Source: Cyanobacterium sp. HL-69 (GTDB lineage Bacteria; Cyanobacteriota; Cyanobacteriia; Cyanobacteriales; Cyanobacteriaceae). From it: DNA of 64,000 bases. Below, in pieces: positions 1 through 64,000 of the stretch. The notes beneath the pieces were generated by a model. The model worked only from the letters and a program-made list of their open reading frames with translations. It did no database searches and had not been told where the DNA came from. The stretch covers positions 1,736,001-1,800,000 of the forward strand of contig CP024912.1 of assembly GCA_002813895.1 (NCBI GenBank). The letters run 5' to 3'. The position numbers were made by a program, and so were the translations under genes. Position 1 is the first letter of the stretch, and each line of letters opens with the position of its first letter.

Positions 1-562
<562 letters not shown>

Positions 563-740
563 TTATTTTAAAACTTTGTTTTTTAATCAATTCGTTCTAT
601 TTAGATTAAATCTTTTTGGGCTTTCTTAGGAGTTTTATTAAGTTTTGTTTCATTTTTTACCTACTCGAAGCAATACTAGATAAGGGAATGGGCAATTAAA
701 TTGATTTTTATTTCACCCCATCACTTCATCTCCCTTGCTC

Positions 741-1136
741 CTAATCCCTCATTCCGTACTTAGAGGTATAAGTTTCTAGTCTTTTACCGAATAGCTGATA
801 ACGATTATCTCGAATGATGGCGTAAAGGCGGTCGCCCGTATCCTTAGCAAAAGGTAAACCCTGATATATATTGACAAACCAACTCCCAGAAGGCAAGATT
901 CGGGCAATCTCCTCGGCTGCATCGCTTCCCTGCCACCGTTGGTTATTTTCCTTATCAATCAAAATCATGCCCTTTTCACAATCACAGGCACTCACTTCCA
1001 TCGAATCAAGAACTTCCTCATTCTGCATAGGAGTATATACAAAAGACTTTCCCTGATCAAAACTCTCTAATAATTGCACTAAATTAACACAGAGGTTGCA
1101 GTTGCCGTCATAGATGACATGGTATTTCATAGCCAT
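741..1136 (-). CDS. DUF393 family thiol-disulfide oxidoreductase-like protein
   Basis: A 131-residue protein with the DUF393 (YuxK-like) signature: an N-terminal beta strand running into DGNCNLC, which puts a thioredoxin-like CxxC pair at residues 12-15, and a C-terminal RLYAIIRDNRYQLFG segment typical of the family. It is probably a small cytoplasmic thiol-redox protein; its partner is unknown. The start could be residue 1 or the Met at residue 3; neither has a clear Shine-Dalgarno. It is divergent from the aldo/keto reductase at 1188, so the 51-base gap must hold both promoters. Confidence 0.85.
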   Translation of the reverse strand: MAMKYHVIYDGNCNLCVNLVQLLESFDQGKSFVYTPMQNEEVLDSMEVSACDCEKGMILIDKENNQRWQGSDAAEEIARILPSGSWFVNIYQGLPFAKDTGDRLYAIIRDNRYQLFGKRLETYTSKYGMRD

Positions 1137-1187
1137 TTGTTATAATTTTTTATATATTGCAATAAAACTTAATATAACTAATTATCT

Positions 1188-2156
1188 ATGACTACTGACA
1201 ACATTACCCAAACCAGAAAACTAGGCAATACGGACATAGAAGTATCAGCCCTCGGCATTGGTACATGGGCGTGGGGAGACTCCTTTTTCTGGGATTATGG
1301 CAAAACCTATGGTAAAAGCCAAATTGAAGAAGCATTTAAGGCAACGGTGGCGGGGGGAGTAACTTTTTTTGATACTGCGGAGGTATATGGCAGTGGTAAA
1401 TCCGAGCAACTTTTGGGGGAATTTTGTAAGGCTACAGACCAAAAAATTGACATTGCTACCAAATACGCCCCCCTACCTTGGCGGTTATTCGGTGGTTGTG
1501 TAGCTGATGCCCTTACCCAAAGTCTCAAAAACCTACAAATGGATTATATCCCCCTATATCAAGTCCATTGGCCTTTTATGCTCATGAGTCAAGATACCCT
1601 CATGAATGCCTTGGCAGATGAAGTGGAAAAAGGTAGAATAGGGGCGATCGGAGTTAGTAACTATTCCTCTGAAGAAATGAAAAAGGCAAAAGATATTCTT
1701 GCCAAAAGAAATATCCCCCTCGCCGTTAACCAAGTAAAGTATTCCCTCGTTACCCGCAAAATTGAAGCCAAAGGCATCCTCAAAACCGCCCAAGAATTAG
1801 GTATTACCCTTCTTGCCTATAGCCCCCTAGCCCAAGGTTTACTAACAGGAAAATATAACCTTGATAATACTACTAAGCCAGAAGGTGCAAGGAAAATGGA
1901 CTCTCGTTTTAGTTCCAGCGGTTTAAGCAAAATTGCCCCCGTACTCGAACTTTTAAAACAACTGGGAGAAAAATATCAGAAAACCCCTGCCCAAGTATCC
2001 CTTAACTGGTTAATGGCACAGGAGAATGTCATACCTATTCCAGGGGCAAAAAATGCCAAACAAGCCCAAGATAATACAGGGGCATTGGGGTGGAGTTTAA
2101 GCAGTGATGAGGTGGCGCAATTAGAAGAAATTACTAAACCTTGGCTTAACTCATAA
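1188..2156 (+). CDS. Aldo/keto reductase
   Basis: A 322-residue NAD(P)H-dependent aldo/keto reductase of the TIM-barrel superfamily. The catalytic tetrad is visible as D62 and Y67 in FDTAEVYG, K92 in ATKYAP and H127 in YQVHWP. The C-terminal IPIPGAKNAKQAQDN stretch is the cofactor-binding loop. Length is normal for the family. The substrate cannot be told from sequence; cyanobacterial relatives are generally thought to detoxify reactive carbonyls. The stop lies 2 bases from the stop of the convergent DUF4278 gene, so there is no room for a terminator between them. Confidence 0.95.
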   Translation: MTTDNITQTRKLGNTDIEVSALGIGTWAWGDSFFWDYGKTYGKSQIEEAFKATVAGGVTFFDTAEVYGSGKSEQLLGEFCKATDQKIDIATKYAPLPWRLFGGCVADALTQSLKNLQMDYIPLYQVHWPFMLMSQDTLMNALADEVEKGRIGAIGVSNYSSEEMKKAKDILAKRNIPLAVNQVKYSLVTRKIEAKGILKTAQELGITLLAYSPLAQGLLTGKYNLDNTTKPEGARKMDSRFSSSGLSKIAPVLELLKQLGEKYQKTPAQVSLNWLMAQENVIPIPGAKNAKQAQDNTGALGWSLSSDEVAQLEEITKPWLNS

Positions 2157-2158
2157 GG

Positions 2159-2587
2159 TTAACATTTGATGCTTTTTTTCTCATCGAGGGCATCAGCTTC
2201 TTTTTTTAACATTGCCAACAAATGATAGTTTTCATTGGTTTGAGCTATTTCCATGCGACGTTCTAAATTACGGCGCAAATTGGCTTGATGAATAGCACCT
2301 AAATTACATTTAGTTTCTTCGCTGATAACATTAACAGTGGAGAGACATTCTTTTTCTTGTTGCCCTTCCTCTTGGCGAGGAATAAAGTAAGGTTGCGCAT
2401 TGGGATTACTACTATAGGCGACACCACGATATGTCAAGAAAATTTTTGGTTGTAACTGGGGAATGTGTCGGGGAAGTTTCTGGCGACATTCGACACCTCT
2501 ATATTTACCTAATATATCTGCTTCTTTTACTTCTAATAAGGATGTTTCACTGGGTTGATGTTGATTTCCTCTGTAGGACATTTTCAT
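2159..2587 (-). CDS. DUF4278 domain protein
   Basis: A 142-residue protein with three copies of a YRG motif: MSYRGNQ near the start, KYRGVEC near residue 30 and LTYRGVAY near residue 53. This matches DUF4278, a small basic family largely restricted to cyanobacteria. The C-terminal half (about 95-140) looks helical and charged. No function is known, and there are no membrane segments or signal peptide. It starts MKMSYRG at 2587 and converges with the aldo/keto reductase gene. Confidence 0.75.
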   Translation of the reverse strand: MKMSYRGNQHQPSETSLLEVKEADILGKYRGVECRQKLPRHIPQLQPKIFLTYRGVAYSSNPNAQPYFIPRQEEGQQEKECLSTVNVISEETKCNLGAIHQANLRRNLERRMEIAQTNENYHLLAMLKKEADALDEKKSIKC

Positions 2588-2851
2588 TTATTTATACCTC
2601 TTTTCAATTATTTAAAAATTTATTTATCAACTTAATTAAAATTTCATCTCAGTGCTGATTAGATGTTATCTTTTGTGCTTATTTCCATAGAGTTTTAGCA
2701 CTGTTGATATTATTTGCTCTTTGCTATGGGGGATATATTTTTCCCTATACTCAATGTAGCATCTTTTAAATAGGATGGATTTTTTCTGTATCGATTGTTA
2801 CAGAAAGTTGTTATTTTGGTTGTATTTTGTAATAAAATGGAGAGTTAATGA

Positions 2852-2956
2852 CAAATAAAAGTGCGATACGGCTTATCTAACAAAGAAATCCTCATCTCTA
2901 GAGCAGATAATGCTTTATATCAGGCAAAAGAAAGGGGTAGAAATACTGTTATTTAA
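2852..2956 (+). pseudogene. Remnant of a GGDEF (diguanylate cyclase) C-terminus
   Basis: An open stretch of 34 codons from the TGA at 2849 to the TAA at 2954. Its last part reads LISRADNALYQAKERGRN, the conserved C-terminal end of GGDEF domains. No GGDEF motif, start codon with a ribosome site, or upstream domain remains. I read it as the tail of a decayed or deleted diguanylate cyclase gene. The rest of the 2588-2988 gap is AT-rich and shows nothing else recognisable. Confidence 0.7.
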
Positions 2957-2988
2957 TTTCAAGGTAACGAATGATAAATTATTAATTA

Positions 2989-3729
2989 TCATTTAAACAT
3001 CCATTCCAAACCCACACTAACTTGAGAGTCTGCCTGTTGTATAGAATTTTGCCACTCGATTTGGGTAGATAAACGTAAACTCTTGTTAATGGCATAGGCA
3101 GCGGTAATTTCTGTAATACCAACTTCATTACTACTACCCAACCCTACAAAATTTTGAGTGACAAACACATCTGCCGCCCCTTGGGGTGACAATGGTAGGG
3201 CGAGTCTTACCCCTAAATTTATACCATCGGTACTATAATCATTTGTTGTAATAGAGCGATAGCCAACCACAGGGGCAATGTTAAAATAACCCCCTAATGG
3301 TAATACATAGTAGTTTAAATTAGCACTCACAGAACGACGCTCTAAGGAATTTCCTTGACTATCTTCTTCATCAAAGGAAGTAGCATATTTGGCACTGAAG
3401 GTTAAAGGGGTTTTACCGATAAATACATCTTCTATTCCCACAGAAATTCCCCCAATGGCATTATTAGAAGGAAACTCACTATAACCGATTCTCAGTCGAG
3501 TGGGAAAACTAGGCTTATTTCTGATTTCATCTAATAAATTCGGAGTTTCTTCTACCCATTTTTGCCATACAGGGCTATTTTCCATGACATCAGCAGGAAT
3601 GTTAAATTGTTGTTGTCTATTTTCTAGGTCAATATTTTGGGCAAAAAGAGTATTATTAATTCCCATAAAGGAGGGAAAAATAATGCCTAGTATTAAAACA
3701 TATCTATGGGATAAAAAACTAATTTTCAT
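2989..3729 (-). CDS. Exported protein, probable small outer-membrane beta-barrel
   Basis: A 246-residue protein with a Sec signal peptide (residues 1 to about 30, ending NTLFAQ). The mature part alternates polar and hydrophobic residues in short strands, such as TRLRIGYSEF, GYFNIAPVVGYR and VSVGLEWMFK. The last strand has aromatic residues near the C-terminus, as in outer-membrane barrels. I do not recognise a named family. No periplasmic linker such as an SLH domain is present. The next gene on this strand (hmpF) starts far upstream, so it is probably transcribed alone. Confidence 0.65.
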   Translation of the reverse strand: MKISFLSHRYVLILGIIFPSFMGINNTLFAQNIDLENRQQQFNIPADVMENSPVWQKWVEETPNLLDEIRNKPSFPTRLRIGYSEFPSNNAIGGISVGIEDVFIGKTPLTFSAKYATSFDEEDSQGNSLERRSVSANLNYYVLPLGGYFNIAPVVGYRSITTNDYSTDGINLGVRLALPLSPQGAADVFVTQNFVGLGSSNEVGITEITAAYAINKSLRLSTQIEWQNSIQQADSQVSVGLEWMFK

Positions 3730-3788
3730 AAAGGCTTGTAGAGCTTATAATTATCAAATTAAATCTTAAAGTTAATTTCATTCAACTC

Positions 3789-5420
3789 CTAATTTAACAT
3801 TGATTGTAATTCATTCATCGCATTATTTTGAGCCTCTACTTTTGTATGAATTTGTCCAACATCCGCTTGAAGTTTTTGGGCATTATTCCTAATATGATTT
3901 AATTGATCTTGGATGGGATATAATGCCTGTTCTAACAGGTTAACTTTTGCCTGTATTTCCGTAGTGTGACGACACATATTTTCAACATTTCCTTGATTTG
4001 ACTGCAACTGCTTTTCAGTCTGTTGATAATTATTTTCTTGAAAATTAACGGTTTCTTGTTCGTTTTGTTGAGCTTTTTTTAACTGATTTAATTCATTCGT
4101 AAAATGCTCAATTTTTTGGTCAATTTCCATTTGTTGACCTTTTACTTCTGCTAGAAGTGGTTTAATATTAATTGTCTCGGCAAAATCGAGATCAATAATT
4201 CCTTTACGGCGACTAAATACTTTCAGATACTCATTCAATACCTTTTGTTGCTTTTTAAGATTTCGTCTTTGCCCCACGAGAGTTTCATTTAATAGTTTCA
4301 TCGCTTCTTGAGAATCCGCTAATTCAGTTTCAAGACTCAGTTTATCTACGTCACTGGCACTATAAATTTTCTCTTGAATCTCTTTTACTTCATCGCTTTG
4401 GAGGGTTAATTCTTCTTCTTGCATATTAACAAAATTAACCACCTTAGCAGTTTCGTCTTTTACTTCATTTACTTTGGCTTCTAAATCACCTAGGGGCATA
4501 GTTTCTAAGGCTTCAATATCCACTTGTTGCTCTTCTCCATCATCCCCTAAAAGGTAGATTTCCTCTTGTAAACGGTGGATACCTTCTTTGGTGAGATTAA
4601 ATTGGCGTAAAAGACTTTCTTTTTCTTGTATTTGGCTGTTAATGTTTTGTAGGGTAAATTTTGCTTTGGCTAATTCTTCCCTTGCCATCAACAATTCTTC
4701 TTGTTTTTGTTTTAGGTATTCTTTTTGATTGTTAAGTTCGTTTTGTTGTTGTTCTAAACTACTTTTACTATGTTCTAATTCTCGCCAATATTCATCTAAT
4801 TTGGTTTGTTGATTATTTACCCCTGAAAGTATTTCGTCGATGGGTTGGGTAAACATTTCTGGTTGGGGAATGTTATTTTTTATCGCTCCAGAAATTGATT
4901 CTAATTTTTCACGGATTTCCCCTTGATCTATTTTATTATTATTAAGTCTTTGTTGTTCGTTGGTAAGTTGTTCCCAAGCGGCAGTTAATTTATTTTTTTC
5001 TTCTTCGAGGAGGACAAGTTTCGATTCTTGCTCTTGTAATCTTTGTTGTTGTCCATCTAATTCGGCTTGTCTTTTGGCAATTTCTTCCCCTTGAATTTGT
5101 AGGGAAACTTTCCATTCTTCTATTTCTTCTTCTTGGGATTTAGATTTTTCTAGGGTGCGAGAAAAATGGCGCAAATAGTTAACAATACGAGAACCTGCTA
5201 ATTCTGGTGCGCCTTGAATTTGTTTGTTATTATCTAGGTTGAGGATGTAAAGAGTACCTTTGCCAGTTTGTTCACTAATGGCATCGGTGGTGATGATGTC
5301 TTCTCCTGCAATTGCCGTCCAAGTTTGATCGGCTGCTTGGGAGGTTAATAATTTTAATTCTGTTTTGTAACCACCAACAAACCCTCTTGTTTGGGTTTTA
5401 ACTTCTGCCAGATATAACAC
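3789..5420 (-). CDS. hmpF: HmpF, type IV pilus-dependent motility/taxis protein
   Basis: A 543-residue protein. Residues 1 to about 95 form a compact domain starting MLYLAEVKTQTRGFVGGYK, followed by almost continuous coiled coil (about 95-330 and 345-540) rich in Gln, Glu and Lys. This start and architecture match cyanobacterial HmpF, which is needed for activation of type IV pili and for phototactic or gliding motility. A short acidic break near 285-310 (GDDGEEQQVDIEALE) separates the two coiled-coil blocks. No membrane segment is seen, so it is cytoplasmic or polar-associated. No other pilus genes lie nearby. Confidence 0.82.
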   Translation of the reverse strand: MLYLAEVKTQTRGFVGGYKTELKLLTSQAADQTWTAIAGEDIITTDAISEQTGKGTLYILNLDNNKQIQGAPELAGSRIVNYLRHFSRTLEKSKSQEEEIEEWKVSLQIQGEEIAKRQAELDGQQQRLQEQESKLVLLEEEKNKLTAAWEQLTNEQQRLNNNKIDQGEIREKLESISGAIKNNIPQPEMFTQPIDEILSGVNNQQTKLDEYWRELEHSKSSLEQQQNELNNQKEYLKQKQEELLMAREELAKAKFTLQNINSQIQEKESLLRQFNLTKEGIHRLQEEIYLLGDDGEEQQVDIEALETMPLGDLEAKVNEVKDETAKVVNFVNMQEEELTLQSDEVKEIQEKIYSASDVDKLSLETELADSQEAMKLLNETLVGQRRNLKKQQKVLNEYLKVFSRRKGIIDLDFAETINIKPLLAEVKGQQMEIDQKIEHFTNELNQLKKAQQNEQETVNFQENNYQQTEKQLQSNQGNVENMCRHTTEIQAKVNLLEQALYPIQDQLNHIRNNAQKLQADVGQIHTKVEAQNNAMNELQSMLN

Positions 5421-5602
5421 AAATCTTTATTCCCTTATATTTTCTGTATGAATAGTACTTATTCCCATGTTAAACCATAATCCTATAGGTTAGGGTATCT
5501 TACTCTAGGACTATGTTAAGTCTATTTTAATCCATTGATTATAGCAAATTTTTTTTTCACGACAATAGCAGTCTGGTAAATTTGGTTTATGGAAAGATTA
5601 TC

Positions 5603-8317
5603 ATGGGTAGTATGGATTTAATTTTGTGTCATCGGACGGCGGATTTTGATACTTTGGGGGCGGCGGTGGGTTTGAGTAAAATTCATGGTCGGGCAAAAAT
5701 TGTGTTGACGGGGGGAGAGCATCCTTCGGTGAGAAATTTTTTGGCGTTTCATCGTGATGAGTTGGCGTTGATTGATCGGCGTACTATCCATCCTCAAGAT
5801 ATTCGTCGTATTTTTATTGTGGATACTCAAAGGGGCGATCGCATCGGGAAGGCGGTAGAATGGTTATCATTGCCTAATGTAGAGTCTGTCACTATCTATG
5901 ATCATCACCCTGAAAATGAACATACTTTGACGGCTACTAATAAATATATCGAAAAAGTAGGCTCTACCAGCACAATTATTTGTGAACTTTTGCAACGGCA
6001 TAATATTACCCTCAATGTCATTGAGGCGACGGTGATGGCTTTGGGTATCCATGTGGATACAGGCTCGTTAACTTTTGAGCAGACTTCCCAAAGAGATGTT
6101 CTTGCCCTTGCTTGGTTGATGGGTATGGGCATTAATTTATCTATGGTTTCTGAATATGCTGAACCTAGTCTATCTCCTCTGTTACAGGATTTATTACCCA
6201 ATATTCTTAATAAAGTAGAGACAGAATATATTAATGAAAGTGCGATCGCCTTTATACTTTTAGAAACCCCTGATTTTATCCCAGGACTATCTAGCTTAGT
6301 GGCAATCATTGGAGATTTACTGGAAGTAGATGTGCTAATTTTCGGGCATTTTTATCAGCAAAAAAAAGGAAAACAAAATAAACTAGGTATCATTGGACGC
6401 TCAAGCCTAGATTCAGTCAACTTAGGACATATTTTTGCTAAATATGGAGGAGGAGGCCATAGTAGTGCGGCTTCTTTTTCCATCCGTTGCGACAATGCGC
6501 AAGAAATTTTAGACGAAATAAAAAAACAAATCCATACCCAAATCCCCGCTGCCCTCACAGCTTTCGACTTGATGTCCTCCCCTGTGCGTACCATTCGCCC
6601 CCATACCACCATCGAAAAAGCTCAACGCATTCTCCTACGTTACGGACATTCAGGGCTGTTTGTGGTTAATGAAAAAGGGGAATTGGTGGGGGTTATTTCT
6701 CGCCGTGACATTGATATTGCCCTCCATCACGGTTTTGCCCATGCCCCCGTAAAAGGTTATATGAGCAAAAATTTGCATACCATTGTCCCCCATACGGGTT
6801 TATCCACCATTGAAGCCATGATGGTAAATAACGATATTGGTAGGCTTCCTGTGTTGGATAACGGCAATTTGGTGGGCATTGTCACCCGCACCGACATTTT
6901 ACGGCAACTCCACCAAACCCGCATCAGCAAACATCAGAATACCCCTGTTTCCCCTGTGGTTTCTTGTTTGTTGCCCTCATTTCAAGAAAAGCTACATCCT
7001 CCCATCGGGGAGTTATTACAAAAAGCCGCCCAATATGCTGAAGAAAAAGGATGGCATCTTTATCTGGTGGGGGGAGGAGTGAGGGATTTATTGTTGACGG
7101 GGGATGATGATACTCTTAAGTTACAGGATATTGATTTGGTAGTAGATGGTTTTCACCGCAACACCACCACCGAGGCAGGGGTTGCCCTTGCCCAAGCCTT
7201 ACAAGCAAGTTATCCCCAAGCCCGTCTGAGTATCCACGGAGATTTTCAAACCGCTGCCCTCACTTGGCATGATGATGATAATTTAGGCTCATTATGGGTT
7301 GATATTGCCACGGCACGCACGGAGTTTTATCCTTATCCAGCGGCTAATCCAGAGGTGGAAGCAAGTTCGATTCGTCAGGATTTGTATCGCCGAGATTTTT
7401 CTATCAATGCCCTGGCGGTACGTTTAACTAATCCTAATCCAGGAGAATTACTAGACTTTTTTGGAGGAGTGCGTGATGTGCGATCGCAACTTATCCGTGT
7501 ATTACATCCCAATAGCTTTATAGAAGATCCTACCAGAATATTTCGAGGAGTGCGCTTTGCGGTGCGACTAAATTTTGCCATGGAAGCCCAAACTTTAGAA
7601 TATATCGAGTATGCTATCGGTAGCGGTATTTTTGAAAAAGTATCCCTGGAAAAAACTTCTATCCCTGCGCTTACTACCCGTCTCAAAGCCGAATTAAGTT
7701 ATATTCTCCAAGCTGATTACTGGAAAAAAGCCCTCGAACTTTTACAACAATTAGGGGCGCTCGCTTGTATCCATCCTCAATGTAAAATTAGCCCAGAAAT
7801 ATGGTGGCAAATTCGTTATTTAGATCGCTGGTTAAGATACTACAATTTAGAACAAGAAAACCATAAAACTCCTTCTTGGTTACTACGATTAGAAATAATT
7901 TTAACTAGCCTTGAATTACAAATAAGAGTAAAAGTAGCTGAAAATTTACAATTGCCCAAAGATAGTATAACAAGACTCAATCAATTAGAAACTAACCAAG
8001 AAAAGATAGAGCATAGTTTTGATAATAGTCAAAAATTAAGTCAAAAAGTAGAATTTTTTAGCCCCTATAAACCCCTTGATTTAATTTTAATTGCCGTGAA
8101 AAGTAATAAGAAAATTAGGTCAAATATTTGGAATTATCTATTCCATTGGAGCAGAATAAATTCCCCTATTAATGGCGATGACTTAAGAAAATTAGGTTAT
8201 AAACCAAGCCCCCAATATCAAATTATTTTAAAAACCATCAAAGGATTATTTTTAGATGGAGAAATTACCACAAAATCCCAAGCCCTCGATTTTATTCGTG
8301 AGAAATATCAAAAATAG
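5603..8317 (+). CDS. tRNA 3'-end (CCA) nucleotidyltransferase / poly(A) polymerase family, fused to DHH and CBS domains
   Basis: A 904-residue fusion. An N-terminal DHH/DHHA1 phosphoesterase region (about 1-310) has ADFDTLGA and DHHPE, plus GGGGHSSAAS. A CBS pair follows (about 320-440), then a class II nucleotidyltransferase head (about 475-640) with LVGGGVRDLLL, the metal-binding DIDLVV and RRDFSINAL. The C-terminal helical body is shorter and divergent. Cyanobacteria are known to split CC- and A-addition between two enzymes; which step this one does cannot be decided here. I chose ATG 5603 because GGAAAG at 5591-5596 sits 6 bases upstream; the open frame also extends to a TTG at 5582. Confidence 0.93.
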   Translation: MGSMDLILCHRTADFDTLGAAVGLSKIHGRAKIVLTGGEHPSVRNFLAFHRDELALIDRRTIHPQDIRRIFIVDTQRGDRIGKAVEWLSLPNVESVTIYDHHPENEHTLTATNKYIEKVGSTSTIICELLQRHNITLNVIEATVMALGIHVDTGSLTFEQTSQRDVLALAWLMGMGINLSMVSEYAEPSLSPLLQDLLPNILNKVETEYINESAIAFILLETPDFIPGLSSLVAIIGDLLEVDVLIFGHFYQQKKGKQNKLGIIGRSSLDSVNLGHIFAKYGGGGHSSAASFSIRCDNAQEILDEIKKQIHTQIPAALTAFDLMSSPVRTIRPHTTIEKAQRILLRYGHSGLFVVNEKGELVGVISRRDIDIALHHGFAHAPVKGYMSKNLHTIVPHTGLSTIEAMMVNNDIGRLPVLDNGNLVGIVTRTDILRQLHQTRISKHQNTPVSPVVSCLLPSFQEKLHPPIGELLQKAAQYAEEKGWHLYLVGGGVRDLLLTGDDDTLKLQDIDLVVDGFHRNTTTEAGVALAQALQASYPQARLSIHGDFQTAALTWHDDDNLGSLWVDIATARTEFYPYPAANPEVEASSIRQDLYRRDFSINALAVRLTNPNPGELLDFFGGVRDVRSQLIRVLHPNSFIEDPTRIFRGVRFAVRLNFAMEAQTLEYIEYAIGSGIFEKVSLEKTSIPALTTRLKAELSYILQADYWKKALELLQQLGALACIHPQCKISPEIWWQIRYLDRWLRYYNLEQENHKTPSWLLRLEIILTSLELQIRVKVAENLQLPKDSITRLNQLETNQEKIEHSFDNSQKLSQKVEFFSPYKPLDLILIAVKSNKKIRSNIWNYLFHWSRINSPINGDDLRKLGYKPSPQYQIILKTIKGLFLDGEITTKSQALDFIREKYQK

Positions 8318-8346
8318 GATTTAATGAAAAGGTGTGGTCATGAAGG

Positions 8347-8381
8347 CAGGGAATAGGGAACGGGGAATAGGCAATGGGTAA
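8347..8381. repeat. Tandem degenerate heptamer repeat
   Basis: Five consecutive heptamers: CAGGGAA, TAGGGAA, CGGGGAA, TAGGCAA, TGGGTAA. The same type recurs at 14298, 29585, 52311 and in shorter form at 682 and 57211. It resembles the short tandemly repeated repetitive (STRR) sequences known in cyanobacteria. It lies between the tRNA nucleotidyltransferase and aminopeptidase genes, which converge. Confidence 0.75.
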
Positions 8382-8478
8382 TAATAGCTTTAGCCCAAGA
8401 ATTATTTTTAACAAAAACATATTCTCCATTCTCTCCCTGTTAAGGAGAGATACCCATGAGCAAAAGCGTTTAAAATAG

Positions 8479-11055
8479 TCACTTTGCCTCTAATTTAGCG
8501 AGACGACTTTTTAAGTCTTGATTTTCCTCTTTCAACTTATCCACTGCCTGACGTAAATCTTCAAGATTTTTGTCTTTACCCAATTTCGCCCTCACCTGAT
8601 TAACCGCTTCTTCTTCTGCCCTTCTTTTTACCCTACCATCGGGGGTGCTTTCGGCAAGGGTGGATAAAAGATTAATGGCTTGGTTGTCTTCTATCTGAGA
8701 TAAACCGCTGATAAGTGCCATTTGGGTAAGGAAAAAAGTATCCTTGAGGATGTCTTCAAATTGTTCAAGGATAATGGCTAATTTGTCGGCTTTTTGCCCT
8801 TTGGCAACCGCCCCAAGGCAACGAATGGCAGTTAATCGGAGGGGTTGGGGAGTGCCAAGTTTGGTATATTGGGCGATTAAGTCGGCTGCGGCGGGAGAAG
8901 TTTTTAATTTACTTAGACCGTTGATCGCCCCTGATCTAATTATCTCATTTAAGCCACTTCTATCTTTCAATATTTGACCGAAAAGCTCAATTACCTCATT
9001 TTCCTTATCCGCTAATGTACCCGTCACCAATGAGCCAAGAGCGTTAATTGCGGAGGCTTCTGCGTAGTAACTGGGGTCAGAGGCGATCGCCACTTGTTTG
9101 AGGGCATTGTAACTAGATTCGGTTTTATTTTTGCCTAGGGCTTCTATAACTGCTCTTCTGACACGGTGATTTTCTTCGGCTAAAAACTCTATGAGGGTAT
9201 CAACCGCTTGATCTAGTTTTATTTTGCCTAGTTGTTTAACAATTTCTACTTTTACCCCCCAAAAAGACTCATTTTCAAAAGCATTTTTAAGGGTTTTTAC
9301 CGCTTCTAAATTAGCTTTCTTACCAATAGCGATCGCACTGTAAATGCGAGAAATAGGGTCTGGATCATACTTTAACTGAGCTTTTAACTCGCTAAATCCA
9401 TATTCTAACTTAACAGTTTTAAGATGGTTATTATTAACATCAAAACTCACAAAATCAGGTTTTTCAGCTAGGGGAAAATAAAAACTTTGTTCGGGTTTAT
9501 TTAGCTTAAGAAGAAACTCTGTGGATGTAACGCCTTTTTGGGCAGAATAGTAACCAAAAGCAAGGGGAATTTTCAACTCAAATAAATCTATATACTTGCC
9601 ATTTTCCTCTTTAGCCTGAGTTTGTTTCACTGTCACACAAGCCAAATTAGAATCATTATCCCAACTGTAGCTTACCTTAAAATCAGGATGTCCACCCCTA
9701 AAGACATATTGATCAAAAAGAGAGCCTAAATTATAGCCCGTTGCCTTCTCCACTGCCCTTAATAAATCAACGGTTTCCACGGTTTTGTGGGCATTATCAT
9801 TGATAAAAGTATGAATCGCCCTGTCAAACAATTTATCCCCCAAAATCGAGCGTATCATGTGATATACACAAGCACCCTTTTCGTACAAATGACGGTCATA
9901 TAATTCGATCGCCTCCCGGTACACATTTGTTACAATGGGACGACGATAACGGGAGGAATCTTCTTGTAAATAACTCCTTGCCTCCCCTAAAAGATAATAA
10001 CGGGCATCATCATCCCCATATTCATGCTCTGTCCACAAAACCTCTGCATAGGAAGCCGCCCCTTCCTTTATCCAAGCATGACTCCAATGTTTTATTACCA
10101 CTAAATCCCCAAACCATTGATGGGCTAATTCGTGCGCCACAAGGCTTTCAGTGCGATCATTATCTAGCGCCCCTCTTTCGTCCAACAAACAACGATCCGT
10201 TAATAGAGTAGTAGATGTGTTCTCCATGCCTCCAAAAATGAAGTCATCCACACACACTTGAGCATATTTTGAGAAGGGATAATTATAACCATATTTTTTA
10301 CTAAAAAACTCAATCATTCTAGGGGTTTTACCCATGCTGATAGTAGCTTCTTTTTCTTTGCCTTTTTCTACATAATAATCTACAGGAATCTCTCGCCATT
10401 TATCCTCAATTTTAGCAAATTTCCCCACAGCTAAAGTCATTAAATAAGTAGGATGAATTTGAGGTTGTAACCAATGATATATTTTACTACTTTCTACTTC
10501 TTGAACTTCTACTAATTCTCCATTAGAAATAGCTGTATATTCAGCAGGAACTTTTACTTTTATTTCCGAGGTGGCTAACTGCCCAGGATAATCAAAACAA
10601 GGAAACCAGTAACGGGAATCTTCATCTTCTCCTTGAGTCCATACTTGATGAGGTTTATCTGGATAATGTTCATCGGGGGCGATAAAATATAATCCTCTTT
10701 GGGGTTTTTCTTTACTATATTTAATAACAATTACTAAGTCTTTTGTGGTAGTAGGCTGTAGTAAATTAATAGTTAAAGTTTCACCGTCATAATTAAAAGG
10801 TTGGCTGATACTATCAATCAAAACTGACTCAATTTCGAGGTCAACAGCATCAAGGGTAAGTTGACTAATGTTTTCTCGGATAGGGGTTAGGGTAATATTA
10901 CAATTTCCCCCAAATTTCTGGGCGCTTATGTCTAATTCTAGGTCAAGAAAAATATGTTGTACCTGCCCATAGCGATCTGGATTATAGTGGGGTTTTGCTC
11001 CGGGTAGTTCAAAACTTTTTTTGGCTTCAGAATCAAAATAATAGCTACGGGTCAT
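8479..11055 (-). CDS. M1 family zinc aminopeptidase with C-terminal HEAT-like repeats
   Basis: An 858-residue gluzincin. The exopeptidase motif GGMEN is at 275-279. The zinc site is HELAH at 308-312, with the third ligand E331 in KEGAASY, exactly 18 residues after H312. The N-terminal beta domain (about 25-215) is typical of M1 enzymes. After the catalytic domain, residues about 560-800 contain helical repeats (VDTLIEFL, VRRAVIEALGK) that look like HEAT/PBS-lyase repeats. The last 30 residues are a coiled coil. It trims N-terminal residues from peptides, probably in the cytoplasm; no signal peptide is seen. Confidence 0.93.
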   Translation of the reverse strand: MTRSYYFDSEAKKSFELPGAKPHYNPDRYGQVQHIFLDLELDISAQKFGGNCNITLTPIRENISQLTLDAVDLEIESVLIDSISQPFNYDGETLTINLLQPTTTKDLVIVIKYSKEKPQRGLYFIAPDEHYPDKPHQVWTQGEDEDSRYWFPCFDYPGQLATSEIKVKVPAEYTAISNGELVEVQEVESSKIYHWLQPQIHPTYLMTLAVGKFAKIEDKWREIPVDYYVEKGKEKEATISMGKTPRMIEFFSKKYGYNYPFSKYAQVCVDDFIFGGMENTSTTLLTDRCLLDERGALDNDRTESLVAHELAHQWFGDLVVIKHWSHAWIKEGAASYAEVLWTEHEYGDDDARYYLLGEARSYLQEDSSRYRRPIVTNVYREAIELYDRHLYEKGACVYHMIRSILGDKLFDRAIHTFINDNAHKTVETVDLLRAVEKATGYNLGSLFDQYVFRGGHPDFKVSYSWDNDSNLACVTVKQTQAKEENGKYIDLFELKIPLAFGYYSAQKGVTSTEFLLKLNKPEQSFYFPLAEKPDFVSFDVNNNHLKTVKLEYGFSELKAQLKYDPDPISRIYSAIAIGKKANLEAVKTLKNAFENESFWGVKVEIVKQLGKIKLDQAVDTLIEFLAEENHRVRRAVIEALGKNKTESSYNALKQVAIASDPSYYAEASAINALGSLVTGTLADKENEVIELFGQILKDRSGLNEIIRSGAINGLSKLKTSPAAADLIAQYTKLGTPQPLRLTAIRCLGAVAKGQKADKLAIILEQFEDILKDTFFLTQMALISGLSQIEDNQAINLLSTLAESTPDGRVKRRAEEEAVNQVRAKLGKDKNLEDLRQAVDKLKEENQDLKSRLAKLEAK

Positions 11056-11220
11056 AGTTTGCTTACTGATAACGATATTTTTCCTTATTATTTATCTTAT
11101 CTTAAGATGTGAATTGCCATGTTCGTTTTTTCAAGGATTATGGAGAGTTAAACTTAACGAAGTACCTAGAATTAGTTACAATTATGAGTAACTATCAAGT
11201 AAATTTTATTACAGTTAGCT

Positions 11221-12003
11221 ATGACTGAAACAAATAATTATATGGAATTGGATCAAGAAATTAAGGAACAAGAAAATATAGAAGAAAATCAAAATATAGA
11301 TTCAGTGATGGAACCTGAAATTTTGGAAGATGATTCGGATGGGGTAACTGATGATGAAGCTCAGGATGATAGCGTAACCTCTGAAACCACTGATGATATT
11401 GAGTCAGAGGGGACTTCTGATATTGGCGATGATGAGAGTGAAAGTGTAAAGGCGATCGCCCTTTTACAAGAAGAAATAGCCAATCTTCACCAACAACTAG
11501 AGCTTCAAAAAGAACAAACAAAAAGTGTTCAAGGTCAATTCATGAGGCTAACTGCTGACTTTGATAACTTCCGTCGTCGCACCGCCAAAGAAAAAGAAGA
11601 ACAAGAAACCACCATCAAAAAGAAAACCATCACCGAATTACTTCCTGTAGTAGATAACTTTGAAAGAGCTAGAACCCAAATAAAACCAGCGAATGATGGC
11701 GAAATGGGTATTCACAAAAGCTATCAAGGAGTATATAAAACCTTTGTCGAAAGTTTGAAAAAACTAGGGGTTTCTGCCATGCGTCCAGAGGGTGAACTTT
11801 TTGATCCTAACTACCAAGAAGCGATGCTCAGAGAGCCTACTAACGAATACCCTGAAGGCACAGTCATAGAGCAATTGGTAAGGGGTTATCTTCTCAATGA
11901 TCAAGTGCTACGCTATGCTATGGTAAAAGTGGCAGCCCCCAAAGATGATGACGAAAATGAAGCAACCGCTACCCCAGAAAACGGCGAGAATGCTGAAAAT
12001 TAA
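11221..12003 (+). CDS. grpE: GrpE, nucleotide exchange factor for DnaK
   Basis: A 260-residue protein. Residues 1-75 are very acidic and low-complexity, a common extension in cyanobacterial GrpE. The long dimerisation helix covers about 80-150 and contains the signature ADFDNFRRR. The C-terminal beta domain (about 170-245) contains [20 protein letters not shown] and VLRYAMVKV. It speeds ADP release from DnaK. It is followed on the same strand by dnaK1 after 246 bases, the same order as in Synechocystis. I see no CIRCE operator (TTAGCACTC-N9-GAGTGCTAA) in its 165-base upstream gap. Confidence 0.96.
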
Positions 12004-12059
12004 TCAACACCTTTTATTAGTAAAATTAACTAATATAAACTAGCAGGAAAAATAGAAAA

Positions 12060-12080
12060 AGAGCCACCCATTATGGCTCT
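12060..12080. other. 7-bp hairpin behind grpE
   Basis: AGAGCCA at 12060-12066 pairs with TGGCTCT at 12074-12080 around a 7-base loop. It is flanked by A-runs on both sides, so there is no U-tract on the grpE strand. It may stabilise or process the grpE mRNA rather than act as a classical terminator. Confidence 0.4.
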
Positions 12081-12120
12081 ATAAAAAAATTGATCAAAAT
12101 AAATTACACTTAGGTGGAGG

Positions 12121-12170
12121 TGTTGTCCATCAAAAATAATTGTCGTAAAAAACAATAATTGATGACAACA
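12121..12170. repeat. Imperfect inverted repeat in the dnaK1 leader
   Basis: TGTTGTC-C-ATCAA at 12121-12133 is matched by TTGATGACAACA at 12159-12170, with further partial pairing of AATTGT and ACAATAATT inward. It ends 79 bases before the dnaK1 start. It could be a leader hairpin or a regulator site; it does not match CIRCE. Confidence 0.45.
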
Positions 12171-12249
12171 AATATTCCTAGGGTATCCTGTAAAAAACGA
12201 TCAAGACCAATACCACAAGAAAACTTATAAATCGCAACTGCTATCAGTT

Positions 12250-14265
12250 ATGGGAAAAGTAATCGGAATCGACTTAGGAACAACAAATAGTTGTGTTGCC
12301 GTACTAGAAGGGGGCAAACCTTTAATTATCAATAATCAAGAGGGTTCACGGACAACCCCCAGCATAGTAGGCTTTGGCAAGGGTTCTCAGCGCCTAGTGG
12401 GACAACTAGCCAAACGTCAGGCCGTCACCAATGCCGAAAATACCGTGTACAGCATCAAGCGATTTATAGGTAGAAGATGGTCTGATAGCGATCACGATCG
12501 CACTCGGGTAACATATCAGTGTGTAAAAGGGAAAGATGACACCGTAGATGTCCAAATACAAGATCGTAGCTATACCCCCCAAGAAATCTCCTCGATGATT
12601 CTCCAAAAACTAAAAACCGATGCCGAAACATTTTTAGGAGAACCCGTCACCCAAGCCGTAATCACTGTTCCTGCTTATTTTACCGATGCCCAAAGACAAG
12701 CCACCAAAGACGCTGGTACTATTGCTGGGTTAGAAGTGATGCGGATTATTAACGAGCCTACGGCGGCCGCCCTTGCCTATGGTTTAGATAAACAAGACCA
12801 AGATCAATATGTATTGGTATTTGACCTTGGGGGAGGTACTTTTGACGTGTCGGTGTTGCAACTGGGTAATGGTATCTTTGAGGTGGTATCTACTTCGGGG
12901 AATAATCAATTAGGGGGAGATGATTTTGACGGAGTTATCGTTGATTGGTTAATTAAAAAATTTAAGGAACAAGAAGGCATTGACCTTAGTTCCGACAAAA
13001 TGGCACTGCAAAGGCTCAGGGAAGCTGCAGAGAAAGCCAAGATAGAGTTGTCCAACCTCATGGAAACATCCATTAATCTTCCCTTTATTACCGCCGATGA
13101 CAGTGGACCAAAACACTTAGAACTAGAACTTTCTCGCCCTGATTTAGAAGAACTAATCGCTCCATTGGTACAAGAAATCGTCCCTCCCATGCAAAGGGCG
13201 CTGGCTGATTCAGAACTCCGAAAAGACCAGATTCATCGAGTCGTGTTGGTAGGGGGTTCAACCCGTAGCCCTGCCATATCCGCCAAGATAGAAGAATTTT
13301 TCGGCACAGGTATTTCCATTGACCGCTCCATTAACCCCGATGAAGCCGTAGCCCTAGGGGCGGCAGTGCAAGGGGGAGTATTAGGGGGAGAGGTGCGCAA
13401 CCTACTTTTATTGGATGTTACCCCCCTATCCTTGGGCTTGGAAACCCTTGGGGAAGTATTTACCAAAATTATTGACCGTAACACCACCATTCCCACCAGT
13501 CGTGCTCAAGTATTTTCCACGGCCGTGGATGGACAAACTTCTGTGGAAGTTCACGTGTTGCAAGGGGAGCGTTCTATGGTCAAAGATAATAAGAGTTTGG
13601 GCAAATTCCTTTTGACGGGTATTCCCCCAGCGCCTAGGGGGGTACCACAAATAGAAGTATCCTTTGATATTGATGCCGATGGTATTCTTAAAGTAAGTGC
13701 TAAGGATAAAGGTACAGGCATTGAGCAAGGAATCGTCATTAGTAATACTGGCTCTTTGGATGCCCAAGAAATTGATCTTATGCGTCGGGAGGCTCAAGAA
13801 TATGCTTCTAGCGATCGCCGTCGGGTACAATTAGTTGAAATTAAAAAACAATTAGATAGTCTTCTCTATAGCTACGAATTGAGCTTAGAAAAAAATCCTT
13901 TCCTTGTGGGTGAAAGTTTACAAGAAGAAATTAACCAGAAAAAAGTCAACATTGCCGAAGCCATTGATTCTTCCGACATTCCCGTAAGTCAAGTAGAATC
14001 GATGATTAATGACTTGAGAGAAACCATTATCGGATTAGGTAGCAAAGCCTATGAAAGCGTTTCTCAACCCCCAGAAACCAATGCCGAACCTCAAGGAGAA
14101 ACCATGTTTGAATCCTTGGATGGAGATGATCTTGATCCTGAATTTAAGAGTATTGAAGATGAAATCCTTAGCGGTTTGAGCCAAATTTCTGGTGGCACTG
14201 CGGAGTTTGATTTTGACTATGATCAAGATGAGACTATTACAGGGGATTACGAAACTGTAGATTAA
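12250..14265 (+). CDS. dnaK1: DnaK1, Hsp70 chaperone
   Basis: A 671-residue Hsp70. The ATPase domain (1 to about 380) has [26 protein letters not shown] and [13 protein letters not shown]. The peptide-binding domain (about 385-540) contains [17 protein letters not shown]. The lid and an acidic tail follow, ending without the EEVD-like end of some other DnaK paralogues. The segment [16 protein letters not shown] near residue 95 and the grpE neighbour match the cyanobacterial DnaK1 class rather than the heat-inducible DnaK2 or the membrane-associated DnaK3. It works with GrpE and a J-protein encoded elsewhere. Confidence 0.94.
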
Positions 14266-14297
14266 CCTGGGTTCGGGATAACATTTTCTGGTAAGGG

Positions 14298-14325
14298 CAG
14301 GGAATGGGCAACGGGCAATAGGCAA
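14298..14325. repeat. Tandem degenerate heptamer repeat
   Basis: Four heptamers CAGGGAA, TGGGCAA, CGGGCAA, TAGGCAA, followed by TGGTGGTAATATTTT. This is the same family as at 8347. The 3' flank (AATGGTGGTAATATTTT) is also close to the copy at 57211-57241, so a longer element may be conserved. Confidence 0.75.
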
Positions 14326-14513
14326 TGGTGGTAATATTTTTAATAATCAATGGTTTTGGTCATCAAAATATATTTCGCACTGTAATTAAGCAACATCACA
14401 CCTCTCACCAACTCTCCAAAACTTATGCTATTCATAACCCCTTATCCCGAATTGAGGTTAGATTAATAGTTAGGGTGCGCTAATTTTATATTACTGAATC
14501 TCTATAATCTCAT

Positions 14514-14534
14514 AAAAAAAGGGGTTTGCACCCC
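14514..14534 (-). terminator. Rho-independent terminator of prs
   Basis: On the minus strand GGGGT-GCAA-ACCCC forms a 5-bp GC stem directly followed by seven T (the A-run at 14514-14520). It lies 30 bases behind the prs stop codon. Confidence 0.75.
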
Positions 14535-14564
14535 CTCTTCTTTTTGCTCTGTTTTAATAAATAA

Positions 14565-15560
14565 TTAACGGAACATAATACTTACCGAACTATCCTCATG
14601 GATACGCCAAATAGTCTCACCCAGTAGGTTTGCTACGGATAAAACTTTTAGCTGAGGAAAATAGTTATCTAAAGGTACAGGAATCGTATTAGTTACAATC
14701 ACTTCCTCAAAAACATCACTAGATAAACGAGATATGGCTGGGCCAGAAAATACCGCATGGGTAGCACAGGCATAAATTTTCTTAGCACCTTCTTTTTTGA
14801 GAAGTCTTGCCCCTTCTAGTAGTGTTCCTGCGGTGTCAATCATATCATCCACCAAAATGGCGTTTTTGCCTTTCACATCACCGATGACGTTCATTACCTC
14901 GGCTACGTTGTGGGCTTGACGACGCTTATCAATGATAGCTAAAGGAGCATCATTTAACTTTTTGGCGAAGGCTCTTGCCCGGGCTACACCGCCCACGTCA
15001 GGAGATACCACTACAAAATCTTCCAACTCTTTTTGAAGGAGATAGTCAAGAATAACAGGAGAACCATAAACATGATCTAAGGGTATATCAAAATATCCTT
15101 GAATCTGGGCAGAGTGTAGGTCCATGGCAAGGACTCGATTTGCCCCTGCTTGGGTGACTAAGTTGGCTACTAATTTGGCGGATATGGACTCCCTACCTGC
15201 GGTTTTACGATCGGCTCTGGCATAAGAATAGTAGGGAATAACTGCGGTAATTTGCCGTGCTGATGCCCGACGACAGGCATCAATCATGATCAGCAACTCC
15301 ATTAAGTTATCGTTGACAGGATTACAACAGGGTTGAATTAAATAAACGTCACACCCCCTGATGGATTCTTGGATTTGGACGTATAACTCTCCGTCGGCAA
15401 ATCTCTTCCGAATCATCGGTCCTAGATCCATGCCTAGATAGCGCGCTACTTCTGTAGCTAGTCCGATGTTTGCTGATCCTGAAAATAATCTGAGGCGATT
15501 ATTGTCGGATACTTGATGTTGTAACATGGGACTGAGTGTTAAAGTGGCAGAATGACTCAC
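14565..15560 (-). CDS. prs: Ribose-phosphate pyrophosphokinase
   Basis: A 331-residue PRPP synthetase, which makes 5-phosphoribosyl-1-diphosphate from ribose 5-phosphate and ATP for purine, pyrimidine, His, Trp and NAD synthesis. Visible motifs are LRLFSGSANIGLATEVAR near the N-terminus, RKRFADGELYVQI, the flexible ATP loop YYSYARADRK and the PRPP-binding loop AILVDDMIDTAGTL. The first 20 residues are a family-typical variable extension. It is divergent from bioD. Confidence 0.97.
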   Translation of the reverse strand: MSHSATLTLSPMLQHQVSDNNRLRLFSGSANIGLATEVARYLGMDLGPMIRKRFADGELYVQIQESIRGCDVYLIQPCCNPVNDNLMELLIMIDACRRASARQITAVIPYYSYARADRKTAGRESISAKLVANLVTQAGANRVLAMDLHSAQIQGYFDIPLDHVYGSPVILDYLLQKELEDFVVVSPDVGGVARARAFAKKLNDAPLAIIDKRRQAHNVAEVMNVIGDVKGKNAILVDDMIDTAGTLLEGARLLKKEGAKKIYACATHAVFSGPAISRLSSDVFEEVIVTNTIPVPLDNYFPQLKVLSVANLLGETIWRIHEDSSVSIMFR

Positions 15561-15706
15561 GGCAAATTCTTTAACCTCGTAAAATTTAATAATAATTTAA
15601 TCTTTATCTTACCCTTTTAAAATAGGAGAAGTTTTACTCTTGTATTCTAATTTACAATATATATACCATTTTGCTTCATTTATTTTGAGGTTGTGTTGAT
15701 TTTTTA

Positions 15707-16378
15707 ATGAAAACTTTATTTATTACGGGTACGGATACGGATGCGGGAAAAACTATCGTAACTACGGCATGGAGGGCGTATTACAAGATTTATTATCCCC
15801 ATCTATCTACAGGTTTGATGAAGTTATTACAAACTGGTAGGTTGGGGGATGCGGAATTTTATCAACAATTTTTCGATGATGTGATTATTCCTTTACGTTA
15901 TGATGCTCCTTTGGCTCCCCCTGTGGCGGCGGCTATGGAACATCGTTCTATTGATATGGATTTGATTTATAGTCAGTTACGGCAGGGGCAAACCCAATAT
16001 GATGTTTTTTTGGTGGAGGCTTTGGGGGGTTTGGGTTCTCCCATTACTGATAATTTGACCATTGCCCATGTGGCTGATAGTTGGGTTTTGGATACGGTTT
16101 TGGTGGTTCCTGTGAAGTTAGGGGCGATCGCCCATACTGTAGCCAATATCGCCCTTGCCAGACAACATAATATTAATCTCAAAGGGATTATTTTTAATTG
16201 TGTAAATCCCTGTACCGAGGAACAGATTAATAATTGGACTCCCAAACAAATGATTGAATCCTTTACCAATATTCCCGTACTGGGTTATTTTCCTTATATA
16301 GAAAACCTTTCTAATTTAGAAGACTTAGCCAAAGCCTTTAAAAATTCCATGGACATGACCAAAATCCAAGATATATAA
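15707..16378 (+). CDS. bioD: Dethiobiotin synthase
   Basis: A 223-residue P-loop enzyme that closes the ureido ring of dethiobiotin from 7,8-diaminononanoate, CO2 and ATP. The P-loop is GTDTDAGKT at residues 8-16. The second-motif lysine is kept in GLMKLLQTG, although the usual Lys-Pro pair is Lys-Leu here. The ALGGLGSPI segment matches the EGAGG motif in altered form, beginning EALGG. The C-terminal VPVKLGAIAHTVANI and IFNCVN blocks are typical. It stands alone; other biotin genes are not in the window. Confidence 0.88.
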   Translation: MKTLFITGTDTDAGKTIVTTAWRAYYKIYYPHLSTGLMKLLQTGRLGDAEFYQQFFDDVIIPLRYDAPLAPPVAAAMEHRSIDMDLIYSQLRQGQTQYDVFLVEALGGLGSPITDNLTIAHVADSWVLDTVLVVPVKLGAIAHTVANIALARQHNINLKGIIFNCVNPCTEEQINNWTPKQMIESFTNIPVLGYFPYIENLSNLEDLAKAFKNSMDMTKIQDI

Positions 16379-16383
16379 AGTAG

Positions 16384-16400
16384 GGTGGGCAATACCCACC
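16384..16400. repeat. GGTGGG palindrome, copy 1
   Basis: GGTGGG-CAATA-CCCACC, a 6-bp perfect stem 6 bases behind the bioD stop and between convergent bioD and phoX. It belongs to a family with members at 24030, 27708, 42069, 48597 and 61991. It probably ends or stabilises transcripts from both sides. Confidence 0.8.
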
Positions 16401-16446
16401 ATGAGATATTTTGATACCTTAAAACTGGTATGTCCAACCAAGATAA

Positions 16447-18495
16447 TTAAGAACCGATGATGCCACCATCTTCCTTGGTAATAACCACCGTAGCCGAACG
16501 AGGATAAGGAGAACCATTACCATCAGGCCACTGAGAATTAATTTTCCCCTGCGCAAAATCCTCCTTAGTTGAAGTAGCCCCTGGATGCTGAACATTAATA
16601 AACATCGTACGGCGATCAGGAGTAGTAATTACCCCAGTAATTTCCTGACCCACAGGACCAGTTAAAAAACGGCGAATAGCCCCAGTTTCAGGATCAGCCG
16701 CCAACATCATATTATTACCAAACTGAGCAAAATCTCCAGTATTGATGACACTTTCACTCATATCAGTTTGAATCCAGATGCGACGCTCCGCATCAATCCA
16801 CAACCCATCAGGGTTACAAAATTGATTCTCTCTATCCAAAGAATCACCCTTCAAAGTCTGGCTGTCATCCTCAGGCCCTGCCAAAACAAACATCTCCCAT
16901 TTAAAAGCATTAGTGCTAGGGTTATTGCCTTGCTCTTGCCAACGAACAATTTGTCCCCAACGATTACTGGCACGAGGATTAACCGTATCAACTTGGTCAG
17001 CTTCACGACTGGTATTATTAGTAAGAGTAAAATAAACCTCTCCCGTTTGAGGATCAATAGCCCCCCATTCTGGACGATCCATTTTTGTAGCACCGACAAA
17101 ATCTGCTGCGCTACGGGTATTAACTAAAACATCAGCTTGGGAGTTAAACCCATTTTCGGGAGTTAAACCATTTTGTCCAAAAACTAATGCTATCCAATCA
17201 CCACTTCCATCCTCATTAAATCGAGCCACATAAAGAGTGCCATTATCCAATAAATGTCCCCCCGCAGTTTGTGCAAAATAGGGTTGAGCGGACACATATT
17301 TATAAATATATTCAAAACGAGCATCATCCCCAGAATAACAAACAATAGGTTGACCCTCTACCGCAGGATGAAATACAATTCCTTCATGGCGAAAACGTCC
17401 TAAAGCAGTACGTTTTTGGGGGGTATGGTTAGCATTAAAAGGATCAATTTCTACCACCCAACCGAAAGTATTTGGCTCATTACGATAATCTTCAATGGCA
17501 TTATTGCCTTTTGTAGAAGCATCAAAGCGAATATACTCATCATTACCATTAGCCGCTAATTCCCAACCATAGCGGGTATCCCCTGTACTAACTCCATAAC
17601 GGGAATGTTCTCTGGGTAAATTAGGATTACCTTGATTATCCACATCACCATTACGAAAATAACCATGCCAGTTTTCCTCCGCTGCTAGGTAAGTATTCCA
17701 AGGGGTTACTCCATGGGCGCAGTTGTTAAGAGTGCCACGGGTGGCTGTTCCATCCTTACTGTAATGAGTTTTAACAAAGTCTGTACCACGGACAGGGCCA
17801 TTAATTTCCATGGGGGTTAAACCTGTAATGCGACGATTACGAGAATCTTTAACTACCGTCCAATTACCATTACGTTGCTTACGGATATGAACAATGGAAA
17901 CTCCGTGGGCATTCATTTCTTTTAATACTTCATCGCTATCTCGGCGATTTTCTCCTATCATAGTTACATCTCCTCGGGTTAGGGCTTTCCCTTGGGCGGA
18001 GGTGTGCATATAGCGCGGTTCAATGTATTCATGGTTCATAACCAAAAATCCTTCTTCCGAACTGCCTTCATAGGGGGAATTTCCATCAATGGGAAAAAAG
18101 TGCATTCCATCATGGTGACTACCAATTTGCATTCCTTGTTCTGCACCAGTGTTTTCTAAGCGATAATCGGGATAGTCTCCTGCAATGGGTTCTCCCCAAG
18201 GAAGAATGACTTGAGCTTTATATCCTTCTGGAACGATAATGGTATCAGCTTCACTAATGGGAATGGCTTTAAATCCTAGTAATGGGTTTTGGGCTTTGGC
18301 TATGCGGGGGCGAATGGCGCTGAGAATAGGACTGGCAAACATGGAGGTAATGGCTAGGGCAACACTACCTTTTAATACTTGTCTCCGCTGCATTTTTTTT
18401 CCAATTATTGCGCTCAGACTGTTATTTTGTGAGGGATTGCAGTGTGGTTCATGGTTGGGGTCGAAGGGTCGAGAACGATTTATGTTCTTAGTCAT
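16447..18495 (-). CDS. phoX: PhoX-type alkaline phosphatase, Tat-exported
   Basis: A 682-residue DUF839/PhoX enzyme, a calcium/iron-dependent periplasmic phosphatase that releases phosphate from phosphoesters. The N-terminus has a long pre-region, then a twin-arginine signal RRQVLKGSVALAITSMFAS with R37-R38. Family motifs include GSHHDGMHFFPI, LNNCAHGVTPWNTYLAAEEN and FNPDG-like FCNPDGLWIDAE. ATG 18495 has AGAGGA 9 bases upstream; an upstream in-frame TTG at 18519 is less likely. A Pho box 93 bases upstream of the start indicates induction by phosphate starvation through SphR. Confidence 0.94.
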   Translation of the reverse strand: MTKNINRSRPFDPNHEPHCNPSQNNSLSAIIGKKMQRRQVLKGSVALAITSMFASPILSAIRPRIAKAQNPLLGFKAIPISEADTIIVPEGYKAQVILPWGEPIAGDYPDYRLENTGAEQGMQIGSHHDGMHFFPIDGNSPYEGSSEEGFLVMNHEYIEPRYMHTSAQGKALTRGDVTMIGENRRDSDEVLKEMNAHGVSIVHIRKQRNGNWTVVKDSRNRRITGLTPMEINGPVRGTDFVKTHYSKDGTATRGTLNNCAHGVTPWNTYLAAEENWHGYFRNGDVDNQGNPNLPREHSRYGVSTGDTRYGWELAANGNDEYIRFDASTKGNNAIEDYRNEPNTFGWVVEIDPFNANHTPQKRTALGRFRHEGIVFHPAVEGQPIVCYSGDDARFEYIYKYVSAQPYFAQTAGGHLLDNGTLYVARFNEDGSGDWIALVFGQNGLTPENGFNSQADVLVNTRSAADFVGATKMDRPEWGAIDPQTGEVYFTLTNNTSREADQVDTVNPRASNRWGQIVRWQEQGNNPSTNAFKWEMFVLAGPEDDSQTLKGDSLDRENQFCNPDGLWIDAERRIWIQTDMSESVINTGDFAQFGNNMMLAADPETGAIRRFLTGPVGQEITGVITTPDRRTMFINVQHPGATSTKEDFAQGKINSQWPDGNGSPYPRSATVVITKEDGGIIGS

Positions 18496-18587
18496 TGTTG
18501 GTTTTCCTCTGTGACTCAAGGGGTGTTTTTGAGGAACAATACTTGAGCTATGTTGTTTTTATCATCAAGGTCGATAGTAGATAATTG

Positions 18588-18628
18588 AAGTTAGGAAAAG
18601 GTTAAACTAAGAATAAGTTTCGGTTAAC
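18588..18628 (-). promoter_or_regulatory. Pho box (SphR/PhoB-type operator) of phoX
   Basis: Read on the minus strand there are four 8-base units with 3-base spacers: GTTAACCG, CTTATTCT, TTTAACCT, CCTAACTT. The cyanobacterial Pho box consensus is (C/T)TTAA(C/T)(C/T)(T/A) repeated every 11 bases; unit 3 matches fully, units 2 and 4 match 7 of 8, and unit 1 is weaker. The box ends 93 bases before the phoX ATG. Nothing else is recognised in the 306-base phoX/peptidase gap. Confidence 0.85.
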
Positions 18629-18801
18629 TCAAGGTGAAAAGGAGTAAAACAATTTGAAGGTAAATTTTCAATGATTGTATGGTTGTGATTTTAGGTTTAA
18701 TAAAGTTTTATTGAATAAATACAGTTAGTAAAAAATGTATATTTTTTATAGGATAAATATAGTAAAATAGCTATGAAATAAATATTTATTTAATTTATCA
18801 A

Positions 18802-19740
18802 ATGTCTAATCAAATTACTCCTAAATTAATCATCCATGGTGGTGCTGGTAGCTCTTTAAAAGGAAAAGGAGGCCTAGAGGCGGTAAGGGAATCCCTCCAT
18901 AACATTGTCAAAGAAGTATATGAGTTACTTTTGGCTGGTAAAAGTGCCAATGAAGCAGTAATTTTGGGTTGTCAATTATTAGAAGATAATGAGCGTTTTA
19001 ATGCGGGTACAGGCTCTGTATTACAGTCTGATGGACAAATCCGCATGAGTGCATCGTTGATGGATGGGGAAGCCCAGCGTTTTAGTGGGGTGATTAATGT
19101 TTCTCGGGTAAAAAATCCCATTGAGTTGGCGAAAACTTTACAGCATAAGGAAGATAGAGTTTTATCAGATTACGGCAGTGCCCAACTGTTACGGGAATTA
19201 GGTTTTCCCATTTATGACCCCCTCACTGATTTAAGATTACACGAATGGATTGAGGAGAGAAAGGGCAACTTTAGTAGCAAAATGGCTGGGGTTGTGGCAG
19301 AGGCTGAAAATGCTAGACGAGGCACCATTGGGGTGGTTGCCCTTGATAGTATGGGTAGAGTGAGTGCGGGGACTTCTACGGGGGGTAAGGGTTTAGAATA
19401 TGTGGGCAGGGTAAGTGATTCGGCGATGCCTGCGGGAAATTATGCGAATGGGGTGGCAGGGGTTAGTTGTACGGGCATTGGGGAGGATATTATTGATGAG
19501 TGTTTGGCGGCAAAGGTGGTAATTCGTACTACGGATGGGTTGTCTTTGTCGGAAGCGATGCACAAATCTATGGCGGAGGCGAAGGAAAATAAACGGGATT
19601 TAGGGGCGATCGCCCTTAGCCGTGATGGTAAGATAGTATGGGGTAAAACCAGCGAAATATTATTGGCTGCCTACCATGATGGCAACGGCATCAACGATAG
19701 TCTCGAATGGAATGATGATAGCTTAACCGATAGTATTTAG
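18802..19740 (+). CDS. Isoaspartyl peptidase / L-asparaginase (plant-type, Ntn hydrolase)
   Basis: A 312-residue precursor that cleaves itself to expose a catalytic threonine. The N-terminal LIIHGGAG is typical. The cleavage site is RRGTIGVVALD with T175 as the nucleophile. The beta subunit shows AGTSTGGKG and VAGVSCTGIGE. The enzyme removes N-terminal isoaspartate from damaged peptides and hydrolyses asparagine; in cyanobacteria such enzymes also degrade dipeptides from cyanophycin. No cyanophycinase or cyanophycin synthetase gene lies in this window. It converges with the GluR0-like gene with only 47 bases between. Confidence 0.94.
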   Translation: MSNQITPKLIIHGGAGSSLKGKGGLEAVRESLHNIVKEVYELLLAGKSANEAVILGCQLLEDNERFNAGTGSVLQSDGQIRMSASLMDGEAQRFSGVINVSRVKNPIELAKTLQHKEDRVLSDYGSAQLLRELGFPIYDPLTDLRLHEWIEERKGNFSSKMAGVVAEAENARRGTIGVVALDSMGRVSAGTSTGGKGLEYVGRVSDSAMPAGNYANGVAGVSCTGIGEDIIDECLAAKVVIRTTDGLSLSEAMHKSMAEAKENKRDLGAIALSRDGKIVWGKTSEILLAAYHDGNGINDSLEWNDDSLTDSI

Positions 19741-19787
19741 GTGTTAGGTTAAGATGTTTTTGTGTTAAAAATTGTCTTATCTATTCT

Positions 19788-20918
19788 CTAAAACTCATCA
19801 TTTCTACCAAACCAACGTTCATAAATTTGATCATAAGTACCATTTTCTCGTAAAGCAAGGATAGCCCGATTAATATCATTACGATAACGGCTACCCCTAG
19901 GCAAAACGATGGCATAACTTTGAACATCAAAAGTGCTGCCGACGATTTTGGTACTATGATCACTTCCCCTTTCATTGATAAGATAAAGCAAAACGGGCTC
20001 ATCATAAACCACAGCCTCAATATCTTGGTTTATTAACCCTTCATAAGCCTCTTCAATGCTATCAAAGGCTATAACATTAGCTGACAAATTTTGTAAAAAC
20101 TCTACGGAGGTACTACCCTCTACCGTACCCACCGAACGTCCCCTTAAATCATTGTATCCTTTAATTTGGGTATCTAGGCGATCGACTGTCATAGAAGAAC
20201 TAATAGAAGCAGTAAAATAAGAAATTAATAATATTCCTGCAAACATCCAAATTGTTGCTACAATTCTCCCCCCAGCGGTGGTAGGGGTTTTGTCACCATA
20301 ACCCACCGTAACTAAAGTTACCACAGACCACCAAAAAGATTCCCAAATACCACGCCAATATTTACGGGGAAACATTTGAGTATTTTCTTTCCTTTCAAAT
20401 ATCCACATCATATGGGCAGCTAAAATAGTAAACAAGCATAAAATTCCCACCGTAATCCAAATGGTTGGTACAAATATATAATTGATTGCCATTCTGAAGG
20501 GGGAAATAGGCTCTCCTGATACCATTATATTTAATCCAGATTCAAAGAAAGGGTGAGAAAAATCGATAATTTGTTCCCTTTCCGATGTCATAGAAATTCC
20601 TGCCACAGATACATCTGCCCTGCTTTCTATCACGGAATTTAATAATTCTTGAACATTATCCTCTGAATGAAGTTCGTATTCTATGTCCATTTTGTTAGCA
20701 ATTTCATCCCATAAATCAATACTAAATCCAGAATATTCTCCGTTTTCTTGTTCAAATACAAAGGGAGGAAAGGGGCGGGTAGATACCCTAAGGGGATCAT
20801 TTTTTTCTTGGGCTAGTAAAGGTTGTGCCGAAATTATGCTAATACCTAAAACAACAAGTTTAATCCAAAAGAAATTAGTTATTAAGTGGGGGAAATTAAT
20901 TTTCTTGGGTGCGAACAT
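19788..20918 (-). CDS. GluR0-type ligand-gated potassium channel (prokaryotic ionotropic glutamate receptor)
   Basis: A 376-residue protein. A signal peptide (1 to about 37) is followed by lobe S1 of a periplasmic amino-acid-binding domain (about 40-140, with RPFPPFVFE and FSIDLWDEIA). The pore module follows: a membrane helix at about 150-172, a pore helix with the potassium selectivity filter TVGYGD at 204-209, and a second helix at about 219-243. Lobe S2 fills about 250-376, with GTVEGSTS and VYDEPVLLY. This is the layout of GluR0 described from Synechocystis. The ligand (glutamate or another amino acid) is not certain from sequence. Confidence 0.92.
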   Translation of the reverse strand: MFAPKKINFPHLITNFFWIKLVVLGISIISAQPLLAQEKNDPLRVSTRPFPPFVFEQENGEYSGFSIDLWDEIANKMDIEYELHSEDNVQELLNSVIESRADVSVAGISMTSEREQIIDFSHPFFESGLNIMVSGEPISPFRMAINYIFVPTIWITVGILCLFTILAAHMMWIFERKENTQMFPRKYWRGIWESFWWSVVTLVTVGYGDKTPTTAGGRIVATIWMFAGILLISYFTASISSSMTVDRLDTQIKGYNDLRGRSVGTVEGSTSVEFLQNLSANVIAFDSIEEAYEGLINQDIEAVVYDEPVLLYLINERGSDHSTKIVGSTFDVQSYAIVLPRGSRYRNDINRAILALRENGTYDQIYERWFGRNDEF

Positions 20919-21167
20919 ATTTTTTTATGTATTGTATTTTGCCCCCATTATACAAGGATAATTCTATTACTTGATTTATTGATATTTACCAGTAAAACAT
21001 AATTATTATTGTCTTACAAAAAGTGATTAGGAATAGTTTTTGAAGGTGTAGTTAAAATCTATTTAGAAAAAAAAGGACTCTCGCTATGGGCCTTCTATTT
21101 GCTAAACGATATTCCTTGAAATGCTATAATTTGACGTTGAATGCTTATTTTGGATAGATGGTAAATT

Positions 21168-22439
21168 TTGGCACAAGTAATTATTGAAAACCTTTATAAG
21201 AGTTATTCTGGCTCTAAGTCAAAGCTATCTGGTGGTAATAATATAGGAGTTATTTCCCCTGTTTCTGTTCCTGTGGAAAACGAGAAAAAGGAGTCTAACT
21301 CCAACGATAATACGAATGTTCTTAAGGGGATTAATTTAGAGATTAGGGAAGGGGAGTTTATGGTATTGGTAGGCCCTTCAGGGTGTGGTAAAAGTACCCT
21401 GCTGCGGTTAATTGCCGGGTTGGAGGAAATTACGGCGGGTAAGATTATTATAGGCGATCGCACTGTAAACAATTTACCACCAAAATCGAGAGATATTGCC
21501 ATGGTATTCCAAAATTATGCCCTTTATCCCCATCTTAGGGTATATGACAACATCGCCTTTGGTTTACGGCGGATGAATCCTGATAAAAAGAAATTTTCTG
21601 CTGCTAAAATCATGGCAGATATTAGTCGTAGTTTACCGCCTCCTTTTCGTTATCTGAGTCAGGAGGAACAAACTATCCAACAAAAAGTCATAGAAGTAGC
21701 CCAATTATTACAAATTGATCATCTTTTAGATAGATTACCAAAACAATTGTCGGGGGGGCAAAAACAAAGGGTAGCCTTGGGCCGTGCCATTGCTAGAAAT
21801 CCCCAAACTTTTTTAATGGATGAACCTCTTTCTAATTTAGATGCTAAACTAAGAACTGAAACTCGTAGCCAGATTGTTACCCTACAAAAACAATTACAAG
21901 TAACAACTATTTATGTTACCCATGATCAAACAGAAGCGATGACTATGGGCGATCGCATTGCTATCATGAATAGTGGAGAAATTCAACAGGTAGCTACCCC
22001 CCTAGAAGTGTATCGTCAACCAGCGAATCAATTTGTCGCTCAATTTATTGGCTCACCTCCCATGAACTTTATTGAAGTTACTTTTATCAAAGAAAAATCA
22101 ATGATTGTTCATCAATGTTTTAAAATAGTTTTACCCCAAAAATGGCTCAATATTTTCGCTGATTATAATTACGAAAAAATTAATTTAGGAGTTAGACCAG
22201 AACATTTTTATTTAACCAATGACACTACCGAAACCCTATCTTGTACTATTACAATGATTGAATCTTTGGGAAATGAAACCCTGTTAAATGTGAGTTTAGA
22301 CAATGTAAATTATCCTTTACAAGTAAGGGTATTTGGAGATGATATATTTAATATAGGGGATAAAATAAATTTAGGAATTAACCTAGATAAAGTTAGTTTT
22401 TTTGATTCATATCAAGGTAAAAATATTAGTTTAAAATAA
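21168..22439 (+). CDS. ABC transporter ATP-binding protein, MalK/UgpC type
   Basis: A 423-residue ATPase for a sugar-class importer. Walker A is GPSGCGKST at 69-77, the signature LSGGQKQR at 194-201 and Walker B FLMDEP at 215-220, followed by a C-terminal TOBE-like regulatory domain. It starts at a TTG giving MAQVIIENLYKSY, the usual MalK start. An ATG at 21158 is in another frame. Two insertions are unusual: a Ser/Asn/Lys-rich loop at about 14-49 and a segment at about 137-170. TATAAT at 21125-21130 may be its -10 box. In cyanobacteria one such ATPase often serves several separate permeases, including the glucosylglycerol importer. Confidence 0.92.
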   Translation: MAQVIIENLYKSYSGSKSKLSGGNNIGVISPVSVPVENEKKESNSNDNTNVLKGINLEIREGEFMVLVGPSGCGKSTLLRLIAGLEEITAGKIIIGDRTVNNLPPKSRDIAMVFQNYALYPHLRVYDNIAFGLRRMNPDKKKFSAAKIMADISRSLPPPFRYLSQEEQTIQQKVIEVAQLLQIDHLLDRLPKQLSGGQKQRVALGRAIARNPQTFLMDEPLSNLDAKLRTETRSQIVTLQKQLQVTTIYVTHDQTEAMTMGDRIAIMNSGEIQQVATPLEVYRQPANQFVAQFIGSPPMNFIEVTFIKEKSMIVHQCFKIVLPQKWLNIFADYNYEKINLGVRPEHFYLTNDTTETLSCTITMIESLGNETLLNVSLDNVNYPLQVRVFGDDIFNIGDKINLGINLDKVSFFDSYQGKNISLK

Positions 22440-22484
22440 GAGAAATCTCCCTTAACTTTTACCTCATCTGCACAAAATTATTAA

Positions 22485-24017
22485 ATGACCATGAGAAAAA
22501 TTACCTACCAAGAAACTATAGATAAAATATGTTTATTTACCATTGTTATTTGTACTGTAATTATAATGATATTGGTCATTGGTAGTAGGGTATGTCCTAA
22601 CGATATTTGTTTATTTAGAACTAACCCTCATGTAGAAAAATTTTCTTGGGACGATCGCACTATAAACTCTAATGATAACGCCTTTATTCTTGATTTTGAT
22701 CGCCCTGTATCCCAAGAAAGTGTAGAAAATAATTTGGAAATTGAACCAGCTTTACCAGGTAGAATTAGTTGGGCTGGAAAAAGATTAGTTTACACATTAA
22801 ATAATGTGATTCCCTACGGGAGAAATTATCGTTTATCCTTAACCAATGCTCAAGAGAAATTTAGAGGGAAAGAAGAATTAGGAGAAGAAATAGAACCTTT
22901 TATCGGGCAATTTCAAAGTAGAGATAAAGCCTTCGCTTATGTCGGTAGTGATGGCAACGAAGCAGGAAGATTAATTCTTAATAATACCACCAAAGAAAAT
23001 CAAACTATTTTAACACCAGAAAACCTAATTGTTACCGATTTTAAATTTACCCCCAATACCGAAAAAATTGTTTTTTCCGCTGCCGAAAAAGACATCAATC
23101 AAGAAGGAGTTAGAGACTTATCAATTTATGAAGTAACCACAGGTTTATCCAATGATGGTACTACCAAAATTCCGGGGCAACTAAAAACCATTCTCGGTAA
23201 AGATGAATATTTAAACAATAATTTTGATTTAGCAGGGGAAAAAGGAGATATTATCGTTGTACAACGAATCAAAAAAGATGATCCCACCGATTTTGATTTA
23301 TGGAAAATAGAAGATGGTAAAATTCCTCAAAAATTAAACACCGATGGAGGTAACTTTATTGTAACTCCAGATCGAAATGCGATCGCCATTGCCCAAGGAG
23401 AAGGAATTTCCATTGTGCCATTACAAAAACAAGAAGAAAACGAATCCCTCAACTTTCTACCCCAATACGGGCAAGTATTAACCTTCACCAGGGATGGTAA
23501 GGCAGCTGCCATGGTAAACTTCAATACCGACAACGCTGAATTGCGTTATACCCGTTCATTGTTTTATGTTAATAATCAAGGAGTAGAAAAAGAATTAGTT
23601 ACCATCGAAGGCTCTATCGTTGACTGTGAATTTTCCCCCAATGGTAATAGCCTTTTTTGTCTTTTAACCGAATTAATCGACACTGAAAATCAGTTTCAAG
23701 AAAAACCCTACTTTGTCGGCATCGATATTGAATCAGAAGATGTTATCCCCCTACTAGCCCTTCCCCATTATCAAGACATAAAAATAAGTATAGCTCCCGA
23801 TGGTTCAGGAATATTATTTGACCAACTAATAACAGAAAGTAACCTTAACGAAGATACCGTCATCAATAAAGCCCCCGCTGCCGAATTATTTAGTGACTCC
23901 GCCGAATTAATCTTGAGTAGTCGTCTTTGGGTGTTAAATTTACCCAGCACAGATTCCCCTCAAGCCTCCTTACAAGAGTTACCCATCCCTGGTTTTAAAC
24001 CCCAGTGGAGTCCATAA
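22485..24017 (+). CDS. Membrane-anchored protein with Ig-like and TolB-like propeller regions
   Basis: A 510-residue protein. One membrane helix at about 15-33 is followed by an Ig-like region (about 50-135, with FILDFDRPVSQ and LVYTLNN), the sort seen in bacterial Big or SbsA domains. Repeats resembling TolB/WD-type propeller blades fill about 140-505, for example VTDFKFTPNTEKIVFSA and IVDCEFSPNGNSLFCLL. It probably faces the periplasm. It begins 45 bases behind the MalK-type ATPase gene on the same strand, so the two are likely cotranscribed. No specific function is recognised. Confidence 0.75.
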   Translation: MTMRKITYQETIDKICLFTIVICTVIIMILVIGSRVCPNDICLFRTNPHVEKFSWDDRTINSNDNAFILDFDRPVSQESVENNLEIEPALPGRISWAGKRLVYTLNNVIPYGRNYRLSLTNAQEKFRGKEELGEEIEPFIGQFQSRDKAFAYVGSDGNEAGRLILNNTTKENQTILTPENLIVTDFKFTPNTEKIVFSAAEKDINQEGVRDLSIYEVTTGLSNDGTTKIPGQLKTILGKDEYLNNNFDLAGEKGDIIVVQRIKKDDPTDFDLWKIEDGKIPQKLNTDGGNFIVTPDRNAIAIAQGEGISIVPLQKQEENESLNFLPQYGQVLTFTRDGKAAAMVNFNTDNAELRYTRSLFYVNNQGVEKELVTIEGSIVDCEFSPNGNSLFCLLTELIDTENQFQEKPYFVGIDIESEDVIPLLALPHYQDIKISIAPDGSGILFDQLITESNLNEDTVINKAPAAELFSDSAELILSSRLWVLNLPSTDSPQASLQELPIPGFKPQWSP

Positions 24018-24029
24018 TTAATTATAGTA

Positions 24030-24044
24030 GTGGGCAATGCCCAC
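24030..24044. repeat. GGTGGG palindrome, copy 2
   Basis: GTGGGC-AAT-GCCCAC, a 6-bp stem between the convergent TolB-like gene (stop 24017) and gltX (stop 24053). Confidence 0.8.
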
Positions 24045-24052
24045 CAAACCAT

Positions 24053-25492
24053 TTAACTCAAAGTTTTAAAAAGATTTTCCAAACGAGCTTTTGCCACACC
24101 CTTTTTATTTAACAATAACCAAGTTTGAATCAAATCAGGGCCATGTAATTCTCCCGTTAAACCAGCACGTAAAGAGCGCATTACTAAACCTTTTTTAACC
24201 TTTAAATCTTTTGTTACCTGCTTAATGATACCCTTAGCTTCATCCTCTGTTAAATCCTCTGAAGTAGCGGAAATTACCGAACCTAAAACCTCTTTTACTC
24301 CTTCTTGGGTAACAAAATCCTTGGCTTCATCAGAAAGATTAATTTCCGAAGCAAAAAATAAAGCAGTTTCCTTGACACCATCGGTTAAACGAGTGAGACT
24401 GGTGGAAATTAAACCCGTTAACTCCAATAACCAATCCTTTTGGGTTTCCCCATCAAACTCATAACCAGCCTCTTCCCAATAGGGAATTAAAGCAGGTAAT
24501 AACTCCTCTGGGGGCATGGTATGTAAATATTGACTGTTAATCCAGTCCAACTTATCCCAATCAAACTTCGCCCCAGCCTTATTTACCCTATCTAAATTAA
24601 ACTTTGTGGCAGCTTCATCCAGGGTAAAAATTTCCTCTCCATCGGGGGAAGTCCAACCCAACAAAGTCATATAATTCACTAGGGCAGGGGCAACAAAACC
24701 CATTTCTCTAAAATCATCAATGGAAGTAACGCCATCACGTTTAGAAAGTTTTTTCCCTTCAGGGTTAAGAATTAGGGGAGTGTGAGCAAATTCGGGAACT
24801 TTTCCCCCAAGGGCTTGGTAAAGTAAGATTTGTTTAGCAGTATTGGCAATATGATCTTCTCCTCGGATAACATGACTAATATCCATATCCATATCATCCA
24901 CCACTACAGCCAAGTTATATAAAGGTTGCCCAAAAACATCTCCTTCTGAAGCCCTAGCGATTACCATATCTCCTCCCAAGTCGTTACCTTGCCAAATGAC
25001 TCTATCCCTAACTAAGTCATTCCAAATAATTTGTTGGTTATCTTCGATTTTAAACCTAATGACGGGTTTACGTCCTTGGGTTTCAAATTCGGCAATTTGT
25101 TCGGCGCTAAGGTTACGATGACGGTTATCATAACGGGGGGCTTGGTTGGTGGCTTTTTGTTTCTCCCGCATTTCGTCTAATTCTTCGGGGGTACAATAGC
25201 AGGGGTAAGCTAATCCTTTCTCTACTAAGGTTTGGATTGCTTGACGATATTTATCTAGTCTTTCGGTTTGGAAAAAGGGGCCTTCATCCCAGTTTAGTCC
25301 TAACCATGTTAAACCTGATTTTATATTTTCAGTATATTCGGCTTTTGAGCGTTCGATGTCGGTATCTTCTACCCGAAGAATAAATGTACCTTTTTGATTA
25401 CGGGCATACAGCCAGTTAAAGACGGCGGTGCGCGCGGTGCCTATGTGTAAGTTTCCTGTGGGGGAGGGTGCTATTCTAACTCTAACTGACAT
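24053..25492 (-). CDS. gltX: Glutamyl-tRNA synthetase
   Basis: A 479-residue class I synthetase. The HIGH box is [13 protein letters not shown] and the KMSKS-type loop is GKKLSKRDG. The domain order is Rossmann fold, then a helical anticodon-binding domain from about 320. It charges tRNA-Glu, probably also tRNA-Gln for later amidation, and supplies Glu-tRNA for tetrapyrrole synthesis. Length and motifs are normal. It appears to be a single-gene unit. Confidence 0.98.
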
Positions 25493-26004
25493 ATGATTTT
25501 TTTATAGTGATTTTATGTGCAATCTCTTATTTTATCTTTAAATGTGGGGGCTACATTCTACAGGGGTTCTTTTTTTCGTAATTTTGACGGTTTTTTTTGT
25601 TTCTAATTAGTCTGATTAGGTATTTATTTTTAAGATGGTTTGTTCTTTTATTTGGTTATATGTTTTTCTAAAAGGCTTTTAAAGATAACGTTTTTATCCT
25701 TTTAGTATAACCATGATAATTTGTTCATAAGTCATTTATTATTCTGATATATGTCTTGGGGTTAAAATATTTTGTACAGTATTTATACTTAAAGTTTTTC
25801 TTGTAATATTGTTATTTCTTATACCATAAAAAGAATTATATTAATAAATATAAACATCTAATCTATCAATATTTAAGAAAATCTAAAAAAAGTAAAAATA
25901 ATAATGAAAAGTCATTTTAAACACAATCAGCCACAAAAATAACTGTTACAATGGATGGTATATAAAAACATTTTAATTAAGACAAGGTTTAATAAGGTAA
26001 ATTT
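25493..26004. other. 512-base AT-rich gap with no gene seen
   Basis: The gap lies between the divergent gltX and the small membrane protein gene. It contains T-rich runs and no open frame of convincing length, no tRNA-like end motif and no clear operator. It must hold the gltX promoter and that of the downstream small gene. Confidence 0.5.
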
Positions 26005-26190
26005 ATGGAAGCCAGTGGTAGGTCTAGAAACAATCAAGAAAGTAACCCTAGACAGATAACAGCGAATATTTTTGGAACTACGATCGCCCTTACAACCCTT
26101 ATCGTACCATTACTATTAATAACAAACTTTTCAGACAAAATCCAGAATCCATCTTTGCAGAATAGAAATATTATGACCCTCACTCGCTAA
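26005..26190 (+). CDS. Small single-span membrane protein, unknown
   Basis: A 61-residue protein with a polar N-terminus (about 1-22, rich in Ser, Asn and Arg), one hydrophobic helix (about 25-43, ending LIVPLLLIT) and a polar tail. AAGG lies about 9 bases before the ATG. It precedes moaD by 37 bases on the same strand. I do not recognise the family. Its reality rests on the start context, the clean membrane helix and the position. Confidence 0.5.
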   Translation: MEASGRSRNNQESNPRQITANIFGTTIALTTLIVPLLLITNFSDKIQNPSLQNRNIMTLTR

Positions 26191-26227
26191 AATGAAATAT
26201 TGAGTTGCAAAAGCCAACAGATATTTT

Positions 26228-26473
26228 ATGACAGTAAAAATAAAACTATTCGCCATCTATCAAGAAGTATATCAACAGTCAGAGCTAACCCTAGACATCC
26301 CCGAAAATACTAAGGTTGGGGATGTTTTGCAACAAATGATTACCGAAAAATCAGCATTGCAACCATGGGAAAAAATAACTCGATTTGCGGTAAATCTTGA
26401 GTTTGTTTCCTCTGACTATATCCTTCAGCCTGGAGATGAAATCGCTTTTATTCCCCCCGTTAGCGGAGGCTAA
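26228..26473 (+). CDS. moaD: MoaD, small subunit of molybdopterin synthase
   Basis: An 81-residue beta-grasp protein of the MoaD/ThiS family ending PPVSGG. The C-terminal Gly-Gly is thiocarboxylated and passes sulfur to cyclic pyranopterin to form molybdopterin. The DVLQQMI and GDEIAFIPPVSGG regions favour MoaD over ThiS. No moaE is adjacent. purK follows after 91 bases. Confidence 0.88.
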   Translation: MTVKIKLFAIYQEVYQQSELTLDIPENTKVGDVLQQMITEKSALQPWEKITRFAVNLEFVSSDYILQPGDEIAFIPPVSGG

Positions 26474-26496
26474 AATTAAGCATTGGCAATAAAAAC

Positions 26497-26539
26497 CCCT
26501 CAACCTTAATTCTCAATTATCCATTAAGATAGTTGAGGG
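26497..26539. other. Hairpin between moaD and purK
   Basis: CCCTCAAC at 26497-26504 pairs with GTTGAGGG at 26532-26539; CTTAA and TTAAG extend the stem across a small bulge. It is flanked by A-runs on both sides, so on the minus strand it looks like a terminator and on the plus strand like an mRNA hairpin. It may separate or protect the moaD transcript. Confidence 0.5.
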
Positions 26540-26564
26540 AAAAAACAAAGAATAAAAAAAGAAG

Positions 26565-27686
26565 ATGACAAGAGTAGGTGTTATCGGTGGAGGGCAGTTG
26601 GCATGGATGATGGCAAGAGAAGCCCCTGCCCAAGGAATAATATTATCGGTACAAACCCCTAGTAAAGATGATTCGGCGGTTAGTTTAGCCCAAGAAGTGG
26701 TATGGGCGCCCGTGGATTCGGTGGAGGGTACAGAAAAACTAGCCCAAAAGTGTGATGTAATAACCTTTGAAAACGAATTTGTTGACCTTGAAGGGTTGCA
26801 AGTTTTGGCAAAAAAAGGAGTTTGTTTTCGTCCTTCTCTCCAGAGTTTGGCTCCTTTATTAGATAAATATGAGCAAAGATGTTTTTTAGCAAATTTGGGT
26901 TTGCCTGTACCTCAGTTTAAAAACTTTGAGACGATAGAAGACTTGGAAAGTTTTGGTTTTCCCGTGGTGCTAAAGGTGCGTCGCCATGGTTATGATGGAC
27001 AGGGTACAATCATTGTAAAATCCCCTGATGAGTTGGATTCGGCGTTAAAAGTGTTGGGGGATGTACCTTTTTTAATAGAGGAATTTATTCCCTTTGAATG
27101 TGAGTTGGCGGTGATAGCTGCCCGAGGAGTGGATGGCACGGTGACTAATTATCCTGTGGTAGAAACCTATCAAAAAAATCAGGTGTGCCGTTGGACGATC
27201 GCCCCTGCTAAGATTACTATAGCTCAAATGGAAGAAGTAAAAGCGATCGCTCATAAACTATTGAATGCATTAGACTATATCGGGGTAATGGGCATCGAAT
27301 TATTTTTAACCAAAGATGGCAGAATTTTCGTTAATGAAACCGCCCCCCGTACCCATAATTCTGGACATTATACCCTCGATGGTTGTCGAACTTCTCAATT
27401 TGCCCTTCAACTGCAAACCGTCACAGGGCAACCCATGGGGGATTTAAGTTTTTGTAAACAAGGGGCGCTCATGGTTAACCTACTAGGTTTGGATTCTTCC
27501 AACCTTAACTATGAAGAAAGATTAACCCGCATTGCTCATCTAAAAGATACTTTTGTTCACTGGTACGAAAAAAGCGAGTCTCGCCCCGGGCGTAAAATGG
27601 GTCATGTTACTGTTTTAACTAATAATGATACCATGCCTAGGGCTAGGGCGATCGCCCAGCACATAGAAGCAATCTGGTACAGCTAA
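26565..27686 (+). CDS. purK: 5-(carboxyamino)imidazole ribonucleotide synthase
   Basis: A 373-residue ATP-grasp enzyme that carboxylates aminoimidazole ribonucleotide in purine synthesis. The N-terminal VGVIGGGQLAWMMAREA is diagnostic. The ATP-grasp core has VVLKVRRHGYDGQG, and FVNETAPRTHNSGHYT is the PurK-specific block. In some cyanobacteria the 6S RNA gene lies upstream of purK; here the 91-base gap is too short to hold it. Confidence 0.97.
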   Translation: MTRVGVIGGGQLAWMMAREAPAQGIILSVQTPSKDDSAVSLAQEVVWAPVDSVEGTEKLAQKCDVITFENEFVDLEGLQVLAKKGVCFRPSLQSLAPLLDKYEQRCFLANLGLPVPQFKNFETIEDLESFGFPVVLKVRRHGYDGQGTIIVKSPDELDSALKVLGDVPFLIEEFIPFECELAVIAARGVDGTVTNYPVVETYQKNQVCRWTIAPAKITIAQMEEVKAIAHKLLNALDYIGVMGIELFLTKDGRIFVNETAPRTHNSGHYTLDGCRTSQFALQLQTVTGQPMGDLSFCKQGALMVNLLGLDSSNLNYEERLTRIAHLKDTFVHWYEKSESRPGRKMGHVTVLTNNDTMPRARAIAQHIEAIWYS

Positions 27687-27707
27687 AGGTATATCATGAT
27701 TAACAAA

Positions 27708-27732
27708 GGTGGGGTTCACCCACCATTTTTTT
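27708..27732 (+). terminator. purK terminator, GGTGGG palindrome copy 3
   Basis: GGTGGG-GTTCA-CCCACC is followed by A and seven T, a classic Rho-independent terminator 22 bases behind the purK stop. It shares its arms with the palindromes at 16384, 24030, 42069, 48597 and 61991. Confidence 0.8.
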
Positions 27733-27749
27733 GTGATGGTCAATGATTA

Positions 27750-28493
27750 TTACTGTTGAGGTTGTTGGGGAGAATTTTGTTGAATAAACTGGATAGACTC
27801 TTGAGAAGGCCACAGCATAATTCTTTCTAATAAATCATCATCACCCTGTTGAAGGGCAGAAATTACCCCCTCAAGGACAACAACTTCAATTTGTACAGAA
27901 TTAGCCATATCAGGTTGAGACTCCTTAAAACCTTCTACCAAATCTCTCACCTGGGATTCTTCAAAAAAGAAAGGAATAAATTCTTGATCCCCCTGTCTAA
28001 CGGTTAAATAACCTTGGTCATCCCCTGCCGTGGCAACAAACAAAGGAACGCCAGTACGATAACCAGAATTTAATTCCCTAGCTTGGTCAACATCCGCCTG
28101 ACGAGGTACATAGGCAAATCTAATGCCATCAGGTTGATTTGCATTGGCTTCTGACATTTCGTAAACTTCCCCTAAAGATACAGGAATAACCTGTACTTGC
28201 CCACCTAATTCGGGGTTATTTTGCTTCAATTGCTCTACAAAATTATTCGCATCGGTTTTACTGATAAAAACCCCCGCCACTCTTTGATTATTATTCTCTC
28301 CGTTAGTAGCCACTAAAGGTGCTCCTTCTTCATCAGCAACGGTAAAAACAGGAATTGACTGTAGTTTTTCGACGATTACTTCTTGGGGTAATGCCAATAA
28401 TTTGCCCATGGGGGCTAACCAACAACTTAAGACTGTCGCACTTACTATACTGGCGTTACGAATAGTGTTTATAAAAGATTTTTTGTTTAACAT
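27750..28493 (-). CDS. Tic22-like periplasmic protein
   Basis: A 247-residue exported protein with an N-terminal signal peptide (about 1-34, ending KLLALP). The mature part has two similar halves, each with an IPVFTVADEEGAPLVA- or VPLFVATAGDDQG-type strand followed by a helix (DANNFVEQLKQNNPEL; QVRDLVEGFKESQPD). This duplicated fold is that of Tic22. The cyanobacterial Tic22 works in the periplasm in outer-membrane biogenesis. ATG 28493 follows a purine-rich AGAGAG; the upstream TTG at 28505 is less likely. Confidence 0.85.
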   Translation of the reverse strand: MLNKKSFINTIRNASIVSATVLSCWLAPMGKLLALPQEVIVEKLQSIPVFTVADEEGAPLVATNGENNNQRVAGVFISKTDANNFVEQLKQNNPELGGQVQVIPVSLGEVYEMSEANANQPDGIRFAYVPRQADVDQARELNSGYRTGVPLFVATAGDDQGYLTVRQGDQEFIPFFFEESQVRDLVEGFKESQPDMANSVQIEVVVLEGVISALQQGDDDLLERIMLWPSQESIQFIQQNSPQQPQQ

Positions 28494-28745
28494 AATCTCT
28501 CTCAATAAAAAATTAACTATGGGTTTTGACGAATAGCTTAATATATAGTTTCACCTAACCAAAAAGTTATTCATCTCATTCTACCCAGATCACTAGAAAA
28601 CAACAATTGTTAGTAAAATTGTCCTATCAGTTTAGTTAAGATTGTCTCTAAAAAGGTTCAATTGTTTTCCCATAAGGTTAAGGGAAAAGGTAAGAAGTAA
28701 AGCAATTGCACTATTAATTACCTATTACCCTCTCCAAACTTTGTA

Positions 28746-29450
28746 CTAATGGATTGGTAATTCCAGGCAGTATCCTGCACCATAAACTGTTTTAATATAG
28801 CGAGGACGACGAGGATCTGGTTCTAGTTTTGTCCGTAAGTGGCGTACATGAACTCGGATAGTTTCAATGTCATCATTGGGATCATAACCCCATACTTCTT
28901 TTAAAATGTCACTGGGGGAGACGGTTTGACCATGTCTTTGTAAGAGACAGTGAAGTAATTCAAATTCGAGATGGGTTAGTTTGATGGTTTTGTCAAACCA
29001 AATCACTTCAAATCTTTCGGGTACGATAGTTAAAGGACCATAATTAAGAATTTCACTATGTTTGGCACTTTGGGGGGTGCGATCGCTCCTACGCAATAAA
29101 GCCTTAACCCTTGCCAACATTTCTTCTACCTCAAAGGGTTTGGTGAGGTAGTCATCAGCCCCTGCGTTAAAACCTTCTACTTTATTTTTTGTTTGAGCCA
29201 ACGCTGTTAACATTAGTACGGGGATATTTGCAGTACGTTCATCCCTTCTTAACCTTTGGCAAACGGTAAAACCATCTACCTTTGGCAACATTAGATCTAA
29301 CATAATTAAATCTGGTTGTAATTGAAGGGCGAGGGCTTGACCTTTTATACCATCTTCTGCTTGGGATATATCATAACCTGCCATTTCTAGGTTAATAGCT
29401 ACTAATTCTGAGATCGCTGGATCATCGTCAATGACCAATATTCGAGACAT
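28746..29450 (-). CDS. rpaA: RpaA, OmpR-family response regulator (circadian output)
   Basis: A 234-residue two-domain regulator. The receiver (about 1-120) has the acidic pocket D8-D10, the phospho-acceptor D52 in IMLDLMLP and K in TKPF. The winged-helix DNA-binding domain (about 135-232) ends [14 protein letters not shown]. The sequence [20 protein letters not shown] and the tail [15 protein letters not shown] mark the RpaA class rather than RpaB. RpaA is phosphorylated by SasA downstream of the Kai clock and drives dusk genes. It stands alone, about 250 bases from the Tic22-like gene. Confidence 0.94.
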
Positions 29451-29584
29451 TCTATATCAAACCTTTTGTTATCTTGAGTTTTAATTTGTTTTATTAAGAA
29501 ATTATAAATTGTTATCTTATGTAACCGATTATAAGCAATATTACAAAAGGTGAACGTTTTTTATTTATGAAATGTTACGAAAAA

Positions 29585-29598
29585 TAGGGAATGGGGAA
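29585..29598. repeat. Short heptamer repeat
   Basis: TAGGGAA and TGGGGAA in tandem, followed by TAGTAATCTAATAATATTT. It belongs to the same family as 8347 and 14298 and lies between rpaA and the Nudix gene. Confidence 0.6.
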
Positions 29599-29633
29599 TA
29601 GTAATCTAATAATATTTCCTAGTTTTTAATTTC

Positions 29634-30125
29634 TTACAGTTGGGGTCGATCGCCCGTTAACTTATAATGAATATAATCAGCTAAAATGCGATCGTGATCA
29701 AAACAAAGATTTTTAGGAATATCCCAAAGGGGAAAAAGTGACACATTTAAAGCATCATCATCGGCTTTTGGCTCACCCTTAGCACGGGCAATAAATACAA
29801 TACTAATGGTATGTTTCCGTTTATCCCTCTGGGGGTCAGAATAAACATAGAACTGCTCCACCAAATCAACCCTTAAACTAACCTCCTCAAGGGCTTCCCT
29901 GATAGCCCCCTGCTCTACCGATTCTCCATAATCCACAAATCCCCCCGGAATAGCCCACCCAAAAGGCTCAAACTTACGCTCAATTAAAACAATAGGCGCA
30001 AACGAATTATTTTGAAACTGAGTTGCAAATTCAGGAGCGACAGAGGTATGATCAATCATCTCAATGATAATATCCACCGTGGGCGCTGGATTTTTATAAA
30101 TAACGGTATCTACGTCTAGCACCAT
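29634..30125 (-). CDS. Nudix hydrolase
   Basis: A 163-residue Nudix protein. The Nudix box begins at [13 protein letters not shown] and continues REALEEVSL, matching GX5EX7REUXEEXGU except that the last Gly is Ser. The substrate is probably a nucleoside diphosphate derivative such as ADP-ribose, but sequence does not fix it. Its ATG starts 3 bases behind the sigC stop, so the two genes are almost certainly cotranscribed. Confidence 0.9.
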
Positions 30126-30128
30126 GGG

Positions 30129-31343
30129 TTAACTAATAATTTCTAAATAATCGTGTAGTTGTTGGCGGGTGTTAGGCTGTCTTAATTTTTGAATAGCCTT
30201 GGCCTGAATTTGTCTCACCCTTTCCCGTGATAGGTGCATCATCTCGGCAGTATCACTGAGGGAATAGGTTTTGCCGTCCTCAAAACCATAACGCAGACGT
30301 AAAATTTTAGCTTCCCTTTCACTCAAACTGCTTAGTAGGGTGTTGACATCCTGACGCATGGAAATCAACATCAAATTTTCTTCGGGGGTGGCGGAGTCCG
30401 TCTCAATTAATTCTACTAATTCGGTGTTGTAGTCTTCCCCTACCTTGGTTTCAAGGGAAATAGAGCGAGGAATCTGGCTGAGAAAATTTCGTAACTCAAA
30501 GGCCGTCATTTCCATTTTTTCTGCCAACTCTTCGGCTTTGGGAGTCCTTCCCAGGGTTTGGGATAGTTGTCTCTGAGTTTTTTTGAGTAAGTTTAATTTT
30601 TCGGTAATATGGATAGGAATACGGATAGAACGGCTCTGAGTGGCGATCGCCCTTGTCATCCCTTGACGAATCCACCAATAAGCATAGGTACTAAAATGAT
30701 AACCCTTGCGATAATCAAACTTTTCCACCGCTTTTTCTAATCCTAAAGTTCCCTCTTGGATTAAATCCAGTAAGTCTAAACCACGGTTTTGATACTTTTT
30801 GGCAATGGAAACCACCAAACGCAGGTTTGCATTAATCATATGCTGTTTAGCACCCTTGCCCGTGGACAAGATTTCTTCTAATTCAATTATCTCTAATTTA
30901 GCTAACTCAGCCCATCTTTCGATGCCATTTTGCAAAACTTGTTTTAATTGAAGCGATGTTAAATCAAGCTCTGCACACCATTCATCCATACTTGGTAACC
31001 GTGACAATTTTTTTGATAAAGACTCATAACACTCAAAGGCGTTGATATAGTCCTTAATTTTGTCCTCCTCCTTGTGCTTGTCTCGTAAATCAATGAGCTT
31101 TTTGGAGGAGCAAACTTTTCTGGCCAAATCAATTTCTTGTTCTTTGGTTAAAAGTGGAATCCGCCCAATGTCCCGTAAATAGAGCCTGACAGAATCTCTT
31201 GAGTTGGGGGGACGATGGACGGACTGATTTTTTTCCGAAAAAGTCACGGTAGGAAGTTTTCCAGAGGAAGACGGTGAAGCAGAAGATAATTCTTCAAAAG
31301 ACGAGGCTCGGACATTTTCTGGGCGAAAATAAAACTTTGACAT
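30129..31343 (-). CDS. sigC: SigC, group 2 sigma factor
   Basis: A 404-residue sigma-70-family factor. Region 1.2 has [21 protein letters not shown]. Region 2 has the -10 recognition and melting block [20 protein letters not shown] followed by [12 protein letters not shown]. Region 4.2 has the -35 helix-turn-helix [18 protein letters not shown]. The N-terminal Ser/Pro-rich segment and total length match SigC of Synechocystis, linked to stationary-phase, nitrogen and high-CO2 responses. ATG 31343 is preceded by AGGAAAAG; an upstream ATG in frame at 31397 is less likely. The 309-base gap to the divergent kinase-like gene shows no clear operator. Confidence 0.87.
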
Positions 31344-31652
31344 AATCGCTGTTCTTTTCCTAATGTGACTTATTCGATTTCCCTCAATATACACCAAAAA
31401 AAAAAATTCGCTACATTTTTTGTAAAAAAACTTTAATCATCTTCGAAAATATACACATTTTAGTTAAGTTGTGATAAGAAAAATGGTTTGGAGCCAAGAG
31501 TGTTTATATGTTCAAGGTTTTAAAATAAACAAAGCAAAGCTCATATTTTAATGGTTAATAATGCACTAACGTTCGGTTATACTCATTTATGAAACCTAGG
31601 ACAACAGGTTATTATGAACATGTGCGAAACGTTATTAGTATGACATTAAGTA

Positions 31653-33107
31653 ATGATTGTATCTGATCCTCTATCCCTCCAGTTAACAGATCTTTTTCCT
31701 TCCAATGGTTCTTTTAACTCCCAGTTTGTTGGTGTTGCCCCTCAGAAAACCGAGGTTAAGGCACAGCAAGAGTGGTACAGTGCGATCGTATCTATACAAC
31801 AATTATTACACTTAACTATTTCCCCCCAATGCCCCAAGACAGTACAGGGGGTAGTAATTTCATCACCCACTCCAGCCATTACCCACACAGAATTGGTAGG
31901 CCACCTAGAAGTTGCCGTTTTTTCCCCCTCCCTAGAAGGAAAAATGATACTTCCCGCTTGTGAAAAAAATACCGTTGTCACAGATCAACTTTTTTCCCCC
32001 ATTAATATCCCCCTACAAGGGCAAGACTCCCTCAACAACGAAGATTTTTGTCTTGTGTTAACTAATGAGTTTAGCTGTCTCTTAGTAAAAGGAATAAACT
32101 CCCATAAACAAAGTATTTTTAACTTTTCTTTTGATCCAGATTTGATTAATCAAGCATGGGTTTTATTAAGAAAAAAATTAGTTATTAACTACCAATATCA
32201 AGAAAACTATTTACAAGAGTTAATAAATAAATTTAGTCCTAGAAGTCCTCACTACAAAATAGTAAGTCATTTTAGTCAGTGTTTATTAGAAAATCTCAGA
32301 TTAACTGAGTTAAAAAAATCAGAAGAAATTATTTCTCAAACAGAAAAAAAACGTCATCAAAGTATTTCTCTCAAGAAAACACCTCTACCTCCTTATCCAG
32401 AAATTGAGTTATTACAAGCCCTCACCCACGAAATTAGAACTCCTCTAACTTCCATTAAAACTCTTACGAAATTGTTACAGAAAAAAGCAAAATCATTTCC
32501 CGAATTAACTAAATATTTAGAGATGATAGAGCAAGAATGTAGTGAACAAATTAACAGAATGGATCTAATTTTTCGGGTAGCAGAATTAGAAGCAACTCCC
32601 CATAAACAAAAAGAACTTAATTTAGTTCCTGTATGCCTAGAACAAATCTTAAATCAAACTATTCCTATCTGGAAAAGACAAGCCCAAAGAAGAAATATTG
32701 TTCTTGATTTTATCGTACCCCAAAAGTTACCCCAAGTAGTAAGCGACCCCGTGATTTTAACCCAAATGTTGGGGGGATTAATGGAAAAATTTACTCGAAA
32801 TATTCCTAGTGGGGGACATTTTCAGGTGTTAGTTTTACCGTCAGGAGATCAACTTAAATTACAATTTTTATCAGAGTCAAATTTGAATAGTAATCAGGTA
32901 AAATGTCTAGGCAAATTACTTTTGTTTCAACCAGAAACGGGTAGTTTATCTCTAAATCCTGATGTGACTAAACACATTTTTAATGTGTTGGGTGGTAAGT
33001 TAATTATTAAACAAAATCAAAATAAGGGTGAAGTTTTAACGGTTTTTCTTCCCCTCGGAAAACAAAAAAGAACCACTAACCATCCACAATTAACAATGGA
33101 TAGTTAG
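31653..33107 (+). CDS. Histidine-kinase-like protein with a degenerate ATP-binding domain
   Basis: A 484-residue protein with no membrane span. An unrecognised sensor-like region (about 1-245) leads to a HisKA dimerisation helix with the phospho-accepting His intact in LTHEIRTPLTSIK (about 260-275). The HATPase region (about 330-470) still follows the fold order, but the N-box reads LGGLMEKFTRN without its magnesium-binding Asn, and the DxGxG G1 box is missing. A G2-like remnant GSLSL and the final KGEVLTVFLPLG remain. It may bind or receive phosphate without autokinase activity. It faces sigC divergently. No response regulator gene is adjacent. Confidence 0.82.
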   Translation: MIVSDPLSLQLTDLFPSNGSFNSQFVGVAPQKTEVKAQQEWYSAIVSIQQLLHLTISPQCPKTVQGVVISSPTPAITHTELVGHLEVAVFSPSLEGKMILPACEKNTVVTDQLFSPINIPLQGQDSLNNEDFCLVLTNEFSCLLVKGINSHKQSIFNFSFDPDLINQAWVLLRKKLVINYQYQENYLQELINKFSPRSPHYKIVSHFSQCLLENLRLTELKKSEEIISQTEKKRHQSISLKKTPLPPYPEIELLQALTHEIRTPLTSIKTLTKLLQKKAKSFPELTKYLEMIEQECSEQINRMDLIFRVAELEATPHKQKELNLVPVCLEQILNQTIPIWKRQAQRRNIVLDFIVPQKLPQVVSDPVILTQMLGGLMEKFTRNIPSGGHFQVLVLPSGDQLKLQFLSESNLNSNQVKCLGKLLLFQPETGSLSLNPDVTKHIFNVLGGKLIIKQNQNKGEVLTVFLPLGKQKRTTNHPQLTMDS

Positions 33108-33224
33108 GAGTTACTACTAAAGTGGAAATGTTCGTAAAATAAAACTCTTACAAATATTATTCTTCTCACAAAATAGCCCAATTGTAGTAATTATCATGGT
33201 TACTGGGTACAAAACGATCCTCCT

Positions 33225-33250
33225 AAATCCCCCGCAAATTCGGGGGACTT
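33225..33250. repeat. CCCCCG-N6-CGGGGG palindromic repeat
   Basis: AAATCCCCCG-CAAATT-CGGGGGACTT, a 6-bp GC stem with partial outer pairing. It resembles a dispersed palindrome common in cyanobacterial genomes (TAAATCCCCC...GGGGGACTT). It lies between the convergent kinase-like and MFS genes. A TGTAGAGACGT motif at about 33369-33379 may be half of another known dispersed palindrome. Confidence 0.6.
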
Positions 33251-33385
33251 GAGAACAATAAATGCACCTCATAGTTACAAAAAACGCTATATTATTGACA
33301 TAGATGATAAATTATTTAAAATAAATACTATTTAAAATACACGGTCATTTTTACTTATACTTAACCCCTGTAGAGACGTAACACC

Positions 33386-34774
33386 CTAATTATCCTTAAT
33401 GGCATGATAATCAGGAACTTTACCCCATGCAAACTTGAGGGAGTTGGATAGATTTTTGTTGGCACTCGTCACAAAGATAATGAGGGCGATAACTGCCATA
33501 AATCCTGCAATGGCAAAAAGGAGAGGATAGCCACCAAAGTCGAGGAATATTGAGCCGATGACGGCGCTACCAAGGGCTACTCCGATGTCGAAACCACCGA
33601 CACAGAGGGAAAATGTTTTGCCTCTTTCTTTGAAGTTACAACGATCTGAAATGAGGGCGAGGGTAACGGGAATAAGCATTCCAGCCCCTGCTCCTTCAAA
33701 TAGGGCGGCTACAATGAGGGCGGAGGGGGTTATGGCGGATACTAACAAAATCATGGAAATGATATAACAAAAAAGGCTGACGGTGATGAAACGCCCTCTA
33801 CCATAGACATCGGAGGCTTGACCTGCAAAAAATCGGACGGAAAAAGAGGCGATCGCTGTTCCTGTGTAAAAAAGACCAACGTTAAAGTTAATATCTAATT
33901 CTCTGATGTGAAGGGGAAGAAAGGTGATGATGGTACTAAACAGTGAGCCGACTAAAAGTAATACTAAGGCAGGTACCAGAAAAGAACGGTCTAAAAATAA
34001 TTCTTTGAAACCACGACTATAGTTGTCTTTTTGTGAGGTGGGATTGTGGGCGGATGCTTTTTGTTTTTCTCTGATTTGCTGTTGTCTTTCGGGGGGAAAT
34101 TCCCTCACCCGACAGGCGAGAAAGAGGGACAGAAATCCACATATTGCACAGAAGGAAAATAAAACTTGATAGGTGCTATACTCTTGTAAAAAACCTCCCA
34201 CCGCCGGCCCTACTGCCATACCGAGGGGTATTACTAAGCTCATATAGCCGATTAGTTCTCCTTTTTGTTTGGGGGGTGATATGTCCACCACAAGGGCGCT
34301 GTAACCTGTGGTAAAGGCGGCGATGCTGATGCCGTGAAATGCTCTAATGGCCATCAGTTGGGGAATTTCGTTGAACAATAAGTAACACATAGGGGCGATC
34401 GCCGCTACCGTTGCACCGATGAGAATAATTACTTTACGGCTGGGGTAATAAACCAGACTACCGAATATTGATTTACCTAAATTGAAGATAAATTGATTAA
34501 TAGTTTTAGGAAAAGGGCTTTTCTGTAAACAAAGGTTGAGGCTTTCATCGGCTAACTGTCCTAACCATACTCTAGAGCCTAATAAACCGATGGCAAAGAA
34601 ACTCATCACTAGGGCTACTTGTTTAGGGGCGGCACCCATATCTTCTATGTAAGCAGGAAGGGTGGGAAGCAATGATGACATACTCATCCAAAATAGTAAC
34701 CCCGAGGCGAATAAAATGGCGATGTCTATTAGTTTTTGGCGCTCGATGGTTTGAAATACCTTCAGAAAATTCAC
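33386..34774 (-). CDS. MFS transporter
   Basis: A 462-residue major facilitator with about 12 hydrophobic helices in two halves. The first loop carries LLGSRVWLGQLADES, the usual GXXXDRXGRR-like loop 2-3 motif; the second-half equivalent is FFAGQASDVYGRGRF. A soluble loop near 225-250 (RQQQIREKQKASAHNPTSQ) links the halves. It is probably a drug or metabolite exporter; the substrate is unknown. It converges with the kinase-like gene. Confidence 0.92.
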   Translation of the reverse strand: MNFLKVFQTIERQKLIDIAILFASGLLFWMSMSSLLPTLPAYIEDMGAAPKQVALVMSFFAIGLLGSRVWLGQLADESLNLCLQKSPFPKTINQFIFNLGKSIFGSLVYYPSRKVIILIGATVAAIAPMCYLLFNEIPQLMAIRAFHGISIAAFTTGYSALVVDISPPKQKGELIGYMSLVIPLGMAVGPAVGGFLQEYSTYQVLFSFCAICGFLSLFLACRVREFPPERQQQIREKQKASAHNPTSQKDNYSRGFKELFLDRSFLVPALVLLLVGSLFSTIITFLPLHIRELDINFNVGLFYTGTAIASFSVRFFAGQASDVYGRGRFITVSLFCYIISMILLVSAITPSALIVAALFEGAGAGMLIPVTLALISDRCNFKERGKTFSLCVGGFDIGVALGSAVIGSIFLDFGGYPLLFAIAGFMAVIALIIFVTSANKNLSNSLKFAWGKVPDYHAIKDN

Positions 34775-34831
34775 TGTTTGTGACTAATTTTGTTACAAAA
34801 GTTCATCTTCTATTATCCCTTAAAAAAAATA

Positions 34832-35749
34832 TTACGGCAGTTCTACGGAGCTGGGTTTGGCGATGTGGGGTAACCCCCAACCTAGTTTTTCTCTGAGAAT
34901 GCGGAAAAATTCGGGGGATTGCAAACGGATAAATCTGGCATCATAGGGCGATCGCACCATACGCACTTGATCATCCGGCAAAATATAACATCCAGCGTTA
35001 CCATCTCCTACCATCACCATTTGATTGTTGGTGGCAGGATAAATCGTGACAGGCTCTTTGTCAGAAAAAACTAATGCCCGTGAAGCGAGGGAATGGGGGC
35101 AAATAGGAGCCAGTTGAAACACAGGTACATCAGGAGTTACCACAGGCCCCCCCGCACTGAGGGAGTAAGCCGTTGAACCCGTGGGGGTGGAAATAATTAC
35201 TCCGTCGGCGGCAATATCTACGGGGGCGTGTCTGCCGATTTTTATTTCAAAATGACACATACTCGTGAGGGGTTCTCGGTGTACTACTACTTCATTAAGG
35301 CAAAGGGCTTCCCAAAGTTTGACCTTGTCTCGAACCACATTTACCTCAATCATCGATCGCACCTCAACCTCATAATCTCCCTTAAGTACCTGTGCGATCG
35401 CCGTATCAAGCTGATTAAGATAAATTTCGGTCAAAAAGCCCAAATGTCCTGTATTCACCGTCAAAACAGGAATATTGTGGGGAGCAACCTGACGACAAGC
35501 CGATAAAACCGTACCATCTCCCCCCAACACAATGGCGAGTTTCATGTCCTTGTCAAATTCTGGCTCCGCTATCTGTTCGATAGGGCTATGACATACGGGG
35601 CGATCGGGATAAGAATAACCTAAAATACCAGTGTAGCCCGTGGCTAAGTAAACATCGTAACCCTTTGCCGTTAAACTTGATTGTAATTCCGCAGCGATTT
35701 GACAGGCAATAGGTTTTACATCGTTGTAGATAACACCGATTTTAGGCAT
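34832..35749 (-). CDS. nadK: NAD kinase
   Basis: A 305-residue ATP-NAD kinase that makes NADP. The signature GGDGT is at 76-80, followed by NTGHLGFL, then [15 protein letters not shown]. Length is normal. Cyanobacteria usually have two NAD kinases; I cannot tell which of the two this is. I take ATG 35749; the TTG just before it (35752) is in frame. Confidence 0.96.
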
Positions 35750-35927
35750 CAATAAATATTCCTAGTAAAATTTGACCGAGAAAGACTTAAGTTCCCATAA
35801 CACCATAGGCATTATACCAGAATCAGCGATTTTTCCCCATGAACTTTAATTATTTTCACTTTTAAACTCAGATTTTTAAGAAAATTTTAAGGGGTTATGG
35901 AGTCGTTTTCCTATGCTTTTACTATTG

Positions 35928-37205
35928 TTATCGAGATTTTAAACTATTAATTTGATTTTGAGCATCGCTAATTAACATCTGTGCTTCGGCGTAAGATGTT
36001 GAATTTGGATCTATGTCTTGTAAAATATTTATTATTTCTTGAATTTGAACAATACGCCGATTAATATTATTTGGTGAATCTTCCATATTTACTGTACTAG
36101 AACGATAATTATTAATTAAATCTTCGGCTTTATTAAAATTACGTAAAGAATCTTCTTCTGCCTCTTTTCTTAATCTTACATCTCGTAAACTGTCTTCATA
36201 TTCAACAATAATACGGTTAGCTTGACGATAGCCCTCTAAGTCGTCACGAGAAATTTGTTTTAATTCACCAATAGCCCTTTCCCATAAATTTTCAATCTCT
36301 GACCATTCACTTACCGTGTAGGGGGGATTTTGTCCTCTTACTTTAGCCAAATTAGCAAAATCTTGAGCGGTACTAATAAAAGTAACTAACCTTTCATTAT
36401 TAGCAGAAAAACCCACGACATCTTCAAAATCTAATTGATGAGCAACCAATTTTTGTTGAGCAATAGTACCCGCAAAAGTAGATGGAGAAATCAAGTTAAA
36501 TTCATTAAGCATAGTGCGCCATTGTTGAATTATTTGTCTTCTTTCTGTGTCAGAATTACTATTTTGATATTGATTTTTAATTTCTGTGAGTTGGTTTTCT
36601 AGTCTATTTAAAGTAGTTTTAGCATTATTTCCTTGAAAAATTTTCGCCTCTAATTCTCCTACCTTTCTGCGCATTTCTACAAATCTTGAACCAGAAAAAC
36701 TAGAACGATAAAGAGAACGAGAACCACTGTATCCCATTAAGTCATTTTGAGCAACAATAGGAATATTATCTAAATAAATCTTACCTTCTTGCAATCTTTG
36801 GGAACCTAATTCAAGGTCAGAAAAATCGGTGGCACTATCAATTAATTGTTCTGCTTGTTCTGTTAAATTAAGAGCTTTTTTGAAATTATTTTCTACTATA
36901 ATTTGACTAGGCAAAAGTAATACAGGAGCGTGATTATTGATAGGGCGACGAATAGCGGCGTAGGGTAAATTGACGATGTATAAAAATCCGATGGGAATAC
37001 CCAAACCTATACAGGTAATTAATATTTGCCTAATGGATGATTTAAATTTCGGTTTTGATTTTGATTTTTGAGGAGAATCTTTTGTTTTTGGATTATTAAT
37101 TTCTTCTTCTAGCTGTTCTAACCTTGTTTTTGATTCGATTTTTGGTGGGGCTAACTCTAGGCTGTTATTTTCTTTTTTTTTCCTAAAAATAGTTTTAAAG
37201 AACAT
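35928..37205 (-). CDS. Single-span membrane protein with helical extracytoplasmic region, unknown
   Basis: A 425-residue protein. A basic, charged N-terminus (about 1-57) precedes one membrane helix (about 60-80, ILITCIGLGIPIGFLYIV). The remainder is almost all alpha-helical and rich in Gln, Asn and Glu, for example about 105-230 and 285-425, ending in a coiled-coil-like helix. No known domain is recognised. The positive-inside pattern suggests a cytoplasmic N-terminus and a periplasmic or lumenal C-terminus. The charged pre-region has many Lys/Pro and looks disordered. It sits between nadK and sir on the same strand without tight linkage. Confidence 0.7.
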   Translation of the reverse strand: MFFKTIFRKKKENNSLELAPPKIESKTRLEQLEEEINNPKTKDSPQKSKSKPKFKSSIRQILITCIGLGIPIGFLYIVNLPYAAIRRPINNHAPVLLLPSQIIVENNFKKALNLTEQAEQLIDSATDFSDLELGSQRLQEGKIYLDNIPIVAQNDLMGYSGSRSLYRSSFSGSRFVEMRRKVGELEAKIFQGNNAKTTLNRLENQLTEIKNQYQNSNSDTERRQIIQQWRTMLNEFNLISPSTFAGTIAQQKLVAHQLDFEDVVGFSANNERLVTFISTAQDFANLAKVRGQNPPYTVSEWSEIENLWERAIGELKQISRDDLEGYRQANRIIVEYEDSLRDVRLRKEAEEDSLRNFNKAEDLINNYRSSTVNMEDSPNNINRRIVQIQEIINILQDIDPNSTSYAEAQMLISDAQNQINSLKSR

Positions 37206-37361
37206 GGTAAGCTCAAATATTTGTTATGCATAATATATATTATGCCCGTAAAACATCTTCTAACTCTCATCCAAGAAAAAAAGGGGCTATGGGGGAAGAT
37301 GTCCCCCTAAAATTAATGGAAAATCAATAACTCGATTAAAAAATTAATTGTCAATTATCCA

Positions 37362-39290
37362 TTATTTAGTGAAATAGGCTTCTAAAGCCTCGGCAACAAT
37401 TTGATTCATCGCTTTTTTCTCTTCACCAGCAATGGTTTTTAATTTTTGGTACCATTCCTCGTTAACACTGATACGATGTTCATTACGTTTTGCACGGGGT
37501 TTCTTTTCGCCTTTTTTCATAGTTTTTTGATTATTAGGTTGATAAGTTTGGGCATATTCTCTGAGGGCATCGAAACCGACACGATTACAGAAGTCGCCAA
37601 AGGTTTCATTTTTCTTTTTGCTATCACGAAAGTAAACAAATAGAGGTTCTAAAAACTGCTCTAATTCCGCAATATTGAGTTTTTCTTGGTAGGTACGCGC
37701 CAATCTGGTTTGATTTGGGCAACCTCCTAACCACATTTGGTAAACATTGGGGGCCGAACCCACAAACCCTAATTCTGCCATATAAGGGCGCGCACAACCA
37801 TTGGGGCAACCCGTCATCCGAATGACGAAGGTTTCTTCTGCCATACCTAATTTAGCCAAAAGGGTGTCAATGCGATCGATTATGCTAGGTAAAATTCGCT
37901 CTGATTCAGTGGTGGCTAATCCGCAGGTGGGTAGGGCGGGACAAGCCATGGAATAACGGGTAAGATGATTGACGTTATCAGGATCTAATTCTACGCCGTT
38001 ATTACGGAAAACTTGGTTAATGTCTTCTTGCCATTGGGGATTAATTTCATAAAGAATGATGTTATGGTTAGCACTCAGGCGGGTAGGTAATTCATATTTG
38101 GTGATTACTTCCTTGAGGGCGGTTTTGAGTTGGAATTGACCATCATTTTTTACTCTACCGTTTTCTACAGAAATACCAAGGAAAAGTTTACCATCTCCTT
38201 GCTCATGCCATCCGAGATAGTCTTCATATTTCCACTTGGGTAGTTTTTTGAAGGATTCTAATTTTTTGCCGAAGTATTCTTGTAGTTTGGTTTTAAATCT
38301 TTCTACTCCCCAATCATTGATTAAATACTTCATTCTGGAATGACGGCGGTTAGTGCGATCGCCATAATCCCTTTGAGTAGCGACTACTGCTTTGACTAAA
38401 TCAAATACATCATCTTTTTTCACATAACCAATTTCATCAGCACTACGGGCAAAGGTTTCCTCTTTACGATGGGTACGTCCCAAACCACCCCCAGCAAGGA
38501 CATTAAACCCCTGCAATTCGCCTTTTTTATTGGTAATCACCACCAAACTAAGGTCATGGGTATAAATATCAATGGAGTTGTCTCCCGGCACAGTGACAGA
38601 ACATTTAAACTTACGAGGCATATATTGAGTACCGTAAATAGGCTCTGGGGAGTCCTCAAAATTAGTACCATTTTTGCCTTTTTGGCGGGCTGCTTTGACT
38701 TCGGGGGCTTCTTCGGCAGTGATGGCTTTTTCACCATCTAACCAAATCTCATAATAAGCACCACTTTGGGGAGCGAGTAAATCCGCTATTTTGTCGGCAT
38801 ATTCCCAAGCGTATTGATAATCTAACCTATTCTTGTAGGGGGCAGGAGGTGCCATCACATTACGGTTTAAGTCTCCACAAGCCCCTAGGGTAGAACCCAT
38901 GTTCTGCACAATGGTTTTAATGACGGTTTTAAGATTTTTCTTTAAAATACCGTGGATTTGATAACCCTGTCTGGTGGTAACTCTGAGGGTATGGTTGCCA
39001 TATTCTTCCGAAAGTTGCTCAAGGGCAAGGTAAAGTTGAGGAGGAATAAACCCTCCTGGGTTACGGGTACGTAACATAAACTGATAGTCTTTTTCTTGCC
39101 CTTTTACCCGATTGTCTCGGTTATCTTGTTGATAAGAGCCGTGAAATTTTAATATTTGAATACCATCTTCACTAAAATGGGTGGTATCTTGCTTTAATTC
39201 CGTGGCTACTGGTTCTCTTAAAAAGTTACTACGCTCTTTAATTCCTTCCACTTTTGAGCGTTTTTTCTCAATGGTTGAACTGTCTGTCAT
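37362..39290 (-). CDS. sir: Ferredoxin-sulfite reductase with a C-terminal ribbon-helix-helix-like tail
   Basis: A 642-residue enzyme reducing sulfite to sulfide with six electrons from ferredoxin in sulfur assimilation. The 4Fe-4S/siroheme ligands are C450 and C456 in CPALPTC and C495 and C499 in CPNGC. Siroheme-contact arginines are in [13 protein letters not shown]. After the reductase core, residues about 589-604 are very basic ([12 protein letters not shown]), and 605-639 read as a ribbon-helix-helix-like module ([17 protein letters not shown], then [12 protein letters not shown]). This tail may bind DNA or another acidic partner. The gene appears monocistronic. Confidence 0.95.
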
Positions 39291-39386
39291 TACTTTTGTA
39301 TATTTTTTGTCAGATTCCTATTTACTATTCTAGTGCGATCGCACTTTACCTGCCATTAGAGACACAAAAATTAAAAACAAAAAAAC

Positions 39387-40073
39387 CTACGGATAAATCA
39401 AAGGATACTCCTCCACAGGGATGTAAACCCCATCACACTGCCCCTTATAACGATATTCCACCAGAGTAAAATTACCATCTTGCCATTGATAAGTAGCATA
39501 ACTGCCACAATCTCCCAAACCCCTCGCTTTTCTATCCACCATCAACTGCTCTGTTTCAGGATCAAACTCCAGAGCACCCGTTAACAAAGAAGTTTCTCCA
39601 ATTTGCAAACTCCCTCCCCGCTCCTCAAAAACAGTAAAACTCAACGTACTAATAAGATGTTCCGCTTGATTAGCATCATAAAATAAATATTGATAACTTC
39701 CTTGATACGCCCCCACAAAACAAAAAATTTCTACCAAATATTCAGTAGTATTCAACTCATAAATATTAGTATTTTCATCAGAAATAAGGTGATTCTCACT
39801 GTTACAAACGCCTAAATCATCTTTTTCCCCAAGACTTCTAATAATTTCCTCATTATCTAAAGAAGGAACATCTGCCAAGCCTTCCAACCTTATCAAAGGA
39901 TTATTTTCACATCCTAAAATAAACTGTAGAGTCAGTAGAACGAAAATAAAAAAAGTATTGTGTTGGTATTTAAAAATATTTCGTTTTAACAATTGATAGG
40001 AAGTAAAAGAATGAAAGTATTTGCTTAAATGTAATCTTAACTTATAAGATATAGAGTTAAACAACCAAATCAT
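39387..40073 (-). CDS. DUF1176-like lipoprotein
   Basis: A protein of up to 228 residues. The lipobox FILGC predicts lipid attachment after a hydrophobic stretch ([15 protein letters not shown]). The C-terminal part [17 protein letters not shown] and EEYPLIYP resembles DUF1176. The ATG at 40073 puts about 53 residues before the lipobox, too long for a signal peptide, and leaves only 12 bases to the divergent metK start. A TTG at 39992 would give a normal 26-residue signal and is more likely. Function unknown. Confidence 0.7.
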
Positions 40074-40085
40074 CGAGGGAAAAAG

Positions 40086-41327
40086 TTGAGTAGAAAATAT
40101 TTATTTACCTCCGAGTCTGTCACCGAAGGTCATCCCGATAAAATATGTGACCAAATATCTGACACCATTTTAGACGCTTTATTAAATGAAGATCCATATA
40201 GTAGAGTGGCTGCGGAGGTTGTAGTCAATACAGGATTAGTCCTCATCACAGGGGAAATTTCATCAAAGGCTCAAGTTAATTATATTGACTTAGCCCGTAA
40301 AAAAATCGCTGAGATTGGCTACACCGATGCTAACAATGGTTTTTCTGCCAATAGCTGTTCGGTATTAGTAGCCCTAGACGAACAATCCGCTGATATTGCC
40401 CAAGGGGTTAACCAAGCCCAGGAGCAAAGGGAAAAGCTCAGTGACAATGAGTTAGATAAAATTGGTGCAGGAGATCAAGGGTTAATGTTTGGTTTTGCCT
40501 GTGACGAAACCCCTGAATTAATGCCCCTGCCCATTAGTTTAGCCCATAGGATGTCCAGAAGATTAGCAGCTGTTAGAAAGTCTGGAGAATTACCTTATTT
40601 AGGGCCAGACGGTAAAACTCAAGTTACTGTAGCTTATGAAAACGATCGCCCCGTAGGCATTGATACCATCCTTATTTCTACTCAACACACCGAAACCATC
40701 GGCAATATCAGTGATAATGACAAAATTCAAGCTACCCTCAAAGAAGCCATCCAAGAAACCGTCGTTCACCCCGTCTTCCACGACTTAGAAATTAAACCAT
40801 CTAACAAAACCCGTTTCTTGCTCAACCCCACAGGAAAATTTGTTATTGGGGGGCCCCAAGGAGACTCAGGCTTAACAGGAAGAAAAATTATCATCGATAC
40901 CTATGGCGGTTATTCTCGCCATGGCGGGGGTGCATTTTCAGGAAAAGACCCCACCAAAGTAGATCGTAGTGCTTCCTATGCCTGTCGCTATGTTGCCAAA
41001 AACATCGTTGCGGCTGGACTCGCTTCTAAGTGTGAAGTGCAAGTCAGCTATGCCATTGGAGTAGCCCAACCCGTGAGTATTTTTATCGAAACCTTTGGCA
41101 CTGCTAAAGTATCCGAAGAACAACTGTTATCTGCGGTAAAAACTCACTTTGACTTGCGCCCTGCAGGTATTATTCAAATGTTTGATCTTTGTTCCCTTCC
41201 TTCCCAGAGAGGGGGTCGTTTTTATCAAGACGTAGCGGCTTACGGACATTTTGGCAGAAACGATTTAGATTTACCTTGGGAAAAAACCGATAAGGTATCC
41301 GCACTCAAACAAGAGTTAGGAGTTTAG
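40086..41327 (+). CDS. metK: S-adenosylmethionine synthetase
   Basis: A 413-residue enzyme forming SAM from methionine and ATP. Motifs include [20 protein letters not shown], the P-loop-like [12 protein letters not shown] and [16 protein letters not shown]. Start is TTG at 40086 (MSRKYLFT), supported by GAGG 7 bases upstream; no suitable ATG lies nearby. Its promoter must overlap the 5' end of the divergent lipoprotein frame, which argues for a later start of that gene. Confidence 0.97.
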
Positions 41328-41336
41328 ATGCAACAA

Positions 41337-41380
41337 GGGGGGGGTATATTCCATAACATAACCGCCCCTATAAGTTTTTT
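41337..41380 (+). terminator. metK terminator
   Basis: GGGGGGGGTAT at 41337-41347 pairs with ATAACCGCCCC at 41358-41368 with two mismatches. A run of six T follows at 41375-41380. It lies 10 bases behind the metK stop. Confidence 0.6.
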
Positions 41381-41419
41381 ATTATCTACAATAAAAATCA
41401 TAGTCATGAATAGAGCAAG

Positions 41420-41656
41420 ATGATTAAAACTTATCAAATTACCCTTGAAGGAGATAAAGTAAAGTGGTTAGGGGAAAAACCAAAAGCAGATATTACCCAT
41501 GCCATTTTGGTCGTAGAAGAAAAAGAAATAATTCCCACTCAAATTTTAGAACCAAAACGTACAACCCCAGAACACTTGAAAGGACAAATCAAGACATTTG
41601 GTGATATTGTTAGCCCCGTGGTTGATGAGGAAGATTGGGAATGTCTCAAAGAATAG
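41420..41656 (+). CDS. Putative antitoxin of a VapBC-type pair
   Basis: A 78-residue protein. The first half is a short beta-rich region (KTYQITLEGDKVKWLGE, then THAILVVEEKE); the second half contains a helix and the acidic VVDEEDWECLKE tail. It has no obvious DNA-binding motif but the size and organisation are those of small antitoxins paired with PIN toxins in cyanobacteria. It overlaps the toxin gene by 16 bases. It probably wraps the toxin with its C-terminal tail. Confidence 0.78.
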   Translation: MIKTYQITLEGDKVKWLGEKPKADITHAILVVEEKEIIPTQILEPKRTTPEHLKGQIKTFGDIVSPVVDEEDWECLKE

Positions 41657-42045
41657 TTCTCGATACTCATATTTGGTTATGGTATATCAACGGAAATTTT
41701 GATAAATTTCCTAAACATTGGCACGAACAAATTAGAAATGCTGACTTAATAGGGGTTTCTTCGGTTTCTTGTTATGAAATTGTTTTAGCCCATAGTAAAG
41801 GACGTTTAGAATTAAATATACCTGTTAAACAATGGTTAATTGATGCTCTGCAACCATCAGGAATTGAATTGTTACCCTTAAATCCTGAAATTTCTTTCAA
41901 AGCGGTGAATTTATCCCTCATTCATAAAGATCCGTTTGATCGTATTATTATTGCGACAACACTTGAATATAAAGCAAAATTAGCGAGTATTGATAGTTTA
42001 TTTTGTAAATACCCTGAGCTTCAAGATAATTTGATGACTAACTAA
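41641..42045 (+). CDS. PIN-domain ribonuclease toxin, VapC family
   Basis: A 134-residue PIN protein. The acidic metal site is D8 in LDTHIW, E46 in CYEIVL, D97/D100 in HKDPFDRII and D118 in ASIDSL. VapC proteins cleave RNA, often tRNA, when the antitoxin is degraded. I chose ATG 41641; GAGGA lies about 10 bases upstream inside the antitoxin frame. The pair forms a two-gene cassette between metK and the glycoside hydrolase and may be a later insertion. Confidence 0.9.
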   Translation: MSQRIVLDTHIWLWYINGNFDKFPKHWHEQIRNADLIGVSSVSCYEIVLAHSKGRLELNIPVKQWLIDALQPSGIELLPLNPEISFKAVNLSLIHKDPFDRIIIATTLEYKAKLASIDSLFCKYPELQDNLMTN

Positions 42046-42068
42046 AAACAGTTAACAATTTGTTGTTG

Positions 42069-42085
42069 GGTGGGCAATGCCCACC
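42069..42085. repeat. GGTGGG palindrome, copy 4
   Basis: GGTGGGC-AAT-GCCCACC, a perfect 7-bp stem between the convergent VapC-like gene (stop 42045) and the glycoside hydrolase (stop 42094). It is identical to the copy at 61991. Confidence 0.85.
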
Positions 42086-42093
42086 ATAAAATC

Positions 42094-44607
42094 TTATAAA
42101 TTAGGGGTTAATAATACACCCTGACTTTGACCCAGAATAATATGGTTTAAGTCCTTAATATCCTCAATTTCAGGCAAATTAGGGGTAGTTAACTCCACTT
42201 TCCATTCCGTAGGATCTAACTGTAACCAATCGAGGAGGTTAATTTCAACCTTTTGCCCTTCAAGATTGGCAACCATGACAATTTTTTTATCAGGCATTTT
42301 AGGGTGCGATCGCACTCCATAAAAAATAGTCGCATCATCTTCTTCAATCTTATTAAAGCGATCGCCTCCATGCAAACTTTTACCAAGCCATGGATTATGA
42401 CGACGTAACTCCCTCAAACGAAGATTATACTCAGCAAGGGCAGGATCAACCATTTTAGTATAGTGAGAAACATTACAAATCTCAGAACAATCCTCCATAA
42501 ACATCAAAGCCCACCGTTTAAGATTATCAATGTCCAGATTTTGACAAAAAGCAATCATATTACTCTCCCTCATCTCCTTCATTTCCTCAATATTACAAGC
42601 CCCATCATCAAAACAAAGCTGACAAACCTTCACCACCTCCTGAAGATCATAATTCCGAGCTATCATACTCGCATTAAGAGCATGGGTAAACTCCCTTAAC
42701 TGTTCCAACTTATCAAACCCTAAAGACTTCATCCGTTGAAAAGCATCCTGCCGATGATAACGCTCCTCAGTCATCTGCCAGTCCAAAAAGCCCACTTCCT
42801 CAGAAACCACCTTAACCCCATACTCCTCATCCGTATTACGGAAAAACATCCAAGGGGCGTGCATCAAAACATTAATAAAATCCATCGGTAAACCAGGGCT
42901 AAAACCATATACCCACATGGTCACCGCAGGATTATCATAGGCACCCCGAATCACATCATTGAGAGTTTCTCCCAAACGCCAATTAATCTCAAGGCGAGTA
43001 TCTACCTGACTACCACGGCGTAACGTATCATGGTTACCACACCCCGTAATCCAGTTTTGTCCTTGATACATCACCTCACACACCCGTTGCCACTTTTTGC
43101 GCCAAAAACCTTTAATACTAGGGGTATTGTGGGCAAAAATTAGAGGTCCCCACTGATAGGACTCTGGTTTAAGATTAATTAAATCCATGTAGGTGGACTT
43201 GCTTTCCCAACCCTCCTCTGGCCAAGGGCGTCCATCTTCAAAAATAGTGAATAATAACCTTTTATAACCCCCTACCTCTTGCACCAAATCACTCATGGCA
43301 AGAAGATATTGATCATCCTGCTCTACCCTACCAGTAAGGGGATTAAAAAAGCGAAAATCTTGACCGCCATCAACCCGAATACCATCTGCCCCAGTATTAA
43401 TTTTTCTCCTTTGCATTTCTAGTAAAATGGATCTAACCATGGGAAGCTGGTGGTTTAAATCCTGCCCATACATATTAGGACCCTTGAAAAATTGATTGTT
43501 TATTAATAGTTCCGCTTGGTTGTCCGCATGACCATATACTAAATCATAGATAAGACCAATGGGTTTATCTGGAAAATTATGTAATACCCCAATCAAGTCA
43601 TATAATTCATCAGGACGTAAACTAGAAAGAATAGAAGGGCTAGTGGCAGCGGCTCCGATAATAGGTACATCATAACCCCAGCCTTGGGTATTGGGTTTAG
43701 TTACTTTAACTTGAATACCTTCAATACTTTTGAAAATATCATCCCCTTCAGGAATGCTTTTAGGGGCAATACCACAACATTCTTCGACAATTTCAAACAA
43801 TCTACTATCCTGACTCAAATCTTTACGATATTCGATAGTAGGCTCAATGGGAAGTAGTTGGACTGCATCATAACCTATATAATGTTCGTCTTGGGGTTCT
43901 AGAGGCTGGTTATTCCTTATTTTTTTGCCAATATCTTTATATACCTTAGTTAACCCAGCCAAAGTACCTTCAGCAGAAGCTGTACCTACATGGAGTTGCA
44001 AAATATTAATGGGAGTAGCAGTGCGAGGGATATTTTCTTCTTCAGTGGTACCTGTGACTTTAAAATAATCTAGGTCTGTTCTTTCTTTTTCTAGTTTGCC
44101 CATGTCATACAATTCTGCGGGGGCAAATACTCCGAAGGGCAATGAATAAGCTAGGGCATCTCTGATAATTTCAATTTGTCCGTAGGGGTTGCGATAACGT
44201 AGCCAATAAAATGAGCCAAGGGTTTCTCTGGTTCCTGCTTTCATTCCCTCTATGATGCCCCAAAAGAATTTACCTCTTTTTTTTAGGAAAATACAATCTC
44301 GTCTCATTTCGATGGTAGAGCTTTCTGAGGATAAAAGATCTTTTACTTTTACATCTTCGCTAGGGGTAAAGACTTCTAAATAAATCTCGTTAAGGTGCAT
44401 TACTTCCCTAAGTAGTTGGGGAGTCCAAAAACCTATTTGAGTTAGTCCATCTTCTCTATAGTTGGCACCGAGATAGGTGGCTACCTCCTGATTTTCTTCA
44501 AAAACAGTATTAGATGATTTTTCAATTTTTTTGATTTTATTTATTAATTTTCTCGTTTCTGATTCTACGAGGGCAATTTTAGTTTTGGTTTTGGTTTCCA
44601 CAGTCAA
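42094..44607 (-). CDS. gghA: Probable glucosylglycerol hydrolase (GH13-like)
   Basis: An 837-residue protein with a catalytic barrel. Region II-like GIRVDGGQDFRFF carries the probable nucleophile Asp, TIFEDGRPWPE offers the acid Glu, and TGCGNHDTLRRG is the region IV-like block with the conserved Asn-His-Asp. It resembles the cyanobacterial glucosylglycerol hydrolases, which break down the compatible solute after hypo-osmotic shock. The N-terminal 30 residues are Lys-rich and the C-terminal about 90 residues form a beta domain. The assignment rests on remembered similarity and could be another GH13-type hydrolase. Confidence 0.75.
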   Translation of the reverse strand: MTVETKTKTKIALVESETRKLINKIKKIEKSSNTVFEENQEVATYLGANYREDGLTQIGFWTPQLLREVMHLNEIYLEVFTPSEDVKVKDLLSSESSTIEMRRDCIFLKKRGKFFWGIIEGMKAGTRETLGSFYWLRYRNPYGQIEIIRDALAYSLPFGVFAPAELYDMGKLEKERTDLDYFKVTGTTEEENIPRTATPINILQLHVGTASAEGTLAGLTKVYKDIGKKIRNNQPLEPQDEHYIGYDAVQLLPIEPTIEYRKDLSQDSRLFEIVEECCGIAPKSIPEGDDIFKSIEGIQVKVTKPNTQGWGYDVPIIGAAATSPSILSSLRPDELYDLIGVLHNFPDKPIGLIYDLVYGHADNQAELLINNQFFKGPNMYGQDLNHQLPMVRSILLEMQRRKINTGADGIRVDGGQDFRFFNPLTGRVEQDDQYLLAMSDLVQEVGGYKRLLFTIFEDGRPWPEEGWESKSTYMDLINLKPESYQWGPLIFAHNTPSIKGFWRKKWQRVCEVMYQGQNWITGCGNHDTLRRGSQVDTRLEINWRLGETLNDVIRGAYDNPAVTMWVYGFSPGLPMDFINVLMHAPWMFFRNTDEEYGVKVVSEEVGFLDWQMTEERYHRQDAFQRMKSLGFDKLEQLREFTHALNASMIARNYDLQEVVKVCQLCFDDGACNIEEMKEMRESNMIAFCQNLDIDNLKRWALMFMEDCSEICNVSHYTKMVDPALAEYNLRLRELRRHNPWLGKSLHGGDRFNKIEEDDATIFYGVRSHPKMPDKKIVMVANLEGQKVEINLLDWLQLDPTEWKVELTTPNLPEIEDIKDLNHIILGQSQGVLLTPNL

Positions 44608-44874
44608 TTATTCTCTATTTTTACAATCAATAGCTTTAAAATCACACTGATTTTATTATTAATAGAAACTATTTATTATTATTTTTTTTATAGTTAATAT
44701 TCTTTTTTTGGGTAGGATACAAAAGGGATTTCCTATCAATGGTCAGCCATGACGGTAAAGCTATATTGACCAATTATAGATCAAGTTTTTCTATTTGTAC
44801 TTTAGTTTGATTAGATGGCATGATTTTCTGATAATTTAAGATACTGATAATAAAAATTAGATTTTGATTTTAAG

Positions 44875-45765
44875 ATGAAATTTTATACTTTGGACGTTTT
44901 TACAAATCAGCTTTTTTCTGGTAATCAATTGGCGGTTTTTCCAGAAGCAGAAGGTTTAACCACGGAGATTATGCAAAAGATTGCCATCGAGTTTAATTTT
45001 TCGGAAACGGTGTTTGTATTTGATGATGAGGACACAGATTTTTATCTGAGAATTTTTACCCCGGGGGGAGAAATTCCTTTTGCGGGGCATCCTACCATTG
45101 GCACGGCTTTTTTGTTGGCGAAATTGGGTAAGTTTTCTCTGGATTCTGAAGAAACAGAGGTTATGTTTAGGGAGGGGGTTGGTAATGTTCCTGTGATGGT
45201 ATTTAAAAATGAGGATGGTAAGATATGGACTCAGTTAAAAGCGCCTTGTCCTCCTGAATTTTATACGGATTGTCCTTCGAGGAAGGATTTAGCTCAGGTT
45301 TTATCTTTGGATTTAGATGATTTGATGGTGGATAATTTTGTGGTGGAGGGGGCTTCTTGTGGCTTACCCTTTTTGTTGATTCCTTTGGCTAGTTTGGAGG
45401 CGTTGAGTCGGGCAAAAATTAATCTGGGGGTTTGGCAGAGGGTTTTAAAGGATTTTTGGTCGCCCCATGTATATATTTTTGTACCAACTGGGAAAGATAG
45501 TTTTCAAGGGAGAATGTTTGCCCCTGCTCTTAATATAACGGAAGATCCTGCCACGGGTTCGGCTGCCACGGCTTTTGCTGGTTATTTGGCTAAGTATCAA
45601 GCCCAGAGTGAGGGGTGTTGGCGTTGGAATATTGCTCAAGGGTTGGAAATGGGGCGCCCTAGTCAGATAAGGGCGATCGCCCTTAAACAAAACCATATAA
45701 TTAACGAAATAAAAGTGGGGGGCGAGTCGGTAATAGTTACGGAGGGAGATTTAAAATTAAATTAA
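44875..45765 (+). CDS. PhzF family protein (isomerase/epimerase-like)
   Basis: A 296-residue PhzF-fold protein. Visible blocks are FYTLDVFTNQLFSGNQLAVF, the catalytic Glu in FNFSETVFVF, the FTPGGEIPFAGHPTIGTAF block and EDPATGSAATAFAGYL. These mark the DapF/PhzF superfamily. Outside phenazine producers the substrate is unknown. It has no phenazine genes around it, and length is normal. Confidence 0.92.
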   Translation: MKFYTLDVFTNQLFSGNQLAVFPEAEGLTTEIMQKIAIEFNFSETVFVFDDEDTDFYLRIFTPGGEIPFAGHPTIGTAFLLAKLGKFSLDSEETEVMFREGVGNVPVMVFKNEDGKIWTQLKAPCPPEFYTDCPSRKDLAQVLSLDLDDLMVDNFVVEGASCGLPFLLIPLASLEALSRAKINLGVWQRVLKDFWSPHVYIFVPTGKDSFQGRMFAPALNITEDPATGSAATAFAGYLAKYQAQSEGCWRWNIAQGLEMGRPSQIRAIALKQNHIINEIKVGGESVIVTEGDLKLN

Positions 45766-45855
45766 CAAAAAAAGTAACCCTAATTATTAAGTATTAATTA
45801 TTTTTTTTTCATAAATCTAACAAGTAACTATAATATAAGATATAGACTAACAGAA

Positions 45856-47649
45856 ATGAATATGTCCCCTAGCCCAGACGACTTGATTCTTTGCCAATGT
45901 ATTTTTAGCACTCCCAAAGATGTAAACCTAAAAATACCTTTCGGAAAATTGGACGATAGCGAAAACCTCTCTCGTTATGCCCTAGCTATGCCCTACGAGC
46001 AAGATCACCTTGAACCTTTTGCCCGTAAAGGCGACGTTTGCTACTATGAAGTTTTGGTAACGGATACCCAACCAGAAAAACTGTCATCCCTAGACGAAAA
46101 TTTAGAGAAGGTTGTAGAATTTGACCGTAAAAGTTTGATAGAAGCAGGAATACCAGGTTTAGCTTTCCCTTACCTGACTTTAACCGAATATTCTCCCCTC
46201 ATTCCCGATTTATTGGATGCTTGGCAGGATCAAGAAGGACAAGAATACGTCATCATAAACCAAAGAAGTAATTGGGAATCCTTAGGCCAATATTTTGCCC
46301 GTAATCATGTCCCTAATAACCAAGTCTTTCATCATCTCCAAACCATGGCTAAACTCTGGAAAGACTTGCACAAGTTAAAATGTTCTCAAACTCTCCTAGA
46401 AGAAGACAATCTGGGGGTAGGAGATTCTGGAGATTTAGAAATCAAAAAGCTATATTTTGATGATCTCCATAACCCTCCCCATCTCAGACAATTAGTAGAA
46501 CTCTGGATCATAATTTTAGAAGAAAATAATCAAACGGACAAAGCAACCATCATCAAAGGATTGATGGAGCAGATAGAAGAAGGTCAAATTGATACTATCA
46601 AGGAATTATCCGACGCTTTAAACATAATGTATCAACAAGCTCAGTTAAATGATTTACTAGATGATACTGAAGAAGAATTATTGATTCCCCCTGATGATGA
46701 ATTAGAAGAACTTACCGATCAATTTGACTTTGATGAGGTGGACGATGATCAAGATGCTACGGTGATCAATAGTGGGGATAGTATTGACGAACAACCCACC
46801 GTTGTTTTACCCATGACTCTCTTGAGTTTGGCGGAATGTGGCATGACTGATATTGGTATGAAACGCTCTCACAATGAAGATTGTTTTGCGGTGGAAACCA
46901 AGATTAATAAGCGAGAAACTCCCCAAGGCATTTTTTGTACGGGAAAAGGATTCTTTCTTGTGTGTGATGGTATGGGAGGACACGCTGGAGGAGAAGTAGC
47001 CAGTGCTTTAGCCGTTAAGACTCTTTATAAATATTTCCAAGACCATTGGCAAGATGGATTGCCCGACGAAGAAACCATTAAAGAGGGTATTTTAGAAGCC
47101 AATAGAGTGATCTATGATGCCAACATTGAAAAAGGTAATCTTGGCGCGGGAAGAATGGGTACAACGGTAGTAATGACCCTTGTTCAAGATAACCAAGTTG
47201 CGATCGCCCATGTGGGAGACAGTCGCATTTACCGAGTTACCAGAAAATGGGGTTTAGAACAAGTCACCACAGACCACTCCGTGGCCCAAGCAGAAATGAA
47301 AAACGGCATAGAACCAGAAATTGCCTTGGCTCGTCCTGATGCCTATCAACTTACCCAGGCTCTAGGCCCTAGAAAAAGAGAATTTGTCCATCCTGACGTT
47401 AATTTTTTAGAAGTCAAAGAAGACACAATCTTTTTAATGTGTTCCGATGGTTTATCAGACAATGAACTATTAGAAAATAATTGGCAAAGTGTTCTTTTAC
47501 CCCTACTCAGTGCCAAAGCCAATCTTCAAGAAGGAGTAACCCATCTCCTCGAATTAGCCAATCAAATTAATGGTCATGATAACATCACCTGTATTTTGAC
47601 CAGAATTAAAGTTCAACCTAATTTAGAACAAAAAAACCCCTTAATCTAA
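45856..47649 (+). CDS. PP2C serine/threonine phosphatase with a pseudokinase-like N-terminal half
   Basis: A 597-residue protein. Residues about 330-585 are a complete PP2C domain: RSHNEDCF, the metal site LVCDGMGGHAGGEVAS, VGDSRIYR, CSDGLSDNE and NGHDNITCIL. Residues about 95-225 resemble the C-lobe of a protein kinase: a YVIINQRSNWESLGQYF hinge-like stretch, LAKLWKDLHKL-like helix, then a loop where HRD would be (EEDNLGVGDSGDLEI). No catalytic HRD or DFG remains. An acidic linker lies at about 270-310. Some cyanobacterial phosphatases of this class have similar N-termini. It may sense a ligand or dock a kinase. Confidence 0.88.
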   Translation: MNMSPSPDDLILCQCIFSTPKDVNLKIPFGKLDDSENLSRYALAMPYEQDHLEPFARKGDVCYYEVLVTDTQPEKLSSLDENLEKVVEFDRKSLIEAGIPGLAFPYLTLTEYSPLIPDLLDAWQDQEGQEYVIINQRSNWESLGQYFARNHVPNNQVFHHLQTMAKLWKDLHKLKCSQTLLEEDNLGVGDSGDLEIKKLYFDDLHNPPHLRQLVELWIIILEENNQTDKATIIKGLMEQIEEGQIDTIKELSDALNIMYQQAQLNDLLDDTEEELLIPPDDELEELTDQFDFDEVDDDQDATVINSGDSIDEQPTVVLPMTLLSLAECGMTDIGMKRSHNEDCFAVETKINKRETPQGIFCTGKGFFLVCDGMGGHAGGEVASALAVKTLYKYFQDHWQDGLPDEETIKEGILEANRVIYDANIEKGNLGAGRMGTTVVMTLVQDNQVAIAHVGDSRIYRVTRKWGLEQVTTDHSVAQAEMKNGIEPEIALARPDAYQLTQALGPRKREFVHPDVNFLEVKEDTIFLMCSDGLSDNELLENNWQSVLLPLLSAKANLQEGVTHLLELANQINGHDNITCILTRIKVQPNLEQKNPLI

Positions 47650-47908
47650 GATAATAATGAATATTAGATAATAAAAGTTAGGTAATGAGTAATTATTAAT
47701 CATATGAGTATATAGCCTATGTAATAAAGGATTAAGCTATTTTATCAACCCCAAAATAATTGAGATAGATTTCAGAATATAAAATTTTTAAGAAAATTTT
47801 GTGAACTTAATTGATCAATCTTTCGTCTATAGAGGCGTAGTAAAACAAACTACTTCGTACTTATTCATTTATTCAATATTCAAACTTAGATTTATCAAAT
47901 CATTTCCC

Positions 47909-48535
47909 ATGAAAAAAGTTCAATCCTTACTGTCCAAATTTTCCATTAGTGCCTTTGCTCTAATCTTTGCTGCTAACTTTAGCATCCCTTCCCACGCACT
48001 AGATGCTTCCTCTGAATCCCAAAATACAGCGAATAACCTTGCAATGATGCACGGTGACCATGACTCAGAAGAAGAAATGGAAATGATGGAAGATGCCTCA
48101 GAAGAAACCACAGAAATGGGTTTTAAGGTGATGACCGCAATGTTATCTGGTAATAACATTTATCCTGAGCCTGTCATGACCAATGCAGGAGGGGTTGCTG
48201 TGGCAATCTTGGGGCAAGATAATACCTTAATGGTTTATGGTAGTTTCAACGGTTTAAGTAGTGCCTTAAGAGATTATGAAACCGATCCCTTAGATCCTCC
48301 TAATCCTGCCGTTACTTCTGCTGTACATTTACATTTAGGTACTCCCGAGGAAAATGGCTCTTTTGCCCGTGCTTTATCTGTCACCACTTCTGAAGATGGC
48401 TTAAGTGGTCTTTTCACTGGCACTTATCAATTATCTGACGAAGAAGTTATGGCTCTAGGAGAAGGTAATTTATACATTGATATTCACACAACCATGAATC
48501 GTGGCGGTGAGTTGAGAGGAGTTGTTCAAGAGTAA
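47909..48535 (+). CDS. Exported CHRD-domain protein
   Basis: A 208-residue exported protein. The signal peptide runs about 1-30 (MKKVQSLLSKFSISAFALIF...SHA). A short Met/His/Glu/Asp-rich stretch (MMHGDHDSEEEMEMME) might bind metal. The rest is a CHRD domain with SAVHLHLG and DIHTTMNRGGELRGVV, a beta fold shared with chordin and many bacterial exported proteins. I chose ATG 47909 because it begins the signal peptide; the frame extends upstream to 47801 without a likely start. Confidence 0.85.
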   Translation: MKKVQSLLSKFSISAFALIFAANFSIPSHALDASSESQNTANNLAMMHGDHDSEEEMEMMEDASEETTEMGFKVMTAMLSGNNIYPEPVMTNAGGVAVAILGQDNTLMVYGSFNGLSSALRDYETDPLDPPNPAVTSAVHLHLGTPEENGSFARALSVTTSEDGLSGLFTGTYQLSDEEVMALGEGNLYIDIHTTMNRGGELRGVVQE

Positions 48536-48596
48536 TAGTGTTTGAACATTGTTAAATTGATTAATGAATTGAGGGATTTTTGATAGAATCTCCTCT

Positions 48597-48626
48597 GGTG
48601 GGTATATAGCCCACCTTTTATTTTTT
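48597..48626 (+). terminator. CHRD gene terminator, GGTGGG palindrome copy 5
   Basis: GGTGGG-TATATAG-CCCACC followed by TTTTATTTTTT. It lies behind the CHRD gene and before the lipase gene on the same strand; the arms match the other family members. Confidence 0.75.
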
Positions 48627-48639
48627 GTAAGAATAATTG

Positions 48640-49221
48640 ATGAATCCCATTGTTTTAATTCATGGTTTTATGGATCAAAGTGCTGTGTTTAATTCCATGT
48701 TTTTATATTTAGAAAATCAAGGATATAATGTTCATGCAATTGATCTTACTCCTTGTTACGGCACAGCAGATTTGAAAGTATTGGCTCAACAGGTTAAGGA
48801 ATATATTGATAAGACTTTTGAGAAGGAAGAAAAAGTTAATTTACTAGGTTTTAGTATGGGTGGTTTAGTTACCCGTTACTATTTACAAAAATTGGGAGGT
48901 GTGGAAAAAGTAGATAAATATATTAATGTTTCTGCCCCCAATAATGGAACTATCATGGCTTATTTATTACCTTTTTTGGGCATTAAACAAATGCGCCCAC
49001 AAAGTGATTTTTTATTAGATTTAAATAAGGATATAAATGAAAGTTTATCAAAAGTTAAATGTTTATTTTTATGGACTCCTTTTGATTTAATGATTTTTCC
49101 TCCTAAAAGCTCTATCATGAAACCATTTCCCGTGGAAAGAATACCTGTACTAACTCATAAATGGATGATTAGCGATCGCAGGGTTTTAGAAAGAGTTAAT
49201 AAATTTTTGAAGGAGAAATAA
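48640..49221 (+). CDS. Alpha/beta hydrolase, lipase-like
   Basis: A 193-residue hydrolase. N-terminal PIVLIHGFMDQ forms the oxyanion-hole strand. The nucleophile elbow GFSMGG places Ser at residue 72. The YINVSAPNNGT and LWTPFDLMIFPP stretches match bacterial triacylglycerol lipase-like proteins. The likely catalytic Asp and His are toward the C-terminus. No signal peptide is present, so it acts in the cytoplasm. Substrate unknown. It converges with cofG, whose stop is 4 bases away. Confidence 0.85.
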   Translation: MNPIVLIHGFMDQSAVFNSMFLYLENQGYNVHAIDLTPCYGTADLKVLAQQVKEYIDKTFEKEEKVNLLGFSMGGLVTRYYLQKLGGVEKVDKYINVSAPNNGTIMAYLLPFLGIKQMRPQSDFLLDLNKDINESLSKVKCLFLWTPFDLMIFPPKSSIMKPFPVERIPVLTHKWMISDRRVLERVNKFLKEK

Positions 49222-49224
49222 AGT

Positions 49225-50175
49225 TTAAATTAGTCTCTTTGTATCTTGATTTCCTAGGATTTTTAGACGGGTAAAAGTTTCTTGATAATATTGAGGATAA
49301 ACAGGTAATCGGGGCTTTAAAAGCCAACCATGGTTTAATAATGTGGTAGTTAAATCCTCTAAGCTATGGTGATAGTAGTCTGGGTTAACTTCATCCTTGG
49401 GTACTATCCCCCCTAAATCTGTAACCCCTAATTCTAAGCATTTAATGAGAGTGTTTTCATCTTCAATTAAGTTTGGGGGAATTTGAATGGCTATATTATT
49501 TGGTAATATTTCCTTAGCTTTTTTGATGGTTTCAAGCATTTCTAAAGAACTAAAATTATTTTGGGAATAATTATCTTTATTACCTTTGGAATAGGGTTGT
49601 AAGATTACTTCTTGAATGTGACCATATTTTTTATGGATAGATGCGATCGCCCTTAAACTTTCCATACGATCACAAGATGATTCCCCAATACCTAATAGGA
49701 TACCTGTCGTAAAAGGAATCTGTAACACTCCAGCCCATTCTAGTTGTTCTAACCTAAGTTGTGGAATCTTGCTAGGGGCAAAATGATGGACAGTATCTAA
49801 CAATGATGGGGTTACCTGTTCCACCATCAAGCCCATAGAGGCATTTACCGTCTTTAATAAAGTCATTTCCTCATAACTTAAAGGCCCCACATTGCTGTGA
49901 GGAAAAAAGCCCATGGAGAGAGCTAAATGGGCTATGTCATAAATCAACTGTAACCAATCCTTACGCCTTTTTGAGTGGGGATGCACCTCACCACTAAGGA
50001 TGAGAATTTCTGTAACTTCCTTGCCCTGCAAGGTTGTTAAAATTTCCCTCGCCCTGTCTAAAGTTAACCATACATCTTCTTCAGGATTGGTGCGAAAATT
50101 GCAGTAACTACACCGATTAAAACATTCATAGGTTGGTACTAGGGTAAAAGCTGGACTATAAGTTACTATGCGCAT
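49225..50175 (-). CDS. cofG: CofG, FO synthase subunit 1 (radical SAM)
   Basis: A 316-residue radical-SAM enzyme. The 4Fe-4S motif is C18-x3-C22-x2-C25 in CFNRCSYCNF. The GILLGIGES and PPNLIED blocks match CofG. With CofH it makes the deazaflavin chromophore FO, which in cyanobacteria is used mainly by DNA photolyase. No cofH is in the window. The gene stands alone; its stop converges with the hydrolase gene. Confidence 0.93.
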   Translation of the reverse strand: MRIVTYSPAFTLVPTYECFNRCSYCNFRTNPEEDVWLTLDRAREILTTLQGKEVTEILILSGEVHPHSKRRKDWLQLIYDIAHLALSMGFFPHSNVGPLSYEEMTLLKTVNASMGLMVEQVTPSLLDTVHHFAPSKIPQLRLEQLEWAGVLQIPFTTGILLGIGESSCDRMESLRAIASIHKKYGHIQEVILQPYSKGNKDNYSQNNFSSLEMLETIKKAKEILPNNIAIQIPPNLIEDENTLIKCLELGVTDLGGIVPKDEVNPDYYHHSLEDLTTTLLNHGWLLKPRLPVYPQYYQETFTRLKILGNQDTKRLI

Positions 50176-50279
50176 TCAATGATTGGGGATTGATGAAAAA
50201 GTGTTTTGGTTAGGGTAAGGAATGGCTTTTATTATCATGGTGAAAATTTTGTCACTTCAACCTAACACCTAAAACCTAC

Positions 50280-52028
50280 TTAATAATGAGTGCCAGATTT
50301 ACGATGATGCACCGCTGTGATACCGTCATCTTTTAACAATTTACCAGCCTGGGCGATCGCATACATAACCCAATGATCACCACATTCGAGGCGATTTTTA
50401 ACCTCACACTCCACATAGGCGAGGGCATTATTCAAAATCGGGCTACCGTTATCCGCCACATCATGATCAATATTCTGAAAACGATCTTCCCCTGGAGCAA
50501 AGGGTTTGAGAAAATGCTTCATCAACTCCACATATCGCCCCTCTTCAAGGACATTGAGGGCAAAACAACTGCCGATGGGCAACAAAGATTCGATCGCCCT
50601 TTCCTTGGCCACCGCAACGGTTAAACCGGGGGGGTTAAAAGTAGCCTGAGACACCCAAGAAGCCACCATGGCACCCTTTATCTCATCCCTTTGGGTGGTG
50701 ACGATACATAACGAGCCTACCAAACGCCCCAAAGCCTGTTCAGTTCTGGCGGTGAGGGAATTGGCGGCGGCGGATTCTTTTGATTTAAGGGCTTTTTTAC
50801 GTTTTTTCAGGGCTTGAGCAAAATCTGTTCCCGCCTCCTCACAGGTTTTTAGCACTGCTTCCGTGGGTTTAAATTTGACTCGGATGGTATCAAAACCGAA
50901 ACGATAGCCCCCATCCCTAAATTTATTTTCCAACAAATCGATGGCTTCTCCACTCCAACCAAAAGAACCGAATGCCCCCACTAATTTATTCTTATCGGCG
51001 TTGGCAAGGGCGATACCGAGGGCGCTTTGGATTTGGGTAGGGGCGTGACCGCCGAGGGTGGGAGAACCGAAAATGAAGCCTTCACAGCCTTGTATGGCGG
51101 TTTTTATTTCCTCGCTTCCTGCAAATTCAGCGTTGATGGATTCTACCCTTACCCCTGCTTTGGTAATGCCACGGGCGATCGCATTTGCTAGGGTTGCGGT
51201 GTTACCATAGGCGGAGGCATAAACTAGGGCGACATTAAGGGTTTGATTTTTCTGGGTTTCTAACCACTGTTGATATAAACCTGTTAATTCGGTTAAACCA
51301 TAACGCACCAAGGGGCCATGGTTGGTGGCATAGATGAAAGATTCTTTTTCCTTAACCTTTTCAATGGCTTTACTAACTTGGGTGGCGTAGGGTGCAATGA
51401 CACAATCGAAATAATGTCTTCTATCTTCTTGGTAAATACTCCAACCCTCGTCCAAAATTTGATCACCGCATACATGGGCAGAAAATAGCTTATCGGTATA
51501 AAATACCTTAGTTTGGCGATCGTAGGTCAAAAGTTGGTCAGGATAACGGGGGTTAGGGGTGGTGATAAATTCTAGTAAATGTCCTTTGCCTAAGTCTAAT
51601 TGAAGCTCGTTTTTAACAACTGTAATATTGAGGGGATTTCTGGCAGTGGTTTCTTGATAGTTATTCTCGAAGATGGTTTCTAAGGATTTTGCCCCCGTAT
51701 TGGAGATGATGATATTAATTTGGGGGGCTTTTTGCAATAGGGTATTGATAGTTACTGCCCGATTGGGGTTGATATGTCCTAGAATGAGATAGTCAATTTT
51801 TTGTAGGTCAATTCTTTGTTCTAGGGCATCGATAAAGGTTGCGGTGAAGGATTCCCCCGGGAGATCAAATAGGGCGATTTTTTCTCCTTCAATGACAAAA
51901 GAATTGGCGGTAGTGCCTCGATTTAGTCCGTATTCTACCTCAAATTTGAGTCTATCCCAAGTACGAGAACGGAATACCCTTGTGTTAAGGGCGATCGGGG
52001 TAATTTGAACATCTTTTGATTTTGTCAT
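50280..52028 (-). CDS. flv1: Flv1-like diflavin protein (flavodiiron, non-canonical metal site)
   Basis: A 582-residue protein: metallo-beta-lactamase-like domain (about 30-265), flavodoxin domain (about 268-410, ASAYGNTATLANAIARG and SPTLGGHAPTQIQ) and a flavin-reductase domain (about 430-575, VGSLCIVTTQ). Canonical Flvs have HxExDH; here the site reads H85-I-N87-P-N89-R90, and the next His position is Arg in NPRYPDQ. Such replacements mark the Flv1/Flv2 type that partners with canonical Flv3/Flv4 in light-driven oxygen reduction. I favour Flv1 because no flv4-type neighbour is present. Confidence 0.85.
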   Translation of the reverse strand: MTKSKDVQITPIALNTRVFRSRTWDRLKFEVEYGLNRGTTANSFVIEGEKIALFDLPGESFTATFIDALEQRIDLQKIDYLILGHINPNRAVTINTLLQKAPQINIIISNTGAKSLETIFENNYQETTARNPLNITVVKNELQLDLGKGHLLEFITTPNPRYPDQLLTYDRQTKVFYTDKLFSAHVCGDQILDEGWSIYQEDRRHYFDCVIAPYATQVSKAIEKVKEKESFIYATNHGPLVRYGLTELTGLYQQWLETQKNQTLNVALVYASAYGNTATLANAIARGITKAGVRVESINAEFAGSEEIKTAIQGCEGFIFGSPTLGGHAPTQIQSALGIALANADKNKLVGAFGSFGWSGEAIDLLENKFRDGGYRFGFDTIRVKFKPTEAVLKTCEEAGTDFAQALKKRKKALKSKESAAANSLTARTEQALGRLVGSLCIVTTQRDEIKGAMVASWVSQATFNPPGLTVAVAKERAIESLLPIGSCFALNVLEEGRYVELMKHFLKPFAPGEDRFQNIDHDVADNGSPILNNALAYVECEVKNRLECGDHWVMYAIAQAGKLLKDDGITAVHHRKSGTHY

Positions 52029-52310
52029 ATTATACTCAGGGTTTAATATTTTTTTTGTTAATGGGGAGTGGAAATTTTATGTTTTATCGATATTTTCCAT
52101 TTTATCGTCTAACTCTACCCTATCCATAATTTATCAGCAGGAGACAAAAGGAAAGGACTTTTTGTTGAAAAATCAGCTTTGTTAGTATCAATGACTGCTA
52201 TTGGGGGGTAGTGAAAAAATAAAAATATTTACCAGTTAAACCTGTTAAAAATACCAACAAAGCCATTAATAATTGAGAATGAAACTTTTGATGAAAAAGT
52301 ATTAAAACTA

Positions 52311-52343
52311 TTCCCCGTTCCCTATTCCCTGTTCCCTGCCCTA
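52311..52343. repeat. Tandem heptamer repeat (opposite orientation)
   Basis: TTCCCCG, TTCCCTA, TTCCCTG, TTCCCTG, CCCTA. This is the reverse-complement class of the TAGGGAA family at 8347. The rest of the 345-base gap between the diflavin gene and the GIY-YIG gene is AT-rich, with no gene seen. Confidence 0.7.
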
Positions 52344-52373
52344 AACAAAGTATTGTTTCATAAACACCTATCT

Positions 52374-52958
52374 ATGAAATACAAAACTAACAAAAATCAA
52401 CAACTAAGTTTATTTGAACCTTCTGCCACTTATAAGTTTAAAAAGCCATCTTTAAAAGCTGAATATAAGATGAGTGGGGAGTATTTACAAAGTTGGAAAA
52501 AAAGAATTTATAATTATCAACAAGAAGCGAAAAAAAAGCAAGTAAAACAAACTAATTTATTAACTTCTGAAAATAATATTACTTGGGATATAGATAGTTT
52601 TGATCCTTTTTCTATCCCTACCCATACAGATCAGTTTTATAATTTACCAAAATATAATGACAGTGAAAGCTGTTTATATTTTATTTTAGATACGGAATTA
52701 CCTTTGTTATTGTATGTGGGAGAGACAAAATTATCGCCCTATCAAAGATGGATAAATCATGATTGTAAAGGTTATATTCAAAAGTATATAGAACTTCATC
52801 GTCAATACAAAATTAATAGTAATGTACGATCGGCTTTTTGGTGGGGAATTTCCCCTGAGCGTCATATTAGGCAAAGGTTAGAACGGGATTTAATTCTTAA
52901 GTGGCGATCGCCCTTTAACAAAGAATCATGGCAACATTGGGGACAACCTTTTAAATAA
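52374..52958 (+). CDS. GIY-YIG nuclease-family protein
   Basis: A 194-residue protein (taking ATG 52374). The C-terminal part (about 95-185) has LYFILDTELPLLLYVGETK, the GIY-YIG-like strand pair with YVGET, then RSAFWWGISPERHIRQRLE with the Arg and Glu positions expected of this fold. The N-terminal 90 residues are Lys/Gln-rich and do not match a known domain. These may be DNA-repair-like or selfish nucleases; the role is unclear. An upstream TTG at 52353 is in frame. Confidence 0.72.
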   Translation: MKYKTNKNQQLSLFEPSATYKFKKPSLKAEYKMSGEYLQSWKKRIYNYQQEAKKKQVKQTNLLTSENNITWDIDSFDPFSIPTHTDQFYNLPKYNDSESCLYFILDTELPLLLYVGETKLSPYQRWINHDCKGYIQKYIELHRQYKINSNVRSAFWWGISPERHIRQRLERDLILKWRSPFNKESWQHWGQPFK

Positions 52959-52978
52959 GGGTTGCTTAAAAAGCGGAA

Positions 52979-53040
52979 TTGAGAGAAAAAAATGGATAAG
53001 TGAAAGAATACCTTACTCTCTAGCACTCATCCATTCTCAA
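52979..53040. repeat. 62-bp imperfect inverted repeat
   Basis: AATGGATAAGTG at 52991-53002 pairs with CACTCATCCATT at 53024-53035 (11 of 12 bases). TTGAGA at 52979-52984 and TCTCAA at 53035-53040 extend the arms across an unpaired segment. It lies in the convergent gap between the GIY-YIG and pxcA genes. It may be a terminator-like hairpin or a short mobile remnant. Confidence 0.5.
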
Positions 53041-53211
53041 GCAGTGAAAAATACTTGGAATGCGCGGGTACAGAGGAGAATATTTTGTGGTTATAAACTG
53101 AACAATATATTAAAAGACATTTAGCCGTGGATAGTCTTAGCTTTCCCTTTCTCACTTATTATACAAAGGCAAGTCCGATGATCGAAGAATTGAATTAATC
53201 ATAATTATTCT

Positions 53212-54501
53212 TTAAGACTCATTCATATTTTTATAAGTAGCCACAGCAGAGGGGGAAATGCGATTGAGATAACGGAAAATCCAATATTTCAACACCGTAT
53301 CAAGAATTACAGGGAAAGTGGCAATAAACAAAAAATTAAAATCCCGATTTTCTGCTAAGCCAAGATGACGAGCAACACTTTCCAAGACAATTTCCCAACC
53401 ATGGGGAGAGTGGAAACCAACAAATATATCTGTAAAAAGAATGATTAAAAATGCTTTGGCAGAGTCACTTAAACCATAAATTAATTCATCCAAAAAAGAT
53501 TTTAAAACCTGTAATTCTTGACGACTAGAAACGAGGATGATGGCAAAAGAAATAAAAGCAAATATGTCAGAAAAAATATTTTTGATACCATTGGCACTTT
53601 GACGACGATAATCTTGGGCTAACTCTTGGGCTTTCTCTTGGATGATAGTTTCTTTTTCTTGAGGGGATAAATTTGGCATTAAGCCAATCATAGTTTTTAG
53701 TTGTATATTCTCCTCAAAAATTCTCAATTCGTTGAGGGCTTCTTCCTGTAAGTCTTGATTGATAAAAACGATGTCTTGATGACTAGCAAAATAAGGATCA
53801 ACAAATGCTCTACCAATGGCTATTTTACTAATATTGTGAACTAAAATAGGAATAATTATTAAGAATAAAAGAAATTTTACTGATACAGCAGTTTTATATT
53901 TGGAGCGACGAAAACGATTTATTAATTCTTCTTCTGTGTCGGTAGAATCTGGGTTAATTTCATCTTTTATTTTAGTTAATGTTCGTAAAAATGAACGAGG
54001 CAGGACGCTGGTTTTGTCGGAGACTGTTTCTTTTATTTTTTTATCTTCCCCTGCAGGGACATCAATAATGGGGTTTTTTGTTTCTTTGACAAGGTTCGGT
54101 ACTGTTTTGGGATTAATTTCTGATTCTTGTTGATATTTATTAACTATTTGATCAATAAAATTTAATTTTTCAACAATTAATGATTGGCTAAGGGTTATAT
54201 TTTTATTAGTCTCATAGGGATAATTTTGTTTATTACTAGCAAATAAGTTGTTAAAATATTGACTTGTTTTAAACTGAGTTAATTTAAGATCAATAGCTTT
54301 TAATTTACTATTTAATTCTCCTTGAAAATAGGCAAAAACTCGTTCGCTGTGATTTCCATTTTGAAGAGTTATTTTTTTGTTTTGAAAATGTTCTATTTCT
54401 ATATTTTTAATAGTCAAAGCTGCTTGATAGGCAGATTCGAGGGAATTTTCGGCACTACGGGCAAGGGAGCGTTTTGTATAGCGAAAAATTTTGTTGAACA
54501 T
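53212..54501 (-). CDS. pxcA: PxcA/CemA-family proton extrusion protein
   Basis: A 429-residue membrane protein. The N-terminal half (about 1-190) is soluble and helical, a typical cyanobacterial extension. The C-terminal CemA domain has about four membrane helices; conserved parts include VSVKFLLFLIIIPILVHN, FINQDLQEEALNEL, FSDIFAFISFAIILVSSRQE and LFTDIFVGFHSPHGWE. PxcA supports light-induced proton release and inorganic carbon uptake, in the cytoplasmic or thylakoid membrane. Confidence 0.93.
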   Translation of the reverse strand: MFNKIFRYTKRSLARSAENSLESAYQAALTIKNIEIEHFQNKKITLQNGNHSERVFAYFQGELNSKLKAIDLKLTQFKTSQYFNNLFASNKQNYPYETNKNITLSQSLIVEKLNFIDQIVNKYQQESEINPKTVPNLVKETKNPIIDVPAGEDKKIKETVSDKTSVLPRSFLRTLTKIKDEINPDSTDTEEELINRFRRSKYKTAVSVKFLLFLIIIPILVHNISKIAIGRAFVDPYFASHQDIVFINQDLQEEALNELRIFEENIQLKTMIGLMPNLSPQEKETIIQEKAQELAQDYRRQSANGIKNIFSDIFAFISFAIILVSSRQELQVLKSFLDELIYGLSDSAKAFLIILFTDIFVGFHSPHGWEIVLESVARHLGLAENRDFNFLFIATFPVILDTVLKYWIFRYLNRISPSAVATYKNMNES

Positions 54502-54628
54502 GAAAGCTAGACAACAGTTACATGATTTAATATTTTAGGGGTTATTTTTCGACATGGACGACAAATTGCCCAATAACATTGTTATCATAAAAAATATATT
54601 GTAAGGTACACCGTTTGATATATTACAA

Positions 54629-55933
54629 ATGCTGAGAATAATCACAGATAAAGGTGAAGCAAAACAAGAGCTAAAAAGAATTGAAAACCGTACTCACAAT
54701 GATGAGACTCATATTCAAGAGTCCATTGTGAAAGAAATCATTGCGACGGTGAGAAAGCATGGAAATCAAGCCTTGTTCGATTATACTCAGAAATTTGACC
54801 GACAAACTATCAATGAAAGTAACCTTAAGGTTAGCGGTGCGGAAATTGATGCGGCTTATCAGCAGATTTCTCGGGATTTATTATCAGCTATTAAGTTGGC
54901 AGCAAAGCAGATTGAAGCGTTTCATCAGCAAAAAGTACCTAAGTCTTGGGTAAATTTTCCTTGTGATGGGGTGGTTTTGGGGCGACGTTATACCCCTGTG
55001 GATAGGGCTGGTTTGTATGTGCCGGGGGGTAGGGCTTCTTATCCTAGTACAGTGTTGATGAATGCTATTCCTGCGAAGGTTGCTCGGGTACCTCGCATTG
55101 TGATGGTTACTCCCCCTAGTGAAGGGGGAAAGATTAATCCTGCGGTGTTGGTAGCGGCTAGTGAGGCAGGGGTGACGGAAATTTATCGGGTAGGGGGCGC
55201 CCAAGCGGTGGCGGCGTTGGCTTACGGCACGGAAACTATCCCTAATGTGGATGTGATAACTGGGCCTGGTAATATATTTGTAACTTTGGCGAAAAAGGAA
55301 GTATTTGGCACGGTGGGCATCGATTCTTTGGCAGGGCCTAGTGAAGTGTTGGTGATTGCTGATAAACAGGCAAATCCTGTTCATGTGGCGGCGGATTTAC
55401 TGGCACAGGCGGAGCATGATCCTTTGGCGGCGGCTATCTTGATTACTGATGATGTCGCCCTTGCTCAGGCGGTACAAGGGCAGGTGGTAAAACAGTTGGA
55501 AAATCACCCTCGTAAGTTTTTGACGGAAAAGGCGATCGCCCACTATGGTGTAATTATCGTTACCGAAAACCTAGAGGAAGCGGCGGAATTATCCAACCTT
55601 TTTGCCCCAGAACATTTGGAATTAGAGGTGGAAGAGCCTTGGGATTTAACCACCCATATCCGCCACGCTGGAGCTATTTTCTTGGGTAATTCCACCCCTG
55701 AAGCGGTGGGAGATTATTTGGCTGGACCAAACCACACCCTGCCCACGTCAGGGGCTGCTCGTTACGCTTCTGCGTTGGGGGTCGAAACCTTTATGAAGTA
55801 TTCGAGTTTAATTGAATATAGCCCCCAAGCCTTACAAAAGGTGTCTGACGCTGTTATTGCATTGACTGAGGCGGAGGGGTTACCCTCCCACGGGGATTCG
55901 GTAAGGTTGCGGGTGAATCCTGATGAAAAATAA
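54629..55933 (+). CDS. hisD: Histidinol dehydrogenase
   Basis: A 434-residue zinc enzyme doing the last two steps of histidine synthesis (histidinol to histidine with two NAD). Motifs include GRRYTPVDRAGLYVPGG, GGAQAVAALAYGTETIP, the zinc and catalytic block LLAQAEHDPLAAAIL and the C-terminal GPNHTLPTSGAARYAS. Length is normal. It is not linked to hisB, which lies at the right edge. Confidence 0.97.
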   Translation: MLRIITDKGEAKQELKRIENRTHNDETHIQESIVKEIIATVRKHGNQALFDYTQKFDRQTINESNLKVSGAEIDAAYQQISRDLLSAIKLAAKQIEAFHQQKVPKSWVNFPCDGVVLGRRYTPVDRAGLYVPGGRASYPSTVLMNAIPAKVARVPRIVMVTPPSEGGKINPAVLVAASEAGVTEIYRVGGAQAVAALAYGTETIPNVDVITGPGNIFVTLAKKEVFGTVGIDSLAGPSEVLVIADKQANPVHVAADLLAQAEHDPLAAAILITDDVALAQAVQGQVVKQLENHPRKFLTEKAIAHYGVIIVTENLEEAAELSNLFAPEHLELEVEEPWDLTTHIRHAGAIFLGNSTPEAVGDYLAGPNHTLPTSGAARYASALGVETFMKYSSLIEYSPQALQKVSDAVIALTEAEGLPSHGDSVRLRVNPDEK

Positions 55934-55947
55934 TATTTGATGGGGTG

Positions 55948-56036
55948 ATAAGGGCGCTGGGTAACAAATACCTATGCTATTAGGCTTTGACTGCCACTTT
56001 GCGCACTGCGAAGCATCTCTGCGAGATCGCCCTTAT
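55948..56036. mobile_element. Possible 89-bp MITE-like element with 9-bp terminal inverted repeats
   Basis: ATAAGGGCG at 55948-55956 and CGCCCTTAT at 56028-56036 are perfect 9-bp inverted repeats. Between them lies GCGCACTGCGAAGC and CTCTGCGAGATCGC, short motifs like those in dispersed cyanobacterial repeats. It is non-coding and lies between the hisD and 2H phosphoesterase genes. No clear target duplication is visible. Confidence 0.45.
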
Positions 56037-56057
56037 AATAATCTAGTTTAGAGGTAA

Positions 56058-56831
56058 TTAGTCTAACTTAATTACTGCCCAATCATCCTGACGAACAAAA
56101 TTAGTCATATCAGTAAATTTTCTTAATTCAAACTGTTCTACTGTAAAAATAGAAGGGGAATTTGCTAACCATTGGTCATTAATTTTTTTCACCGCAGACT
56201 CTACTTTACCTTCGTCAAAACTATCTGTAACATCACCAAAATAACCCAGAGTGATATGCGCCGCAAACTCGTAGTTTTGTTCGATACCCAAAGAAACTAT
56301 TTTTTCATCCTGATAAATCAGTTGACGCAATTTAATAATAGGTTCATAAAAAGTCTCCGTTGGTGCTAAACAAATGGCAATGGCACGGGGAAAAATAGAA
56401 AGTCCTAATACATCAAATTCATAAGGTTTTACATCTTTATAAACAGTCTTATAATCTTTAAAAATACTATCAATTTGTTTTATTAATAGCTCATCAAAAT
56501 GAGCATCTTGGGCTACAGCATTTAAATATATATCGTCCCAAATTAAATCAGCTAAAGTAACATGAAAACTATCTGCTGGTACAGCTACAAAAAAATCTGA
56601 ACCCAATGCTTTTACTACCTGTTGCTGAGTTTCAGCTAATTTTTGATAAAACTCTTGATTATGACTAGACTCCCCATGGGGAGGAGTAATAATGGTATAT
56701 CCAGGAAATTTAACGGGTTTTTGTCCATCAAATTTAGGAGATGATTGGATATTTTGTATTTGTTGCTCATAGTTAGCAGGGGCAGTCATTTGCACAATTC
56801 TATTGATGTAGCTTTGATAGTTTCCATCCAT
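56058..56831 (-). CDS. 2H phosphoesterase-like protein (DUF1868 type)
   Basis: A 257-residue protein with two HxT motifs, HVTLAD at about residue 110 and HITLGY at about residue 192, the paired signature of the 2H phosphoesterase/LigT-like superfamily. Residues between have a beta-rich core (DVLGLSIFPRAIAICLAP). The DUF1868-type family is known in cyanobacteria. It may act on cyclic phosphodiester RNA or nucleotides; the substrate is unknown. Confidence 0.82.
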   Translation of the reverse strand: MDGNYQSYINRIVQMTAPANYEQQIQNIQSSPKFDGQKPVKFPGYTIITPPHGESSHNQEFYQKLAETQQQVVKALGSDFFVAVPADSFHVTLADLIWDDIYLNAVAQDAHFDELLIKQIDSIFKDYKTVYKDVKPYEFDVLGLSIFPRAIAICLAPTETFYEPIIKLRQLIYQDEKIVSLGIEQNYEFAAHITLGYFGDVTDSFDEGKVESAVKKINDQWLANSPSIFTVEQFELRKFTDMTNFVRQDDWAVIKLD

Positions 56832-57307
56832 TTTTTTATCCTCTATTTAGCTTTAAATTGATATTATTTATAACTTTTTTAAAAGTGATATTCATTATAA
56901 TTTTTAATGGTATATTTGTCAATATATCTTTGCTTTAGTTGTGGTTGTTACGACTTTCAAGGAGGACAAGGTAGAAAAGTTAATATTAGTAATTATTGTG
57001 GTATTAACAAAATATTTTTTCTTTTTATTTACGAGTTTTAATATTTAGTAGTTTAGGTTTTTAATGGTTTAAACTGGTTCCTAAATGCCCTAGAAATCTA
57101 TAAAATTAATCAAGGGTTTTACCATTATATTTTCTATGGTTAACCTTTAATTCTCACCAATACTATGTTTTGTCGGTGTTGTTAATTTTAGATATGATTT
57201 CTGGTTTATTAGGTGGGGAATAGATAATGGTGATAATATTTTCATGGCTCAATTTTGAGGGCAAGTAAATTATATTTCATACCACAACCTTGGCAACCCC
57301 GTGTTAT
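56832..57307. other. 476-base AT-rich gap, mostly featureless
   Basis: No convincing open frame is seen. A degenerate member of the heptamer-repeat family lies at 57211-57241 (GGTGGGGAATAGATAATGG followed by TGATAATATT), close to the copy at 14312-14340. Nothing else is recognised. Confidence 0.5.
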
Positions 57308-57808
57308 TTACGAATAACTTAATCTAGTGATAAGTCGTTGATAATCTGGGTATTGATTAATTAATTCTTTTGCTGTGGCTAATTCAAAGTCTGTAAAGTC
57401 GAATCCGGGGGATACGGTGCAACCAATTAAGCTATAAGAGTTTGGTTGACTTACTTCTGATGCAAACCAATCTCCTTGATTAATGACTAACTGAAAAGTG
57501 GGATTTTTTCCTGTAGTATCTCCTAACAGTATGGATTTATATTCTCCTGATTTGGTGAGAATGTGGACTTGTAATGGTGTGCCACTGTAAAAATGGAATA
57601 TTTCATCGCTTTTGAGACGGTGAAAGGCGGAAAATTCTTCCCCTGAGAGTAGGTAATAAATAGCAGTTGAGCAATTTCTTGATTCTGTGGCACGAGATGA
57701 TAAACCGTTGCTTTTGATAATATCATTACTACGATAGGTTTCTCGATAGTAGCCCCCTTCGGGGTGTTTTTGTAGGTTGAGTTGTTTTATCCAATATTCT
57801 GCATTCAC
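57308..57808 (-). CDS. Cupin-fold protein, DUF985
   Basis: A 166-residue protein with the DUF985 start MNAEYWIKQLNLQKHPEGG and YYRETYRS, followed by cupin strands STAIYYLLSGEEFSAFHRL with a metal-binding His, and GCTVSPGFDFTDFEL near the end. No substrate is known; some relatives are annotated as epimerase-like or metal-binding. It starts 169 bases from the larE stop region on the same strand. Confidence 0.88.
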   Translation of the reverse strand: MNAEYWIKQLNLQKHPEGGYYRETYRSNDIIKSNGLSSRATESRNCSTAIYYLLSGEEFSAFHRLKSDEIFHFYSGTPLQVHILTKSGEYKSILLGDTTGKNPTFQLVINQGDWFASEVSQPNSYSLIGCTVSPGFDFTDFELATAKELINQYPDYQRLITRLSYS

Positions 57809-57976
57809 TGGTTTTATGGTGGTAAAGGTGGTTTTAAAAGTATTAGGTTATTTTTGCAAAATTTCTAATCCAACTAATTTTATCGTCATTAGAGGAAAGG
57901 AGACATTACTTTTGTCCTAATGGCTAACTCCTAACACTTCCAGCAGTAAAGCAATTTTTGTCACCCATGCTAAATA

Positions 57977-58810
57977 CTACCGTAGGGCGAGGTTTTCGGA
58001 TTGAGAGTTGTTGATAACTCGGTTTAGTTTTCCACTGCTATAACCTTCTAAGTCGAGGGTAACGTAGATAAATCCTAACTGTTGAAAGTAATGGACTAAT
58101 GTGGGCAAGTCAACTTCATTGACAAAGGTGGCTATTTTTTGGGGTGATAGTTCAATTCTAGCGGTATCTCCTTGGGATCTCACTCTCAAATTAAGATAGC
58201 CTAAATTGCGTAAATAAACTTCTGCCCTACCGACACGATGGAGTTTTTGGATGGTGATTTCTTCTCCGTAGGGAAAGCGGGAAGACAGACAGGGTTGAGA
58301 AGGTTTATCCCACCATGGTAGGTTTAATAATTTACTGATCTCTCTTACTTGTATTTTTGATATACTTACTTCAGCTAATGGCGATCGCACTTTTCTCTCT
58401 TTTGCGGCTTCTATGCCGGGGCGATAGTCTTGTAAATCGTCATAATTTACCCCGTCTATCACATAAGGATAACCTCTTTTAAGGGCGATCGCTTTTAATT
58501 TATCGTGCAATTCACTTTTGCAAAAATAACAACGGTTGACAGGATTTGAGGTATAGTTAGGGTTATCCATCTCCTCGGTGACAATCATTTCATGATTAAT
58601 ACCAATTTGTTGGGCTTGATGTTGGGCTTCATCTAATTCTTCAGGTAAAAGGGAAGGAGATACCGCTGTAATAGCAAGGGCTTTGTCTCCCAAGACATCA
58701 TAAGCAACTTTAGCAACTAGGGTGCTATCAATTCCCCCAGAATAAGCAATTAAAGCCTTATCCATGGTGGCAAAAATACTTTTTAATTTCTCTAGTTTTT
58801 CTTTGCTCAT
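57977..58810 (-). CDS. larE: LarE-like ATP-dependent sacrificial sulfur transferase
   Basis: A 277-residue PP-loop enzyme. The PP-loop SGGIDST is at 24-30. Cysteines are C94 and C97 in NRCYFCKSE and C174 in QPCLSSRFPYG; C174 aligns with the sulfur donor of lactobacillar LarE. LarE sulfurises the nickel-pincer precursor for lactate racemase and related enzymes. No larB or larC lies here. With three cysteines it could carry an iron-sulfur cluster like some LarE homologues, rather than being consumed once. Confidence 0.85.
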   Translation of the reverse strand: MSKEKLEKLKSIFATMDKALIAYSGGIDSTLVAKVAYDVLGDKALAITAVSPSLLPEELDEAQHQAQQIGINHEMIVTEEMDNPNYTSNPVNRCYFCKSELHDKLKAIALKRGYPYVIDGVNYDDLQDYRPGIEAAKERKVRSPLAEVSISKIQVREISKLLNLPWWDKPSQPCLSSRFPYGEEITIQKLHRVGRAEVYLRNLGYLNLRVRSQGDTARIELSPQKIATFVNEVDLPTLVHYFQQLGFIYVTLDLEGYSSGKLNRVINNSQSENLALR

Positions 58811-58945
58811 TCTATCTATTTCTAATAATCCTACACATAGTATTATATTCTAGTCTGAAGAAGTTTAAGTAATGTACCATTGACATTTAACAATTCAATT
58901 AATACATTTTTATTGATTATTAGTTATTAATTATTTATTATCATT

Positions 58946-59338
58946 ATGTCTAAAGATTTAAAATTACAAACCGCTAACTTATATCTAAATATTTCAGATG
59001 AATGGTTAGAAAAGCTAGATAATCTTGCCGTAGAAAAAGAGCAAAACATAGAACAATTAGTATTAGATATTATTGGTAACTATTTATCAGATAGTGAGTT
59101 AAATTTAGAAAATAATCAACGACTAGAAGAATATCAAAACTTGAATCAGCGTTTAGAAGTTTTAGAAAAAAAAGACTATCAAATAGAAAGATTAACAACC
59201 AAATTAGAAATTTTAGAAAAGTTGGTGGCTACCTTACAAACAAAAGAGATTAAAGAAGATACTACAAATAGTAATCAAGATTGGGATGATGAATTTGAAG
59301 ATGAACCTGATGAAGTTTTAACAGACTTTTTATTGTAG
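58946..59338 (+). CDS. Small coiled-coil protein with an RHH-like N-terminus
   Basis: A 130-residue protein, not recognised. Residues about 10-45 (NISDEWLEKLDNLAVEK, then QLVLDIIGNYL) have a strand-helix-helix pattern like ribbon-helix-helix proteins and resemble the tail of the sulfite reductase in this window. Residues about 50-100 form a coiled coil rich in Leu and Glu; 108-130 are acidic (DWDDEFEDEPDEVL). It could be a small DNA-associated or adaptor protein. Confidence 0.6.
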   Translation: MSKDLKLQTANLYLNISDEWLEKLDNLAVEKEQNIEQLVLDIIGNYLSDSELNLENNQRLEEYQNLNQRLEVLEKKDYQIERLTTKLEILEKLVATLQTKEIKEDTTNSNQDWDDEFEDEPDEVLTDFLL

Positions 59339-59348
59339 TCTTTTTTTT
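59323..59348 (+). terminator. Possible terminator overlapping the stop codon of the coiled-coil gene
   Basis: AGACT at 59323-59327 pairs with AGTCT at 59337-59341 and is followed by about five T beyond the stem. The stem is only 5 bp; the TAG stop (59336-59338) lies inside it. Confidence 0.35.
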
Positions 59349-59501
59349 GGCAAATACTTTTGAACATATCGTCAATATTTTGAAACTAAATCCCCTAAAT
59401 TATCTTTATATTATTACCTTTACTTTTTTCCATCATATTCGTTTCCGACACTAACTAAGCATTACCATGACAAGTTTTGCTACTACAAAAACAGTATCTT
59501 T

Positions 59502-60431
59502 ATGTTTATTTTAAAGAAAAATATTTCTTCAGATAAGAAAACATCATCCTTCAAACAAACTATTACTAATATATTAGGGGAAAAATTAAAACCATTTTGG
59601 TTTTTAGCCCCCGCCCTAATTGTCTTAACTCTAATAGTTTTTTATCCTGCTATTCAAGCCTTTAGTCTTAGTTTTTCTAGTTATGGCTATGACTTAACAC
59701 AACCCCCTGAGTGGGTGGGTTTACAAAACTTTGAAAGATTAGTCCAAGATGAATTATTCAGAAAAACTTTACTCAATAGTCTTCTTTACATGGTGGGAGT
59801 AGTACCAGCCTTAGTTATTTTACCATTGTTCTTGGCGATCGCCGTTAACCAAAAATTAAAAGGCATCAACTGGTTTCGTGCGGCTTATTACACCCCCGTA
59901 GTAATCTCCATGGTGGTAGCAGGAATCGCTTGGAAAGCCTTATATTGGTCAAATGGTATCTTCAACCAAATTTGGCTAGGATTGGGCTTCTCATCGGGTT
60001 TACCATGGTTAACTAGCCCTGACTGGGCTATTTGGAGTGTAATGGTAGTCACCATTTGGAAAGGTTTAGGTTATTACATGGTGATTTATTTGGCTGGTTT
60101 ACAAAGTATCCCTGCTGAATTATACGAAGCAGGTGCTATCGATGGCTCAGATGGTTGGCAAAAACACTTTGATATTACCATTCCTCTCATGAAGCCTTAT
60201 ATTTTTTTGGTGGCAGTAATTTCTGCCCTCAGTGCGACAAAAGTATTTGAGGAGGTTTTTTTATTAACCCAAGGAGGTCCTAGAAATAGCTCTAAAACCG
60301 TTGTATATTACATATATGAAAAAGCATTTCAAGAGTTAGATATTAATTATGCTAGTGCCATGGGTTTAGTTTTATTTATGGCCATTTTGGTACTTTCTAT
60401 CGCTAATTTAATTCTTTCTCGCACTCGCTAA
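59502..60431 (+). CDS. Sugar ABC transporter permease, MalF type
   Basis: A 309-residue permease with about six membrane helices. A soluble N-terminus (about 1-28) precedes FWFLAPALIVLTLIVFYPA. The EAA motif for ATPase coupling is YEAGAIDGSDGWQKHFDITIPLMKP-like, ending before the last helices. The family imports mono- and oligosaccharides or glucosylglycerol with a MalK-type ATPase. No solute-binding protein or second permease is adjacent, so it is an orphan here. The MalK-type ATPase at 21168 could serve it. Confidence 0.92.
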   Translation: MFILKKNISSDKKTSSFKQTITNILGEKLKPFWFLAPALIVLTLIVFYPAIQAFSLSFSSYGYDLTQPPEWVGLQNFERLVQDELFRKTLLNSLLYMVGVVPALVILPLFLAIAVNQKLKGINWFRAAYYTPVVISMVVAGIAWKALYWSNGIFNQIWLGLGFSSGLPWLTSPDWAIWSVMVVTIWKGLGYYMVIYLAGLQSIPAELYEAGAIDGSDGWQKHFDITIPLMKPYIFLVAVISALSATKVFEEVFLLTQGGPRNSSKTVVYYIYEKAFQELDINYASAMGLVLFMAILVLSIANLILSRTR

Positions 60432-60665
60432 ATTAAGTAATGCATAATCAAAAAAAACTAACCATAAAACTCTAATAGGCATATCACAAATTATTTAATA
60501 TCCCCATAAGTACCTTGGCGAAATTAATTATAGCTCTTATTTTGCTAAGTCTTTTATTAAGGAAGGGTTTAAGCTGTTTCTCTAAATTAATTTAACTACG
60601 CCTACTTTCATACACATATTTATTATTTATCAATTTTTCTCTCTCGATTTTACAGTTAAAATTAA

Positions 60666-61967
60666 ATGAAAATTAACAAAATATTGATTACCATATTATC
60701 TAGTTGTTTACTGCTTTATGGTTGTCGAAATGAGCTAGAAATTCCTCAACTAAATAATCTTTCACCTTTACCCCAAGATCCTAATATTCAAGTATATTTT
60801 AATTATAATCAACAGGCTGAATATACTGAACCCTACCGACCAATTATTCGTGAAGGAGATAACTTAGAACAAATTTTAATAGAAGCCGTTAATAGTGCAG
60901 AAAATACCATTGATATTGCCATTCAAGATCTTAATTTACCAGATTTAGCAAGGGCGATCGCATCTCAACACCAAGCAGGAAAAAAAGTAAGAATAATCAT
61001 TGAAAATAACTATAATTTAAGTTTAAATGAACTAGGAGCAGATCATGGTTTAGCTATTCTGAAAAAAAATAATATTCCTATCATTGATGATACAGAAGAT
61101 GGTAGCAAAGGTAGTGGTTTAATGCACCATAAATTCTTGATTATTGATAACAAAAAATTGGTTACAGGTTCAGCAAATTTTACCCTAAGTGGTACCCATG
61201 GAGACTTAGATAACGAAAATACAAGGGGTAATGCTAACCATCTTTTGGTAATAGATAATGCACCCCTTGCCAACATTTTTGCTCAGGAATTTAACTATAT
61301 GTGGGGTGATGGGATTGGTAGCAAAAAAGATAGTTTATTCGGCTTACAAAAACCCTTTCGCCCTGCCCAAACCCTAACCATTGGAGAAAGCCAAGTTACA
61401 GTAAAATTCTCTCCTACTTCTCGCACCCAACCATGGGAAGCAACAACCAATGGCTTAATAGATGAAACCTTAAAAAAAGCTAGTGAATCCATAGATTTAG
61501 CTCTCTTTGTTTTTAGTAAACAACCATTATCTAATACCCTCGAAAATAAAAGTTCACGAGGTACTCAAATAAGGGCATTAATAGATCCTCTTTTTGCTTA
61601 TAGATATTATAGTGAAGGGTTAGATTTATTAGGAGTTGAATTGAGTAATAATTGTCAGTTTTATGGTGACAATAACCCATGGGAAAATTCTATTGAAACG
61701 GTAGGGATACCTAATATTTCTAGGGGAGATAAATTACATCATAAGTTTGCATTAATTGACAATAAAATTATCGTTACAGGTTCTCATAATTGGTCAGCAG
61801 CCGCCAATTATACTAATGATGAGGCTTTATTAATTATAGATAATTCCACCATTGCCAAACATTTTAGCCAAGAATTTGACCGTCTTTATGATGATGCCAT
61901 TTTAGGAGTCACAAACAGATTGCAACAACGCATTGAGGAAGATAAGAGAGAATGTCAAATTAACTGA
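60666..61967 (+). CDS. Phospholipase D-like lipoprotein
   Basis: A 433-residue lipoprotein (lipobox LLLYGC, Cys at residue 20). Two HKD motifs are complete: HHKFLIID (H154, K156, D161) with TGSANF, and HHKFALID (H358, K360, D365) with TGSHNW. It is therefore a phospholipase D/nuclease-type phosphodiesterase anchored outside the cytoplasm. Whether it cuts lipid, DNA or another substrate cannot be told. It follows the orphan permease but is 234 bases away. Confidence 0.92.
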   Translation: MKINKILITILSSCLLLYGCRNELEIPQLNNLSPLPQDPNIQVYFNYNQQAEYTEPYRPIIREGDNLEQILIEAVNSAENTIDIAIQDLNLPDLARAIASQHQAGKKVRIIIENNYNLSLNELGADHGLAILKKNNIPIIDDTEDGSKGSGLMHHKFLIIDNKKLVTGSANFTLSGTHGDLDNENTRGNANHLLVIDNAPLANIFAQEFNYMWGDGIGSKKDSLFGLQKPFRPAQTLTIGESQVTVKFSPTSRTQPWEATTNGLIDETLKKASESIDLALFVFSKQPLSNTLENKSSRGTQIRALIDPLFAYRYYSEGLDLLGVELSNNCQFYGDNNPWENSIETVGIPNISRGDKLHHKFALIDNKIIVTGSHNWSAAANYTNDEALLIIDNSTIAKHFSQEFDRLYDDAILGVTNRLQQRIEEDKRECQIN

Positions 61968-61990
61968 TAATTCATAAAAAAGTTTATTCT

Positions 61991-62007
61991 GGTGGGCAAT
62001 GCCCACC
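61991..62007. repeat. GGTGGG palindrome, copy 6
   Basis: GGTGGGC-AAT-GCCCACC, perfect 7-bp arms, between the convergent phospholipase D-like gene (stop 61967) and the BioD/DRTGG gene (stop 62026). It is identical to the copy at 42069. Confidence 0.85.
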
Positions 62008-62025
62008 CTATTCATAATAAATATC

Positions 62026-63096
62026 TTAGTTATTTAAACCAATTTTTTCTAATAATTTATTAAGGTTAAAATGCTCTTCAATTAACTGTTGTACACATTC
62101 TACTTTGATAGTTTCTTGGAGACGCACGGTTCCGAAGGCTCGATCCACAATTTCCACGGTGGTGAGAGTATCGCAATCTACGGTTAAAATGGGGATTTCT
62201 AGGTCTTCAGCCCTTGCTAAAATGAGTTGCTGAGGGGGGATATGTCCTGTTAGAATTAGGCAGTTTGTAGAGCTTTCTAGGGCTGCTAATTGGAGGTCTG
62301 TGCGATCGCCCCCTGTCACCACAGCCATATTCTGTCGTTGGCGAAAATACTCTAAAGCAGAGTTAACATTCATCGCCCCTACGGTTAAACTTTCTACCAT
62401 CAAATCTAAGCGATCAGGACGACATAGTACAGTCGCTTTCAACTGTGCTACTAATTCCCGAACGCTAACACTTTGTAAAAGTCTGTCGGTAGGTAACATC
62501 CCTAATACATCAATGCCATGGTCTTCTAAAAAAGGTTTAATAACATTAGTCATGGTATCGAGTTGATCATGGGGAATACTATTGATACTAACACCTAAAA
62601 GGCGATCGCCAAACATTTGTTTAGCACAAAGAATTTGATCCACAATTTGTAAAGCATCATACTTGACTACCAACAAAACAGAAGCATCAATTTTTTCGGC
62701 TACTTCTGGACTAGAAAGATTAAACAAATTACCTTGAGAGAGATTTCCAGCACCCTCTACCAACACCAAATCACCCTCAATGGAGTTACAGTAGCTAAGT
62801 ACATCAAAACTATCATCTCCATGGGAATCTAAAGCATCAGTGATGGTTTTTTGATTGAGTAATACCAAAGGAGACTTAATTTGAGTAGCAGATAAGTCCA
62901 AAGTTTGAGTAATAAAACTTATATCTTGCTCATCTTGGGTAGTATCCAAATCATTAAAACAAGTGCCGATGGGTTTAGCATAGCCCAATTTAATACCCCT
63001 TTGTCTTAGTTGATGGGCAACCCCCAAGATTGTTGCCGTCTTTCCCGTATAAGGCTGATTAGAAGCAACTAATAAATATTTTCCTTTCTTAGACAT
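62026..63096 (-). CDS. BioD-like / DRTGG-domain protein (phosphotransacetylase-family, N-terminal part type)
   Basis: A 356-residue protein. A P-loop domain (about 1-200; ASNQPYTGKTATILGVAH, then LVLVEGAGNLS) resembles BioD/CobB. A DRTGG domain (about 205-320) follows, with VTGGDRTDLQLAALES and LILTGHIPP. This two-domain form equals the N-terminal part of long phosphotransacetylases but lacks the catalytic phosphotransacetylase domain. It may be regulatory. ATG 63096 has AGAGGA 9 bases upstream; the frame extends to 63138 without a better start. Confidence 0.88.
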   Translation of the reverse strand: MSKKGKYLLVASNQPYTGKTATILGVAHQLRQRGIKLGYAKPIGTCFNDLDTTQDEQDISFITQTLDLSATQIKSPLVLLNQKTITDALDSHGDDSFDVLSYCNSIEGDLVLVEGAGNLSQGNLFNLSSPEVAEKIDASVLLVVKYDALQIVDQILCAKQMFGDRLLGVSINSIPHDQLDTMTNVIKPFLEDHGIDVLGMLPTDRLLQSVSVRELVAQLKATVLCRPDRLDLMVESLTVGAMNVNSALEYFRQRQNMAVVTGGDRTDLQLAALESSTNCLILTGHIPPQQLILARAEDLEIPILTVDCDTLTTVEIVDRAFGTVRLQETIKVECVQQLIEEHFNLNKLLEKIGLNN

Positions 63097-63531
63097 GATA
63101 AATTTTCCTCTAAATATTATTATTTTTAAGGTTGACAAATACTACATAAAAATAATTGAAAACCAATGTAATTCAAAATAATTAACACAGCTTAAAAAAA
63201 GTATTTACAATTTTGTTTTGGCTCAAATAAAATATAATAACCATTGTATTTATTTTATGACTTAATTATTAACCATTATTTCATCGTCCATGGGATAAAA
63301 AATTAAACCCCAAACACTTTTTAACTATAGCATTCCTAAATGAATCAGAAAAAATGCTTGTGTTTACTCCTGCAAAAATCGACTAACTAGGGAAGTAAAC
63401 ACTTTACAAATCATTGAGTTATACTACATTTATTAAGAAATATTAATTATAAAAATCAAACTAGAATATCTATAAAATCAAAAAATATAGACTATAAAAT
63501 AACTTACTGTGTTTATTGTAATCAGATTTCT
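63097..63531. other. 435-base AT-rich gap, no feature recognised
   Basis: The gap lies between the BioD/DRTGG gene and the 3' end of hisB, both on the minus strand. Short TTTACA-like motifs at about 63206 and 63403 are not in the tandem arrangement expected of an RpaB site. No open frame is convincing. Confidence 0.45.
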
Positions 63532-64000
63532 TTACAAAACTCCTTTAGAACTAGGAATTTCATTTAAACGACGTACATCATATTCCAATGCCATACGCAT
63601 TGCCCTAGCAAAAGCCTTAAAAGTTGCTTCGATGATGTGATGAGAATTAATACCATCCAATTGACGGATATGTAAAGTAATCTGACAATGATTGACAATC
63701 GCCACAAAAAACTCCCTTACCAATTGGGTATCATAAGTGCCGACTCTCTGGGTTGGTATATCTAAACCATAACTTAAATGAGGTCGTCCCGAAAAATCAA
63801 GGGTAACTTGTACTAAAGCCTCATCAAGAGGGGCGATAAAATGTCCGAAACGATTGATTCCCTTCCTGTTACCCACAGCCTTGGCTATGGCCATCCCTAA
63901 AGTTATACCAACATCCTCATTAGTATGATGATCATCAATTTCAATGTCTCCTGTGGCTTGAATATCTAAATCCAATAGACCATGGGATGATAGTTGATGT
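63532..64000 (-). CDS. hisB: Imidazoleglycerol-phosphate dehydratase, 3' part, runs off the window
   Basis: 156 codons of the gene are here; the start is beyond base 64000. The manganese-binding block is [15 protein letters not shown] and its partner is [15 protein letters not shown] followed by [10 protein letters not shown]. The segment [15 protein letters not shown] runs to the window edge, showing the gene continues. It catalyses dehydration of imidazole glycerol phosphate in histidine synthesis. Confidence 0.96.

Follow-up and report, generated by a model that had tools for sequence, protein, structure and literature searches.

The sir gene and its C-terminal extension

The 64,000-nucleotide stretch of Cyanobacterium sp. 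HL-69 analyzed here (contig CP024912.1; hereafter the window) encodes a ferredoxin-dependent sulfite reductase (SiR) on its reverse strand (Table 1). Residues 5–583 of the protein match the whole of the NCBIfam model TIGR02042 (581 positions), with 1018.3 bits against a cut-off of 731.5. Because this match stops at residue 583, the tail lies outside the known enzyme, and the remaining 59 residues consist of a linker followed by a strand-helix-helix segment. The initial annotation had placed residues 589–642 beyond the siroheme/4Fe-4S core, which agrees with this boundary; its coordinates are exact (residue 589 starts at position 37526, residue 642 ends at 37365, and the stop codon occupies 37362–37364) and the protein stretches it quoted are present. 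Cys450, Cys456, Cys495, and Cys499 are invariant among 24 aligned SiR sequences and are presumably the cluster and siroheme cysteines. A search of the organism's own genome identified one full-length SiR and one other place that is 30–33% identical in two pieces, which is probably a nitrite reductase.

Table 1. Features of sir and its product, in window positions.
Feature	Position	Strand	Evidence
sir, ferredoxin-dependent sulfite reductase, 642 aa	37362..39290	-	ORF; TIGR02042 1018.3 bits
Catalytic core, residues 1–583	37542..39290	-	TIGR02042 model end at 583
Linker, residues 584–600	37491..37541	-	Basic in the window's clade, relaxed selection, low model confidence
Putative RHH domain, residues 601–642	37365..37490	-	Profile, models, conservation, dN/dS
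Expected beta-strand, residues 604–609 (EHRISV)	37464..37481	-	CopG alignment, conservation
Arg606 codon	37473..37475	-	Arg in 158/158 tails
Predicted helix A, residues 611–624	37419..37460	-	AlphaFold models
Predicted helix B, residues 628–641	37368..37409	-	AlphaFold models

Assignment of the tail to the ribbon-helix-helix superfamily

Searched alone, the window tail matched ribbon-helix-helix (RHH) families in Pfam (Antitox_RHH, E = 0.024; RHH_3, E = 0.12; both below the curated cut-offs), PrgO (E = 0.014) and ORF56 (E = 0.077) in NCBIfam, and the antitoxin EndoAI (E = 0.042) among PDB sequences. Since these single-sequence library matches were weak, relatives were gathered and a tail profile was built from an alignment of 36 diverse SiR tails, in which the single invariant residue is tail Arg24 (Arg606 of the protein). 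Against the PDB, 16 of the 19 matches of this profile at E ≤ 1 were RHH proteins or a designed beta-alpha-alpha protein, including ORF56 (1.2e-4), AvtR (2.2e-4), ParG (5.9e-4), CopG (0.092; two entries), and PutA (0.13), together with 56B, StnY, E73, omega (two entries), ParD, EndoAI, a CopG-family regulator, and MazE6. Three of the 19 are not RHH proteins, namely 8fje (the top row, a short-repeat match), AmbE, and the designed protein 7dns. When the 36 tails were searched singly against Pfam, RHH_5 was found in 12, RHH_1 in 7, and ParG in 6, and five unrelated families were found in one member each.

Profile comparison by hhalign aligned the tail with CopG (probability 90, E = 1.6e-6) and with PutA (probability 70), while two unrelated window proteins used as a control gave a probability of 0.1 each. 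In a shuffle control, for which the profile was rebuilt from 32 tails by excluding four rows, the window's own and three others from its family, the real window tail scored 60.7 bits and the best of 2000 shuffled tails scored 8.9 bits. By sequence profile similarity the tail falls within the RHH superfamily, with the window tail alone remaining under the Pfam cut-offs.

An AlphaFold model of the tail (34 sequences; mean pLDDT 77.0, pTM 0.45) places helices at tail residues 29–42 and 46–59 after an extended segment, with block pLDDT values of 82–91 over tail residues 21–60 and 87–91 over both helices. No strand is assigned at residues 604–609 in this monomer model, because the pairing partner of the strand would be a second chain. 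Foldseek gave no PDB match with E below 0.001 (best 0.37; 88 rows up to E = 10), and its leading rows were StnY, Arc, CopG, and CopASO; ORF56 came 14th and PutA 17th. VIA-align, run on 110 of Foldseek's own chains, returned 97 at Z ≥ 2 and three at Z ≥ 5; the best three are the Escherichia coli PutA RHH (Z of 5.4, 5.0, and 5.0, over model residues 19/20–60), and most of the rows listed are RHH proteins, with Z values that are middling for so small a domain. The model has the strand-helix-helix order of the superfamily at these middling Z values and with the strand unpaired in the monomer. In the full-length AlphaFold model (26 sequences, mean pLDDT 77.4), residues 587–608 are below 50 and are followed by helices at 611–624 and 628–641; several core stretches are also below pLDDT 50.

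RHH DNA-binding domains thus lead both structural comparisons of the predicted tail, and the strand-helix-helix, RHH-like pattern noticed in the initial annotation is borne out by profile, structure prediction, and conservation. On this sequence and model evidence, the tail very probably carries an RHH fold, and it represents an RHH module in SiR that is without annotation in the family libraries used.

Distribution and history of the tail

In the phylum sample, 199 of 386 genomes matched whole SiR at E ≤ 0.001, a count that includes weak matches and nitrite reductase relatives. The tail profile matched 269 of 388 genomes of the class at E ≤ 1e-5; these are tail-profile matches, and a SiR frame was seen for only part of the matches listed. 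Those in genomes G056, G081, and G403 are weak (E = 2.6e-6 to 6.5e-6), the SiR of G403 (locus L235) being tail-less and G056 and G081 having no strong SiR match.

Of 236 loci, all but L243 yielded a SiR protein; 165 of these 235 proteins carry the tail and 70 do not, and the tail scores do not overlap (carriers at least 34.9 bits, tail-less proteins at most 3.4 bits). Ten identical duplicates were removed, as were two loci that could not be read (L087 is cut inside a long linker and L188 is partial), which left 223 non-redundant sequences. The occurrence of the tail in cyanobacterial SiR, which the initial annotation had proposed to check, is accordingly 158 of 223, with 65 tail-less; because the loci are best matches and hand-picked rows, this share is not a frequency. 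The Prochlorococcus/Synechococcus clade accounts for 41 of the 65 tail-less proteins. All 23 loci of the series L190–L212 are tail-less, comprising 20 from Prochlorococcus, Synechococcus, or "Cyanobacteria bacterium", one from Synechococcales, one from Aphanothece cf. minutissima, and L202 from an Eremiobacterota MAG.

On a FastTree phylogeny of the SiR core (224 rows including maize, rooted on L202), the minimum number of changes in tail state is eight. The deepest branches (L240–L242, then L110–L113 and L238) are tail-less, and the tail-bearing L234 adjoins the tail-less Prochlorococcus/Synechococcus group. We read this tree, which has weak support (59 and lower) at its root and at several deep nodes, as one gain and about seven losses, the latter in the Prochlorococcus/Synechococcus group, L232, L175/L177/L182, L235, L102/L105/L174, L171/L172/L179, and L049/L147/L159/L180. 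An earlier gain followed by more losses is also a possible history. The repeated loss implies that those lineages live without the tail. No RHH remnant at E < 1 was found beside tail-less sir at the 60 loci scanned, about 20 of which had only about 500 bases of flank (L232 and L235–L242 lay outside the scan). Maize SiR fell inside the Prochlorococcus/Synechococcus clade on a long branch, a placement that we do not trust.

Genomes of other families (e.g., L258, L259, and L260) contain further tail-profile matches in open frames of 60–203 aa (best E = 3.6e-11, in L258), which are possibly relatives of the source of the tail. The window's genome also encodes a free-standing 113-aa RHH-like protein (L214:1489–1830), in which the RHH is followed by a Cys-Pro-Glu-Cys motif; judged by eye, the preceding gene resembles NYN/LabA, which we take as a presumptive label.

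Linker and selection

The linker ranges from 3 to 215 residues (median 14) among the 155 of 158 tails whose core end could be anchored, and its net charge in these 155 ranges from −24 to +9 (median 0; 63 positive, 68 negative). The Lys/Arg-rich linker described in the initial annotation is real in the window's clade (net +6 over 18 residues), but it does not characterize the family, and a functional role for it is not supported. Whatever the linker length, the RHH is still at the C-terminal end. The longest linkers, Pro/Thr/Ser/Gln-rich repeats of about 200 aa that lead into a normal RHH, belong to a Trichodesmium MAG (L183:4690–5538) and a Microcoleaceae MAG (L154:4705–5505), and Prochloron didemni (L163:4687–5076) has a repeated acidic extension after the RHH.

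Pooled dN/dS over five pairs of the window's family was 0.056 for the core, 0.42 for the linker (85 codons), and 0.052 for the RHH (205 codons), with synonymous changes near saturation. Single-pair values were 0.00–0.13 for the RHH (one pair not computable) and 0.03–0.10 for the core. The pN of the RHH (0.054) somewhat exceeds that of the core (0.034), matched by a higher synonymous rate in the RHH near saturation. Selection maintains the RHH, on which it acts about as strongly as on the core, and not the linker. Since the linker is not conserved, the RHH resembles a separate domain held by a leash.

Conserved residues and the exposed face of the strand

Arg606 is the only position that is identical in all 158 tails, followed by Tyr639 (95%), Ala635 (94%), Leu617 (94%), and Lys618 (91%). 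Residue 604 is Arg in 76%, Gln in 10%, and Glu in 9% of the tails, the last being the state in the window's family, and residue 608 is Ser in 60%, Gly in 15%, Thr in 9%, and Asn in 8%. In the ungapped hhalign profile match, residues 604/606/608 align with CopG Arg4/Thr6/Thr8; residues 606/608 correspond to PutA Gly7/Lys9 if the PutA alignment is extended by one residue. These CopG and PutA residues are presumably the ones that touch bases. The alignment would place Arg606 on the exposed face of the strand. RHH strands enter the major groove and contact bases with alternate residues exposed, according to the excerpted texts of PMC7156744 and PMC2812701. If the domain contacts DNA, an invariant Arg would be expected on the exposed ribbon face.

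From these sequence comparisons, the RHH tail probably contacts DNA. The points against this reading are the weakly basic character of the RHH (median net charge +1, and 0 in the window), the Glu at residue 604 in the window's clade, and the repeated loss of the tail. Other uses of RHH domains are protein pairing and partner binding. The RHH might therefore only pair SiR chains or bind a protein partner, with dimer avidity for ferredoxin or another enzyme and no role at DNA. The slightly positive charge fits such a role, as does the dimerization of RHH domains in general, and an RHH added to monomeric PutA gave a dimer in the account excerpted from PMC5293562. An outward-facing invariant Arg, with Arg and Ser common at the two neighboring positions, would nevertheless not be needed for pairing, and we consider pairing alone unlikely.

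The sir promoter and autoregulation

Upstream alignments revealed a shared element, ATTCCnACCGGATTACCG, often followed by GGAAT, among the rows listed (e.g., L238, L133, L065, and L019); it is not in the window. In upstream regions of 415 bases (two shorter), the element was found at ≤3 mismatches in 79 of 158 tail-bearing and 10 of 65 tail-less loci and in 0 of 669 simple shuffles. A weight matrix at the 1% level of shuffles, which was trained on the same sites it scores, found it in 105 of 158 and 11 of 65, respectively. Among six genomes searched at ≤2 mismatches, with closeness judged from coordinates, five have a site near sir: G066, G097, and G415 each have a single site, which lies no more than about 200 bp before sir, and G336 and G172 have a site near sir plus one and two others, respectively. 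A backward control pattern gave one site in G172 and two in G336, and these counts put the extra sites in both genomes at background. The single site in the window's genome is elsewhere than sir.

This box, conserved upstream of sir in many cyanobacteria, could be the operator of an autoregulatory or regulon-specific repressor, with the tail acting as in PutA and sensing sulfite, ferredoxin, or the redox state. PutA, the best structural match, combines an enzyme with an RHH and represses its own genes (PMC5293562, in excerpt), and among tail-bearers Arg604 is present in 100 of 105 with the box versus 21 of 53 without it. The latter association, however, comes from few events and is not significant when kinship is allowed for (10 independent pairs, median p = 1), and the tail itself shows no association with the box in independent pairs (7 pairs, median p = 0.69). 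An operator in its own promoter that goes with the domain, as in PutA, was not found: the box is kept in the 11 tail-less regions and is absent by weight matrix in 53 of 158 tail-bearers, the window included. The tail-less keepers include L110/L111/L238, L102/L105, L232, and the Calothrix-like L049/L147/L159/L180, whose proteins are 82–96% identical to each other. A leash of up to 215 aa would also make coupling to the active site unlikely. Because the box also occurs in tail-less lineages, autoregulation of sir through the tail, which the initial annotation had suggested, is not supported by the only conserved sir promoter element found; we regard it as improbable, and most likely some other factor binds the box.

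A 12-base palindrome, GTGCGATCGCAC, containing HIP1 lies at 39333–39344; four species of the genus share it in a comparison that anchored 5 of 15 family loci. It was considered as a site for autoregulation and set aside: it occurs twice in the window and its center, GCGATCGC, 39 times, so that it says nothing alone. The HIP1 octamer GCGATCGC (39 copies, e.g., 39335–39342) would be expected 0.21 times in the window. No Rfam family reached the gathering threshold at four sir loci, and no regulator gene was constantly beside sir at nine loci with ORFs judged by eye.

A possible role in holding sulfite reductase on DNA

Tethering to DNA appears to be the likeliest role of the tail. The C-terminal 42 residues would be a true RHH domain on a flexible leash, through which two SiR chains would pair to form a two-stranded ribbon. 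The ribbon would lie in a groove of the DNA, its residues 604, 606, and 608 turned towards the bases, and SiR would be held on the chromosome or at particular sites, presumably to some benefit, while its core carries out ferredoxin-dependent sulfite reduction as usual. So variable a leash speaks for tethering and against signaling from the active site. We lean towards this reading of the sequences and models, in which the paired, loosely leashed RHH keeps SiR attached to DNA, with only modest confidence.

A more speculative reading, which we think doubtful, is that SiR is a DNA-reading trigger enzyme, in which the RHH pair would recognize a conserved site and physically link sulfur reduction to gene expression. 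The domain would have arisen after the deepest cyanobacterial splits and have been shed many times, notably in Prochlorococcus/Synechococcus. In many lineages the recognized site would perhaps be the sir box, to which residue 604 would be adapted.

In a large bacterial phylum, a housekeeping enzyme thus seems to bear a strongly selected module of the DNA-binding type, and the sequences and models suggest that a core enzyme of sulfur metabolism is held on DNA. The defined domain, its one invariant residue, and the natural tail-less controls offer handles on whether bacterial SiR is on DNA. In the openly licensed PubMed Central literature, we found no paper joining sulfite reductase with ribbon-helix-helix and no paper on slr0963; the combination may be described elsewhere.

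Comparison with known systems

Among enzymes that moonlight on DNA, plastid SiR is a classic example. It shares the core with the cyanobacterial protein, the maize chain aligning over query residues 7–582, but this chain ends at the core and has no RHH. The DNA activity of plastid SiR (DCP68), which is reported to bind and compact plastid DNA and to repress transcription (PMC4154389, as excerpted), therefore seems not to rest on an RHH domain. The statement in the initial annotation that plastid SiR binds DNA without such a module is upheld by the solved maize chain, but C-terminally encoded peptides of plant SiR, which the excerpted PMC6249382 cites to Kobayashi et al., qualify it. By analogy with the plastid enzyme, the cyanobacterial tail could bind RNA or be a general device for nucleoid compaction; the solved maize chain without an RHH, and an RHH and linker that are not strongly basic across the family, speak against this, and we consider it very unlikely.

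CdbA, an RHH nucleoid organizer of Myxococcus xanthus, resembles the tail in its RHH fold, its exposed strand residues (Lys8, Ser10, and Tyr12), and its chromosome-wide role; it differs in not being fused to an enzyme and in binding c-di-GMP (PMC7156744, in excerpt). CopG, ORF56, and ParG share a profile match in register over the strand and two helices, but they are free-standing small plasmid proteins.

The best structural match is trifunctional PutA, which, like SiR, is a redox metabolic enzyme with an RHH at one end; the PutA RHH aligns with the tail model by VIA-align at Z = 5.4 (rmsd 2.2, 42 aligned, 10% identity). PutA shows, in the excerpted text of PMC5293562, how joining an RHH to a redox enzyme can bring dimerization, DNA binding, and autoregulation. 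The two proteins differ in that the PutA RHH is N-terminal and belongs to another enzyme with another signal, whereas the SiR RHH is C-terminal on a linker of 3–215 aa; moreover, PutA autoregulates, while no operator tied to the SiR RHH was found. The combination of an enzyme with an RHH is already known from PutA; here the RHH sits on a sulfite reductase.
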